From: Eremomyces bilateralis CBS 781.70 | Lineage: Eukaryota; Ascomycota; Dothideomycetes; Eremomycetales; Eremomycetaceae | Assembly (NCBI RefSeq): GCF_010015585.1 | Contig: NW_022985069.1 | Span: 1,655,846-1,719,845, forward strand | Length of the DNA: 64,000 nucleotides | Reading direction: 5' to 3' | Shown: in pieces, positions 1 through 64,000 of the stretch | Layout of the letters: every line of letters starts with the position of its first letter | Numbering within the stretch: the first letter of the stretch is position 1 | Notes under the pieces: model-generated | What the model saw: the letters and a program-made list of their open reading frames with translations, nothing else | What the model was told of the DNA's origin: nothing | Database searches by the model: none | Program-made: the position numbers and the translations under genes

Positions 1-719
1 TCTCCGCGTCTATAACTTGCTCATCAATTGCCTTTTGCTCTGTCGGCTGTGGTGCTGTCGGCTCTGCGCCAGGTCTGGCGTCCGAACCGGCAGGCAATGA
101 GGTCGCTTCATGATCGGTTGCGAACGGGGTTGGAGACGTGGTTTTCGCAAATCCGGGCGCGGATGGTGAGGGTGCCGGTTCAGAAGGTGATATCGGAAGG
201 GAGGGTTTCACTATTGGAGGAGAGGGCGCGTTCTGAAAGCCATTTTGGAGAGTTGGAGGAAGAGGGATGGTTTCTTCGCGAAGTGTTCGACCTCTACAAA
301 GTGAGTTAGCAGTCGGACAAAAGTGATACAACCGGAAAGGGTCGTGGAAGTTCACTGGACGCGTTTTTGGCAATGCACGTACTTTGTAAGGTCATTTTGG
401 TCGAGGAAGTTGGCTTCGTCGGGGGTGGGCGGCGCGTCGACGGGCGGTAGGGTTGGGAGGCCCCCGACGTTGGTGCTAAAGGTGAACAGGGCCCGCAGAT
501 GGTCGCGGTGCAGCTCGGCGGATTTCCTAGAAAACGCGAATTAGAATCGCAACGCGGACGTGATAATTTCCATCAACGAAAATACGGTGTCGCATCGCGT
601 CCGGCAAGTGATATATGATGACGATGGCAATATTCCATCGCTGTGGAGGGCGCGACTTACAGGGCCTCTGCCTTCTTCGAGTTCCATATTGCCTCACGGA
701 CGTTCTCCAGTATGGACAT
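1..719 (-). CDS. N-terminal part of a nuclear protein, possibly NuA4 subunit Eaf1/Vid21 (left-edge partial)
   Basis: Three exons on the minus strand join in phase: 661-719, 383-526 and 1-293, with donors GTAAGT and GTACGT and TAG acceptors. The product starts MSILENVREAIW and runs for about 165 residues before leaving the window. The first 40 residues are helical and charged (NSKKAEALKSAELHRDHLR); the rest is Pro/Ser/Ala rich and looks disordered. The pattern of a short basic helix followed by LPPVD...FLDQNDLTKGRTL recalls the N-terminus of the NuA4 scaffold Eaf1/Vid21, but this is a memory-based resemblance. An upstream exon is possible: the same frame stays open above the chosen ATG and a CAG acceptor-like site lies just before it. 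The head-to-head neighbour is RRB1, about 1.2 kb away. Confidence 0.45.
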
Positions 720-1889
720 GAAGACGCTATTCGGGGGGCAGAAAATCCGGCATTCCTGCGCAATGAAACGGAGGAAGTGTACAGAAGTGGAATTTTCGGC
801 GCGAATTGATGGAAATGATGGGGTTGATGGGCTCCGACGATGAATGCGTGGTGAAGTGATAGTGGTCGTGGTGGTGAGAAGAGTGATGGAGTGGAACAGT
901 GGAAGTGCCAATTGGGTGGAGGAAGTCGTGGTTTGGTGAGTGAGAGCTGGGTGGGTGAGAGAGTTGTGACTTGTGAGTGAATCCAGCAGAGAGACTGAGT
1001 GAAAGGAGTGACATGGAGGCGGTTTGCCCTGGCGGCCGGGGGGCTACTCCCTCCCCCTCCCCCTTACGGTTCACAGTTCACCTCACTGCAAAACTGCAAA
1101 GGCACCTGCTCTCGGCGGCGGGGATGTACGTAGTGTCACTTCTTACTTCTTAGAGATGTCCTCGCTTCCCTACTTCCTTACTTCCCTAATTACTTTTCTT
1201 CATCTTCAACTTCGGAATCATTACTATAGCGTGCCTTTCATGTTTTGATATAATTATTAGATTCTACTTATTGTTCGGAGCCAGTCATCATTATGTGATC
1301 CATTCAAAGTGCATGTCCAACCGTGGTGGTATGTCTGGACTGGTTGAGCCTACCATACTTCCAGGCATTGTGTCAAATGAAATCAACGACACTCAGGTCG
1401 AGGGAAGCTGTCTACCGGTAGCCTGGATTACCAAATACAGGTAGATATAAAATTCCTTGCTTCCGCTGCTTGAAAAATCGATGCTGGGGATGATGAACCG
1501 CCTGGTGAATCGTGGGAATTTATATATCGAGCGACCATCGCGGCCGTTCAATTGGAGGGCATTACAGGAGAACATGAGGCACTAGGCATCAGTATTTTAA
1601 TTACAGCCTTGATGCCTTACTGCCAGGTCTGGGTTGGGTTGGAGGGTTGGAGCAGAGGGTTTTGGAGGCTTCAACTAATACAGTCACGTGCAGCTGGAGG
1701 TCGGTTCATGTTCGGTTGATTTTCCCCTGCCCGCCACCAGAATGGTGCCTTGATGCCTCAGGTATCCACATCTTCTCCGGCCCAGCCACTGTTCTGCCCC
1801 ACCATCAATTCAGGTTCCATCCCCAAAATTTTATTTGGCCTGCACAATCCCCCAACTCCGACGAGACCATGCCCTGTAAACCATAGACA
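720..1889. other. Divergent intergenic region
   Basis: It separates the left-edge gene (minus) from RRB1 (plus) and should hold both promoters. The part near 840-1010 is rich in GTGG/GTGAGTG runs, that is CA/TC-rich on the minus strand, as expected of a 5' leader. I see no convincing gene. Confidence 0.5.
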
Positions 1890-3494
1890 ATGAGTAAACG
1901 ACCTGCGGAATCTGACGCCGAGGGGTTAGATCCCCTCAAGTCGGGTAATCGGCCGGAAAACGGCCAGGATCTCGCCCATGAGGCCGGCGAATTCGAAGAC
2001 GAGTACGAAGATGAATTCGAAAGCGAGGACGAGATCATAGAGGCCGGCGTCGATGGACGGCCGGACGAGGAGCGGGAAGCGGAGGAGAAGGAAAATGGTC
2101 TGTCGCCGCTTCAGCCTTGACGTATACGATCTAATGGATCTCCCAGCCATGGACGTGGATCAGGAAATCTTCATTCCCGGACGAAGTAAACTGTCCGCCG
2201 GACAGACGTTACAAGCGGATCCTTCGACATATCATATGCTCCACAGCCTCCAAGCACCATGGCCATGCCTGTCCTGCGACATTGTCAAAGACCAGTTAGG
2301 CGACAACCGCAAGACGTATCCCGCCACGATCTACGCCGTTGCCGGCACGCAGGCTGCCCAGGGACGCGAGAAGGAGAACCAGCTCCTCGTCATGAAGCTG
2401 AGCAGTCTCTCCCGCATGGACAACGCCGAAGAATCCGACGAAGAGTCCGACGAGGACGAAGACGCCGACCCGATCCTGGAAACCAAATCCATCCCGCTCA
2501 ACTCCTGCACCAACCGCATCCGCACCTACCAACCCCCGCTCTCCTCCGCCGCCCACCCGCTGACCACCCTGACCGCCTCCATGATGGAGTCCGGCGAAGT
2601 CCTGATCCACGATGTCACCCCCCATCTCACCTCCTTCGACACCCCCGGCGCCACCATCACCCCAAAACAGAACAAGCCCGTCTCCACCATCCGCGCGCAC
2701 GCCGGCGTCGAAGGCTTCGCCATCGACTGGGCCCCCTCGAACGTCTACCCCACGGGGAAGCTCCTTACCGGCGACCTGTCCGGGAAGATCTTCTGCACGA
2801 CGCGCACCGACGGCGGCGGTCTGGCAACCGACACCACGCCGTACACTGGCCACGGGGGCTCGGTGGAAGAGCTCCAGTGGTCGCCATCCGAGAAGAACGT
2901 GTTCGCATCCGGCGGCGACGACGGGACCGTCCGCGTCTGGGATCTGCGCAGCAAGTCGCGCAAACCTGTCGTCACCGTGCAGGCCAGCGCGACCGACGTC
3001 AACGTGCTGAGCTGGTCGCGTCTGACGACGCATCTGCTGGCGTCGGGCCACGAGGACGGGAGCTGGAGCGTGTGGGACCTGCGGCAGTGGAAGCCGACCG
3101 CGGGATCGTCGGGGTCCGGGAGCGATCCGCTGCGGCCGACGCCGGTGGCCGGGTTTTCGTTCCATAAGGAGCAGATTACGTGTTTGGAATGGCATCCGAC
3201 CGACGATAGCATCATGCTGGTGGGTTCTGGTGACAACACCCTCACGCTGTGGGATTTGGCGGTGGAGTTCGACGATGAGGAAAGCAAGGATACGGGCGGG
3301 GTCCAGGACGTGCCGCCGCAGTTGTTGTTCGTGCATTACATGGACGAGGTCAAAGAGGGCCATTGGCATCCGCAAATCCCCGGGGTGGTGTTGGCGACGG
3401 GAAACAGTGGATTTGGGTAAGTGATCATCTGCTCGTTGTCACGATAGGATACTAACTTCAGGCGTCTAGGGCTTTCAAGACCATTAGCGTATAA
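1890..3494 (+). CDS. RRB1: Ribosome assembly protein Rrb1 (GRWD1 family, WD40)
   Basis: Rrb1 is the chaperone of ribosomal protein Rpl3 and is needed for 60S subunit assembly in nucleus and nucleolus. Exons are 1890-2097, 2147-3416 and 3470-3494 (500 aa); the second intron has a perfect ACTAAC branch point. The N-terminus is acidic, ending FEDEYEDEFESEDEI and AGVDGRPDEEREAE, followed by FIPGR and the N-terminal Rrb1/RBBP4-type box PWPCLSCDIV. WD40 blades fill the C-terminal two thirds, for example SGGDDGTVRVWDLR, ASGHEDGSWSVWDLR and GSGDNTLTLWDLAVE. An acidic insert (EESDEESDEDEDAD) lies near residue 120. The last exon gives the family ending AFKTISV. Length and order match fungal Rrb1; identification is firm. 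Confidence 0.95.
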
Positions 3495-3736
3495 ACAGGA
3501 TGATGCAGGATGATACCCAGAGCACTTCAGCCTATGTAGCTTTGCCAATACGACACATCATGCCAATCGTTGTACCTGCTCGGAATCTTTGAGTGACACT
3601 GCGGTGTCGTATGACAATCTTGACTCCGGATGCCTTATAGAGTCCCAGAAAACGCCCAACGTGAGAATGATCGGGTATCGCTGTCCCTCCCCATACGCCA
3701 TGTAAATGAACGGTACTCCTCCCCGTCCCAACCTCA

Positions 3737-4087
3737 TCATTTACTCGCCCGGTCGCTCCCGTCGCCCACTCGTTGCTGCGCTTGTATCGTCGCCTCGAGG
3801 CTGTCCAGTCGCTTCGACATGTCGTCCACTATTCCAGATCAGCGTCGTGCCGTGATAGATAGGCGTTGTGGATCGTGGTATACTCTTGGAGAACAGTTCG
3901 CTGGAGACGGTGGAGAACTTGGTGGCCAGCTGGTTCAACAGCGTGTCGACCGCCGTTGTCAGCTCGGCCGTGGAGTCGTTCGGAGCGGCCTGGACGAGGA
4001 GAACGTGTTAGCTAGGTGTTTTGCCCAGACAGAGAATCGGCTCACCCCTTCGTCGTCCAGTTTCAATTTCTCCGGGGAGACCGGCAT
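3737..4087 (-). CDS. HSBP1-like heat-shock factor binding protein
   Basis: Three exons on the minus strand (4046-4087, 3884-3989, 3737-3828) give 79 residues. The core ELTTAVDTLLNQLATKFSTVS followed by MDDMSKRLDSLEATIQ has the continuous heptad spacing of the HSBP1 coiled coil, and the length fits the family. HSBP1 forms trimers and hexamers; in animals it binds the trimerisation domain of HSF1 and also helps assemble the WASH complex, while the fungal role is less clear. Splice sites are GTGAGC/CAG and GTATAC/TAG, both in phase. The gene converges on RRB1 with 242 bp between stop codons. Confidence 0.85.
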
Positions 4088-4624
4088 GGCTGAGGTGGTG
4101 GAATGAATTCGGTGCTGAAGCAGGTGGAGGAGTGGAAAACAATGATCAACGACGTCCTGGTTCCCTTAGCTCCGGACAAGGTTCGCGAGACCAGTTTGAT
4201 AATTGATTACAGTATAGATTGCACACAGGCTTGTATACAACACGATATGGAGATTGGTATTACCTAGAATAACATGAAGAATGATCGGGGATGATCGAGG
4301 GGAGGGTGGATGCGGCTCTACGCCTCTCGTCCCCCCCATGAAGCCATGACCCTGGATTTAGTAATACGGGAATCCACACCAATCATCCAACCGCCAACCA
4401 AGCTTGGAGGCTCGGGGTTTCGGGGGAACTGTCGAGGGGAGGGTTCGACGTGACAAGGGGATGTACATGTAGTCTTGGGAGTTTGTAGACGGAGGAGGAT
4501 TCTTAATGCTGGCTGCCTCTCACACTTCAAATGGATCTCTCGGTGTGCTCTATTTACCGATTCCACATCTATTCTCCTGCATTGGTGTAGCCAGTAGCTG
4601 ACAGCATTGATTGAGATCATCACC
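4088..4624. other. Divergent intergenic region
   Basis: This holds the 5' regions of the HSBP1-like gene (minus) and the PIG-L gene (plus). No further gene is supported. Confidence 0.5.
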
Positions 4625-5525
4625 ATGCGTGGGCTTTTCTGGGCAGCGCTTCCGCTGTTCCTAATGGCCGTCTGGATCTGGGCAGCGAACCTCTCGCGCA
4701 CCCATCCTATCCTCACGAACCAGCGGATTGGGTTGCTCATCGCGCATCCCGACGACGAAGTCATGTTCTTCGCGCCCACGCTGCTGGCATTGACCGATCC
4801 TGGCCTCGGAAACCACGTCCAGATCCTCTGCATGAGTAGCGGTGAGTGAAGGCAACCGGTTCCACCTCACGAGGCACGATGCTAACCGGCGATGGCGACC
4901 AGGCGACGCGGACGGACAGGGCGCGACGCGGAAGAAAGAGCTCGTCGAATCCGCCTTGGCCCTAGGCATCCGGTCCAGCGACGACGTCCTGGTCGTCGAC
5001 GAGCCCGATTTCCCGGATTCGATGACCATTGCATGGAACCCGCACCTCCTCGCCCGCCGGCTGGGTACGGCGTTCGCGCCCAACAGGAGCACCTCGTCCT
5101 CGGGTTCCCTTCCGAAACCGCCCATCGATTCGCTCATCACCTTCGACGCAGGCGGCGTCTCATCACACCCGAATCATCGGGCTTGTCATACCGGAGCGAC
5201 GACGTTCATCCACACCTCGATGCGCGAGCGCGCCGGTTGGGGCTCACCGGTTGAGTTGTACACGTTGACCAGCGTCAACCTCTGGAGAAAGTACGTTAGC
5301 TTCGTGGATGCGCCCTGGACCATGCTCTTGGCCATGAGGAGAGCGACCCACGAGTCGGGGTCGACACCGTCCTCATTGGTCTTCATGAGCGATCCCGCCG
5401 AGTACTGGAGAGCGCGCCAGGCCATGACACAGGCCCATAAAAGCCAAATGAGGTGGTTCCGATATGGGTGGATCACGCTGTCCCGATACATGGTCGTGAA
5501 TGACCTGCGCAGAGAGAACGAATAA
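4625..5525 (+). CDS. GPI12: N-acetylglucosaminyl-phosphatidylinositol de-N-acetylase (PIG-L/Gpi12)
   Basis: The enzyme removes the acetyl group from GlcNAc-PI, the second step of GPI-anchor synthesis, on the cytosolic face of the ER. Exons are 4625-4841 and 4903-5525 (279 aa), with a 61-nt intron (GTGAGT, GCTAACC branch, CAG). Residues 3-21 form one transmembrane segment. The zinc-binding motif AHPDDE lies at 40-45, followed by FFAPTL; a second conserved block FDAGGVSSHPNHRA supplies the later His ligands (SHPNH). The start at 4625 has a good context (caccATG); an in-frame ATG six codons upstream would delay the membrane segment. It may serve anchors such as that of the wall protein at 19363. 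Confidence 0.92.
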
Positions 5526-7037
5526 TGAACCATCCGTCCGGAATTGTCCCCGTCACAAATCGCTTGCGCGACAATGTCGTCTACCTTGTTGGGATATTGG
5601 GATCCTATGATCTGTCCTACAGCGCTATTGCCTTGAGGATCACGGACGTATATGGAAGAGCACGAGCATCCGGTAGCCAACACAATAGCGACACTCAACC
5701 GGGTCGCAATGCGATCGACAAGCGTAGTTCCTTGATCGATGCCTTGTGCGTTCGGGAATCGACCATGGTGTCGCAAACAAAAGCAAGATGAGATGGGATT
5801 CCTAAACCAGCAAATCGGCTGCCAGTGGCAGTTCGTGATAGCGGCATCTGAGCCCAGTATCCACTCGTGCTGACTCGCACTCCAATTCCCTTTTCCTAGA
5901 TGACGATCACCATCTGCGAATTGCGATTCTGCGTATCGCGCACCCCTTGGGGCTAGCCAACCTAAGAGCGCGGGGAACCGCTTCCGGCGAAGCCGCGAGG
6001 AATATGGCGCAACCGGGAAGCAAGTTCGTGGCGGGGGAGCCAATGGCGGTGGGGCGCGACGGTTTTGTTAGCATACGATGCTCTGGTGATTTGCGTTACC
6101 TTTTAAGGGATTGTTGATTGCTCGCATACGGGGATCCACTCTCTGTCGGCCCGTCGCGTGGTGCAGCGGATTGGTCTGCTTTTTACAGAGCTTGATGCCA
6201 GTTCGTGAGTTTGGAGGGTGCGTATCCTAGTCCATCGGATGTAGCCATACTGGTAACCTTCGTGCTGCGTCGTAAGGCTTCAGGCCGATCCACTTGCAAA
6301 GAGGCTCGGGGCTGTGCAGATACTTCGACATCGCCGCAGTTCTACATAGCACGGCCTTGTCGTGAGCCTTGTCGCGAGATATAAAAAGCCAGGTCAGTCA
6401 GTCCGTTCTTGTTCCATTTGCTACGATAATTCGTCGTACCTGGACGAACCCATTGCAAGCCGCTTCTAAGCTTCGAAGCACTGAATCGGTGTAAGCAGCC
6501 TTCCTTTTCCGTCCAACTCGACTCAGCCCTTTGGACTTAGCGTGTTTCATCCGCTCAAAGCGTATCCCCATAGGAGGACTCACCGAGATCTTTTTTTGAT
6601 CTTCCATTAATCTCCTTTGCAGCAAAACTTGACACTCAACAAATGTGAGCCGAGATGTTGGTGATGCAAGGGCAGCTTTCGTTGCTAACTTGGGGTGTCA
6701 AAGACGTGCGGCGATTGATACGCCGAGCCGTGAACTCCCCGTCATATATCCCAACTATTCAATAATTCAACGCATAACACGTAAGGGAGATTGTTCTATG
6801 CAGGGCGAACTGTATTGAACAACCGGACCAACGTGGAACTTAAACGGTATTCGCTCCATCATCGCCTTCAGTTCCGATTGCTCAAGGCAACCGACGACGA
6901 ATTCTGTCAATTCCACTCGTCAATGACGAAAGCCAGGCCGACCTATCAGATTCTACGACATCAACTGTTCCGTCCTGAATTACCTGGCAAAAATATCCAC
7001 CCTTCAAAGCCTTGATAGATGCCTACTGGCCATCCAA
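5526..7037. other. Gene-poor intergenic region
   Basis: No supported gene. A long open frame on the minus strand over 5186-6043 lies mostly opposite PIG-L and looks fortuitous. A short minus-strand ATG frame at 6398-6607 gives a basic peptide (MKHAKSKGLSRVGRKRK) without recognisable family. The 3' part should contain the promoter of the F-box gene. Confidence 0.4.
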
Positions 7038-7634
7038 ATGTCCTCAAACTCGGCTTCCCAACGCCTGACGCTCTCTGCTCTGCCAACCGAGATGCACCTG
7101 GAGATTATATCCCATCTCTCGATCCCATCCCCTCAGCGGCTTCAACAAACCTCCCGCCACTTCTGTTCTCTCGTCAAGCGACCGACCTTGCGAACACTTC
7201 TTGAAGAGGAAAGCCTACCGTGGGCCCGCGAACAGCAGTACCTTACCTGTTCGGAATGCGTCAAGTTTCGCAAGCGATCCTCCTTCGCCGATGATATGAC
7301 GGTCGGGGAGTATTCACCCGGTTGTCTGAAGGCGTCGCAGCGCATGTGCATCTGGTGCGCTCTGCAAAATGACAAGTTCCCTCTCGGCACGCTGATGCGC
7401 GTGGGGGGGAGAACACATGTGGTGTGCTTGCAGTGCGGTCGATGTCGTTCGGAAATCGGCACAAAGGGCAGTCGAAGTTGTCGAGATTGCTGGGCACGGG
7501 AAGAGAAGGGAAGGATAGGGAAGCAGCAGAATTGGTGGAGTAGGCGCGGCGCTGGTAGGTACCCAGGAGATGGAGAAGTTGGAAGTGGATTTGAAGAAGA
7601 AGGAGTTTGGGATGTGTGTGATGAGTATGACTGA
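7038..7634 (+). CDS. Small F-box protein with Cys-pair region
   Basis: A single exon of 198 residues. Residues 11-50 form an F-box (LSALPTEMHLEIISHLSIPS then LQQTSRHFCSLV), which would bind Skp1 and make this the substrate-recognition part of an SCF ubiquitin ligase. The rest has regularly spaced cysteines (C71/C74, C96, C104/C107, C130/C133/C136, C148/C151) that may bind zinc, and ends in an acidic Gly/Glu tail. This layout is frequent among the many lineage-specific F-box proteins of filamentous fungi. The substrate cannot be predicted. The start follows from the ATG just before the F-box; no intron is needed. Confidence 0.8.
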   Translation: MSSNSASQRLTLSALPTEMHLEIISHLSIPSPQRLQQTSRHFCSLVKRPTLRTLLEEESLPWAREQQYLTCSECVKFRKRSSFADDMTVGEYSPGCLKASQRMCIWCALQNDKFPLGTLMRVGGRTHVVCLQCGRCRSEIGTKGSRSCRDCWAREEKGRIGKQQNWWSRRGAGRYPGDGEVGSGFEEEGVWDVCDEYD

Positions 7635-10312
7635 AAGAGAAGGACGTCTACTGCCATCTGATGTGGAAGTGCAGCGGTCAAGTCAGTCATCAAACCCTAG
7701 CACTAGGCAATTCCTTTATACAAGAACTATGGAATTGGCAGGCGAGTAATTATCTAGGAACAGTTCTCCTTCGCATGGAGAAGGTTGGACTTTATGAGGA
7801 GGCGAACAATACCAGGGTCCGCCGAAGCGCTCAAGAGCATGGAAATATCAAGTTGACCGCCACACTGCGTGTTGCGAATGAACCTCCCTATCGAATATCG
7901 AGAGCAACTATAACCACCCCGAGGATCCCTGTCGTCGACTGTCCACTCTGCCCAGCGATTTACTGCCGGATTCAATACACAAGCATAAATGACTGGGTGT
8001 GTTAACAGGATTCCGAGAGTCATAGTGGCAGAAGGCGAGCATTCATAAGGGGTCAAAGACTGTCTTTCAATCCTCGCCGTCGATGCATTATGGATAGTAG
8101 CTGAAGGGGGTCTTCGAAGCTCATGGATACTTCTCGTGCCGCAAGCTATGTACAGTCTATCAATCATCTTCGCTGTACCGCATTGCTCTACTACTTCAGT
8201 CTGACGAGGGTACTTTGCAGCTCGCAGAAATCATGGCGAGGAAGCAAAAGCATGTGGCGAAACGCCTCCAAGTGGAGACCAGTCCGGCCCAAGCAATCCG
8301 ACCGATTCCTCAAAGCAAACCTGCTTCCGCTCCCGCGTTGCGACCATAGTCAATCCCTCGCGGTCGGCGGGACAGAAATCAGACGTTGAATCGGGCACAG
8401 CGTCGTTGCTTGCCAGTTCTGGTAGAGGCGATATCGAGGCAAATCAAGAAGCGAGCACTGCGCCTACATCCGGCCCAAGTAGAACCGAGAATCAGAACAA
8501 ACAATCAGGAAAGCTCGACTCTTTCCCCCCGCTTCGATCCGGATCGCGGCGCGGTTCCACCGAAATCATCTCGGTCAGATCGTCGGGATGTATGATGTTG
8601 ACACGGAGCAGCGCAGTTGTTCGCACGGCCTTTGACAGAGCGACTAATCTGCCACGCATGGAATGTTTTCGGGGTGGTGATCAGCGGCAAAATAGGTCTG
8701 CTACTGCAGTTGATATTGTGCCGAGTACTCCTCATCTCGAACAACCACAACGCTCCAGCCTGCCCAGTATTTCACGGGACGGCATCGCCCTAAGTTCGAC
8801 AGAAGAGACTGGCAGTTCTCAAATCTGTCATACGGGCCAACTGGAGAATTCAGCGCTCGGAGCACTAGCAGATCGCCTAGATCCTCCGGCGTCTATGAAG
8901 CGGCTGATCCCGAGTTAAAATAAGAGTACTGGGAGGGGCGCAGAGCGCTGGTTTATGATGGAGAAGTGGAAAGGCCCTCCATACCACTGCCTCCTGACAT
9001 CGCAACGTCTTCCACCAGATCTCAGCGCATCTCTTCAGAGGAGGGGAATGCAGGCTCTCATGACCCACAGCGAGCTTACCAGTACGAGGGCGTCTATCTC
9101 TCGGTGCTAGTGCCACCACCAACCCAGCCACGGTCCAATTTATCCCTCACAAGGGGGGCAAAGTTGAAGTCGTACTCGACGTTCTCCTAGCCCACTCACT
9201 GACAACCGCTATAACTGGGTCGCCACCACGTCCAACTCCTTCCTCCGCCGACCGCGCAGCAAGTCAGCAGATGTGTCGCCCCCTCGCTCCCCCAGGCATC
9301 GATCACCCATGGGGAGGTGGGCCGGAGGCGAGAGGGTGCCTAGGACGGTGAACTGGTGAAAATCGAATGGAATATCACGAAGGCGCGGAAATCAAGCGGG
9401 CATGCGTATTCGAAGATACCCAGGGGACGGTCGCGGTCAGGAAGAGAATAGGGAATATCGTAGCCACCACCTGGCTTTGACATGAACAAACCTAGGAAGC
9501 TGAGTTAGAGGGTACCGGTGGTTTATAGAAAGCTATTCGTCATTGACTATACCCCGTACTGCCTAGTTTTCTTGCCTTTCCATGCAAGACGGCATTCCAT
9601 GTCTACATGAGAACGGATTCTAAGGCTCTCATCCTACGACTGGCATTACCCACTCATGGCCCCAGGCCCTGCCTAATTCAAGGAACTGTGAGTTTTCATA
9701 TCAAAGTCCTGGCACGATATTTTCAGGACCGGTGTTGTAGATGCCGGTGTCGACAAGACATGATGTTTGCTAGTACACGAGCCCGGCTAGGCGATCGACG
9801 ACACACTTTTCCGCTGATTATCGACGATGGTACCCACCCGGAATATCTAATATAAACAGCAGTTGACTGTTGGAAACACATGTGGAAAGTTGAAGGTTTG
9901 CGAAGACCAGATAACGTAAGCTTGGTTTGTGATTAATGACATTGCCCTCTGACGTTGGACTTCAGATAAAAGCGACCATATGACACTAACAGACATTCTC
10001 TTACAGCGTTCGACCGTAAATATAGATCCCTCAGTGCAGTTCTCCTGCTTGCAACTCCCCCACATTTGTGGCGATGCAATATAATCCGGATATCCCATAG
10101 GCAAATTAAAACAGTCCATATGCTCCTCCCAACACCATGCAAGTAGTCTCGCAAGATATGAAAAGAAATCGCTGAAGAAATAGTTTGCAACAGAACGTGC
10201 AATGAGGCCCTGTGCAAAAAATTAAATGATCGTGCTCAACTACAGGATTCAATAGAGTACACGTTAACATGAGTTAGGTCACTCAAATCGGATGACCCTT
10301 ACCAGGTCAGCT
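7635..10312. other. 2.7-kb region without a resolved gene
   Basis: No confident gene. It contains a long ATG-less open frame at about 8208-8918 (separate entry) and a further open stretch near 9110-9350 in a different frame. The part 9600-10300 is AT-richer and holds only short frames. It may be the remains of one decayed multi-exon gene or a real gene with introns that I could not place. Confidence 0.35.
8208..8918 (+). other. Long ATG-less open frame, possible exon or gene relic
   Basis: This frame stays open for about 236 codons on the plus strand but has no ATG until well inside it. The product is Ser/Thr/Gln/Arg rich (SGPSRTENQNKQSGKLDSFP, RSGSRRGSTEIISVRSSG), like a disordered nuclear protein. 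A good acceptor (tactttgcag) ends at 8220. From there another frame gives MARKQKHVAKRLQVE after a possible first exon ATG at 8123, but that frame stops after about 38 codons. The two frames conflict, which suggests either a missed intron or decay. No family recognised. Confidence 0.25.
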
Positions 10313-12403
10313 CTAATATGCTCGCCCACCGTGACCCCTCCCAAACATCTCTTCCTCCGTCACCGCGCCCTCCCAGCTCTGCCTCCCGGCCCCCTCCTCC
10401 TGCTGCACCGGCTGTCCCGGCATCGGCGGCATCGGCAGCTGTGGCGACGGATAGTATCCCGTGCCCGTCCCGACGCCGCTGCTTACCGGCGTCCGATTCC
10501 CCAAGCTCGGACTCGGCTTCCCATAGCTCCCCGTTTCCTCGCTGATGAACCCGCGATCCGCCTCATCCAGATGCTCGCGGAATGACCCGCGATGGCTCGC
10601 CACGCTTTCGGGGCGCTGGGGGCTCAAGGGCGGGGGTATGAGTCCGGGCGCTCCGTAGTGAGGGTCGCGCGGATGAGGCGATGCGGGAGTCGTGGAGGCA
10701 TACGCGGGGCTGATAGCGGCGGCGGAGACGCTGATGTTACTGGTGTTGTCGGAGCGAATGGAACGGGGGGAGAGGAGGGAAGGGCCGGGGGATCCCTCGA
10801 TTTCGGATGGGGGGCCGTGTGGCTGGGTGAAGAAGCGAGGGTCGCCGGAGAGCTCGAAGACGGCGGGTCGGGACTCAAGTTCTTGCGAGGCGGGGGCATA
10901 GTGACCTTTATGGTCCTGTGAGGGGACGTAGTCGCCAAGTTCTTGTATGGAGGTGTCGTTGAGTTCGGTGGGATGGTCGAGAGGTGGTTTCTTATTGTCG
11001 GAGGCGGATAGGTCGAACGCAATGGGTTTGTCGTTGCCGTCCAGCTCGGGAGGAATCCGGCGGCGGGGTTTGCGGAAGCGGAAGAACCATATGGCAATGG
11101 CGCCAGCTAGGAGGAGCACGACGGCGCCAGCGACAATTCCGCCTATGGCACCGCCGGAGAGGTTAGTGGATGAGGGCGATTTAGAGTTGATGGGATTAAT
11201 GGTGACGATCTGAGCCGCGGATGTAGGGTCAAGGAACGTGGCCTGATTGACCGTGAAATTGGTTCGCTCGTGGTCAACGATGAGATATGCTTCTTGCAGG
11301 AATGTCCGGCCAAGGGTATACTGCGAATCGTTCGCAGCGCGACGGATCGGGAAGTAATTCGTCGGGTTCTTGTAATAAGGCCAACGGGCCTGGAGGTCGA
11401 AAGCCGCATAGGGGAGGACAATGTTGGTGCTGTTCCCATTGTCGTATGCAGTGTTTCCAAGTTTGAAGGTGATGGACGGCTTCAATTGCTGCATCTTCGA
11501 ACGCATGGTGTCATTAATTACGTAGAGCTCGGTCAGCTCGTCGTAAGTTAGGCCAAAAGCCTCTGCCATCAAGTCGCAAGCGTCTCGTGGCAACCATATA
11601 TCGGGTACGGTGCTGTCGATGACCGATAGATGTCCTTTAGGAGTGAAGGAGGCGACGCCAAGGAGTGTGTTCGATGCGATGATCGATTGTATGCCCACGG
11701 TCAATGCTCTTGAATCTTCTTCGGCGAAGCTGAAGGATAGCAATGAGGGATTGAAGCGGCTCGAGTCGTATCCTCCCAGAACTAGGTTTCCAAGTACTCG
11801 TTTCAGACGGTAAGGCGCTCCAGCAGTGTATCCATAGGAGAGAGAAGGGATCAAAGATTGGTTATACGCGTTGACGAGGAAGGAACTGAGGGTTGATGCC
11901 GATGAGGAGAAGCTGACCGGTCGGATTCCAAGCCCAAATATGCCCAGAAAATAATCTGTATCTGCGATACCGGCGACGATTTGTCTCCCTAAACCCAACG
12001 TGCCCGGATCCTGTGTCGAGCCCAAGGTGACGTTGTCGCTGCCGTAGTGTCCATGCCCTTCATACCCCAAACTTGCTTCCAAATCTAGAGTGTAGAGGCC
12101 GGTTTCCGTCCAGGTAGTACTTTCATTCCATAGAAAGCCTCGGCTCGATTGCCCGTTGAAAAGTTCGACACCGCGTTGTTGAGGACAGTCTTCCGGATCT
12201 CTCGAGGTGCACCCATCGGGCATTGGCACCCACGTTTCGGAGCCAGCCGTTGAAGGCAAGACACGGAAATTCTGGCCGGGTGTACCTATATGGATCCTAA
12301 AGGTTGACCAGCTTCCATCGTTTCCCTCCCATTCCTCCGAAGGACTGGCGACGTAAGGGGCAGGTGTGACGGTGTCGCGCCGTACGCGTCGCCGTTGGAA
12401 CAT
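10313..12403 (-). CDS. Membrane-anchored aspartic-protease homologue (probable pseudoenzyme)
   Basis: An uninterrupted frame of 696 residues. Residues 20-395 follow the pepsin fold (WSTFRIHIGTPGQNFRVLP, NLVLGGYD, LGRTFLQEAYLIVDHE). The first active-site motif, normally DTGS, reads S51-T-A-G-S; the second, near residue 265, reads DST instead of DTG/DSG. A single transmembrane helix follows at about 418-440, then a basic stop (RFRKPRRR) and a roughly 250-residue Pro/Ser-rich cytoplasmic tail. That is the layout of a surface protein with a cytosolic tail, not of a secreted enzyme. The chosen ATG gives no signal peptide; a 5' exon with one is likely, since the frame stays open upstream as far as a tctag acceptor near 12428. 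Substrate and role are unknown. Confidence 0.8.
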   Translation of the reverse strand: MFQRRRVRRDTVTPAPYVASPSEEWEGNDGSWSTFRIHIGTPGQNFRVLPSTAGSETWVPMPDGCTSRDPEDCPQQRGVELFNGQSSRGFLWNESTTWTETGLYTLDLEASLGYEGHGHYGSDNVTLGSTQDPGTLGLGRQIVAGIADTDYFLGIFGLGIRPVSFSSSASTLSSFLVNAYNQSLIPSLSYGYTAGAPYRLKRVLGNLVLGGYDSSRFNPSLLSFSFAEEDSRALTVGIQSIIASNTLLGVASFTPKGHLSVIDSTVPDIWLPRDACDLMAEAFGLTYDELTELYVINDTMRSKMQQLKPSITFKLGNTAYDNGNSTNIVLPYAAFDLQARWPYYKNPTNYFPIRRAANDSQYTLGRTFLQEAYLIVDHERTNFTVNQATFLDPTSAAQIVTINPINSKSPSSTNLSGGAIGGIVAGAVVLLLAGAIAIWFFRFRKPRRRIPPELDGNDKPIAFDLSASDNKKPPLDHPTELNDTSIQELGDYVPSQDHKGHYAPASQELESRPAVFELSGDPRFFTQPHGPPSEIEGSPGPSLLSPRSIRSDNTSNISVSAAAISPAYASTTPASPHPRDPHYGAPGLIPPPLSPQRPESVASHRGSFREHLDEADRGFISEETGSYGKPSPSLGNRTPVSSGVGTGTGYYPSPQLPMPPMPGQPVQQEEGAGRQSWEGAVTEEEMFGRGHGGRAY

Positions 12404-13347
12404 GATTGCGAACCGATAGGTTGGAACCTAGAGTAAAATGTACCGTCGCTGGTCGGGAGCGAGGTCTATGAGATTGGTTGAGCTCGCAGGGGAAGAGTCG
12501 GGAAGCGGGTAGTCGCGTAGAGAGCGGAGGTCCAGATAATAGCGTGCTAGATGCTCGGAGACGATCCGATCACGGTGTCGACATGACGAAATGGAGTTCA
12601 ATGGTCCTTGAACCTTGGAGAGAAAGAAAAGAACGTTCTTTTCGCAGATATCAAGTGGTCAACGCCGTTGCACCGATTGTGCCCAAGACCAGTGCAAGAG
12701 ATAAACATGGTCCGTGTCAATAATATAGGACGTACGTAGTACGTCGTACTGTGTAGGTAGCTCCTAAGAAAACGGGTCGTCGCCCGTCAGATGCTCCGAT
12801 GAGCCCAGATCACAGGTAGGAGCAGGAGGGATATGTCGAACCAAGTGGGAGGGGGTCTAGGGGACGAGCGAAAGCCGGGAGAAGAGATTAGATTCTGGGA
12901 TTTGATTGGAAGGTGGAGGTTCAGCTGGAGCAAATCATGCAAATGCCAAAAAGGGCTGAACAGGTTGGAGGTGGTCATGATCGGCTTCATAGCGTAGTCG
13001 ATCTACCGCGGCGTCAGGCGTGAAACACCGAAGGGCTGAACTGGCGAAGTGAGCTGCGAGAAGCCTTTGGGCTGAAAGGGGGTGTTTACAGTGATGCTAA
13101 AGAATTTCCGATGTAATTAACGAAAACGCTCGGGTAGCATTAATAAGGTATTTTAATCATTTAATACCTACCGTAACTAGGTAATTGTCAAGGCAGAAAG
13201 CCGAGAAAATGGTCCTCGTCCATGGGACACGAATACTCCCCTGCTTCTCTGGACCTCCTGTTCTCTGTGATATGCAAAAATCACAACACGACTATTCGTG
13301 TCGTATTCGCTGAGCGATTAATGACTACGTGATAGACTACGTGACAT
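12404..13347. other. Upstream region of the aspartic-protease homologue
   Basis: Probable promoter and perhaps an unplaced signal-peptide exon: a minus-strand frame near 12787-12850 encodes a hydrophobic run (WFDISLLLLPVIWA), but I could not join it by splice phase. The segment 13080-13190 is AT-rich. One copy of a recurring 12-mer sits at 12733-12744. Confidence 0.4.
12733..12744. repeat. Recurrent 12-mer TACGTAGTACGT, copy 1
   Basis: Identical copies occur at 18466-18477 and 45016-45027. All three lie between genes (the third in a divergent or upstream region of TERT). The function is unknown. Confidence 0.6.
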
Positions 13348-16300
13348 TTAAGAGACCCAAATCAGCACACCCACTCCAAGTCCGGATGAGCTCGCTGCTC
13401 GTTCCGCGCACACAAAACATGGTCCTCCTGTCCTCCGAATCACAGCATTTTTCCCCCTTTCCGAGCACCAAGCTCGAGCAAGCAGCTCGGCGCCGTTGCC
13501 GGTGGCATTGATGACCATAACATTCCTTTCTTCCGAGTCCTCCTCCGTATGGTCCTTGAGCCGTTCGACGGTCCAAATATTCTCATACCTGTACAATTCC
13601 CTCCGATGCACCTCGTGCGCACCCTTCGGCCCTCCATGGCAAGCCGGCACCGTGATAAATACCGGATTGGTGTATAGCCGGTAGGTAGTTAGCTCGTCAC
13701 TATCGTCCATCTTGAGCACAATCTGGGCGCGATACGCTGCCTGGCTATCAGAGTTCGGTTCGCTTGCTGATAGGTCCTTCTTCAGTTGGATGGCTTTCAA
13801 TTCACAAGTGCTGACTTGCCGCACCGGCGGTTCTGGGATGATCCAGTTTCTGGCATCTCGCATCTCAGCCGCCCATGGCCCAGGTTCTTCGCCCTCGCGG
13901 AGCTCTATATCTTTGTATGGATGGACTGAAGGAGCAATGTCGATGGGATCGCCGTCGTGCCAGGTTTTGTGCGGCAAAAGACTCAACTGCCGCGCCTTGA
14001 GGTGGACGTGACACGGCTGGTTTTCTGGAAGCGGTGGAATAATTTCGACAGGCGGGCAAGGACCGGTCCATCCGCAAAGCGAGATCACTCCTGGCAGGCA
14101 ACCGAGAACACGACCGAGAACCGTTCGGATACGCCAGTAGGACTTCTTCGGCAACGATAGTCCGCAATCGAACAATAGAGCGACACCCACAGATTCCTTA
14201 ATCGATGGTGTGCACAAAATCATAGCGCTCATGATTTTAAATGCACACCATTTGCCGGGGAGTGTCATGCCGTAGAGCCAGTCGTACAGATCGAGAGGAA
14301 TATTTTGCCCTCCCAGCATGGCGCCATACACATCTTCGGCGTAGTCTCGAACTTCATTCATATACGGCCACTTCATTTTGGCGGCAAATCGGAGGATTCC
14401 TTCCACCTGTTGCTCATGAACGCGTGAATACACCTTCACGGACTTCAAAATGATTTCAAAATCTCGATCGAGGTATGCCTTTCGAAGAACCTCTCGTTGA
14501 TCTTCGTCGGCTTTGTCAATAGCCTCAAGGCTTGCTTTTTCTTTCGCTTTCGCTTCGGCGAGACCTTTTCTCATTGCGTCGGTGGCATTGGTTCCCGCCA
14601 GACGCATTCCGGCCTCATACGCGCCAATTGCCGCTTTCAGAAGACCCAATTTGGCTGCCGCATGACCGAAGCGGGACCGTGCGTTGACGTATTTGGGGTC
14701 CAATTGCATCGCAATGGCCGCATCCTCCAGAGCTTTCTCGTGTCTTTCCATGGAGAGCTGCGCCGCTGATCTGTTGCTTCGATAGATGGCATTTCCCGGG
14801 TCGATCTTGATAGCTTCGGTGTAATTCTCGATGGCGTCGTCAAATTCTTTCCGTGCAAATGCTTCATTTCCCTTTTTCTTGAAAGCTTCCGCCTTTGCCT
14901 TCAACTCGGCCGTCTCTACCGCCTTGACCTCGGACAAGTCCAATTCCGGGTGAACCAGAATGATGGAAATATGATTGAGCCATAAATCCGCCACAATCAT
15001 CGATGCCAGAATTCTAGGGGTGAAGCCGGTCGAGTAGCTAGTCCTTTGACCATGCTCAAATCGTCTGGCGAGCTCTTTTGCAATGATGACCTGCCAGAGG
15101 AGGTTCCAGAGCTTATGTCCATCCCCAGGCGTGTGCCATTGGGATCCAATGCTAGAGGTCATTAAAAAGTTCGCGAAAATGTCAGTGCGGTTGAGTAGCT
15201 GAAACAGGTTCGAGAATTGGGTCCAATCGTCCACTGCATAAGCCGGGTTGATATATTTGATCCTACCGGGAGAATAGGTTAGCAAAAGATGTCCCTTTTC
15301 TCGTCATTGAGTAGACGTGTTAACTGTACCCCATATCGCCGGTGAAGTCTTTCAAGTCCACAGCATCCCTCTTAGGATTCCATCCGAACTGGGGTGGTCT
15401 GTTTTGCAGTTCGTCAATCCTCCGAAGCAGCGTTTTGGCCTTTATAGGGGGCATGTTTGAACGATTAACTAAGATTGTCTTCTTTAGAGGATGGTGCTCC
15501 TCTTCAAACTCCCAAGCCTCTAAACCAAACCCTTCAACGGTCACCGTGCCAGGATGGATACTCTCGTATTTGGGATAGCTTTCGATATTGAATAGGACTT
15601 GACTTTCCTCGGTGTCATCGTATTGGTAGTCTCTGAGTCCATCGATTTGACTCTTCAAAGGCTGGAACCGCTTCTTCTTGTACAATGCTTGCTTGGATCA
15701 GTATTCTGCGCCTTTCCGGTGACAGGATCATACTTACCAAACGATGCATGTGTTGTGGGAGGGTATGTGATGTCCCGATCCCACCAGCGATCCTCCTTTT
15801 TGCCACCCCAGTAGCAGTGGGTGGTGACCTTGGAGGTGTAGCTGTTTGCACCAAGGACCTGCAAACTCAAAGCCCCTGCGCGCTTCTTACCGCAGTAGAG
15901 GTCGATTTCGTTCAACTTCATCGCCAGTTCCGTTAGGGCTGGATCTTCTCCCTGAGTGGTTCTGCCATCGTCGCCATCGTCGACATCTTGGCGACTTTCA
16001 CGGTCTTCACCATCAGCGATAAGCGTTTGACTCGTCGTCCTATGGCCCGTTTGAAGCCCGGTCCCGGTGGTGCTCGCTGCACCAAGCATCCGCAGCCTCG
16101 CGCTCGCACAATCGGCTAGTTCTCTATACTCTTCTGCCGTCGCATCTTGAAGCAACCGAAGCTCCTCTACACTCGTGCTGCTCTTAACTTCAACTCTCAT
16201 TGCCTCTACAACCCGAGCCGTCGAGTCGGGGAACAAGTTCTCTAAACTGTCAATATGCCCTTGGATCTCCGTAATCATGGTCTGAAAATTCCGCTTGTTG

Positions 16301-16812
16301 TGAATTGCCCATCTTGTCTGCTTCTTTATGCTTGCGCCTCTCTGCGGATCACGCGCGCTACTCTGGAGACTCTCATAAGGCTTTTTGAAGATCGCCCTAA
16401 GTAGAAACTGCGCCTGTTCAACAGCAAGGCTGTCTTCTGCTTTTTTCATTGATGGCCGAAGCCCGAATGTGCTCTGCAGCCGCTCCGAGTCCTCAAATAC
16501 GTGCTGAATGCACGCGAGCAGCCGCATTACCGTATCCTTTGCATCTTTTCGCTCCAGGCGCGAATCCGGTTGAAGAACGTCGCCGTCGTTGTCGAGGCCG
16601 ATTGTGACGCCCCAACTAACTAGGCGAATTCGTTCGACTTCTAGCTTGACGCGAAGGAGCTCATATTCCATGCCATCATTCCGACCAGAATCGATCACTT
16701 CGAAAATCTGCACACATGTTTTCCAAAAAGTGACGACGCCGTGTACGACGTCAGCAGCGTCCGCCATCATTAAATTCAACCGACGTAGAACGGTAGAATG
16801 ATCAAAAGGCAT
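13348..16812 (-). CDS. HeLo-domain / TPR fusion protein
   Basis: Three exons (15738-16812, 15330-15687, 13348-15262) join in phase to 1115 residues; introns use GTAAGT/AAG and GTACAG/TAG. The N-terminal 200 or so residues match the HeLo domain pattern (FWKTCVQIFEVIDSGRND, ELLRVKLEVERIRLVSWG, then VMRLLACIQHVFEDSERLQ), the membrane-attacking domain of fungal cell-death proteins such as HET-S and of many fungal NLRs. The middle (about 350-595) is a region I do not recognise (QFGWNPKRDAVDLKDFTGDM). Residues about 598-715 are three TPR units of the Sti1/SGT co-chaperone type (KKKGNEAFARKEFDDAIENY, NRSAAQLSMERHEKALEDA). The C-terminal 400 residues contain a Cys/Pro-rich patch and no P-loop, so it is not a standard NLR. 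A role in self/non-self or stress-triggered cell death is inferred only from the HeLo part. Confidence 0.82.
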
Positions 16813-17408
16813 GAGAACCGTTGGGAGCCGCCAGTTTGTCAGAGAGATTGGATTTTCATGCGTTTCTCTCGACCTGTGACCGTGGGAGTTAGTGGTTCGC
16901 GCCTCAAGGGCTTAATATGCTGTGGTGTCTAAGTCTTGACTAGTCTCGTATCCAGAAGGCGAGATCCCATATTGTTAGTAATGACGCCCAGGCCGCCAGG
17001 CGGATGGTCGCGCGCGTGTAGTCCTGCCAGGCTGCTACAGATTTACGTACATAGTATGTATACCGGATAGTATACGGATAGGTAGAGGCACGTGGGTAAA
17101 GTACGACCTCAGCCTGGCTGGCCTGGCTTTACTGTACCTATCACCAGGCCACAAGGCCAACCCCACCACCATTATCAGATCCTCCTTCCCAATATTTTCA
17201 ATCCTAGTATTTCAAACCGAAGGCTGGATCAGTCGGCAAGGCAGGTGAGATTTGTCCACCGTGCTAGGAATTGGGGAAATTATTGGCTTAATTAAGCCTA
17301 GCGTATATGACCAATCTTCCCCTGAACAACTTTTCATGCCAGTTTATCACCAATCTTTCCCAAGGTCAACTTTAATTCTTAATTTACTCTCTCTCACAGA
17401 TCCAAACA

Positions 17409-17524
17409 TGGAAGATATTGCTGCTCCTCCAGATTGTCTCTGCGCTTCCTACGATGAAGCCTACAATGCTCTCAAAACCTATGACATGCAGCATGGCTAC
17501 GTATCTAGCAGCCTCCCTCGTTAG
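17409..17524 (+). mobile_element. Fragment of Mutator-like DNA transposon (FAR1-type N-terminus)
   Basis: The frame from the ATG at 17409 gives MEDIAAPPDC...ASYDEAYNALKTYDMQHGY, which is the start of the FAR1/WRKY-like DNA-binding domain found at the N-terminus of MULE transposases in aspergilli and relatives. It stops after about 38 residues, where the family continues for hundreds. Sequence up to about 18000 is AT-rich and carries further short coding-like pieces (PKRAAAEAALNAWKGLSPRK) in changing frames, which I read as more of the same decayed element. I did not find terminal inverted repeats. Confidence 0.45.
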
Positions 17525-18465
17525 AAGAGCTCTTAGCCGACATCGAGCGTCGACGCTTCAGTCCGTCCTATAGACTGCAGTAACATAGTCTCGGTGACCA
17601 ATTTTTTTTAGCGGAAGCAGGACAGGAAAACGATCCGACAGAACTGGTTGAAGCCCAGAATATGGCTCTGGCTATAAGAGGTGTGAATGCTTCCTGTACC
17701 CCAACAGTGGCGTAGAATTATCACTTTGGAGATATGGAAGCTTTCTACGATGAAAGATTTGTACAAGTCGATACTCGAAATGCTCTTCTTCAGTCTTAAG
17801 ATGTACGTTGAGAGAGTCCTAAGCGTGCTGCTGCAGAGGCGGCTTTAAATGCGTGGAAAGGACTCAGCCCGCGCAAGAGACAGCGACGTTAGTACTTAAT
17901 ATAATCTACCAATCTTAAGTACTTTAACGCATGAATATGACGAGACATCGGAATACGCTTTAGATTCTTCTCAGTCGAGGCCTCAGAGCCCTCAAAAGAG
18001 CTTAGTTATACATAAAATTAATACGTAAAATATTTCCATGCTAGTGATAATATGGCTAGCGTGGTGGACAAATCTCACTGGCCAGTCTGCAATAACTCTA
18101 GATGGGTGGGTGACTGGACGTAGAGTTCAAATCGTTACTACTTACTACAGGCACGTCTCCAGTGGCATCTCCAGTGGCATCTCCAGTTCACAAGATTACA
18201 GGATCATCCCGACATGCAGAGCCTATAACCCATCTTGTCGCAGACCAAGGTATCATCTATGGGAGCCTAAGGCTACAAACTGCATTAATAATCTTGCCAT
18301 GAGTCTCGTATATCTGCAGGACCAGGGCACCGGGCATTCACATAGAACACACAACTTACACAATAATACAACAACTTCGCTGCTGTAACAACAGCACCTA
18401 ACTCCCAACCATTTTAGCACATCACGTGCGACACATCTCAACGTTCGCATTCTTCATAGGTACAA

Positions 18466-18477
18466 TACGTAGTACGT
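18466..18477. repeat. Recurrent 12-mer TACGTAGTACGT, copy 2
   Basis: Identical to 12733-12744 and 45016-45027; here it is followed by a partial echo (ttttACGTG). Confidence 0.6.
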
Positions 18478-19362
18478 ATTTTACGTGTAAGTAATGACTA
18501 AGTAATAAATTTGTATGGCAATTGGCAAATTTCCGGTATTTAATCAAATCCACACGTTTCCCGTCCCTTTCCCTCCGTCTAATACTTGCAGTGTGCAGCT
18601 GCAACTTTCGCCCAGCTCGACGCCATATACACTTGGCAATTGGCATTCCGCTCCAGTTATGGTTAATAATTCAGTTTGATTGCACACTTATACTCTCAAG
18701 TGCGTCTCAGCGACGCCCGAAATGCGTCTCTCCGTCAGCCTTTGTACGCCTTTTCCATACTCGCCTTCAGCCTTGGGGCTAAGCCAAAGCTGCCAGTTGA
18801 TCGACTGTTGATCGCTCATTGGTGAGATTGATCACCCATCGATCATCCATTGATGGCCTTGTTTGGTACATAGTTTCATCCTTCACTGCATCCATTCGCT
18901 GATATCCCGCCAGTAGCCAATGGCTTAATGATATATTCCCCCGTCCCTAACGTGTCGCGAATACCGCCGGGGTGACACTGGGCAGGTCTTCTACTATGGT
19001 ATCTTCATCGCTGGCATCATGGCATCATGGCATGGCCTAGGTGCCTAGTCAGGCCCTTCCACTTTCCTTTAGTATACTTAGTACTTCCTTGGTCGCTACT
19101 CGAGTTCCCTTTTCGGTTTTCAGCTTTCAACATGTTCTCTTCCTTTATCAATCATCCTTGGCCTGCGGTGGAGCCGGTGCATGTGTATGAGTTGGTCGCT
19201 CTAGTGACTGGCTCTGCGCTATATTACTCCTTTTAAGAATAGGTGACGCATGGTGGACATGTGGTGACCCGACCCGAACCACCTGAAAACCGTACTTTAA
19301 TATCGTCCTATCTTCTCTCTACTACTCTCATCTTCTTCCAACTATCGACAGAGATACGAGTA

Positions 19363-21531
19363 ATGGCGCAGAGAAGACGACTCCTGAGCGCACCCATGCT
19401 ATTGTGGGCTTCGTTGTCTGCTTTCCCCCTCACTCATGCTCAAGGTAAGTCACTTTTCACTCTCAAGACTCACACAAGCGGATAGAGTTAATGGCCAGGT
19501 GGTTGGAAAAGGTCTATGGCCCATGTGTGTCGTACGATCGGTTCCTTGAATCATGCAACCACAGTATTGTGTTGAAATGCCACAGCCCATTCTAACTTAC
19601 TCGCAGTATCCTGGTCAAATTTGACAATTTCCTCTTCGTCTTCACCAATAATTGCACTCAATTCTGGGTCGGGGTCGTCGTCCTCTTCATCTTCGTCGGG
19701 GTCGCCATCGCCTCCCACTATAACGCAACCTTCAACGAAGTTATCCAGCAATACGACATGCTCACAATGTGAGATCGCTGCCCTTTACAAGGAGATAAGG
19801 TATCCGGGGGGTGTGGACGAGGATGCTCCACGAAATGTGACACTCTCCGTTCAACCAAAAATTACCACCTTCTCAGATGGCTCGTCGGAGACCAACTTTG
19901 TCACGATCACCTATATTGGTCCGAACGAGACCCTCGGAGCGAATGAAACGATCACCCAGACATCCTTAACATGGACCCAGTCCGGTCTCGACACCATTTT
20001 CACGTACCCCACCGTGTACGTCGCCTTCAACAGTATCAAGGGGGCTTTCTCCAGCTTCAATCCCAACGCAACGGACGCCTCCACTTGCGTCTCAGTCGAA
20101 CCAACCAAGATTGCTCTCGCAGAGGCCGACTACAACCGCCTGGTGTATCCCTGGATCACCTCCGGTCCTGACGATATCTCCCCTCCTACGGATGCCGCTT
20201 CGTTGCGAGTGGAGGCGAGCGTCTTCTCCTACATAGACGCCCTCCCAACCGTCAAGGAGCAGCTGTCGCTCCCCCCGGATATTTGGCCGAGCGACTGTGC
20301 CAGTACCATCACTCATGGCCCCGCTCTCACTCATACTAAGATAATAACGCATCAAAGCGTGAACTTCCTAATGCAAACCGGTGCACCTGAGTTTGTTGAT
20401 GGTGGAAGCAAAGGCGGCGGCACGGGTGGCGATACTGGTACAGGTACCGGCGGAGGCTCGGGCAGCGATGGGGGAACTGGTGATGGGAGCAATGGCGGAT
20501 CCCCAGGCGACGGGAACAGTGGTGGTTCTGGCGGCAATGAGGACAATGGAGGGATCAACAATGGAGGCTCGACAGGCGGCGACGTAGGTGGAGCAATTGG
20601 CCAAATTCTTGGCCCGAACAGTGGCGAGGGGGGGTCGTCCGACGGTTCGTCTGGAGGTTCGTCTGGCGGTTCATCTAGCGGGTCTGGCTCAGGGGGTTCT
20701 CCTGGCGATAATGTTGGAGGCAGCATTGGCCAGCTGTTCGGACAGAACGACGGACCTGGTGGGAGCGGAAGCGGCAGCGGAAGCTCCTCAGGGGGAAGCG
20801 CTGGCTCCGGCTCCGGCTCCGGCTCCGGGTCGGGATCGGAATCAGGCACTGGATCAGGATCAGGATCAGGTGCTGGATCCGGCTCTCTCCCTGTTGGCGG
20901 AACCCCCGTCCCATTTTCAGTCGGTCCAGGCGGCACAGTGGTTGTCAATGGGGAGACCGTTACCCCCGGCCAAGTCGCCACGATCAACGGTGTCCCCGTA
21001 TCCGTTCCCACAGGCGCCTCTGGCGCTGGACCCGGCTCCGATGGTGCCGGTGGCGTGTTGGTCGTCGGCGGATCGACCATCACCCTCCCCGCCGGGCCAG
21101 CGGGCACCCAGGGTTCTCGTCCCGGTGTGCAAGGTCCCGAGTCGGGACAGCCTGGAGCTGCTGCGAGTGGACCGATCATTGGATCTCAGACGCTTTCGGT
21201 GTCGGGTGGGCATTTGCTGATCGGAGGGACGACACTGACGTCTGGGGTTACCGTCATTGCCGGTACAACCGTATCTGTTGGATCTGAAGGGACAGTGGTG
21301 GTAGGTGGAAGCACGACTGTCCTGCTTGGCGTAACGACCATCGGCGTGGGTGACTTGATCGCGAGTGGTTTTGGAGAGACGATAGGGCCTTCTACCTCCG
21401 CAGATGCAACTGGATCTGGTGTTCGCCCGCCACCTTCGAGTGGAGCCGGTAGGGAGAAGGAGAACAGTGCTTGGACGATTAGCATAGGGGTTATGGGTGC
21501 TCTTGGTTTGGCTGTTGTCGGTGCAATGTAG
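19363..21531 (+). CDS. GPI-anchored, Gly/Ser-rich cell-surface protein
   Basis: Exons 19363-19444 and 19607-21531 join in phase (GTAAGT; TCTAAC branch; CAG) to 668 residues. The first exon is exactly a signal peptide (RRRLLSAPMLLWASLSAFPL ... HAQ). The N-terminal 270 residues form a folded-looking domain with many N-glycosylation sites (NET, NAT, NTT) and a CSQC pair. Residues about 290-455 are a Gly/Ser/Asp tract. Then come repeated short beta-like units built on GG(T/S)x-TV-x-G (for example GGTVVVNGETVTPGQVATIN). The C-terminus has a small-residue site (SSGAG) and hydrophobic tail (AWTISIGVMGALGLAVVGAM), a GPI-attachment signal. Most likely a structural wall protein or adhesin; no catalytic motif seen. 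Confidence 0.85.
20401..20892 (+). repeat. Coding low-complexity tract (Gly/Ser minisatellite-like)
   Basis: Within the wall-protein gene, degenerate units of GGCGG-, GGTTCGTCTGGA- and GGCTCCGGCTCC-type repeat many times, for example four adjacent GGCTCC units near 20808-20830 and three GGATCA units near 20850-20870. Such tracts often change length between isolates. Confidence 0.7.
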
Positions 21532-22495
21532 ACGGGAGCCGGAAAACTGAGCATTTGAAGAAACGATAGCAGGCGTACTAGCGCGGCGTCACGATTCATT
21601 AGCGGCTTGGTTTTAGCGAGCGAGCGATTGTGCACGTATATCATAAAATCTAATAACAGGCTCATATGACAAGCTATGTTTCATCATTTGTTGTCTATTC
21701 AATTCTTGACTAGAAAGGTCTCGTCTCTGGAAACATCCCTATGCCTGTGATCGTAGGGAACCCAACAGTGCGATGCAATGGTCCACACCATCTAACCGAG
21801 GACTAAACTGAATCGTACTTGGATATCCGCTTCGCTAGCTCGTGTAAAGAACTCCAGGTACGAGCCAGCTACTGGATACATACTCAAACCTGATCCAGAG
21901 AGACATACGACCATGCGGTGAAGTGACCTATCCACAGCTGTTTCCTCAGGTCCGCCTGAATGTCAGGGGGCCGAACATCCTGCGGTTTAACTACCCTGAT
22001 TGCAGCTATTGCTTTGCGTACCCAGTAGCCCACATACTGAGGCGATCTTCCTGAAGGTTGAAGTGGAACCCCTGAGTTTGGGCTTATCTCAATGAGATTC
22101 CGAGAGTAGGTCCTGTCAGCCAGCTGGCATAACGATCAATGGACGCCTCGTGGTACATGCAAAGATTCGATAATGGCAACCTTCCGCTACACAAACGTAT
22201 GTGCAGTACAAGGGACTGTTTATCGAAGAACGGACGTTGCGAAATAGTGGGTGAGATCCATTCGCACACCAGTGGATGGCATACTGGTCCGTATGAGAGG
22301 ACATTTCCTTCGAACAAGTCCTATTAGGACGGCCCTGCCATATGTGCGAAATGGGATTGCCACACGTCGGCAGGCTTTGCGACAGGCGAGACGGTATGTC
22401 CACGATGAAGACCAGACCCTCTGCTGGTGGGAACTAGCTTCGGAAGAGGTAGATAAGGACGTGGAAGGTAGCGAACATCATGTACTACCGGTGGT
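21532..22495. other. Convergent intergenic region
   Basis: Between the 3' ends of the wall-protein gene (plus) and the IF-3 gene (minus). Only short overlapping frames near 22084-22400; no supported gene. Confidence 0.45.
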
Positions 22496-23500
22496 TCAAT
22501 ATTTGGCCCTATTGAAGCCTGGCCGTCCCCGATTTGGCTTCTGTCGCTGCCAATTCGGCCTTGGCCGCTCCATACGCTGAATATGCTCCAACTCCGCTTC
22601 TTCGGCGGCGCGGTTTGCTTTCTCCTCCTCTTTCCTCCTGCGTTTTGCCTCCGCTTTCTTCTTTCTTTCAATATCCTCCGCGGTTATCCCCGACTCCTTC
22701 GCCGGACCTGCTTCACTTTCTTTCTCAAGCTTATGGCCCTCAAAGAAGAGAGTTGCTGTTTCATCCTGAAGACCAGGTTTTTTTACATCCATAGGTTTGG
22801 ATTCTGCTGAGCCAGGGACTTCGGATAGGATGGACTTGAGGCGGTCGACGATCTCCACCCTTCTGTCGAGCGAAGGCTGCTGTGCGCGGCGCCGATTTGT
22901 ACGTCTCCTCTGAATTATTACCTCTACTTTCCTGCCCTCCTCAAGGAACTCTTGAAGCTTCTTGCATCGGTGATCGAGATCCGATTCCGAGATCTGCCAT
23001 GAGATTTCGAGGGTCTTTGAAGACAAGAGTGTCCGCTTTGAAGCCTTCTGCTTCATCTCCTTGTCGCGAAGCCTCTCCAATAGTTCCTGTGCCGTCACGA
23101 CTTTGACCAAAGGCAGGCTCAGCCCATCCTCGCCCGGGTCTCCTGAGGACGCGCCGCGTAATTGAATGACATGTTCGGTGGTCCGGTCGATACTGCGGAG
23201 GAGACTTGAAAGGGAATGTGCTTGAGGATCTACCCGACCCTCGGTGTTGATAAGGTGCACACGAAGGGTGGCAATGGCTTCATCGAGGATGTAGCCTTCG
23301 GCGAGATGCGGGAGAGCAGTCGAGGACCGAGGGGTGGAGGCCGTTGCATAACGGTATAAAGGGATTCGCTGGTGGACTCGGGGTGGATGTATGCTCAATT
23401 GAGGGCAGACTGTAGAACTCCTCAGGGTAACCAGGTCCAATGACTGGATGCAACGGCGGCAGGCTGAGAATGAAAGGGCTCCAGCCCAAGGTGATGCCAT
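22496..23500 (-). CDS. Mitochondrial translation initiation factor IF-3
   Basis: A single-exon protein of 334 residues. IF-3 keeps mitochondrial ribosomal subunits apart and checks the initiator tRNA. The N-terminus is basic and Ser/Arg rich (FSACRRCIQSLDLVTLRSS, RIPLYRYA), a mitochondrial targeting peptide. The IF-3 N-domain is seen in LDEAIATLRVHLINTEGRV; the C-domain in KTLEISWQISESDLDHRCKK, KLQEFLEEGRKVEVIIQRRR. The C-terminal third is a charged coiled-coil-like region (AEDIERKKKAEAKRRRKEEE) ending in a basic tail, as in other filamentous-fungal mtIF-3 (related to yeast Aim23). The start is the first ATG before the targeting peptide. Confidence 0.88.
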   Translation of the reverse strand: MASPWAGALSFSACRRCIQSLDLVTLRSSTVCPQLSIHPPRVHQRIPLYRYATASTPRSSTALPHLAEGYILDEAIATLRVHLINTEGRVDPQAHSLSSLLRSIDRTTEHVIQLRGASSGDPGEDGLSLPLVKVVTAQELLERLRDKEMKQKASKRTLLSSKTLEISWQISESDLDHRCKKLQEFLEEGRKVEVIIQRRRTNRRRAQQPSLDRRVEIVDRLKSILSEVPGSAESKPMDVKKPGLQDETATLFFEGHKLEKESEAGPAKESGITAEDIERKKKAEAKRRRKEEEKANRAAEEAELEHIQRMERPRPNWQRQKPNRGRPGFNRAKY

Positions 23501-24970
23501 GATGAATATAAAAGTCCCAACCGTAGTGCAAGGAGGATTAACAGGGACGAACGATTTCAGTTGATTTCATAGCCACATGCCATGTACACGAACAAAATCA
23601 CGATCGACTTGTTGTAATTTCAAAGAATTGGGAATTGGGAATGAAATTCAATTGGATCTAAGACATTCCGTACGGTAAGGCTAAAGGCGCCTATGCTCCG
23701 TGGAGGAGAGCAATCTTTGTATGACCGCCGTTCCCACTTCCCAGTGCTTGCAGGGTCACGTGCAGCACAGCTGATCAACATCTCCATCTTCTCAAGAGTT
23801 CAAGTAATAACAACAATACTCCGTAGTTAGTTAACAATAACTGACTAACTTAACTTAATTGTTTTTATAGATATAGTGCCGGCAGACAGTCATGGTGATG
23901 GCGTCTCCAAAGAGGACTGACCCTGATAACAAGACTTCATCGCTCGTTCAGGCTAACATTGATCTGGAGATCGTCGTCGTGCATTCAAGCAAAAATGGAC
24001 ACGGCGTATTTTCTTTGGGATACGAACCGTGAGGTGAGACATTTCAATCTTCTTTTCCAGAACAGTCAGTCCCACAATTCAAAGTTTATCATGATGGCTA
24101 GGGAGAGTGCGATTCCGATATCACCAGCTTGCTCGATGCTGATCCTGATGGCATTCCGCTTTTCGATGGCAGCCATTATTACCTGCCTCACTGCATGACA
24201 GTCGGCCAACCTCCCAACCTCTCCAGCTGCCATGGGAAAGCCATGATTCCGACTGAAGGATGATGATCATCCTCAATCAACAATGGCGTACGCTCGTTTG
24301 AGGTGCATGCAGGTATTTGGACTTCAATCACACCGCGTCGAATCACAAAACAAGGGAGCTCAAGAGCGTTTCTGGCTAGGTCTCCCCTTCTTTCGCCTGT
24401 CCACATTTGAGCAGCATGACATTTGAATTCATTATGAAAACCTAAACTTGGACAATTTGACTTCCGCTGGAATAAATTGCCATTGGTTGTAGCTGACGCA
24501 GCTGCACAGTCTACGCTCCGGGCATGCAGCCGCGTATGCGAGCTACAAGATCTCGACATGATGGCGGGAACCTGCTGCATGCTGAGGAATGCCGCCAGTT
24601 CGGTACTGAATCTGCCCGTTGACCTTTAAATTATCTAGACGTCTGTCATGTAGCACAGATTTCGAAGACAGGAGCCATTGAAATATCTTGCTCCCTCCTT
24701 CGCTCCCCGTCCTGTTTAGACGGCTTTACTATTCTCTTTCACCTAACATCAACCATTTCGTCATTCTCGCAAATACACGACTTCTTGAAGTTGTTGACCA
24801 ACGTATGACACGGAAAACTGCTCGTGTCATCAGACCAAACTTCCATTGTTTCTAAAGAGCGAATCTTCCATCAGCTCCTCTTTGTTCGCAAAACACCAAG
24901 TGGTTCTTCTTCAATAGGAATTTTCATTCCTCTTTCTAGTCACCGTTGAGAAACTCCCTTCACTGTCAAG
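23501..24970. other. Intergenic region with doubtful short frames
   Basis: A plus-strand ATG at 23892 opens a 46-codon frame (DPDNKTSSLVQANIDLEIVV), and a second piece after a TAG acceptor near 24102 continues as GECDSDITSLLDADPDGIPL; the donor phase does not fit cleanly, so I do not call a gene. A minus-strand frame at 24188-24580 (130 codons) overlaps it. The segment 24650-24970 is pyrimidine-rich and is likely the promoter and leader of the next gene. Confidence 0.35.
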
Positions 24971-25416
24971 ATGTCGTCCAATTGCGTTACTGTGACCACT
25001 ATCCACACCATCTGTGCCGTAAGTCATCCGTTCTTGTTCCGTGGTCACCGATAGTCTGAACAATTGTTCCATCATGCTGGCTTGAAGAATCCTCTAATTT
25101 TCTCCACTGAATTATGTTCACTATCTGTTTACACACGGCTAACTGTCACCAGGCGTCTTCCTATGCACCAACCTTGGCACCACCCGTTCCAACGGCTGGA
25201 GGAAATGCGACCGTACCCAGCTCGGGTGCCAGCTCAGTGGGCGAATCTCGCTCTTCAGTGTTGCCGAGTGCAACGCATCCTACTACTACCTCGGCGAGCC
25301 CGTCCGCATCAACCCCAGCTCAAGCTACGGGTCTGGCGGTCGCGACTCAACCGGGCAAGGTGGATGGGTGGATGGGCCTGCTGGTCGCTGCACTTGCGAT
25401 GTTGGCTATGTTCTAG
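24971..25416 (+). CDS. Small Ser/Thr-rich protein with hydrophobic C-terminal tail
   Basis: Exons 24971-25018 and 25153-25416 (GTAAGT; GGCTAAC branch; CAG; phase 0) give 103 residues. The first 16 residues (MSSNCVTVTTIHTICA) have no classical signal peptide; the middle is Ser/Thr/Pro/Ala rich (SSGASSVGESRSSVLPSATH) and the last 18 (GWMGLLVAALAMLAMF) are hydrophobic. This recalls fungal GPI-anchored Ser/Thr-rich mini-proteins, but without a signal peptide it could instead be tail-anchored, or an upstream exon may be missing. The ATG has a good context (gtcaagATG). No functional family recognised. Confidence 0.6.
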
Positions 25417-26019
25417 ACCTCTGTTTCGGGATTTGGATGTCGTATATGGGTGGAGGTTTGGTGGTAAAGCGCGGCAGATCGGGGGTCTCGGCCTGAAGGG
25501 GCCGAATGGACAGTAGTCTAATGGAGCATGTCCATATTCTGGAGATCTACATGATAGGGACAGGTCATTCTAGTTGATCAGCGTGCAGCAAATTAAACAA
25601 GTATCGCAATATATTTCTGCCCAACATATATCAGCGTACCTTAGACGCGATCCGAGTTGCGAAAGAAAGGGTTGACTTCGGCATCTCTTCACCAACCGAA
25701 TAAATTTTCATACAAAAATCAGGCGCCTTTCGAGGATATCGGCTCCATCATCCGTACAATTAATCGGCCTCCTGTTTGCGGATCATCATGGAGACATCGG
25801 GATTCGGTCCTGGCATACCAGAATACAGCGGGCTGAAGAGACCATCGTCGCAATATCTGATCAGCTCAAATCATCGTGAACAAAATTTGTCGGGAATTGT
25901 TATGCACTTGAATGGAGTACAGTGTAACTCATTGAACTTTTCTGCGTTGTTCATAGTATTATCCTAGGGCGATCGTTTCATTTGTTGTTCAGACCTATCC
26001 TTCCCTTTCGTTCTACAAC
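25417..26019. other. Intergenic region upstream of GAR transformylase
   Basis: AT-rich, only short frames. It should include the 3' end of the Ser/Thr-rich gene and the ADE8 promoter. Confidence 0.45.
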
Positions 26020-26715
26020 ATGACTGATACCAACCCATCCTCAATCGCCCGCATCACCGTGCTCATTTCTGGCAATGGCAGCAACTTACAGGCCCTGATC
26101 GACGCCATCCGTGACGGTCAGATCGCTGGTAGAATTATCCGCGTCATATCGAATCGAAAGGCTGCATATGGTTTGACCCGCGCCGCCAATGCGTTGATTG
26201 CCACCGAATACCACAATTTGCTTCTGTATAAAAAGAAGTATGCCAAATTGGCCGAGACTTCGAATAGTGAAATCACCGCGGATCAAGCTGCACGAGAAGC
26301 TTATGACGCCGACTTGACCGAATTGATTCTCAAAGACGAACCCGACCTTGTGGTTTGCGCCGGATTCATGCACGTCCTCAGCATGACGTTTCTGGAGCCC
26401 ATGGACAAGGCCGGCGTACCCGTCATCAACCTTCATCCGGCGCTTCCAGGACAATTCAACGGAACCGATGCTATTGGACGAGCCCATAGAGACTGGCTAG
26501 CGGGAAAGATCTCCAAGACTGGCGTAATGGTGCACTTCGTCATCAAAGAAGTCGACATGGGCGAGCCGGTCGAAGTGGAAGAGATACCGTTTGAGTCTGG
26601 GGACGAAGACTTGGAGAAGTTTGAGGAAAAACTCCATCGGGTTGAATGGGGCGTCATCGTGAGAGGTACACGCAAAGCAATTGAGGCTGTTAAGAAGCAA
26701 AAAGAGCAACGTTGA
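26020..26715 (+). CDS. ADE8: Phosphoribosylglycinamide formyltransferase (GAR transformylase)
   Basis: A single exon of 231 residues. The enzyme transfers a formyl group from 10-formyl-tetrahydrofolate to GAR, the third step of de novo purine synthesis, in the cytosol. The N-terminal phosphate-binding loop reads VLISGNGSNLQALIDA; the folate/catalytic block is VVCAGFMHVLSMTFLE then INLHPALPGQFNGTDAI, with the catalytic Asn-His pair (NLH) present; the downstream catalytic Asp lies in VIKEVDMGEPV. Length matches monofunctional fungal Ade8. All key residues are present, so it should be active. Confidence 0.95.
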   Translation: MTDTNPSSIARITVLISGNGSNLQALIDAIRDGQIAGRIIRVISNRKAAYGLTRAANALIATEYHNLLLYKKKYAKLAETSNSEITADQAAREAYDADLTELILKDEPDLVVCAGFMHVLSMTFLEPMDKAGVPVINLHPALPGQFNGTDAIGRAHRDWLAGKISKTGVMVHFVIKEVDMGEPVEVEEIPFESGDEDLEKFEEKLHRVEWGVIVRGTRKAIEAVKKQKEQR

Positions 26716-27191
26716 GAAACCTTCCGCATACACATTGGTTGGAAAGATCAGGGTACCCAAGATGCGACTTGGGACATCTAAAGGAGGACTACGGAAGGCA
26801 ATTGGAAGACTTCCCGCAATCATTTTGCTCTGGATGAACCCCGAGTATCGCACGGAACCACCCCGTTTTGGGCATCTTTTGTTCAAAAGGTCTCCGGACA
26901 ACCAAGGCAGGCAGCCGTGCGCAGCTCTCAAATTGGATTGGGGAGTGGGTTCGCATTCTCGCCTACAAGGAGTATGCTTCGACAGCAAGTACCCGAGATC
27001 GTTGCGTTGAAGGGGACGAAGCGAGCATGGATGAACGACTGATGGGACTATACACATCGTACTGAATGTTGATTCAGGCTCCCTTTCTTTCTTAAGGCTC
27101 CTTCGTGGTTCGACGAGAGCTAGCAGACTCAAACATCGGCCAACCAGACCTAGGCATAATAATAACCAAAGCGTCCAAAGCAAACCGATAT
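26716..27191. other. Convergent intergenic region
   Basis: Between the 3' ends of ADE8 (plus) and the GNAT gene (minus). Nothing else supported. Confidence 0.5.
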
Positions 27192-27893
27192 CTACGAAGG
27201 CACCGGCTCCGCATCTCGGAACATTAAAGTCATGATGTCCACAGAGTCTCCACCCCATTTGCTTAGATCAAAAACTTTCCTCTCAACTTCCTTGAAGCCA
27301 AATTTTTCATACAACCCTTTCCCCTTCTGTGAGGCCTCTAGAAAGGCTCGAACACGGTATTTATCGGCTTGCTCGCAACCCCATTTCATAATGATGGCCC
27401 CTGCACCCCGCCTCTGATAATCTGGATGCGTAGTAAGGAGATGTAGGACTGAAATCACTGTCAGGACATGTTTCTGTAACCCTTCCGACTTCCACTTCTA
27501 CTTACAAGCGATCGGACCATTACCCATGACATTCCGCCTCGCGTGAGTCAAGTAGCCGAAGAATTCTTCCCAAGCTTCTGGATGGGCAGTAGGAGGTATC
27601 GGTACAGGCCCCGTATCCTCCAGAAATTGCTCCATCGGCCGCTCTTCTTGGCGGATTTCCCAATATGCTACCGCAACAATGGCTTTCGTATCGCTGTCGA
27701 CAACTTTCACATAGCGACTATGCGGATCATCTCTGAAATGACCCAAATGACGATCCCGCGTGCTTGCCAGGACCTCTGGCGTCAAGTCGCCAAGAGTGAG
27801 GAGGTCCGCGATGCCGCCTTGAAAGGAGCTACGGGAAATCCGTGCGAAGTCGTCGAAGTCGGTTTCGACCATTGGGTGGAGTTCTAGAACCAT
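27192..27893 (-). CDS. GNAT-family N-acetyltransferase
   Basis: Two exons (27506-27893 and 27192-27457; GTAAGT/CAG, phase 1) give 217 residues. The N-terminal motif (ELHPMVETDFDDFARISRSS) and beta-strands (SRYVKVVDSDTKAIVAVAYW) are typical of GNAT proteins. Motif A, which binds acetyl-CoA, is LLTTHPDYQRRGAGAIIMKW (Q/R-x-x-G-x-G/A). Motif B follows as EASQKGKGLYEKFGFKEVER. The acyl acceptor cannot be told; similar fungal proteins act on small molecules. The start used is the ATG at 27893; the frame extends five codons upstream only to a GTG. Confidence 0.88.
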
Positions 27894-29382
27894 AGCTGCT
27901 TGTGGCACGAGCGTGATAGGACTTAGGGCATCTACGAAGTTAACAAAAATCTAGGCGCTGCGCAGTCTTTCTTTTATGTCTTGCAGATGGAACTCATGGA
28001 GCACATCAACGTGAGTCAACGCGTGCCGAACCCGGTTAGCAGGAATTTTTTGCTGTTTCGTTTGACGGCACATCGAGCATGGAGGTAAATTCTAAAATGC
28101 GGAGCCCATGTCAGGAAATATCGGTAACATGATGTGGGCTAGGGTGGGGTAGGAACTGGTCCCTGATGTAACCCTGCTGACTGAGCCCCTGATATCATCG
28201 CCAAACGCTTTGAACCTCACTTCCTCCCTGTCCCATGAGTAAGAAGATACTGCCGGGTCTGCAGTGTCTGTTACAAAGCGATGTATAGTGCAAGTTCCAG
28301 GCATATTTGGTCTCGAGGCATTGAAAGAAAACCGGCCGAATAACTGGTTCAGTGGCTGCAAAGCGATTAATCCTCGACAGTGGAAATGTTCACACTGAAT
28401 ACTCTAGGCCAGGCGTTTAAAGAGCTATCATGATTTAGTTTCTTGTAGTCTCGGCGATTGCTTTAATTTTGACTGATAGAGGATTACCCGCCGCTGGGCA
28501 TTTGCGCTGGTGCAGCCTCAGCTCGAAAACGCCAACCGGAATATAGCGGTTTGATCGCTTGTCTTGTCGTAAACGCGACGCCAGCATAGGATGTTGACTG
28601 TCTTGAACTGCGCGATCCAACCCAAATACAAGAGCGAGGGAAACCCATTATCCGGTGTTTGTTCCACTTCCTTCCCCCACTACGTCCTAGACCACGGAAT
28701 ATTCCCAATTCATTGATGTGTCGGTCGTCCCTCGCATCCAACGACACGGGAGCATCGTCGTCTTCCTCCTACTTAGCACAATGGTTAGAAAAATCGCTGG
28801 ACCGGGGGTTTCAAATGCCCACGCATACATTGCACGACCTGGGTGATGCCAATGGAAGTCAAGCTGACTCGAGACCACCCATTCTTCTATCTCGACGTTC
28901 CGCTTGCCCCTGGAGGCTCGACCGGACTCGAGTCCGTGGATGTAAATTCCTCACTGAACGTATGAAGCCTGGGCATCTGTGAGCGCTTCTTCTTGATGCT
29001 CAACCCTGGACACTTACGTTCGCAGACACCATATATGCAAGCGCAGATGTCTTGCAGCCATGCTGGCATCCACGCAGGCCACATCTTGTTGAAGGGCCTT
29101 TCTTTGGAGGTCAAATTAAAGGGGGGTGAACAACGAAGTCGTCAGATTTGCCTTTGTCGTTTACATTGCGAGTTATAAAGTAGGGCGACAGGATTAGAAT
29201 TTATCTGCAATTCACATGTTTCATCGCTTAGTCGTCGTCAACAAAGACCGCAAGGCCGCTCTGTGAGATTTACAGAGGAATTTTCGTGATAGCCTCGATA
29301 AGGGACGTCTAAACATTGTAATGTCTCTATATCTAACCTCCCAGTCGCAGCCAAAGTTTCACTGCGAAAGTATGACATCAAC
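27894..29382. other. 1.5-kb intergenic region
   Basis: No supported gene. Short frames near 28092-28360 and 28659-28980 lack family resemblance. A weak tRNA-box-like pair near 28777-28835 was examined and rejected. Confidence 0.4.
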
Positions 29383-30295
29383 TCACTGGTATGCCTTACT
29401 CCTGACATAGCGCAGCCACCAAGTATGGATTCTAGGATCCATTGTTAACTCAGGATGGAAGCTCGTCCCCAAAACGTTTCCCTGGCGGACGGCCACAATC
29501 CTGCCTTGCTCTTCTCCAGCTTGGCGTGGAAGCCGAGCCAAAACTTCAACCTCTCCCTTCGCAGCCAGCTGTGCAGCCTCTGTCTTTGGCAGTAATGAGG
29601 ACGCAACAACCAGTGATGGATTATCCACATCTTTGACCTGTATCCCTGGCTGGTTGGAGAGAATCTCTTGCACAATGGGTGCCCGAATAAAGATCGCATG
29701 GAACTGCAGGTGTTCCTTCTGTTCCATCCCCTGTGTGCCATTCAGCCCCTCAGTACCCAGCGTTTGAGGACCAACGGCGGGAAAATAAATGTCGATATTG
29801 GACTCGAAGGATTCGACTTGCCGACCGAAATGGTTACGATCAACTCGGACATCCAGACCACCAATCAAGTCCTGACCACCTTTCTTCGTACGGTTGGCAG
29901 ATTCGGAGAGAAGGATGAGACCGGCACAAGTCCCCCAAGTGGGTTTACAGTATCCTCTTGACTCAACAGTAAGCATCGGCTCAAACTTCATGCGTGGACG
30001 AGACATACTTTACAAACTCTTGAAGAGGCCCAAGGATTCCGGATCTTTGAGCGACAAGGCTCATTGTCGTACTTTCTCCGCCAGGTATAATCAGGGCATC
30101 GCACATATCCAATTCTTTTGCCGTCCTGACTTCCATAAAGCACCATTCTACATTATGGTCGCCATCTTGGTCTACGCCCAGGCTCGCAGAGGCAGTGCGG
30201 AGCAGCTGGACATGCTCAGAAAAAGCACCTTGCAAGGCAAGGACCCCAACTGTTATCTTCCGCCCGGACGATGAAGGCGACGCCGATTGTGTCAT
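29383..30295 (-). CDS. SNO1: Pyridoxal 5'-phosphate synthase glutaminase subunit (Sno/Pdx2/PdxT)
   Basis: This class I amidotransferase subunit hydrolyses glutamine and channels ammonia to the Snz/Pdx1 synthase for vitamin B6. Exons 30009-30295 and 29383-29956 (GTATGT; AAG acceptor; phase 2) give 286 residues. Hallmarks are [16 protein letters not shown] at the N-terminus, the oxyanion motif PGGESTT, the nucleophile in [10 protein letters not shown] (C106), and the His-Glu pair in SFHPEL (H263, E265), so the triad is complete. Two inserts (PTAEADLIGGL-like region and [17 protein letters not shown]) are longer than in bacteria, as in other ascomycetes. An in-frame ATG 26 codons upstream exists; the later one matches the family start. 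Confidence 0.92.
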
Positions 30296-30844
30296 TGCAG
30301 ATGCATATCGACAACGCGAAACCAGGAACCTGGAGTTTTCGAAAGATTGACATGGAGGAGTCATGATCGTCAAATTCGGCGTTATCGATAACAGACCCCT
30401 GGACAGGAGGCTTGAACAGAACCCTGTCGCTTATCCATGTCACTCGTCCCTCTCGTCGTGGTGTGCTTGGCGGAACGCCACAGTTCGTCCCGCTCCGCCA
30501 ACTGCTCCGCTCCGGCGTCCTCAAGGCAGATATGTAACAGATTTCTCTAGCAGACCCTGACTTAACCTCACGAATCATCTCCATCATCTTCCAAGGCGGA
30601 CTTTGGGCGAACCAGCAATGAGAACTCCGAGTCCACCTCTTGGGGCAAAAGATGCCCGTTGTTCGCCTTGCATTTGTAGTCTTGTAGGATTGAGCCTTGC
30701 TAGTGGCGATGATAAAATGTCAAGCGTCTGCCGCGTTTAAAAGAATAAGTCTTCCAGCGTGCGAAGCGCCCTTTCTGCTTAATTCACTCATTACTGCCAT
30801 TATATCCGTTATTATTTTAAACCGGGCTTATATCGAATACTATT
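30296..30844. other. Divergent intergenic region
   Basis: Promoter region shared by the PLP-synthase subunit (minus) and the unknown gene at 30845 (plus). A TTATTTTAAA-type AT-rich stretch lies just before 30845. Confidence 0.45.
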
Positions 30845-31540
30845 ATGGGTTTCATGCGGCGCTCTGGAAAGAATGAAGAGAAGAGGAGCGAGGAGCAGGA
30901 GGGTGGACTGCGAGAAGCCACTCAGTACTTCATAATCGACAAGCACTCAACCTGGAGAAAAGAAATCAAGATCTTTGACATCACAAGCCTCATCGAGCTG
31001 CCCTATTTATCCGAGGCATGGGACGATCATATCCGAACGATCCAAAGCCGTATTCCAGGAAAGAGCAAGGATGGAACAGAAATCCTACCGAGTCTGGAGA
31101 TTTCACGCGCCAGATTCTTCACCTCGATGATGACTATAAGCCAACCACCCGACACATCACCAATCGGAACTTGGAAAGGATCGATATTTAGCACACAGAA
31201 ATCCGTGTTCGAGTTCCCTGCGGACAGCCCGCACTCGAGTCACCCCATCGTAATGAAGCCGATGGGATTGTGGACAGCGAGCGAGGAATTCGTCAAAGAG
31301 TCGGTTCGACATATCGGCAAGTTCGACAAGCGCCTGAGTAGCCGGTATTTCACGCTTTTCAAACAAATTGGCAGCCAGGAGATACCAGTCGCCCAGTATC
31401 GATCCACGAAATTGTCGGTTTGGATTGGGGGCGGTGTTCTTGCCATTGATGATAAGGAAATTGATCCCGTTGTTGCAGTTCTTTGGTGCGCCAACATGCT
31501 GAGGAAAGTTGAGCAGCGGGGTGCAGAGAGTGCTGTATGA
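30845..31540 (+). CDS. Conserved-looking hypothetical protein
   Basis: A single exon of 231 residues that I do not recognise. The first 25 residues are strongly charged (SGKNEEKRSEEQEGG). The body has well-mixed composition and alternating strand-like segments (QYFIIDKHSTWRKEIKIFD, SRYFTLFKQIGSQEIPVAQY, KLSVWIGGGVLAIDDKEIDP), ending in a predicted helix (VVAVLWCANMLRKVEQRG). The beta-rich body with one C-terminal hydrophobic helix recalls tubby C-terminal/LURP-one-like folds, but this is a guess from layout. No signal peptide. The ATG is the first in frame. Confidence 0.6.
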   Translation: MGFMRRSGKNEEKRSEEQEGGLREATQYFIIDKHSTWRKEIKIFDITSLIELPYLSEAWDDHIRTIQSRIPGKSKDGTEILPSLEISRARFFTSMMTISQPPDTSPIGTWKGSIFSTQKSVFEFPADSPHSSHPIVMKPMGLWTASEEFVKESVRHIGKFDKRLSSRYFTLFKQIGSQEIPVAQYRSTKLSVWIGGGVLAIDDKEIDPVVAVLWCANMLRKVEQRGAESAV

Positions 31541-32248
31541 TCCTTATGCTCCCCTAACTTTCCGACGGCTTGCATGTCAATGTCTTGATTTTGGAAATAC
31601 GTTCGAGTTCAGTTATGACGAAATGCTTGCATCTGTTATTCCACAGACACTACCTTAACCTCGAATACGGCAGAAGGGTATTGCAGCTCACCCACTTATA
31701 CATAGTTGCGTGACATGTCAACGAAATCCGCAAACCGGAAACCCTTGGCTCATGCATATGCTCTTAACACATCAAACCTGGTTCCAGTCAACACCTCAGT
31801 TCTGGTTACTTCTATTCCTATAATTTCTAGTCGCCTGCTTCTTTGCTTTTAACTGGAGCCTAAAGGGAAGTGCTATTCAACTCACTGAAAGCGTCTCACC
31901 TTTCCCATTTTCACTTTTCAGTTGGAGCCTACTCAACGCACTGAAAGCCTCCCGCATATCCAATCCTCGATCTTCCCTTGTCCTCACTTCACACCTCGAA
32001 CTCTTCACTTCAGTTCGGCCCTACTCGACTCACTGAAACCTCCATCTTCTTACCGTCCTCGGATCTTTCTATCCTCTTCACCTCTGCCTTCATCTTGGGT
32101 TCCTTCAGTCAATTCGTATCTGCCTCAATCCAGTGCTGCCGCACCGCAACGTCATTCAGTCATACCTGAATCAAATGTAAGGACATTCCTTATTCACTGA
32201 ATCCGTATGAACCTTGAACTGACTTCATATACAGACGTCACAACCATC
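31541..32248. other. Leader region of the small nuclear protein gene, with degenerate direct repeats
   Basis: No gene. The stretch 31850-32160 is strongly pyrimidine-rich (TTC/CTC/TCA) and includes three related copies of a GGAGCCTA...CTCACTGAAAGC unit (separate entry). Confidence 0.5.
31853..32040 (+). repeat. Three degenerate direct repeats in a leader
   Basis: Copies at 31853-31893, 31921-31948 and 32014-32040 share the core tGGAGCCTA / CTCaACTCACTGAAAGC. The first copy has an insert between the two halves; the third is diverged (CGGCCCTA...CTCACTGAAAC). Spacing is about 68 and 93 bp. Confidence 0.5.
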
Positions 32249-32707
32249 ATGGCAGCTGTTACCAACAAACAGCAAGGCTGGTCTGAAGAAGAGACTGCGG
32301 CTCTCCAGTACATACTCGCGTTCGGTCCCACTGGGATCCGCGGTGATAACAAGACTATCGTTGAGCTGCTGGGCACTAGCCGCACTCCTATCGCAGTCGG
32401 GTAAGCTTGCATCATGTCAACGCCTTAGACATCTTTCACTTACACCTTCTGTAGCAAGAAGATCGTACGACTGCGAGAAGATCTCGAATCCAAGAACGCC
32501 GTGATCGCCGAAAAGATCAAGGCACTCGGCCCTGTCGGAACGCCTAAGCGTGGAAGGAAGGCGGGGGTCAAGGTGACCAATGGTCATGACGACGACGACG
32601 ACGAATCCCCCTCGAAAAAGCAGAAGACGACGAAGGTGGGGACCAAGGTGTCTGATGCGACTGAGGATGCGGCTGAAGTCAATGGGCAACGTGATGAAGT
32701 CGTATAG
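32249..32707 (+). CDS. Small nuclear DNA-binding-like protein A (paralogue of 34478)
   Basis: Exons 32249-32400 and 32455-32707 (GTAAGC/TAG, phase 2) give 134 residues. Residues 9-65 look like a Myb/homeodomain-like three-helix unit starting with Trp (WSEEETAALQYILAFGPTGI, then TIVELLGTSRTPIAVGKKIV). A basic stretch (PKRGRKAGVKV), an acidic run (DDDDDE) and KKQK give nuclear-localisation features; the tail is acidic. The same helix plan, length class and tail occur in the next gene at 34478. DNA or histone binding is an inference from the fold-like pattern and charge; no exact family recognised. Confidence 0.72.
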
Positions 32708-34477
32708 ACTGTACTCAAGACACGACCAGAACGGAATGGACAAGGACGATCTTTGATGGGCAGAGGTCGAGCAGTATATGGTGGATAGCATAGTTACACA
32801 CTGGAATGGCCAAATTCGGGGCCCATGAGAGCATCAACGTTTTGATGCGTAACCTACGAGTCAAATGCATCATCCATAGCGATATTCCGTGCACGCGTGT
32901 AGTCAGTTTCAAGTGGTACTACGTGAGCAATCGAGTTAGCAGGGAGAGGTGATTTTCCTCGTGCCAATCATCACTAGCGAATCTCAACTTCATCCCATGA
33001 AGTGAGAGGCGGATTTCCTCCCATTCCTTTTCCTCTCATTTCTTCCCTGAGATACTGTCAAATGAGTGATCTTAAACCTTTAGTTGAAGAATGTACTGTC
33101 TGTAATTCCTCTTGAATTCAATGCTCGACAGAATCCGAATTCTTCCCGGTCAAGTACCTACTGGACCGCTATTCACCTGCTCTTATTCTAATCAGATCGA
33201 GTTCATTCCTGATGATTCAATTCGTTAGCTTAATCTACCCTTTCCATAATACTTTTGTCTCCCTTTTGCCATTCCACGAAAGTCACATAGCCGGATATAT
33301 TAGAGGCTGTGTTAAACCTTGGACTTTTGGGCGAAAACTCGAGTCTGAGGAAGCGGAGAACCGCAGCGCATGCTACGAAACAGAATGACAGTTCGAATGT
33401 TGGGACACGACTGGGTACCGATAAGCTCAATGCTAACCGCAACGCTGACCGCAATGCCAACCTTGCGAAGCTCTTGGGCCTCGGACGTATATCAAGGCGA
33501 AGATGACCCTTTTACTAAGGGATCAGTCTTCTGGTTCGCGTAAGCAACAGCCACGAGTCACAAAGAATCCGCAACTCAAACTCGGGATTGGGGCCAGTCT
33601 TCAAGGGAGCGCAGGAAACCCCGCGCAAGGTGTGAGAAGACTGGATTGAGTTGGTTAAATCAGAGAGGATCAGACAGATCAGTTGGGTTTGAATCGAAGA
33701 GGAGCAGAACCACTGAATTGGAGAACTTTTCGAAACCTCATGCTGTCTGGATCAATCAGGAGACTTCTTATGGACATTGAAGACATTATAGCTGGCATAT
33801 GTACACTTATATGTGGTTATGCAGATGGTACATCAGGATGCCTCTACAACTGATCTTCTCTAATTGTTGCCGTGATTACGAGGGATAGTTGAAATTCGCT
33901 GCACTGTTAAGGCAAATCCTCGAAGGCAGGAATATATAATAGTACCTAAAGTTTAATTAATGACCTATGTGCGCAGTAAGATGTCTGCTAATAGTCACTC
34001 ATTATGCACCTAGATATAGGACAAGTTCGCTCTTCTGCGCAGGTTTAAAATGCCATCAAGTGATCGGTCACTTTTCTTATTTTAAACTTTTATGAATTTA
34101 TCGAATACTTTGCCCCGCCGACTGAACCATCCTTCAAATGTCATAGTTGGCTTCATCTTCTTCACTTCCTGAGACACGAGCAGCACATCTCACCTCTTCC
34201 ACTGATCAAGAGCCTCCAACTTACTAAGAACAACTCCGACACTTCACTGTAACCTCAACTTCTCGTCCACGCCTAACAAGCTTCACCAATTCAAGTTTTA
34301 CATTGGGAACTTGACTTCCCCTTGTGCTTCCTCCAGAAAGTGAACGCTTTCATCTCAGCTATTACAGCCTCGCATCCCGACACATCGATTATCGCCTGCT
34401 CGGCCTGGCTTCCTTCAGTATCAAGACTCCTACCAACCTCGAGATTGATTCTATATCAATCTATTTGAATCATCATC
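32708..34477. other. 1.8-kb intergenic region between the paired nuclear-protein genes
   Basis: A possible small gene starts at an ATG at 33121: with a GT donor near 33232 and TAG acceptor at 33296 it would encode about 66 residues, and with a donor at about 33153 it would run to the stop at 33506 through an Asn/Arg-rich tail (LNANRNADRNANLAKLLGLG). The two models conflict and neither has a known family, so I do not call it. The part 33880-34110 is AT-rich. The 34200-34470 stretch is a pyrimidine-rich leader like that of the previous gene. Confidence 0.35.
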
Positions 34478-35237
34478 ATGGTTGCCTGGGGCGATCAGCA
34501 GCTTGCCTGGGTGAGTTCCATAACCGCATATGCTGCCATTTCCCCTGATCAGCCAGATTAGGATGATAAGACTGACTGTGCTGGACTCTTCACGAATTCT
34601 TCCAGTCCATCAATTTCCCTGCCTCAGTTGGAACATTTCACTGTTTGGTCACTTACCCTATATGCTAGGCACTGTGCGTTATCTTGAAGGAGTGTGACAT
34701 CAAGGTCACACCAAAGGACCTCGCTCCGAAGATTGTGGAACTTTGGCGTAAGTTTCCCAATTCATCCAGCGTTCATCCAGCCTACGGAGCCCTCACTTAC
34801 ACCATCCAGCTGCGGAGTTCGGTCCTAAGCCTACGGTCTCTGCGGTTACGGATAGATTCTCGCGCCTGAAGCGACGTGAGCGCTCCAAGATCGAGAAAGA
34901 CGGCTCGATGAAGTCTGGCCGACATACCCCTTCTGGGCGTGTCTGGAGGACGAAATCGACGCCGACCAGCGGGAAGAGGGTAAGGGACGACGAGTCCGAC
35001 AGTGATAGCGACGCCGTCAATGATGCTTTGGGGCTAAAGACTCCGAGTCGAAGACACAGGGAGCGTCCTAATGGAAACGGTGACGCCGTAACCCTGGAGC
35101 CGCGGCGGAAATCCCCAAGGAAGCCGAAGCCGATTTCCACGTTCAACAATGCGATGGATACCCTGCTCGACGGAGATATGGAGAATGAATATCCGAGTGA
35201 GGAGGATAGCTACGACGAATATGACGACGCTATCTGA
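34478..35237 (+). CDS. Small nuclear DNA-binding-like protein B (paralogue of 32249)
   Basis: Three exons (34478-34510, 34669-34747, 34810-35237) join in phase to 179 residues. The N-terminal unit (QQLAWALCVILKECDIKVTP, then IVELWPAEFGPKPTVSAVTD, RFSRLKRRER) follows the same helix spacing as the protein at 32249 (AALQYILAFG ... IVELL ... PIAVGKKIVRLRE). The tail is rich in Arg/Lys/Ser with acidic patches (DDESDSDSDAVND, SEEDSYDEYDDAI) and basic motifs (RRKSPRKPKP). Exon 1 codes for only 11 residues, supported by a GTGAGT donor and phase 0. Nuclear location is likely; function unknown. Confidence 0.72.
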
Positions 35238-36586
35238 TCCCCCGCCTGCAGGATGGTGCGCGCTTTGTTGGGCTTTTGTCTAGCATTGGTTGGAGGAGCA
35301 GTTTGCCGCTGCGATGCGTTCTTTGGAACGATATCTGGTTTACGCTGCGCTTTTCACTTTCCCCACGATACTCCTCCCCCCAACATCTGATTTCCCCACC
35401 CCTTTGAAACCCCTGATATTCACTCGACATGGAGAAGAAGGTTTCGGTTATGGGCGCGCTGCATGGTCGATTGACCATTCCTTACTCACAAGCTCGGAGA
35501 AAATGTTGTGATTATGGTGGCAACTCACAACTAGCTTCTACTCGTGAAGCATCACGAAGACGCGAAGCAGTGCTCCCCTCAACCCTATGACAGAAGAACG
35601 GTCGCAGCACAGCACACAATTTGTAGCTCGTTCGTAGCTCCAATGATAACGGTTGACCTGCACTGTCTCTGAGTTCGGTTGCTTCAGTATTCTAACTCTG
35701 ATTTGAAATCCTGGGATGAACTCGAAGGGACTATAATGGGAGGTATCTCTGATGGATTTGTTGTAATTGTTATGGTCGACGTTATGAGAGTTTGACCCCC
35801 ATTGTTCAGATGCCATTTCGGCTGACAGGGATGTTCGGTTCCAGCCACTGCAGATCAGGGACCGTCCAGTGAGGGTCTAGTGTCCAGCAGAAGCTTCAAT
35901 TTCAGACTTTGGACATCTGCCACCGTACAACCCAATTGAACCATGATCTTCGGCTGAACCGGTCATATTCAGATGGACATGGGATCGTCCGCATGAAATC
36001 GACGACCCTCCTAAATCCCGATGCCGCGCCATTCCGGGTTACAGCGTGAAGTGCTCGCCCTGTACCAGCGATGTATTCTTGCGTCCAAACGGAAGCCTAC
36101 GGTGCGTGGACGCGTGTGCCGTCGTGCAGCGGCGAACCTGCATGCTGATAGGGTTGAACAGGAATCACGCCCGAAATTCCTTGAGTATACACGGTGCGCA
36201 GAGGAGTTCCCGGCGCCCTGATACGTCCGCTGACATTTGCGTGTAGGAGCGAGTTTCGACGATATGCAGATGTGGACAGGAAGGACTTTGGGACAATTGA
36301 ATTTCTTCTTCGCAAAGGACGACGCCAGCTCGAAATCTTGGACTCCCCTGGAGTGACCCGAATATCCTAATTCAAGCTCATTCTCCTTGCATGATGAGGT
36401 CGCATCTCTCCACATTCTGTGTTTGATACTGTGGCGCAGTGGAATCTCGTGACATGTCTTGGCGGAAGCTTCTCGCATCGTCTCGAATGACTGCAACTGC
36501 ATGATCTCGATAATAACTTTAGTGATGCCTGATTGCAAATCACACCCAGCGATTGCGTAGACTTTTCTGGATATGATGATGGCCTG

Positions 36587-36594
36587 TTCTAGAA
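36587..36594 (+). promoter_or_regulatory. Heat-shock element core TTCTAGAA
   Basis: Two inverted nGAAn units (TTCnnGAA), the minimal binding site of heat-shock factor, lie about 190 bp before the Hsp30 start and 35 bp before the TATA box. Position and neighbour make it plausible; a full three-unit element is not evident. Confidence 0.55.
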
Positions 36595-36628
36595 ACCGGT
36601 GGCGGATTCGGTCTGCTCGACCAGAGTC

Positions 36629-36635
36629 TATAAAA
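36629..36635 (+). promoter_or_regulatory. TATA box of the Hsp30 gene
   Basis: TATAAAA about 150 bp upstream of the Hsp30 start codon, just downstream of the heat-shock element; typical of strongly inducible fungal genes. Confidence 0.55.
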
Positions 36636-36785
36636 TGAATGTGAAATCTCGCTCCAGAAATAATCCTTTAATCAACACAGCTTCATACCATCAGCCAGAC
36701 GCATCACCAGACGACTATCTCAACTCGTTCGAGCCCATAAGCCGTCAATCGCCACCAAAGCACCTTTCCACACACATCCGCCAAC

Positions 36786-37364
36786 ATGTCTCTCTTTCCA
36801 CGCTGGACCGAATTCGAATCCCCCCTCATCCGTCTCCTTGACGACTACGCCTCCCTAGCCAACGATCAGACCCCGGCGCGAAGCCAGCCCCAAAAAATCA
36901 AGACCTTCTCCCCCAAGTTCGACGTCAAGGAGACCGAAAAAGCGTACGAGCTCCACGGCGAGCTCCCAGGCATCGAGCAGAAGAACGTGAACATTGAGTG
37001 GACCGACGGGAACACCCTCACGATCTCCGGCCGTGTGGAGCACCGCTCCGAACGTAAGGACTCGGTGACAGGGGAGGGGACCAACGGCCACCAACCCACC
37101 GTCGAAGACGCCGAGGATGAATCCGACCTCCCTCAGACGGCTGTCACCAAAGTGGACGACACGCAGAAGCAAGTCAGCAAGCCATCCGAGCAGGGGGTCC
37201 GCTACTGGGTCACCGAGCGGGCGGTCGGCGAGTTCCACCGGACCTTCAGCTTCCCGACCCGCGTAGACCAGGAGGGCGTCAAGGCTTCGCTGAAGAACGG
37301 AGTCCTGAGTATCTCGGTCCCCAAGGCTGCTGCTCCGAAGTCCCGCAAGATCTCTATCGAGTAA
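36786..37364 (+). CDS. hsp30: Small heat-shock protein, Hsp30/Hsp20 family
   Basis: A single exon of 192 residues. These ATP-independent chaperones bind unfolding proteins and form large oligomers in the cytosol. The N-terminus (MSLFPRWTEFESPLIRLLDD) is the family's aromatic arm. The alpha-crystallin domain starts at FSPKFDVKETEKAYELHGEL with PGI and IEWTDGNTLTISGRVEH, is split by an acidic insert of about 50 residues (VEDAEDESDL), and resumes at GEFHRTFSFPTRVD with the signature ASLKNGVLSISVPK. The long insert is usual for filamentous-fungal Hsp30. No introns, as common for heat-induced genes. A TTCTAGAA element and TATA box lie upstream. Confidence 0.93.
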   Translation: MSLFPRWTEFESPLIRLLDDYASLANDQTPARSQPQKIKTFSPKFDVKETEKAYELHGELPGIEQKNVNIEWTDGNTLTISGRVEHRSERKDSVTGEGTNGHQPTVEDAEDESDLPQTAVTKVDDTQKQVSKPSEQGVRYWVTERAVGEFHRTFSFPTRVDQEGVKASLKNGVLSISVPKAAAPKSRKISIE

Positions 37365-37838
37365 CTCCTCTCTTGGTCGCCGTCTCGACATCTTCTGTCG
37401 ATTACATGAACATCACGACACATGGGTTAGCTAATGGATGAAGAATCGATTTTGTGTGGATGGGTCAATTTGGATGAAACATAGCATAGCATAGGAGTTA
37501 TATGGATATACGCAGTCACTTTGTACTCTGCCTCATAGAGTAGTGCACTGGACAATCAAATCATTTCAGAAGAATACTTCTTCCTCGTCCTTCAGTGTGA
37601 AAGTGTCATTTTCTGGTTACCGACACCGAACCAGTGTGTCTATCAATCGTAGACGCGATCCTCCGAAATGAAAACGTAGAAAATGATCAATTCGCAAGTC
37701 CCATAGCCCATATATCTGTCCGATTAACTCCAGTGGCCGATAGACGCGCCCGACTCGCCTGCCATATGAATGCGCCATTTTCATGCAATACCAATTGGTC
37801 GCCATGTTGCCAACATAGCTCATAGCCCAACGACCTGC
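37365..37838. other. Convergent intergenic region
   Basis: Between the 3' ends of Hsp30 (plus) and RPB11 (minus). No gene seen. Confidence 0.5.
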
Positions 37839-38701
37839 TCACTCCCTGCCCTGATTTGCAATCTTCCTCAACTCCATCTCTTTCAAGAAGTTATTGCTCA
37901 GGACCTCGAGCTCCTTGACGACGTCCTTGCAGCATTGCACGACTGCATCTTTGGGGGTGACGCTGCCATCCGTCGAAACACGCAAGTCGAAGGACGGAGT
38001 GAGAGGGTGAGGCGAGATGTAAGCTGAGAAGGTGACATATTTGTATTTGTGCAGGTGAGCGGTGAGAAGGTTCCCCAGAGTGTGATCTTCCTTATTGAAG
38101 GTGAAAATCATGGTGTTCGGGACGCCTAGGTCAAAGTTAATGAATGACATCGATGATATCGATCGATGGACTTACGGGTGTCGTGAGTGTAAGTGACCTT
38201 TTTTTCGCCTTCTCCGAGAAGGAACAACTCGAACCTTTCCGGGGACAGACATGTCAGTTGTGCGCGGTGGCCAGGCATGATTGCTATGCAGAGACAATGT
38301 GCTGGTGCTTGTAGGCTGAAGGACAGTAGTATGGGATTGTAGTGTCGAGTTCGATGAAATGTCTCTGACAAGAAAAGAAACCATTTGAAGGAACACCAGC
38401 CAAGTGCAAGCAACAACAGTCAAATGTGAGTAACAACAGTCAAATGCGAGCAATAATATAAAAGTAATAGAAAAGGGTAAGTAACGATTGGATAAAAGTT
38501 CGAAAATTACGAAGCTGATACCAAAACCCCTCGTTGGAGCATGAGGATCAAGCAATGAAAGGGAAAGGAGACCTGAAGTGCTTTTCATCCTGAAGTCTTG
38601 TTGCTCACGCAAATGCGATACAGTCCCTATAACACATGATACAAAACAAAGTAGAAAGCCATAGGCGCAGATGCGCTCACTCACCGGTCTGGCGCGTTCA
38701 T
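37839..38701 (-). CDS. RPB11: RNA polymerase II subunit Rpb11
   Basis: Rpb11 pairs with Rpb3 to start assembly of RNA polymerase II. Three exons (38685-38701, 38176-38234, 37839-38125) give 120 residues, the same length as yeast Rpb11. Exon 1 codes for MNAPD plus two bases; exon 2 for RFELFLLGEGEKKVTYTHDT; exon 3 for the alpha-CTD-like core (MIFTFNKEDHTLGNLLTAHL, KYVTFSAYISPHPLTPSF, then a C-terminal helix). The conserved starts MNAPDRFELF confirm the tiny first exon, which makes intron 1 about 450 nt, very long for this genome. Intron 2 is 50 nt. Identification is firm. Confidence 0.94.
38411..38450. repeat. 20-bp tandem duplication inside RPB11 intron 1
   Basis: Two adjacent copies of a 20-bp unit with core AACAACAGTCAAATG differ at two positions. 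They sit in the middle of the 450-nt intron. Confidence 0.65.
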
Positions 38702-39497
38702 CTTGGGCAAGTGCTCTCGAACGACTTTGGTGTTCTTTGGCGTATGTCTCCGTTTGCAGTCTGTCGCGCGATGTTAGTCAAAGCAGGAAACTTCCAGGTG
38801 GCGGACTATAGCCATCGTGAGAAGGCCTAAGGTATCGCGATTGGGACCAGGGATGAATACCTCGTGTCTTGACCTCTAATAGCTCCCCTACGCAGGGGTT
38901 GGTTATTCCAGGTACGAAATGATCAGGATTAAAGAAAGAGAATGTTCAGTAAATGGTTGATAAGTAGTAGAAGGGCAACTTGATCCAGCCGCCAGGGAGA
39001 TGTTGATGGATGTCGATGGTGGCTGCATTCTGATATTCTGCACGATTCCTTCACTGTTCGGCAAATCTTCGCGACAGCAAACGGCAACGTGTGGCGCAGA
39101 GGTGGGCACCTACATGGATCATGCATGGATAGCTGGATTAGTAAGGAGTTAGCGGACCAGTGCACACATCAATGAACCCATAGAGACATCATCATATCAA
39201 TCATCGCTTTAAATGCTGTTCCCTTGACCTTGATATACAAGTGGAGGACATTATATGGTCTATCGTCTCTACATTCAGGGTATTCGTGGTGGCCTCTGCA
39301 CAATTATCGGACTGCTCCAAGGAGAACTCAACCTGTGAGTCAGCAACTTCACGAGAACCTGTTGGGACTGCCGAATCGGGCGACTCAATGATTCAGCGAT
39401 TTCTAATGGAGGAAATGGGATTCCGAAGGTATATATATCTCGAGCTAGGCATTCCCAGGTGCTGTTGAGCAAGTTCACTCGTCCAAGTACTATCACC
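38702..39497. other. Divergent intergenic region
   Basis: Between RPB11 (minus) and the nitronate monooxygenase gene (plus); should contain both promoters. No gene supported. Confidence 0.5.
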
Positions 39498-40644
39498 ATG
39501 ACTCCTCAAAGTCGTCTGATCAAAGCGTATCCATGGATCAAACTTCCTTTAATCGCCTGCGGGCCGATGCGTATGATCGCCCTTGCCAAACTTGCCGTGG
39601 AGGTGTCTCAAGCAGGTACAGTCATATGCCATGTCACATCGAGAAATACCTACCTACTAATCTTATCTAGGCGGTATTGGTTTCTTAGCCGGTGGCACAT
39701 CCACCACCATCCCTGACTTCTCCGCCCAACTCTCCACCGCACGCTCTCTCGTCTCCTCATCATCTCTTGCTTCTTCCTCAAGCGAAGTTCTCCCGATCGG
39801 TGTCGGCTTCATCCTGCACTCCGGCCTCTCCCTCTCCGCGGCCCTCCCCATCCTCTCCCACCACCGCCCCGCCGCCGTCTGGCTCTTCGGTTGGCCCGAC
39901 CGGGCGACGCTCTCGTCCTGGGCCGACGGAGTGCGGACGGCGACCGATGGCACGACGACCGTCTGGGTACAGGTCGGCACGGTCGCCGAGGCGCTCGAGG
40001 CTGTCGACGTCTGCTCGCCCGATGTGCTCGTGGCGCAGGGGAGCGACGCGGGTGGCCATGGTCTGGTGCAGTCCGCGAGCGTTGTGGCTTTGGTGCCGGA
40101 AGTGATCGATGCCATCGCGGAGCATGTGGCGGATGCTGCGAAACGACCCATTGTGCTTGCTGCGGGGGGGATCGCGGACTCGCGGGGCGTCGCGGCGGTG
40201 TTATCGCTTGGGGCGCACGGGGCGGTCATGGGGACGCGGTATCTGGCATCGACGGAAGCGGTGCTGGCGTCTGGATATCAGCAAAGCGTGGTGCAGACAA
40301 AAGACGGCGGGCTGAGCACGGCGAGGACGAAGATTTACGATCAATTACGCGGGACGACCGGTTGGCCGGAGCGATATAACGGACGGGGAATCCTGAACCG
40401 TAGTTATTGGGATGCACTGGATGGCGTGGACGAGGAGAAAAATAAGGCGTTGTATAAAGAAGCAGAGAAACGAGCTGGCACGGAGGAAGAGGGTGTCTGG
40501 GGACAACAGGGACGGATGACGATATATGCTGGAGCAGGTGTAGGCTTGGTGAAGTCGGTGAAGCACGCGGCGCAGATCACGGAGGAGGTAAGGAATGGAG
40601 TTGGAGATGTACTGAAGCAGGCTAAAGGGGTATCTAGGCTCTAG
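39498..40644 (+). CDS. Nitronate monooxygenase (2-nitropropane dioxygenase family)
   Basis: FMN-dependent enzymes of this family oxidise alkyl nitronates such as propionate-3-nitronate. Exons 39498-39615 and 39671-40644 (GTACAG/TAG, phase 1) give 363 residues. The TIM-barrel start WIKLPLIACGPMRMIALAKL is followed by GGIGFLAGG. The diagnostic FMN-binding segment is VLVAQGSDAGGHG, with PIVLAAGGIADSRGVAAVLS and GAVMGTRYLAS for the phosphate loop. The C-terminal part (YNGRGILNRSYWDAL, QGRMTIYAGAGVGLV) matches fungal members. No signal or membrane segment. Exact substrate is uncertain. Confidence 0.9.
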
Positions 40645-41034
40645 GTCTATACCGAAAATGTAAAGTATCGAGTGAGTCTATGTCGAACGAACTACGATTT
40701 CGAAGCCTTGTTACAATTCACATCAATTAAGTTGTCGATAGAGACGGGATGTTAGAACTTCCATCGTACAATAGAGTATATACAAAATTTATCCGCTCAG
40801 GGTTTCAATCCCATGAGCAATTATTCGAATATTCATTACCTTAAAGCCTGCCTTTCGAGGCTAGGCTGTTTAGACATTGACAAAGTGTCATTATTTTGCA
40901 GGCCGTCATGGAAAAAAATGAGCGGCTCCGCGTCAACAGTGGATATCATGAAGAAAAAAAGCCACCATCGCACATCCACAGTGCTGCTGCAGTCCATCGC
41001 AGCGTCTGAAACGATAATTAGATGGCAAACCTCC
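40645..41034. other. Convergent intergenic region
   Basis: Between the 3' ends of the nitronate monooxygenase (plus) and the TBC-domain gene (minus). No gene seen. Confidence 0.5.
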
Positions 41035-43839
41035 TCATCCATCTTTTTCCCTCCTTCTTTCCATCTTCCCAGCTTCTCTCACCGTCCCCAAGAAGGCTTC
41101 AACTTCACCTACCGCCCATCCGTCCTCCGACTCCAACGCCTTCGCAACCTCCTCGGTGCCACCCCACAACTTCCCTTCCAGGCTTATCAAGACCCCAACT
41201 GCACCCCGCACGAACGCTCCATCCCCCTCGAACACATACACATCCCACATCCGACTTGCCACCTCCACGTCCAGGCCATCCGTGAACAACCCCGCCAACA
41301 TGCGATCCATCGCCCGGCGCACCATGCCCACCTCCACCGTTTCCCGCGGTCCCCTCCCCACGTCGGAGTCCGTCGACGGCCGATCAGGCGGGTCGAAGAG
41401 ATGGGACGCGAGGCCCGGTCGTTTGTATCGGAGGGCGGAGCGGATGCGGTCGTGGGCACGGGCGATGGCGGAGGGGTCGTGGATGAGGTAAGCGAGAGGA
41501 AGGGGCCGGTTGAGGATGTTGGATAGGGCGATGAAGGCGGAGGGGGCGTCGGGGAGGTTCAGAAGAAGGAGAGCCGCGATGAGGTGGAGCGGGATGGTGG
41601 TGGCTAGGGGGGAAGAAGGGATAGAGGAGTCTCGCGGAGCAGGGAATTCAACATCGGTGCGGTAGTAGGCATAGGCGGAGAGGACGTCGATGAGTGGAGC
41701 GTGGAAAGGCCCAGTAGGAGCGAAGAGGCGCAGAGAAGGGTGTGTTTCAAGCGCGAGAGCATCTATCGTTGCGAATAGACGCGACTCTTGCCTTTCGGTC
41801 CCAGGAGAGTTCTCGTTTTCGAATGCAGAAGAGGGCCGTCGTTCTTGTTCTACTCGTGCGCGTGCAGCCCGAGCGCGACCCAGAGCAGCCTCGAAGCTGG
41901 TATGTGTGAGAGCAAGCTCGTTTCCGATCGCGCGGCTCCAGACTTCACCCCGAAGTCGAGGTGTGATGCCGCGCCACCAGAGCTCCCGGATTCGTGGCTC
42001 GTTGATCGCAGTGTTCCAGTTTGGGAGGACATGGTCACTCCAAAGGCGAGCGAGAGAAGCTTGAGACGTGTCTTTGGCAACGTTTTGCGCCTGCGCGGTG
42101 GCTGCTCGTCGTTTCTCTGCCGGCTTTGTAAGTATTCTTTCGAGCACATCAATGCGGATGTGGGGTTTGGTGGATAACATACCGATCTCAGCCGCATGCG
42201 CCATCATCCGCTGCCATTCCTTCAAGTGCTTTTTTTCTTCCAGTGGATTCTTAGGTGGAAGCCAACTGGGCCGTGTGCGTGTCAAAACCTTCTCCTTCTC
42301 TTTGCTGATCGGTAGCGGATCGATCATGATATCGCCTCGTCTCAACGGTGGAAGCGAGATGGATTTCCCGGATTTCGAACGCGCCGGATTGTATGGATCC
42401 CCCGATGGATATGACTGCGTCTTGGCGAGGTTCAATCGCCCGCTTTGCACATTGGCTTCATGAGCGCGATCGCCGGACTCGGCGTACGACTCCAAAGCTT
42501 CCGTCAGATTTCGTGCATCGTCGGAAAGGTCGGATAAAGCTTCCGTCCATGACTTTGTGCGGGTGTTGTGGTAGGGACGTTCCTCGACAAGACACGTCGC
42601 TGAGGCGCTCTTAGGAATGCGGTCTCGTAGTGATTGGGGGGGAGTTGTGCCGCTTGGTGAAGTGGTTTGGCCGGCGGGAGCGGATCGCAGTTGTTCCGAC
42701 GGGTAGGGGGAAAACCCTTCGGGGGAGCGAGCTAGTAGAGATGTCTGGGATCGAGGGTCGGGACTGGCGGAGAGGGATCGATCGAGAAGAGGTCGCGGGG
42801 AAAGAGGAACGTTCCAGATGACGGCATCGTCAGGGACGTCTTCGTCCGAATCATGATATTCGTCTTCCAGTTCCTTGACCGATTTCCTGCCTGGTTTCCA
42901 TGTCGGTCGTCGATGCGAAATGCGGGGGGCTGGCGACTCGCCGCGAAGGCTCGAATTCGCCGAGGAGTTCCCAATATGTCTTGAGCCGGGAGACGGCGAC
43001 CTTGATGTCGGATTCCTTGGTCCGCGGTGAGGTAGTGATATTGGTGAAGGACCGGTAACACCGCGGCGAGATCCATTCGGGGGGGGTGCATCACGGGGAA
43101 CGCTCGAAACATGCCCCTTCAAACTTGGGTATTTCGGTCTCGAGCGGTTCGTTAAGTCTCGTAAGGTAGGAATGCTCTGTGTACTGCTTCGGCTGCTGGC
43201 CATCGAGGACGTCGACTCGCGAATCGTCGGGCGATAGTCAGTCGCTTTCTTCTCGTATACATCGGAGGAATAGGTATTATGAAGATCATCTAAGGTAATG
43301 TCTTCGAAATGCGAAATATCAGTAGGACCCGCTGGCTCGGCCAGGTTGGAAGAATGAAAGGAAGATGATTTGGAGGACTTGGAATTGGTCAAGTCGGGTG
43401 GTGATCCTGGATCTGCATCATGAGGATGATTCGTGATTTGGTCGTGACCGTATGAGACGGTGGAGGCCATGAGCGGCCGAGCTCGCGGCTGAGACGAGGT
43501 TGGAGAAGTTAAACAAGCGCTTGGGGGTGAAAAGGAGCGAGAACGGTTCGTTACGATTTTGGAGGGAGTGTTCGGTCGTCTGCCGCGAAAGACGCGAGTG
43601 GTAGAGAGCGTGGAGGCGTCGTCGTCGTCGTCGAGCGGGAGACGGATTAAGGAGCGAGTGACGGCAACAGGCTGGAGAACATGTTGCAGCGGACGGGGAT
43701 GCAGGGGAAGATGGTGGAGAGAGCGACAATGAAGAGGAGGAGGAGTTGATAACGAATGTGGATCGGAGGATGTTGAATAAGCGGAGTGGAGGTTGTGGGG
43801 ATGGGATTGAGGCTGAGGAAGTTGTTGAAGGCTTGCCAT
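41035..43839 (-). CDS. TBC (Rab-GAP-like) domain protein, catalytic fingers apparently lost
   Basis: A single exon of 934 residues. The first 600 or so residues are Ser/Pro/Arg-rich and disordered-looking. The TBC domain starts near residue 620 (LWWRGITPRLRGEVWSRAIG), resembling TBC1D12/14. Near residue 698 the usual Arg-finger motif (IxxDxxRTFP) reads IDALALETHPSLRLF, with Glu in place of Arg. Near 726 the segment AYAYYRTDVEF should continue GYxQGM but reads PAPRDSSIPSS, so the Gln finger is absent. The following helices (LIAALLLLNLPDAPSAFIAL, LDVEVASRMWDVYVFEGDGA) are well kept. It probably binds a Rab GTPase or acts as a scaffold rather than a GAP. The reading frame is intact throughout. 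Confidence 0.85.
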   Translation of the reverse strand: MASLQQLPQPQSHPHNLHSAYSTSSDPHSLSTPPPLHCRSLHHLPLHPRPLQHVLQPVAVTRSLIRLPLDDDDDASTLSTTRVFRGRRPNTPSKIVTNRSRSFSPPSACLTSPTSSQPRARPLMASTVSYGHDQITNHPHDADPGSPPDLTNSKSSKSSSFHSSNLAEPAGPTDISHFEDITLDDLHNTYSSDVYEKKATDYRPTIRESTSSMASSRSSTQSIPTLRDLTNRSRPKYPSLKGHVSSVPRDAPPPNGSRRGVTGPSPISLPHRGPRNPTSRSPSPGSRHIGNSSANSSLRGESPAPRISHRRPTWKPGRKSVKELEDEYHDSDEDVPDDAVIWNVPLSPRPLLDRSLSASPDPRSQTSLLARSPEGFSPYPSEQLRSAPAGQTTSPSGTTPPQSLRDRIPKSASATCLVEERPYHNTRTKSWTEALSDLSDDARNLTEALESYAESGDRAHEANVQSGRLNLAKTQSYPSGDPYNPARSKSGKSISLPPLRRGDIMIDPLPISKEKEKVLTRTRPSWLPPKNPLEEKKHLKEWQRMMAHAAEIGMLSTKPHIRIDVLERILTKPAEKRRAATAQAQNVAKDTSQASLARLWSDHVLPNWNTAINEPRIRELWWRGITPRLRGEVWSRAIGNELALTHTSFEAALGRARAARARVEQERRPSSAFENENSPGTERQESRLFATIDALALETHPSLRLFAPTGPFHAPLIDVLSAYAYYRTDVEFPAPRDSSIPSSPLATTIPLHLIAALLLLNLPDAPSAFIALSNILNRPLPLAYLIHDPSAIARAHDRIRSALRYKRPGLASHLFDPPDRPSTDSDVGRGPRETVEVGMVRRAMDRMLAGLFTDGLDVEVASRMWDVYVFEGDGAFVRGAVGVLISLEGKLWGGTEEVAKALESEDGWAVGEVEAFLGTVREAGKMERRREKDG

Positions 43840-45116
43840 CTCCGTCCCTCTCGTATTATTAAATTCTTCTCTCGTGTCGCTCTACGGCTCGCCGCTCAGC
43901 CTTCGAACTCCCTCTCTTGGCTCCTAATTACCTGCAGCTTTCGAACAGTCAACATTCAACGCCTAACCGTGGCGTAGGGAGTGCCGGAACGGGGGCTTGA
44001 CGATTGACAGCTTCAAGCCGTCAATTCGGACACTTCGGTTCAGGGGCAGAGCGAACACGACGCTACTGTTGGCTCGTTCTGCTGCTCAACGACCGTGCGA
44101 CCGATTGTGGCTTGGCCGAATATTGCGGAAACCCGGATTTAGTGTCGATAGAGCACGATGGGCATCGTAATAGAACATTTAGCAAATGTCAACTAGCTTA
44201 GATGGGAAGTGCAAGATGTAAGATGAAAGACGGACGGCGACGAGACGAGAACAAAGGTATTATGAGGCGGATGTGCCGAAATGAGACGAAAAATGTGGTC
44301 GGGAAGGCACCGAGCGTCCAGGCGAGTTTACTGCTGACTGCATCACCTGGCTCTTGCGCAACAATTGACTTGGTTAATTATTATTACTATGATGGTGATG
44401 GTGATTATGATTAAGGTAGTATTATCATTTGCCAACTGGCAGGTGAGGCCCCCTGTTTTGGCCCCGGTTGGATGAATTATGGCTGGGATTGGGTGGAAGT
44501 AATAAATCTGCAGGCTGGGGATGCAGGTTGGGAGTGTTGGAGGATGCTGGAAATCTCGATCGACTTAACTCGAGCCTAGAGGCCATGATGTCAAGGTGAT
44601 AGAAACAGTTGGAGTCTCGGGCTGGTTTGCTGCTACACAACTTTACTGCTGCCCTCTCTACGGCAGCTGTCATTCCGACACGGTGAAACGCTCAAGTCAA
44701 ACCGCATTTGCTTCTCAGCTGAAGCACGAACCCAGGCACCTGGTCGGATGTATCATGTAACCCCAAAAAACCGTATCATTGCGATCAAATCTGATTCATT
44801 GACCGAACTTTGCGACTCCGTGCCCGGACAGCCATCGGCTCGCGCGTCCCTTACATGGCTTCATTGATAGGCTTTGCTGTATATGAATTCGTGATGGTCC
44901 GGAAATTGGCCAATAAGACAAGAAATTTATCAAGCTCCTGTACCTGCATTTGGGCTGGTTTGATCAAGGGGAACCCCAGCTGGAATGGCCCATCCATGTC
45001 CCCACGGGATTTGCCTACGTAGTACGTATTCCGTACCACTGCCCTTATTAGGCGTCGATCTCGGATATCTGAATTTTGAACAATTGGTTTTTGGGAGGCT
45101 CGATACTGCGAATTAT
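43840..45116. other. Intergenic region between the TBC gene and the TERT 3' end
   Basis: Holds the promoter of the TBC gene (minus) and the TERT 3' side. An 82-codon minus-strand frame at 44425-44673 has no family resemblance. A (GAT/GTGAT)-type microsatellite lies near 44378-44412. One copy of the 12-mer TACGTAGTACGT is at 45016-45027. Confidence 0.4.
45016..45027. repeat. Recurrent 12-mer TACGTAGTACGT, copy 3
   Basis: Identical to 12733-12744 and 18466-18477; about 90 bp beyond the TERT stop codon. Confidence 0.6.
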
Positions 45117-48100
45117 TCATGGCAACTGATTTCGAGCCTTCGATTCGGCGTCGCCAACGAGACGCATCATCCAGTGATAATCTGCAATGCTATGCCCCCG
45201 CCAAGCCACCCGCCGTTGTCGTGATAGCCAAGCGAGAAGTCCAGCATGGGCGGTCTGCTTCTGCCCAAACGTCTGCTCGAACGCCAGGTACCCGAGCCTG
45301 CATGAAAATCATACATGTCCCATCAGCTCATGACCGTGATTAAGGAAGATACCGGATACGAAGAAGGAGACTAGGTTTCACTTACCATTGCACGTGGCTT
45401 TCACAGGGAAGACGATGATCTGCACGACGGAACTTACCGTCGGGCATAGGGACATCAAAAAGGCTATTTTTGTCATCTTTCCGGGATCGACGGATTTCTC
45501 GGCCAACCCGCCGGGTCGGTCGACGACATGTCGAGGTGACTCCAAGCGCAATCAGGGCGTCAATGGTTCCTGTCGGGAGTTTAGTCTCCGTCTCACCTGG
45601 TAGTTCGCACACATTCGTGACCTACTCATCAAAAGCTGCTGTCCCAGCTTCTGTGCCTTGGGAAGCTCGCTCCAATAGTGGAGACAGCGACATGCAGCGT
45701 CGAGGAAAGACTGATAGAGGTTGCTTAACACCGTTGTGGTGCTGTTGAAGCTCGAGTCGAGTAGTGATCCCTTGATTTGAACCTTGAATCCGCTGCATGC
45801 ACGGTTAGTCCAACATTCCCTCACTCATTGACATCGTCGTATACTTCAAAGTTCTTCGGTAGAAACTCCGCCCTGGGACCTGCGTGTATTCGACAGTGAG
45901 CGAGTCTTTCATTCCTATTCGGCAAAATCGGTCAGTGAATGGTCGGTGTCGCATCAGCTGGTTCGACTCACCGTCATGTCCTTCCTTGGCCGGTCTTCGC
46001 CTGACCTCCAGTGTTTCCGTGTCAATGTACAGACCACAATACAGGAAGTACTGCCCTTCCCGAACCAATCCAACACTTTCTTGTTCCGCCAACCCTTCAG
46101 CGTTAACTAGGGTCTTCTCCCTCTGTACCTTGATCCCCCAGTCCGGCTCGCCATTGTGCATGATCTTCAGGAACCGTCGGACATAGTCCTTGTTCGTGCT
46201 AATGAGCAGAAAGTCGTCGATAAGCCGGAGCAACACACTCTTGGGGTTTCCGCCATCATCTTCTTGTAGGAAGCGAAGCTTTTTATCCTCGAAATCGGCA
46301 TAAAAGAAGTTGCAAAGCAGGGCCGACAGTATCGACCCCTGCGGGACGCCCTTTCGTCGCCTATACAATGTATTGCCGATCTTCACGGCGCTATACTTCA
46401 AATGCTCTTGTAGGGAAGCCAAGAGTGTTCGCCGATCCTCCGTCTTCTCATTAGGGGCATCCAGAAAGACTGCGCTGTTCTTAGCTGAGGTATGCAGGGC
46501 GCGAATGCGGTCTGGGAAGGGTGTCTCATCGCCGATCCGTTGGGCATGTTCATTCCAAATCGTGATGGGCTTGTTTAAGGCTTTGCCGTTGGCATGGTCG
46601 CCTTGCCGTGCATGGTAGGTAAGCCATGGATCGGTGTTTCCCAACATACGAGTCTCATAATGGGATTTAAAGGCGTACTCATCCAGCGACAGGATCTTAG
46701 AGACGTGATGGAGGAGGGCCTCTTGGGGAATCGTATCAAAGCAAGACTGGACATCAACCTTAGCGAAATATAACTTCTGCGGTTGGTTAGACGTCATTCC
46801 CAGGGCCCGGCGGAAATCTGCCAATCGAGGATAGATGTCGGCCACTGAGAAAAGGGAAGATCCCAACCTTGACGGATCTAGGAGCTGCACACTGTCAGTC
46901 GAATCCGATAAAGAAACATGGAGGAAGCGTTACCTTCTCGTACTTCAACGCATTGAATATGGGCTTCAACGAGTAGTTGATACTTCTCCCCAACATCACT
47001 CTTTTGCCATCTCGCACCTGCCATCGTTTCCGCAAATTGGTGATCATCCGAACACCACTCTTTTTGGGCAAGAGTCTGACACTACCTACTCCGGCTGCCG
47101 TGGATCTTAAGAGTTGATCGGTGCTCTCCCGGGGAACCGGTTCGAACATGTTGGATTTGAACTCTTTTATGTAAGGTATTGTGAGCTTCCGCCAGACATC
47201 GTGCCGAAAGTAGAACAGTTGTTGTTTATCGACGTTTGACTCCGTAACATAGAAATTCGATCGTATCAGGGGAATCAAAAAGGAATCAAAAAGGTAGTAG
47301 ACGAGTTCGAGAAAGATTTCTTTTCGTTTCAAGGCTTCGAATTTGCCGACTTTGGCGTCGGGGGTTGTCGGTGAAGAACTCACCCAAGCAATGGTTGATT
47401 GCTGTATTCCTTCCATTACATTGTGCAAGCTCAAAGTCTCCCTCTTCCGTATACGGAGAAACTGGTCAATTAACTTCATGATGCATTCGGCGTTTTGCCT
47501 ACTTCCCCAACAATCGCTAGGAAAGACTCGAGCGACGATGGCTCGACAAAATGCGGAAACGTGAGCAACAGGGGTGGCGAACTCGGTCAAACACTGGTTG
47601 GGGAAATCGGGACCAATTCCCTGGCCCAGACGCTTGTCATTGGTTTTACAATAGTGAAGCAGGAGTATCCGATATGGACAGCGTCTGTGGCGTTTCCGCA
47701 ACCTGCCAACGAGCACCTTTGCACCTGGTTTCAGTCTTTTGGGAACCGTACTGGGGATGATTGCCGGAAATTTCTCGGGGCCCTTAAGTCCCGGCCGAAT
47801 CTTCAACGTTGCATCGGCAATCTCTCCCTCTCGAAAAGTGTAGTCTTTCGACGCCAGGGCAGTCTCGTTGCGGTCAACCTTAAAAGTGAAGACGTTGTGC
47901 AAGCCAAACTGGCGTGGGAAAATATATTTGAGGATGTGGCATAACTCGGCCGAGTTTTCAACGTCATGAAGCCTGTTGAATACATCTACTTGATGTCAGA
48001 GAAGGGTGGGAGTTGGAAAGGAAGTACTAACGGTTAGGGTGGAGGCCGAAATTAATAAACCCCCCAGGTTTATATGCAGGACGAGCATAGAGGATCCGAG

Positions 48101-49060
48101 AACGAACAAATCTGATCTCGCTTGGTGATCGGAGTACGGCATCCTGATCAGGTTTGCTCTTCGCCACGACTTCCTTACGTAGGTTAGGTTCTGAGTTGTG
48201 CAATTTTTCAAAGGCTTGTAGCTCGGAGAGAGGGATTCCTTGTCACGTTAGTTTAGGGATATGCGAGCGGATAATATATTTTACCTGACAATTGATAGTA
48301 GCTTCCACGCCCGCATTCAACAGGGACAAAAATGCCACAATTCAGGAGCAGTTCCTCCATTATTCTTTCGCCGGCCGGGCCCAATATGCGGCACAAATCA
48401 CACCAAAACTTGCCCTTCATTGTCTCCACACGGTGGCTTGGATTGGAATGCACCAATCCTGGAATAGGCTGGTTAGCAGTGACGGGACCTCCAGCTCGTC
48501 GATAGCCCTGGCAAAGGAGATGAGAAGGCCAGTAGCGATTAGTCTCTCGTCCAAACAGTAGCCAGATTACGCGGTTAACGATCTATGGAAGAATCAGCCA
48601 TACCACCCAAAGGATCGGATCGAATGGATAACGGCAATGTCGCTGTGACATGGCCACGGGCGCCGACGCCGCGTCGTTCGAATCAAGTACGAACCTCTGG
48701 AAAATCCTGGCTTGGGATTGCCGAACTCGTAGCAAGAGTGGACTCGGTTCGTTGCTGAGTAAAGAGGGCCAACTCCTGAGCTTTGATCGCTTCGTGCGAA
48801 ATACTCGACGTCGTGCCACATCCAATGATGACTGAGTCGATCCATTGGGCGATATCTTTGTACTTGTCCGACTCATCGAGGCATCGGATTCTCTTCCGAG
48901 CTTCGCGGGCCGCATCTGGGAGTTGGCAGAGGATATAGGTGCGCAGGGTGATGGTCTTGGCGTAGTAACATCGGAGGACCGGATGAGATATCTCGGCGGC
49001 CTTCTGCCTCTTTGCTGGGTTTTGGTCATGATTCCGAGCTCTTTTCCGCTTCCGTGACAT
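45117..49060 (-). CDS. TERT: Telomerase reverse transcriptase (TERT)
   Basis: TERT is the catalytic subunit of telomerase. Nine exons fit by splice signal and phase: 48695-49060, 48285-48582, 48032-48238, 46934-47985, 45972-46884, 45845-45914, 45626-45792, 45386-45569, 45117-45297 (1145 aa). The N-terminal TEN/TRBD region includes CGIFVPVECGRGSYYQLSG and VFNRLHDVENSAELCHILKY. Motif T (SNFYVTES) lies near residue 534, motif 1 (VRLLPKKSGVRMITNLRK) near 590, motif A (FAKVDVQSCFDTIP) near 685, B' (GVPQGSILSALLCNFFYADF), C (LLRLIDDFLL) near 862, D (GIKVQREKTLVN) and E (YFLYCGLYID), then a C-terminal extension ending near HVQWLGYLAFEQT. The catalytic Asp triad is present. Exon 1/2 and 6/7 junctions are the least certain. 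This is the host's own enzyme, not a retroelement. Confidence 0.9.
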
Positions 49061-51784
49061 CTTGACTACTATGTATAATGGGTGATGGCTGAGGAAGATA
49101 ATTGTACCATGCTGTAACTGTAGGAGACGGATGAAATAATACTGTAATACTGGGATGAGGTTGGGAGACGCGATCTGACCAGGCGACGCGATCAGATGAA
49201 TGCCTCAGGCACCAAGGAGCCAATGTCATCAATCAATCCGAATGAACCAGGAAATCATTGAACCTTTGCTCCTGTCCCTCTACCAAAACACCAACTGAAC
49301 GATATTTTGCAGAATGACCTGGTTCAAACCTTCCGTGGTACAAACCAAGCGGCTTCAAACATAGTCCTGTCATGCCGTGGCACAGGATGGCCTACCTGAT
49401 TTGATTAGTGCATGTGAGGATGAGTTGTCCTGGATGATCCCTTGCAGCGTGCAGGTTCCGTTGCATCTGGCAGCGGATGATTCGATAGTTCGATGATCCG
49501 ATGAATCGACGATTCGCCTGCAGCTGCGGGAAGCCATCCACGTCCTGCATCATTGCGCCTTGCGGTGTTTTGGCTGGGTTGAATGCCCTATTACCGCACT
49601 GTAATCTGGACGGTTCTGCGCTGGGCACCAGATGGGAAAACACGAAATGAGGGTCAGATGTGTCCGTCTCTCCATGCGTTCCCACTTCCAAATCTTGGAC
49701 ATCGATGTTGTATGTAAGATTTACCCGCTGCGGTATAGCTTGGACTCGTTGAGCCACCTGTATCACCACTCGTGGGCAAGTGTCCATGGATGGGAATGAG
49801 GATGGAATTGCTCCTTTTCCGGTTTCCAAGAATGCCCTGAGAGCTATGTTTAGACTTTAGAGTACCGCTGCATGAAATTGAATCCACCCTGCGCCAGCCT
49901 GGCTATGCGATCCGAGGCGTTGGATCCCAAACAGGCTGCTGTTTATCAGAACGATCCAACCATTCGAGAATCCGATCCCAATAATCCGGACGGACAACAA
50001 AGGAGGGCTTCGTATTCAACGCAGTCTGCATTCTACAGCCAACTCATACGAGATGTGGCACTTTTCTCCTTCTCGGCAATACAGGTCATTCAGTGGCAGG
50101 AGATATGAGCAGGAACGAGATATGTCAACTTTCCGACATCTCTAGTAACTTAGGCATGGCAAACCCTAGTGTCGGAAAGTTCCTTCAACGCCCTCCACTT
50201 TTCAACATCCATTGATTGATCAAAGATTCATCGATGATTATTAACACCGGGACAGTCCGCCATCCGGACCAGCCACAAAGGAAGAGGAAAATGAGAAGAG
50301 AGAATCGGATCAGGCCCGCCGAGTATAGGGTTAGTGGCGCCGGTTAGGAGTTAAGACGGAACGGTTGTCATAGCGTGTCAGTGTGGCTTTCTCCATTGAA
50401 AGTTTTGATGATGTGAAACGTTGGAAGGCTTGGAATCGGACATCAAGAACCATTCCACTCTCCTCGCTCTCCACTTAAGAATCTAGAATCTACGGATCAG
50501 CGGCACCATCACATCGATAGTGTGAGGGCCTGAGGGGAGAATTTTGGTCCTTTGTGTAATTGGGTGGGATGGAGATCCGAGATGGAGTGTCCGGAATGAA
50601 CTCCTGATTCCTGAAGAAATTGTCTGCAATTCTGCAACCGACGGTGGATGTGGAGAGGTTTTGGACCGAATTCCGTGTATCGTTGCACATCGGGAGGGAG
50701 AGATGTTTGTAGCCGGCGAGGCACAGCGGTCTCCGAGTGAGACTCCGACCGACTTGGAGGCAGTGGTAATAGAATTAATATGCAAAGGGCAGATGCTGGA
50801 CCTATCTCCAGTGGATCCGGTATATTTTAATACAGAATGATGAAGCGATGAAGTTGGAGAGCCCACCAGGGACAGTTCATGATTCCGTGCTCCCGGTACG
50901 CCGTCCTCCCCCATATTCCCACCGGACGAGGCTGTGAAGACTGAAGTGTGAACAGTGCGGGCGGAGAATTAGTTAATAGTTAGGGAGTTGGGAAATTGAG
51001 GGGGACCAAGATAAAAGCAAAAAAAAAATATCTGCAATTTGAGATTACTACGTACGACCGGTCTATCTCTCAATCCTCTCTGGTTAATTCCTCACTTTCT
51101 TACCGTTCTCTTGCTCATTGTTGGCTCCATCGCTGTGTTGCCCACCACTGTGAACTCTCTCACTGGCATCTCCGCTCTCCAGTCTCCCCATTATTGACAC
51201 CCACACCACATACCACCCTCTCGCACTCCCCCTTCGGTATTATTACTATATCTCCAGGCTGTGCTCCCTATATTCTCATCCAACTCCTTACTTCCCTGAC
51301 GTCCCGATCCAAAATTCTACTGAACTACACCTCGATCCCTCCTATTCCTAGCCGCGGTCCCTCCCGCAACCCGATTGACCGATTCCCGTCTCCTCTCCAA
51401 GTCCTACACTCCTATCTCCTCTCGGGTACGTGGATTTCCCCAATAGGACCTCCGATGCTCCAGTAGGAAATTCAGTTTCATCCAAGCGGCCAAAACCGAT
51501 CCCTTCTCATCGTGATTGGCCGCATGCCTCATCAACACTTGCACCGCCCACGCTGCGCGTCGTGCGTCTATTGGCACTTCACCCTGTCTACCACCACGTC
51601 CTCCACCACGTCGTCTTGCTTCCCCGACCCTCGCCTCGTCATCCGTTCGTCCCTTTGATCACTGCAGACTCCTCCCAAGTTACGAAGCACCTCGATCGCG
51701 GTCACTGGAGTGCCGATTGGAGTCGGATTGCCTCGCTGCTGTCCAACGGTTCATGATTCCCCTGTGCCCTGCTGTCATGACAGG
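49061..51784. other. 2.7-kb region between TERT and the RhoGEF gene
   Basis: Contains the TERT promoter and a long leader of the RhoGEF gene. Two ATG frames are coding-like but unsupported by family: minus 49392-49829 (145 codons, LVPSAEPSRLQCGNRAFNPA) and plus 50544-50840 (98 codons, WSVRNELLIPEEIVCNSATD), the latter facing a 143-codon antisense frame. A degenerate run of GATTCGAT/GATCCGATGAAT units lies at 49468-49518. From about 51060 to 51780 the plus strand is markedly C/T-rich, as in long 5' leaders of fungal regulatory genes. Confidence 0.4.
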
Positions 51785-54700
51785 ATGCAGTCGGTCCAGC
51801 CCGATCATCACCATGAGGGAACTTCGGCCGCTGCTCCCATCACCACCGCCTTTCACGACCAACATCCAACTCCACCCTTTACCGACCCCATTTACGATCA
51901 GGCCCACGAGTTTTACCGAAATGGATTCCCGACCTCGCCGTCTCGTCCGGACATAGTTGTCGCGGGCCACGAACACACCATGCCAACGAACCATCGTGCC
52001 CCGTCAGCCGGAGCTGCCGTAACGTCCAAAGCAAACCCGTCCGTCCGATCGACATCCAATCCCACCACCACTGCCACCGCGACGCCTACCTCATCCACCG
52101 GGCATGGACCTGCAAAACCAGCACTCACTTCAAGAATCCCCTCAGGCGGCGTGCGTGACCGGATCAATCAGTTTAATCAGGGCGGGACCCATGTCCCGAT
52201 TCCCATGAAATCTTCACGCGCTCCCACCACTTCCGAATCTCGAATTTTTTCTGCCGCACCTCCTACAGTTAGAGCCAGAGAAACGTCCAGACGCAAGGAT
52301 GCCGGCCCACGAGGGGGATCCGACGGTCGAAATGCCCCTCTCCGCCGGAAGACATCTTCTCATAGCTCCGGCTCGACTCCCTCTTCTGCTCGCAGGGGCT
52401 CGGGTGCTCGACCGCCGCTTTTTGGAGAGGTCATGACGAACGGAGCGCAAAGCGCCGGGTATGGCATCCCGACCTTGGTAAAGCAGCGAAGCAATATCGA
52501 AGGAAGCATGCACAAGCCGAATGCCATGTTTGCCGAAGATCGGGCGCTTTCCGACACCGAAGAAGCTCGATCTCCCCGTTCACCTCGATCTCCTCACTCG
52601 CCGCGCGACCTCCCGAACCGCCTTCACCGACCTCCTACAATCAGTTCGTTGCATCGACGGGCACAGAGCGAGACGTCGGGCGTCTTTAATGCCAATTCGG
52701 AGAAATCGACCTATAACGCCGAGCTGAATCATGAGGCTCCCCTACGGGAGCCATATAGTCCTTCGAGCCCCATCTTCACGGCCTCATCATCCCGGATCCC
52801 CGTCAAAGCAAGACGATCGAGCATGTCTAATGGGTCGCCCTCGATGCCACCCAATCCTCACGCCTGGTCCTTTTCATCCCATAGTTCTGGAGCCACGGCA
52901 TCTCTGCGGCCGCAATCGCGAAATCTACTGCACAAGGAAATTCCGACGAGAAGCCGACCCAGTACACCGCCAGTATACCGTCGGTATGAACCGTCACCGC
53001 ATCGTTCACGAGTTCCACGAGAAACGATGAACGCCACCATTCAAGTCCCACCGCCCTTGAAGGATTCACCCCGACTTCGTAGTTCTCGCCCTCGCCAGCC
53101 GGTGTCCTCTGCCAGTACTGCAGCATCTCGAGCACGAGCAGCGGAGCGTGTGACATCGCCATCTCCGACCAATCCCACAAGTCGAGGCAGTCCGACCAAT
53201 CCCACAAATCGACGCGGTCCCGCTAAACTCAAACGAATTCCAGGCGTAGTAGACACCAACGCGCGCCGTCGACCGTGGCAGAAGAACATCTCCACACCGA
53301 CAGTTTCGACCATTCCTAAATCCCAGCCATCTCCCCGAGACTCTCCGCGATCCGCCATTACTGGGGATTATAATCACTCATTCACCGAAAGCACTCCCGG
53401 CGCTTGGCCTGACAGCCCCGAGACGCCCCAACTCCATAGCTCAACCAGCCCTCACCGAACGAGTCCCTCTCACCCGAGTACACCCAAAAACAATACCATC
53501 CAACCCCCTAGACTTGGTCTTGCTGTTACAGGTCTTCCTATTGCCACTGACCTTGACAAACCTTCGAGCGCACTGACGGAGTTTGAATTCGACGGATCGC
53601 CCGTTATAGGATATGATGTGACATATCAGGGGCCTGCACTTCTTGCGGCAATGCCGCATGAACCCCAGGCTATTGACGCTTCTCCTACCGACGACAATCA
53701 TCTCGACCGATGCTCTTCGACTGATGAGTGCGCGTCAATTTGCGACAATATAGAGGACATCCGCTTTGCTAACGGCGGGATAACGCCAAATGACTGTTCA
53801 GCTACCGATTCCTGCGCCGAAACGTCGGATGACCTAGATTCTGATAGAGAAGAGCAGTCGATTCAAATCGCTCTCCGGAACACGCCCGTGATCAGTCCGA
53901 CAAATGGAAACTGGAGCCTGGACCATTCGGGAGGAGCATCCGACCACAGTTACAAGCCAATGATGCCCCAAGTGGAGGAATTCCCGGATGATGCGTCCGA
54001 TGTTGCTTGCAGCATCCTCCCTGATGATTCTGTTAGTGTGGTCATGGCTAGCAGACCAATCCAGAATCCTGGTCCAACTCCACCACCTAAAATTCCCGTC
54101 ATAGAAGAAATACCGGTGGACGAGAGCGGACACACGCTCACGAGCGAAGCGCGCAGCGTGGTCAATCGTGTCTTTGACCATTACCATGCTTTGCAAAACT
54201 TGAGTCCGGAAATGGCTGACCAGTTCAAGAACGAGGTCGAGGCAGCAACCCCGAGCTTACCAAAACATGGCGATTGGGAGTCACAAGAGAACACTCGGCT
54301 ATACCTTCAGGATATTCTAGACGGTCCCCGCACTCCGACAGCTTCGCGGCGCGATGAGGAGCCGATACCGCCCAGTGAAACTGGGACCGCGCTCTCATCC
54401 TATCCGTTTGTCGCCAATCCACCTACGGAAGACCATTTAGGGACCGCAATCATTTATAGCAGCTCTACCCCGTTCGAGCCGCCATCCGAGACCGACGTCC
54501 GCGAACCTCATCATAGGAATAGCGCGAGTGTTTCAACACTTCGACCTTCGCCTGGTCCTGACGGGAACACCAGTCCCATTGCGACCAGCTTTCCAGACGC
54601 CGCGGGCGAGCTGCTTGCGCCGGCAACATATCAGCCGCAGCGATCCAATGTCCATCTCCACGACCCCGCTTCAATCCTCGGGGCACTCCCTCGCGATGAG

Positions 54701-57493
54701 ACGAGCACGTTGCAGACGTCGGGCACCATCCATCTCGGCCTGGGGCTTGATGGGTTGCCCATTGCCGAACCCACTTTGGCTGTTCCACCCATGCCAGATT
54801 ATGCACCCCCTCCGCACCCTCCGCCTCCACCGCCCGCGACCATGTCAGAGACGCTGAGTCAATTGAATGGGCAAGCTCGATCGCCCCCCTCCGCGAGTTT
54901 CTACAAGCGCAATGCATTTTCCACCATTTCACAATCAGCGTACGTCGAACCAGGATCCTATAGACCCGAGTATTCCAGCCATTCCCAAGAGCGCCGTCAA
55001 ACCGTGGCTGGAGCGTCGGTCGTGGATTCCGAGGCCGCCAAAGCCGTCGCGGAATCGTCTGTGGGCTCGGTTGCAACCGTCATGGCGCCCCAGGATTCTG
55101 CCGTCGACCTCGAGACGCAGATGTCCGCCAAATCGAAAATTCTCAAAGACTTGGTCGAGCGGAAAAACATCCTCAAAGAGTTGTGTGATACCGAGTATTC
55201 GTATCAACAAGACATGATAATTCTGGAGGACATATATAAATCGACATCGACTGGGATCCTCAATGACGCCGACCGGAAAGTTTTGTTCGGGAATTCCGAC
55301 CAGATCCGCCTCTTTGCTACGAAATTGCAAGACGCTTTGAAGCAAGCAGTTTCCTCAGTCTATATCATGCCGCGACAAAATCGTTGGAACGCGAAACGCG
55401 GCAGTTTCTCGACGTCAAGCAGTGCTACAAACGAGACATCACTGGATTCTGACGCCAGTCTGTCAAAGGACGATCGGATTGAAATAGACCAGCGTACTAG
55501 AGTCGGTAACGCGTTTCTCGCCAACATGGAGGAGATTGAGCGCGTCTACAATGTCTATTTGCGCAACCATACCGCGGCGAACAATAAATTGACCGAACTC
55601 AAGGCAGAACCCAATGTCGAGGCTTGGATGGAGGAGTGTCGAAAGATGGCTGCCGATTTGACGAGCGCGTGGAATCTGGATGCGCTGCTCGTCAAGCCAA
55701 CGCAACGGATCACCAAGTATCCGCTCATCCTGCGGAACTTGCTGCAGGTCACAGTCAAGGAACACCCGGATTACGCCGACATTGAAAAGTCGCTCCTGCA
55801 GTTGGAGGAACTGCTTCACAAAATGAACGATTCGAAGAAACGGGCCGAGCTCGTGGACCAAGCGATGAGCCAGAACCGCAGGCGGAAGGAGTCCGATATT
55901 CGCCTCTTCCCCCAGAAGTTTGTCAATCGTCGCGCCGAGAAATTGAAGCAACAGGTGGGGCTTTCCAATTCTGCGATCGATGCGGACTACGACAAACTGT
56001 CTCAGCGCTTTGGCGGGCATTTCTTCCAGTTGCAGATTGTGATGAGGGATGTTGAGAACTACATCCGCGAAGTGCAAGCCTATGTTTCTCGATATGGCCA
56101 TTTCCTCTCCGCGTCCGAACACTTCCTGGGCTTCGATATCCAAAATCAGCATCCCGAGGAGCAGAGTCACTTCGTCATCTTCGCTCGAACGGTCCGGGAG
56201 GTCATCGCCGTGGCACTCCCCGAACATACGGCGAAGATCCGCAAGTCCGTCATCGAGCCGATCCAGACCCTCTGGCAACTCCATGAAAACCCTCAGCAAT
56301 TGATGCGAAAACGAAAGAAGCGCGTCGTGGACTATGCCAAATGGAATGCCATGGTTGAGAGGGGCGAGGCGCCCGATAAGAAGCTTCGGGATGCCGCAGA
56401 CCAATTCAAAGCCATCAACGAGACGCTGAAAGATGAGTTGCCGAAGCTGTATGATTTGTCCAGCAAGCTTATGAAGGTATGCTTGGAAAATTTCATCGAG
56501 TTGCAGAAGCAATGGCAGGACACATGGATGAGGAAATTGGAACCGGCTGCTCGAGAGCCTCAGATCACCGATGATTACAGCTCCGACATGCTCGCACTTG
56601 AACGCGACTATAATGACAACTTCGCATACGTGGACGAGCGAATGCAAACTTTGGGAGTCCTGAATGGCAAGACTCTTGAAGAGGCTTCCCGCTTCCTATC
56701 CTCCACGCCGTCTTTGAACGAGGAAGGCTCATCCAAGCGACCATCGACCGTGGGGAGCTCAAAACGTACCATGTCCGTTGGCGGGGAGCAGTCTCCTGGC
56801 GCCCCCTCTAGCAAAGACCACCACCGTGTCAGCGGCACCTTTTCACCGCCCTTCTCACCTCCCGGGTCCGGCTACGTCATCCCCGACAGCTTTTCTCTCG
56901 GATCACCACCCGCGACCCGCACTCGAACCAGCTCGGCCCTCTCTAGCCGTGGGCCATCCACTCCCCGCTCTATGTCTGCCCAAACCCCAGGCAATGCGTT
57001 TTATTCGTCCAGCGCTTTGCACCGCTATACGGATCTGCCGAGCGCGCCGCCTCGCCTTAGTGTCGATCTCTCGTCCGAGCAACTACCATCACCACGCTTT
57101 GCCGCCTTCCATGGCTCGGTGTACGGCCAGCCTCCCGAGGTCGATAGACAGTCTCGGCAATCACAGGAGTCGGTGCTTGGCTGGCACAGTGGCATCTTCA
57201 ACAGCGCGATGCCCATGTCTGAGTCTCCACTCGACGCCACGCATCCCAATCTCATGGGCGACGAGGATGAGGACCCGGAAGTCATCTTCGTGGCCGCCAG
57301 CCTTTTCGAGTTCCGCATCGACGACTCGAGGAGCTTCGTGGGGTTCCCGTACTTGCAGTACTCGATGGGCGAGATCTTCGATGTCATCGGGCAGCAGGGC
57401 GAGCTTTGGCTGGCACGGAATCAAGACGATCCGGACAAAAAGCACGGGTGGATCTGGGAGAAGCACTTCGCGAGGATCCTACCTGATGGATGA
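51785..57493 (+). CDS. Large Rho guanine-nucleotide exchange factor with DH, BAR and SH3 domains
   Basis: One exon of 1902 residues starting MQSVQPDHHHEGTSAAAP; the frame is open 25 codons further up but without ATG. The first 1100 residues are Ser/Pro/Arg-rich and include a Pro run (APPPHPPPPPPAT). The DH domain (about 1117-1372) shows KNILKELCDTEYSYQQDMII and LLVKPTQRITKYPLILRNLL, the GDP/GTP exchange core for a Rho-type GTPase. A BAR domain follows (about 1373-1592; KFVNRRAEKLKQQVG, YIREVQAYVSRYGHFLSASE), which binds curved membrane in place of the usual PH domain. An SH3 domain ends the protein (about 1828-1898; VIFVAASLFEFRIDDSRSFV, GELWLARN...GWIWEKHF). This DH-BAR-SH3 order resembles human Tuba (DNMBP) and suggests control of Cdc42/Rho in polarised growth or septation. 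Confidence 0.9.
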   Translation: MQSVQPDHHHEGTSAAAPITTAFHDQHPTPPFTDPIYDQAHEFYRNGFPTSPSRPDIVVAGHEHTMPTNHRAPSAGAAVTSKANPSVRSTSNPTTTATATPTSSTGHGPAKPALTSRIPSGGVRDRINQFNQGGTHVPIPMKSSRAPTTSESRIFSAAPPTVRARETSRRKDAGPRGGSDGRNAPLRRKTSSHSSGSTPSSARRGSGARPPLFGEVMTNGAQSAGYGIPTLVKQRSNIEGSMHKPNAMFAEDRALSDTEEARSPRSPRSPHSPRDLPNRLHRPPTISSLHRRAQSETSGVFNANSEKSTYNAELNHEAPLREPYSPSSPIFTASSSRIPVKARRSSMSNGSPSMPPNPHAWSFSSHSSGATASLRPQSRNLLHKEIPTRSRPSTPPVYRRYEPSPHRSRVPRETMNATIQVPPPLKDSPRLRSSRPRQPVSSASTAASRARAAERVTSPSPTNPTSRGSPTNPTNRRGPAKLKRIPGVVDTNARRRPWQKNISTPTVSTIPKSQPSPRDSPRSAITGDYNHSFTESTPGAWPDSPETPQLHSSTSPHRTSPSHPSTPKNNTIQPPRLGLAVTGLPIATDLDKPSSALTEFEFDGSPVIGYDVTYQGPALLAAMPHEPQAIDASPTDDNHLDRCSSTDECASICDNIEDIRFANGGITPNDCSATDSCAETSDDLDSDREEQSIQIALRNTPVISPTNGNWSLDHSGGASDHSYKPMMPQVEEFPDDASDVACSILPDDSVSVVMASRPIQNPGPTPPPKIPVIEEIPVDESGHTLTSEARSVVNRVFDHYHALQNLSPEMADQFKNEVEAATPSLPKHGDWESQENTRLYLQDILDGPRTPTASRRDEEPIPPSETGTALSSYPFVANPPTEDHLGTAIIYSSSTPFEPPSETDVREPHHRNSASVSTLRPSPGPDGNTSPIATSFPDAAGELLAPATYQPQRSNVHLHDPASILGALPRDETSTLQTSGTIHLGLGLDGLPIAEPTLAVPPMPDYAPPPHPPPPPPATMSETLSQLNGQARSPPSASFYKRNAFSTISQSAYVEPGSYRPEYSSHSQERRQTVAGASVVDSEAAKAVAESSVGSVATVMAPQDSAVDLETQMSAKSKILKDLVERKNILKELCDTEYSYQQDMIILEDIYKSTSTGILNDADRKVLFGNSDQIRLFATKLQDALKQAVSSVYIMPRQNRWNAKRGSFSTSSSATNETSLDSDASLSKDDRIEIDQRTRVGNAFLANMEEIERVYNVYLRNHTAANNKLTELKAEPNVEAWMEECRKMAADLTSAWNLDALLVKPTQRITKYPLILRNLLQVTVKEHPDYADIEKSLLQLEELLHKMNDSKKRAELVDQAMSQNRRRKESDIRLFPQKFVNRRAEKLKQQVGLSNSAIDADYDKLSQRFGGHFFQLQIVMRDVENYIREVQAYVSRYGHFLSASEHFLGFDIQNQHPEEQSHFVIFARTVREVIAVALPEHTAKIRKSVIEPIQTLWQLHENPQQLMRKRKKRVVDYAKWNAMVERGEAPDKKLRDAADQFKAINETLKDELPKLYDLSSKLMKVCLENFIELQKQWQDTWMRKLEPAAREPQITDDYSSDMLALERDYNDNFAYVDERMQTLGVLNGKTLEEASRFLSSTPSLNEEGSSKRPSTVGSSKRTMSVGGEQSPGAPSSKDHHRVSGTFSPPFSPPGSGYVIPDSFSLGSPPATRTRTSSALSSRGPSTPRSMSAQTPGNAFYSSSALHRYTDLPSAPPRLSVDLSSEQLPSPRFAAFHGSVYGQPPEVDRQSRQSQESVLGWHSGIFNSAMPMSESPLDATHPNLMGDEDEDPEVIFVAASLFEFRIDDSRSFVGFPYLQYSMGEIFDVIGQQGELWLARNQDDPDKKHGWIWEKHFARILPDG
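53166..53214 (+). repeat. 24-bp coding tandem duplication in the RhoGEF gene
   Basis: Two near-identical 24-bp units encode SPTNPTSRG and SPTNPTNRR near residue 460, in the disordered part of the protein. Confidence 0.6.
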
Positions 57494-58399
57494 GTCAGGA
57501 TCACATTTCTTTTCCTTCCTTTACTTTATGAAAGCTGGATGTCCACCTCTTGGTCCGACTTCCGCAGTTTTCCTTTCTTTCTCTTCTGTTCTTCAATTGG
57601 GCCTTCGAGGGGAGCATGAAAAGCGTCGTATAAATTGGGGCGTTTCTGGGCGTGAGGGAAGACGCCTCACGGCTTTTCATGGCTCATCAATATTGGTGGG
57701 CTTGGTTTGCAGGACCCCGTTCTTGTATTTGCATTGTTGAGTGGTGTAATTAATCACTGCATTGTCCGATTAGAGGGTTGAGACAGCCAATACAGTCTAA
57801 CCGGGTCAGGAGGGCGCACGAGGCGGGTCTACGGATCAACTTCATGTTTAACGATATCACACCTCCTTTGTTATATGGAGGAACTGCGGAGGGTATATGG
57901 ATAGTGCAGAAAATGGAACCATTGTTACTCCCGTCCAGCATCATGGCCATGTCTCTTGGTGTATTCCACGTACATACCTTCTATCGTTCCTCTACATTTC
58001 CCATCTGGCCAGCAAATGTCCACGCAATAAGCCTCGACTACAAAGGTCGGCCCCGTATGGAGATAGACCTGGGTAATATTTGGAGTAGACAGCGGCGATC
58101 TAGTATTAGATGAGAGCACCTAGACTATCACGAATTTAGAGGGTGATAAACAACCACACTTTTGAGCCATCCTAGTTTTAGTGATGGTGGTGATAGTCCT
58201 TTCGTCCAACATTCAAACCTACTCACAGAAGGCTAGTGAGTTTAAAGGCCATATAAAATCCATTTTGAGGCCAAGCTAGCGATCTAACCCACTGCAGTTT
58301 TCATCATCTCGTTCATTCCCCCAGTTCCAACATTCCGTCAGGATGAGTGTCAGCCTCCCTTTTCCGAAGCATAATCGCAAGACATTTAATCTTAGATCT
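57494..58399. other. Convergent intergenic region
   Basis: Between the RhoGEF stop and the 3' end of the NF-X1-like pseudogene. No gene. A 9-bp inverted repeat (GACTATCAC at 58123-58131, GTGATAGTC at 58190-58198) and a small hairpin (ACTCAC...GTGAGT near 58210-58235) are present. Confidence 0.45.
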
Positions 58400-60690
58400 C
58401 TAGACTCGCAGATTGCCAATCTCCAAATCCCGGTCATCGGCACGCTGGACGCCAGCTGTCGGCAGGTGATCCTCCCCCCCAATATGCTCATTGCCCTCTG
58501 GACATCGTGCTAGAGACATTGTCATGTCACATTCGCCGACTGTAAACGGATGGCCATTGAAGCAGTAGTACCAATACCCAGTAATGAATCTCATAGCAGC
58601 CAGAACTGCCCTCCACTCATCACTAGTTACTTCAGTATAAGTTGCGGCTTCGTTGAGCATTTTTACTGCCTTTTGGATGTCATCTTCGGCAGACTTAGTG
58701 ACAGTGGGATGCTCTGCTCGGCATTTCTATGCTTCAGAGGTGAGATCAAACCCAACTATCTTAAGGTTAGCGATCCTTTCCGGGTCCGCTACTGCGGATT
58801 CTAAGGCGCAGATCTGTGCCAGCAGTGCAAGACTCTCGGCTTTTGAAGATATCGCTTTGACTTGTCAGTCGTTGCGATAATGGCGTCACACTCTTGTTTC
58901 AGGAGAGTCAGATCAAATACTCCGGTGCTAGCCTTCGCCGGAAATTCGATACGGGCAGGAAGTGACAGAAGGTCTTGAATGATGACCACGTCGCATCTCA
59001 ATCGAAGGACTCCACCAAGCTGAATTCCGCTACTGTTAATGAGTTCAAAATGGAACTCGAAAATCTGATCATCTGCTCCATTAGAGTTCGCATCGCGAGC
59101 TAGGTCATAGACTTTCGAAAATGGAGCTTGATGCTTGCCCACAGAGTCGCAGTAACGGGAGATGCTGCGTCTCAACTCTGCAATCTCTTTTATAACGACC
59201 TTCAAAATGTACGCTGATCATTTGTACGGTTTTGGTCTTGAAACTACCCCTGAGCTTCGATTCCGGCATCTTTTGGCGCAAAAACTCGGACTCGAGCTCC
59301 CCGATTGGGTCCGCAAACTTATCGAGAGTAGCTAACAACTGTAGTGCAAGCTGCTTGTGGCCTTCGTAGATGATAGAGACAAACCGCCGAGTCGGTTTAT
59401 CAAGTAGGGCTCGACGTACAATTCGGCCGTATCGACTGATATTGCGGAGTGGCCCTTGGAAATCCGGGAAGCCTTTCGTTTTTTGATTGAGATTGGTGCT
59501 GAAAACAGGTCATGATTGATACAGCGTTGCCAGCTTCTTCTAACTCGTAGTGGCTCGCTATATCAAGGTGACCGTCCAAAGACTGGAAGGTGAAGAAATG
59601 GCCACAATCTGGAAAGAGACAAGGGCTCTCATTCTGATTGATATCTTAGTATCTCTCGAATAGAACCAGATCCACCATTCATTCAAGGACAGCCTTTTCG
59701 GTACAAACACGACAGCATTTCTGGTCTGGACAATCGGCTCCGCAAACACAAGGACATACTAGCATTAACGAAGCTCATTATGCACAAAAGGTTGACTTAC
59801 ATTGATGTCCACAAGGAAGCTGTTTCTAGCAACGTCTCGAACAGGGCAAATAGGTACAAGGGACACCACATGGAAGCTCGCATTTCTTATTATCCAAGGC
59901 AGACGTTTTGACGTTTGGCTGCGAGGTGGTTTTTGCGTTCTCCGAGATACGGCGTTGAATGCTGCCCATAAGCTTCTTGCTGCGGTAGAAGTTGAACTCA
60001 TTTTCATCTTGTATGTGCTGACCAACTGCTTTCATGAAGCTGCCGGCAGTCGACATGGCATCATTGCCCATAGTCGAGACTGATCAAGAGTTCAAGAGGT
60101 CACAGAAAATGAATAACATCATCTCGAAATCATCCTCGCGAAGAAAGTTTCCATCCACGGTATCCCCAACACGCCCAAGTAACCCGAAAATGAAACTGAA
60201 GAGCTTTGCCGCTCTAGATCCATTTGATCCGAAGTGGATTGCGGAAACATGACAGACGTGTTGCTTCAGCGTAGCAGACACCCGAACGGCTCGATGGGAC
60301 GGGATGCTGAGCAGCGGGCGTACCTTACCCTCATAATTCGATTTGAATTTTTCCTTTGTTCCGCCCCCTGAGAGAGCTTAAACGACTTTCTTGACCCGGC
60401 AAAGCCCTGCGTCAGTTGCAAGTTTGGTAATCACTTCCTGCCTGCTTCCATCATCCAATTCGACAAGTTTCAGAGCGTCCGCGAGGAACCGTTCAAGCAG
60501 CCGGCCCAACGGATTTGTGAACGCACCAGTATATATTGGAACCATGGCTCTCCATTCTCTAAATTTCGCGAATCCTTCGTCTTCTCTGGGAGGGCCTTGG
60601 GTTCGGGCATTGCCATCGGAGAAACGGCAGTTTGAACGGTACCTGCATCTGCCGTGCTTCTGGAACTCGAAGCATGGTCTGCGTAAGTTA
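58400..60690 (-). pseudogene. Decayed, internally deleted NF-X1 zinc-finger/helicase gene (ZNFX1-like)
   Basis: Pieces occur in the right order on the minus strand. Near 60600-60680 is a CCCH finger (CFEFQKHGRCRYRSNC, with Asp in place of the fourth His), followed by KFREWRAM and LLERFLADALKLVELDDGSR, the N-terminal block of fungal ZNFX1-like helicases, which ends at a stop. Near 59500-59880 are NF-X1 Cys/His repeats (CELPCGVPCTYLPCSRRC, then KQLPCGHQC after a TAG; CGADCPDQKCCRVC; SPCLFPDCGHFFTFQSLDGH after further stops). Near 58810-59330 is the linker region (FADPIGELESEFLRQKMPES), and at 58400-58660 the RZ finger (WYYCFNGHPFTVGEC, with CPEG for CPEC). The helicase core, some 700 residues in relatives, is absent. 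Family members act in RNA surveillance and silencing-like pathways. Confidence 0.75.
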
Positions 60691-61105
60691 GCAAGAAAGG
60701 CCTTTATGGGATGATGGGTTGAACTTCACTTTTGCTTCGAGGCCATCATGGTGTATCTCGCTGTTGTGCTGCAAAGCAACAGAGACTGAGTAGTGCTGCG
60801 GTTGAAAAGCAGAAGGGTTGAATTGTATGTGAGTGCGTAAAGGAAACTAGTGGAGAGAAAATGAGAGATCAATAAACTTGAATTATCAGGATAAGGGAGT
60901 CGACCATGGTGTCTACGGAATGTGATATTTGGAATATGGTAGGTTAACTCCGGGAGATAGGAATTGGCTCAAATAAGGAATAGGTATGTCTTGTTCCCAG
61001 AAATTGATCAGCCCATAAACCAACCGCCTTGGAACCCTTCCAGAGACATCCCTGGTCTTTTGAAAGGCTTTTTCATCTTTGGTCTGGAGCTTTTGAGGCA
61101 TCAGG
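60691..61105. other. Short intergenic stretch
   Basis: AT-rich sequence between the pseudogene's 5' side and the 3' end of the DUF829 gene. No gene seen. Confidence 0.45.
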
Positions 61106-61981
61106 CTATCGCGATTGATAACCTAACCTCCAAGCCTGTCGAACGGCACCCCAATATCGATCCGCATCCTCAAGGATAAGTCCCGCATGTGGGCTGCTCT
61201 GGAACATCTCGGCTTCTACTTTCCAATCCTTGCTCGCTTCTGCGACATGATCTTCCACGTCCGAAAACCACACCATTTGATCGGCCTTCGAATACAAATA
61301 GAGTCGTGACCCCCCATCTTGGAACCGCTGGGTATCCAGTAAGCTTTTCCGGAGTCGCTCGATCATATTTGGCTGATGAAAAACTTTGTCGAGGAGAAAT
61401 TCCGCGACTATCACGATATGAACGATCATGAATCCAATGATGCGAACCACGGGGTTCGGCGGCATTGTTTGCATCATAGCAGCTAAGCTCCGTTTGTAGG
61501 AAGCGCGTCCAGGACTGCTATCTAACACCATGGTGGTGAGAGGTAGAGGGCGGTTATTTCCATTCGGAGTGAGACGATATTGGTCGGCAAGCTGTGTGGC
61601 AGCATAGGCTCCACCGTTTGAATAGAGGTGGAGAAGAATGCGAGGCGCCCTAGCTCCATCGGTCGTTTGGTGAAGTGAAGCAATTTTCGCCACGGCTTGC
61701 TCGATAGTCTTGTTATATTGTGCCTTGGTCCGGCATATCATGTCGGATAGGGATGTCGTTACAAGCACGATAGGACTCTCGGGGAATAATTTCTGATAGC
61801 CGGCCGTATGCTTTGCAATATTCTTGTAGGAAGCTCCCATCCAGGAACAAATGACGATTAGGTCTGGATTTGCGACATGGCCGCCATTATTCCTCTCGCT
61901 CTGCCGGCCAGAGGGTATGTAGTAGAATGTTGAAGGACTGAGGGATATAAACCCCCGAAACGCATGTGATGCCGACGACAT
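61106..61981 (-). CDS. DUF829/TMEM53-type alpha/beta-hydrolase (PaxU-like)
   Basis: A single exon of 291 residues. The fold pattern is that of the DUF829/TMEM53 family: strand and loop ANPDLIVICSWMGASYKNIA, the region around LYSNGGAYAATQLADQY with a Ser before Asn-Gly-Gly as likely nucleophile, LYLYSKADQMVWFSDVEDHV supplying the Asp, and MFQSSPHAGLI supplying the His. PaxU of the paxilline cluster belongs to this family, but here no secondary-metabolite genes are nearby, so a role in indole-diterpene synthesis is not suggested. A hydrophobic segment (VVRIIGFMIVHIVIVAEFLL) near residue 185 may touch a membrane. Substrate unknown. Confidence 0.85.
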   Translation of the reverse strand: MSSASHAFRGFISLSPSTFYYIPSGRQSERNNGGHVANPDLIVICSWMGASYKNIAKHTAGYQKLFPESPIVLVTTSLSDMICRTKAQYNKTIEQAVAKIASLHQTTDGARAPRILLHLYSNGGAYAATQLADQYRLTPNGNNRPLPLTTMVLDSSPGRASYKRSLAAMMQTMPPNPVVRIIGFMIVHIVIVAEFLLDKVFHQPNMIERLRKSLLDTQRFQDGGSRLYLYSKADQMVWFSDVEDHVAEASKDWKVEAEMFQSSPHAGLILEDADRYWGAVRQAWRLGYQSR

Positions 61982-62847
61982 AGCTGCAAATGAGTTGCGA
62001 ATTCGAACAGACTTCTATAGCAGTTGAACGGATAGAATGACTCTTGAGAACAGAAACCAATGCCTTCCAATCGTCTATCATTATGTAAGGAGAGATTGGT
62101 GAACTTCGACTCGCTGAATCAATGTGGGCTCGAATTTGATTTAACCTCTTTCCACCCCAAAAGATCCACGACGGTGACATCAAGTCTTTCCCGCCATTCT
62201 TAATGTAGCGATAGTATCACAATAGGACTAAAACTAAACGCTTAAGATGCAAATAGATAATTATACGGTACGGAAGCAGGAATTGAGAGGTTGGAATCTC
62301 TCCCTCGGTCAGGACTCACGACTCGGAGGCGGAGGGAATTGGGATTGGCAGAAACCCGGCTCCGGACTCCAGATGCTTCATCTGCGGTATCCTAACCGTG
62401 AGTGCCATTATGGAACGAGATGGACCCGGAACGGACCGTATTCGGCACAAGTGTAATTACACCGAAGGGTTAAGCGATCGAGTGGCTGTTGGCACTTGGC
62501 AATTGGCATCCTGGCATGTGGGTGGAGGTTTGGATGGAAATCGGTCCACATCTGAAGTGGAGCGGGGAGGTCAATCACGTGAAAGTAATAAGTATGCCGT
62601 ACATCACATGACTTTCCATGAGAATTGAGTATGGCCTCAGGCATTAAGGCATCTACACCACGTTGGAGGCGTTCGCTATTTGTGACTTCGTGAGCGTCCT
62701 GTTGACGGTTTATTACTTCAGATCTGGATCGTTCACATGCAGATGGATATGTATTTTATAGTCTGTACCGTTAAGGTATGTACCAGTACTGATATCTCAT
62801 CCTCTCGAGTTTAGGACCGTCCGAATACCGCCGTCAACGACCAGATC
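61982..62847. other. Divergent intergenic region
   Basis: Between the DUF829 gene (minus) and ATG10 (plus). Only short frames; should contain both promoters. Confidence 0.5.
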
Positions 62848-63611
62848 ATGTCCCTGGTTCTACCGTCATTCCCACTTCTTTCGAGTTCGGATTTCCAAGC
62901 CGTATGCTCAACAGCAATCCATGAGTTGCAGTCAGGGAAATGGTTAACTCCTGCGGATTGGAACATCTCCAGATTGGAAAGCAACGACGGTAGTGGCCAA
63001 GGATTAATCGGTCTGCGTATCATTCGGGCACTGGACAACCCCGATCAGTTTGGACAAGATGCGGATAAGGATGATGATGAGCTTCTCGAGGAACACGATA
63101 CTGTGCGGTAACCCAGAAGCATAGCATGGCCGAGGACTAACAATATTCAGGAGAGACTTTCAATCTCAGTAGCAAGAGCACATCGATATCGGGTTTTTTA
63201 TGATATTATGCTTTCGCCATCTATGCAAATGCCCGTGGTTTGGTTTAGCATCCACCGCGCGAATGGAACCGCAGTCCCGCTCCAACGAGACGTTATAATA
63301 GATTCTCTCGTTCCAACCAACGTCCGTAGCGAGCTCACAACCCAGGGTGCTGGTCCACTCGGTGGCATATCGCAAGCGGTATGTCGATATCAGTTCCTCT
63401 GCCATGGACCTCACCCTTCCCTAACACAACAGCTGCCCAGATCCACCCTAACACGGGTTTCCCGGCGTGGTACATCCATCCCTGCGAGACTGCGAACGCT
63501 TTGAGAGAAGTTCGTGGAGATGTTGGATCCGTTCATACAGACGAGTATCTGCGCCTTTGGATGGGAGTGGTTGGACCAGCAGTCGGGCTCTACTGGCCGC
63601 AGCCAAGATGA
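62848..63611 (+). CDS. ATG10: Autophagy E2-like enzyme Atg10
   Basis: Atg10 is the E2-like enzyme that joins Atg12 to Atg5 for autophagosome formation. Exons 62848-63107, 63156-63378 and 63441-63611 give 217 residues. The N-terminus (SFPLLSSSDFQAVCSTAIHE) is the family start; the acidic stretch DADKDDDELLEEHD follows; exon 2 carries YRVFYDIMLSPSMQMPVVWF; exon 3 has GFPAWYIHPCETANAL with the HPC active-site cysteine (C176) and YLRLWMGVVGPAVGLYWP at the end. Intron 1 has a GACTAAC branch; the acceptor at 63155 keeps the frame, although the CAG at 63150 with another donor (GTGCGG at 63102) also fits. Intron 2 uses the CCCAG acceptor at 63440. Confidence 0.88.
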
Positions 63612-63796
63612 CGCCGGTACCTGCCGTGCTTTCTGACCCCTATTTAGAGCTCGTGCTGCCAAACAGAGCATGTCGTTCGCCAAGAGTGAACTTGATATAT
63701 TGGTGCTGTTGAAGGAGGCGGCCTCATACGAAGCCTTTTGGAGCGAAGGCTGCGGCAGAATGTGGAGTGATGCCAATGTCCTCTACGAGTCGTCCA

Positions 63797-64000
63797 TTAA
63801 TCTTCATCGCTCATCTCCATCTCGCTCTCCTCATCCTCCATGGGGGCATCGCCATCTTCCTCGCCTTCGCTCTCATCCCGCGGCCTCTTCGTCCCAATCG
63901 CTGCCGGCGAAGCTTCCTTTGCGGGAGCTGCACCTCCGGTGGTGGTACCTGCTGATGGGAGACCTATAGGAGCAGTGAAAATAGAGGGTTGCGCAGCAGC
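63797..64000 (-). CDS. C-terminus of an acidic nuclear-type protein (right-edge partial)
   Basis: The last 67 residues of a minus-strand gene that begins beyond the window. The frame is open from base 64000 to the TAA at 63797-63799. The sequence is Ala/Pro/Gly rich (PSAGTTTGGAAPAKEASPAA), then has a basic nuclear-signal-like motif (TKRPRDES) and a strongly acidic end (EGEEDGDAPMEDEESEMEMS, DED). Such ends occur in fungal splicing and RNA-binding proteins, but the family cannot be told from this piece. It converges with ATG10, 185 bp between stops. Confidence 0.6.
   Translation of the reverse strand, partial: AAAQPSIFTAPIGLPSAGTTTGGAAPAKEASPAAIGTKRPRDESEGEEDGDAPMEDEESEMEMSDED

What the first reader, a model, noticed from the sequence alone, without database searches (positions are those of the whole stretch)
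13348..16812. HeLo cell-death domain fused to a TPR co-chaperone-like module without an NLR core
The N-terminus reads as a HeLo domain and residues about 598-715 as Sti1/SGT-type TPRs, on one 1115-aa model joined by two introns in correct phase. Fungal HeLo effectors are usually paired with prion motifs or with NACHT/NB-ARC switches; here I see no P-loop. TPR domains of this type often bind Hsp90/Hsp70 EEVD tails, so this could be a chaperone-gated cell-death protein. The last 400 residues and the 350-595 region are unassigned.
Basis: partly seen in the sequence, partly recalled or inferred. Interest (0 to 1): 0.7.

Follow-up and report, generated by a model that had tools for sequence, protein, structure and literature searches.

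The report
Cell-death-type domain fused to chaperone-type repeats
This fungal gene encodes one long protein that joins a membrane-attacking type of cell-death domain to repeats resembling those that dock onto heat-shock chaperones, built into an unnamed protein module; it is a real and unusual combination, but what it does is untested.

Summary
At 13348-16812 (minus strand) a three-exon gene model encodes 1115 aa with a strong HeLo domain (PF14479, 160 bits, residues 24-221; HET-s structure 2wvo, E 3e-14) and an Sgt2-type TPR (about 594-730), without a Walker A motif. Translation more likely starts at M16 (16767), putting HeLo at the extreme N-terminus.

The 'unassigned' regions are two halves of an unnamed module found in three other genes of this genome (second half strong; first half significant to one of three). 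The TPR lies between the halves. The nearest paralogue has the same order, a predicted intron at the site and phase of intron 1, and its own TPR upstream. A false fusion of two genes is unlikely, though no RNA was seen.

Chaperone-gated death is plausible but untested: one of five clamp positions is substituted (Asn for Lys), and no NACHT or NB-ARC match lies within about 559 kb. HeLo on multidomain proteins with uncharacterised regions is already in print, so this is a new variant of a known kind. The structure prediction failed (pLDDT 36), and no fungal protein collection was available for a survey.

The parts
16765..16767 (-). preferred start codon (M16 of the 1115-aa model): A at -3, G at +4; gives 1100 aa with HeLo at the extreme N-terminus
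   Evidence: sequence context; Kozak preference recalled; HeLo almost always N-terminal per PMC3531502 section 22
15738..16767 (-). exon 1 from the preferred start
15688..15737 (-). intron 1, 50 nt, phase 1; a predicted intron of paralogue L025 has the same site and phase (HASF|A versus HPSF|R)
15330..15687 (-). exon 2
15263..15329 (-). intron 2, 67 nt, phase 2, branch-like GCTAAC; L025 has a predicted phase-2 intron about 3 alignment columns away
13348..15262 (-). exon 3 with stop codon
16150..16743 (-). HeLo domain, residues 24-221
   Evidence: Pfam PF14479 160 bits, 164 bits in six-frame genome search, HET-s HeLo structures 2wvo/2wvq/2wvn
14962..15927 (-). first half of the unnamed module, residues about 296-578, interrupted by both introns
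   Evidence: blastp to spliced L025 E 1.2e-4, 21 percent identity; without composition correction the best piece (residues 395-578, across intron 2 only) scores 33.5 bits against a best of 25.8 in 500 shuffles
14506..14916 (-). three-repeat TPR of Sgt2 type, residues 594-730, between the module halves; clamp positions K606, N610, N641, N671 (Lys in the resident Sgt2-like gene), R675
   Evidence: clamp positions recalled
13357..14418 (-). second half of the unnamed module, residues 760-1113, ending in E-x2-ARAWC-x3-G-x2-AV ... CxxC
   Evidence: paralogues L025 E 3e-58, L026 2e-22, L027 1e-10 and 6e-8 in two pieces; 36 invariant columns in 4 sequences; no Pfam or PDB relative

Best explanation
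The gene encodes a HeLo-domain effector carried on an unnamed regulatory module, with an Sgt2-type TPR lying between the two halves of that module. The fused anatomy is shown by sequence. The mechanism is inferred: by analogy with HET-S, the N-terminal HeLo helix stays buried until the rest of the protein releases it and is then expelled to damage the fungus's own membrane. The two-part module with its TPR takes the place held elsewhere by an amyloid motif or an NLR and acts as the switch. Binding of an Hsp70/Hsp90-class tail to the TPR most likely holds the protein in its folded, silent state, so that loss of chaperone, or a change in the module, triggers it.
For: HeLo far over the Pfam cut-off and similar to HET-s structures. 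N-terminal hydrophobic stretch, best 19-residue mean 1.34 against 0.95 to 1.18 for the other three HeLo genes of this genome. TPR nearest to Sgt2: 46 percent to the resident Sgt2-like gene. One-gene structure supported by paralogue L025, which shares the module halves in the same order, a predicted intron at the site and phase of intron 1, and a TPR with an Sgt2 relative upstream. No Walker A motif and no NACHT or NB-ARC match found within about 559 kb on the contig. HeLo mechanism from HET-S: PMC3531502, passages and section 22.
Against: No functional data of any kind. The clamp has Asn at one of two usual lysine positions, so EEVD binding may be weak or lost. The N-terminal stretch is only moderately hydrophobic and carries charged residues; stretches at 562, 824 and 856 of the same protein score higher. 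HeLo occurs in many multidomain proteins whose activity is unknown. The structure model was too poor to use. The first-half homology is significant only to L025; L026 is borderline (E 0.06) and L027 shows nothing above noise (best E 9.2).
Confidence: 0.35

Rival explanations
1. A chaperone-linked scaffold: the HeLo helix bundle serves as a non-lethal membrane or oligomerisation anchor and the module plus TPR do housekeeping or stress work; HeLo was captured from a cell-death gene but no longer kills.
For: Three paralogues keep the module, and the genome-wide HeLo search has no match at their places, so the module has a HeLo-independent function. The gene sits among ordinary genes (protease, mIF3, TERT, TBC) and no NLR match was found nearby.
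Against: HeLo is matched over nearly its full length (profile 7-205 of 205) and has an N-terminal hydrophobic stretch.
Confidence: 0.3
2. An NLR-dependent effector in trans: the protein is triggered by an unlinked NLR of this genome through its TPR or module, as HET-S is by NWD2.
For: The genome has 46 NACHT matches (38 over the cut-off) and 19 NB-ARC matches, 5 of these overlapping NACHT places. HeLo effectors in print can be controlled by NLRs (PMC10197012, PMC12881547, passages).
Against: No NACHT or NB-ARC match within about 559 kb. The NACHT model also rings in 11 of 14 control genomes (3 over its cut-off) and NB-ARC in 6 of 14 (3 over), so the counts overstate NLRs. No amyloid motif was recognised by eye; no motif model was run.
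Confidence: 0.2
3. Two neighbouring genes wrongly joined by the reader: a HeLo gene and a TPR gene.
For: No RNA evidence is available; both introns are predictions.
Against: Exon 1 alone holds HeLo plus the start of the module, exon 3 alone holds TPR plus its end; the module match to L025 (E 1.2e-4) runs across both introns; a predicted L025 intron shares site and phase with intron 1.
Confidence: 0.04

Closest known systems
HET-S of Podospora anserina (HeLo plus prion-forming domain)
   Same: N-terminal HeLo domain, matched to the solved HET-s HeLo structures
   Different: No prion-forming domain recognised by eye after HeLo; instead a long module with a TPR; no NACHT or NB-ARC match found nearby
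HeLo-NB-ARC-TPR and HeLo-NACHT STAND/NLR proteins of fungi (PMC3321046, passages)
   Same: HeLo at the N-terminus and TPR further on in one protein
   Different: No Walker A motif and no NACHT/NB-ARC match; TPR is a three-repeat co-chaperone type, not a long sensor array (the latter recalled)
Sgt2/SGTA and HOP/Sti1 co-chaperone TPR domains
   Same: Three TPRs and C-terminal cap like Sgt2 (46 percent to the resident Sgt2-like gene); 4 of 5 recalled clamp positions kept
   Different: Second clamp lysine is Asn (N671); embedded in a HeLo protein; no Pfam match other than HeLo and TPR families
HeLo-DUF7580 protein of the same genome (L028)
   Same: HeLo followed by a domain of unknown function
   Different: No DUF7580 match here

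Membership tests
HeLo domain (PF14479) | profile match over the curated cut-off over the domain | tested here: met
   160 bits against 23.2, profile 7-205 of 205
HeLo domain (PF14479) | extreme N-terminal position with a helix of membrane propensity | tested here: inconclusive
   position met if M16 is used; hydrophobicity moderate, 19-mer mean 1.34; no TM predictor run
HeLo domain (PF14479) | cytotoxicity and membrane targeting | not testable with these tools
   needs expression
HET-S type effector | C-terminal amyloid motif next to HeLo | not tested
   linker after HeLo read by eye only; no motif model run
HET-S type effector | adjacent NLR gene | tested here: not met
   nearest NACHT match about 559 kb away on C3; no NB-ARC match nearer
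fungal NLR | NACHT or NB-ARC with P-loop | tested here: not met
   no such Pfam match up to E 1; no Walker A pattern
co-chaperone TPR (carboxylate clamp) | three TPRs related to HOP/Sgt2 | tested here: met
co-chaperone TPR (carboxylate clamp) | five clamp residues Lys/Asn/Asn/Lys/Arg (recalled) | tested here: not met
   4 of 5; second Lys is Asn671; the Sgt2 structure 5lyp has Arg there
cytidine deaminase fold (considered for the C-terminal CxxC motif) | profile similarity to deaminases | tested here: not met
   hhalign to 5 of the 7 deaminase matches of this genome scores 13.6, within 40 column shuffles, best 15.2

The most novel reading that the evidence does not exclude
A cell-death executioner gated directly by a chaperone: a HeLo pore-former whose release is controlled by Hsp70/Hsp90 occupancy of an Sgt2-type TPR built into a so-far-unnamed switch module, so that proteotoxic stress triggers regulated death without any NLR or amyloid.
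Probability: 0.15. Interest if true: 0.85.

Novelty: new variant of a known kind. Interest (0 to 1): 0.45.

Why it matters
HeLo-type helix bundles link fungal incompatibility to animal necroptosis and plant NLR immunity (PMC10197012, PMC12881547, passages), and the fungal triggers described in those passages are amyloid seeding or an NLR. A HeLo protein with a built-in chaperone-type TPR would be a third kind of trigger, and it is directly testable. The four-member module family, without a Pfam model, is a new handle on what HeLo proteins outside NLRs are attached to.

Tried and rejected
False fusion of two genes: judged unlikely from open frames, the module match across both introns and the shared site and phase of intron 1. 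NLR core hidden in the middle region: no Pfam match up to E 1 and no Walker A pattern. Deaminase-like C-terminus: the CxxC motif prompted a test; not supported. The genome search gave 7 deaminase matches, 6 were translated, one of these was dropped for a stop, and 5 went into the alignment; score 13.6 against 40 column shuffles with a best of 15.2. The last 61 residues alone gave one PDB match, E 0.91, taken as chance. The C-terminal profile gave 6 PDB matches at E 0.69 to 1.4, 5 of them perfringolysin O chains, taken as chance.

Relatives of the second half of the module in viral contigs and in bacterial/archaeal genome contigs: none confirmed (0 of 24 and 0 of 11 candidate stretches). Structure of exon 3 from a single sequence: mean pLDDT 36.1, pTM 0.27, so no fold search was made.

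Literature searches: 9 papers; 0; 1; 77 found, 20 listed; 0; 1; 0; 35 found, 15 listed. Among the listings and passages seen, no HeLo protein with an Sgt2-type TPR and no NLR core was described. Of the 9 papers, passages of 5 were read and 4 were not opened. Only open-licence PMC papers were searched and no fungal protein database, so the architecture may well exist elsewhere.

Full report
What was checked. Intron 1 begins GTAAGT, carries CTGAT and ends AAG; intron 2 begins GTACAGT, carries GCTAAC and ends TAG (branch-site pattern recalled). Within exon 1 the HeLo region and the start of the next region share one open frame; within exon 3 the TPR and the C-terminal region share one open frame.

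Domains. Pfam gives HeLo at 160 bits (cut-off 23.2) over residues 24-221, profile 7-205 of 205, and ten TPR models with best stretches between residues 600 and 701; these 11 are all the families up to E 1. Against solved structures the HeLo part matches three HET-s HeLo chains (2wvo E 3.3e-14 with the full protein, 5.9e-15 with the domain), and the TPR matches Sgt2, HOP and PP5 domains, besides engineered TPR proteins. Among the places found in this genome the TPR is nearest to an Sgt2-like gene (E 2.7e-22; 46 percent over 116 residues; the name Sgt2 for that gene rests on its TPR and on recalled features). No Walker A pattern is present.

Start codon. The ATG at 16812 has C at -3; the ATG at 16767 has A at -3 and G at +4 (the rule is recalled). 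Starting at 16767 puts HeLo at the very N-terminus, where HeLo domains almost always are (PMC3531502 section 22, read).

The unassigned regions. A whole-genome search with residues 715-1115 finds three other genes: at C7:919664 (L025), C5:895703 (L026) and C30:160226 (L027). Searching back with C-terminal pieces of L026 and L027 finds the same four genes and no others at E 0.1; the tool scores only its best candidates, so this is a lower bound. Residues 760-1113 align with L025 at E 2.9e-58 and L026 at 1.8e-22; L027 aligns in two main pieces at 1.4e-10 and 5.5e-8. In the four sequences 36 columns are invariant. None of the four members has a Pfam match better than E 0.31, and there is no PDB relative. 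The first half, residues 296-578, aligns with spliced L025 at E 1.2e-4 and 21 percent identity, across both introns. Without composition correction its best piece is residues 395-578, across intron 2 only; it scores 33.5 bits, above all 500 shuffles (best 25.8). L026 is borderline (E 0.06) and L027 shows nothing above noise, so for these two the first half rests on the multiple alignment only.

Order and introns. In L025 the module halves come in the same order, joined by a Thr/Ala-rich linker at the place where the window protein holds its TPR; L026 and L027 have no TPR there either. Whether the TPR was gained here or lost elsewhere is not shown. L025 has a predicted intron at the site and phase of intron 1 (HASF|A versus HPSF|R, phase 1) and a predicted phase-2 intron about three alignment columns from intron 2; splice sites in L025 were chosen by eye. 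L025 also has a TPR upstream of the module, whose best PDB relatives are TmrC (E 6.8e-9) and Sgt2 (1.5e-7); the join of that exon to the module was judged plausible by eye and not tested. The module match across the introns is the main argument that HeLo and TPR belong to one transcript. RNA data were not available.

Chaperone clamp. With the five carboxylate-clamp positions of HOP TPR1 recalled from the literature, the window protein keeps K606, N610, N641 and R675 but has N671 where the resident Sgt2-like gene and HOP TPR1 have Lys. The Sgt2 structure 5lyp has Arg at that place in the printed alignment. Docking of Hsp tails is therefore possible, not established.

Surroundings. Of 34 open frames of 200 aa or more, 9 besides this gene were scanned and 7 had a match: aspartyl protease, mIF3, nitronate monooxygenase, TBC protein, reverse transcriptase and telomerase RNA-binding domains (two frames, read as one telomerase gene), DUF829. 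The genome search shows four HeLo places and none in 14 control genomes, 46 NACHT matches (38 over the cut-off) and 19 NB-ARC matches, 5 of which overlap NACHT places. These two models also ring in 11 and 6 of 14 control genomes (3 each over the cut-off), so they overstate NLRs. The nearest NACHT match on this contig is about 559 kb from the gene.

How it may work. Shown: one gene model, HeLo, Sgt2-type TPR, two-part module, paralogues. Taken from print: HET-S HeLo exposes an N-terminal segment of about 34 residues that inserts in and perforates membranes (PMC3531502, passages and section 22). Inferred: that this HeLo does the same, that the module is the switch, and that the TPR ties the switch to a chaperone. 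A mammalian precedent that a chaperone restrains a related form of death is HSPA8 against RHIM amyloids (PMC10624691, abstract and outline), by a different route that needs no co-chaperone. PMC4986451 (passages) notes that HSP90 with SGT1 and RAR1 serves NLRs in plants and animals; SGT1 is not Sgt2.

Novelty. PMC3531502 already states that HeLo occurs in many proteins with uncharacterised domains, almost always at the N-terminus, and PMC3321046 describes HeLo-NB-ARC-TPR proteins (passages). No HeLo protein with an Sgt2-type TPR and no NLR core was met in the searches listed, which cover open-licence papers only. It is therefore filed as a new variant of a known kind, of moderate interest. The host species was not identified, and no survey of other fungi was possible.

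Noticed in passing
L028 (G000:C1:1514556-1515131) and L029 (G000:C1:2218118-2218654): Two other HeLo genes of this genome lie 6.2 kb from an NB-ARC match (C1:1521365) and 9.3 kb from a NACHT match (C1:2227939), which recalls HET-S/NWD2-type pairs; L028 is HeLo-DUF7580.
   Followed up: partly
L025 3931-6202, L026 1848-4230, L027 1854-4724: Three paralogues of the unnamed module, with a C-terminal E-x2-ARAWC-x3-G-x2-AV and CxxC signature; a candidate new protein family. L025 has a TPR upstream.
   Followed up: yes
L030 1301-2818 (G000:C11:731875): A HeLo frame of 506 aa whose C-terminal part has no Pfam match and looks disordered by eye.
   Followed up: no
window 45805-47995: Telomerase reverse transcriptase gene (Telomerase_RBD and RVT_1 matches) about 29 kb from the HeLo gene.
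   Followed up: no
window 51659-57493: A 1944-aa open frame, stop to stop, on the plus strand that was not scanned.
   Followed up: no
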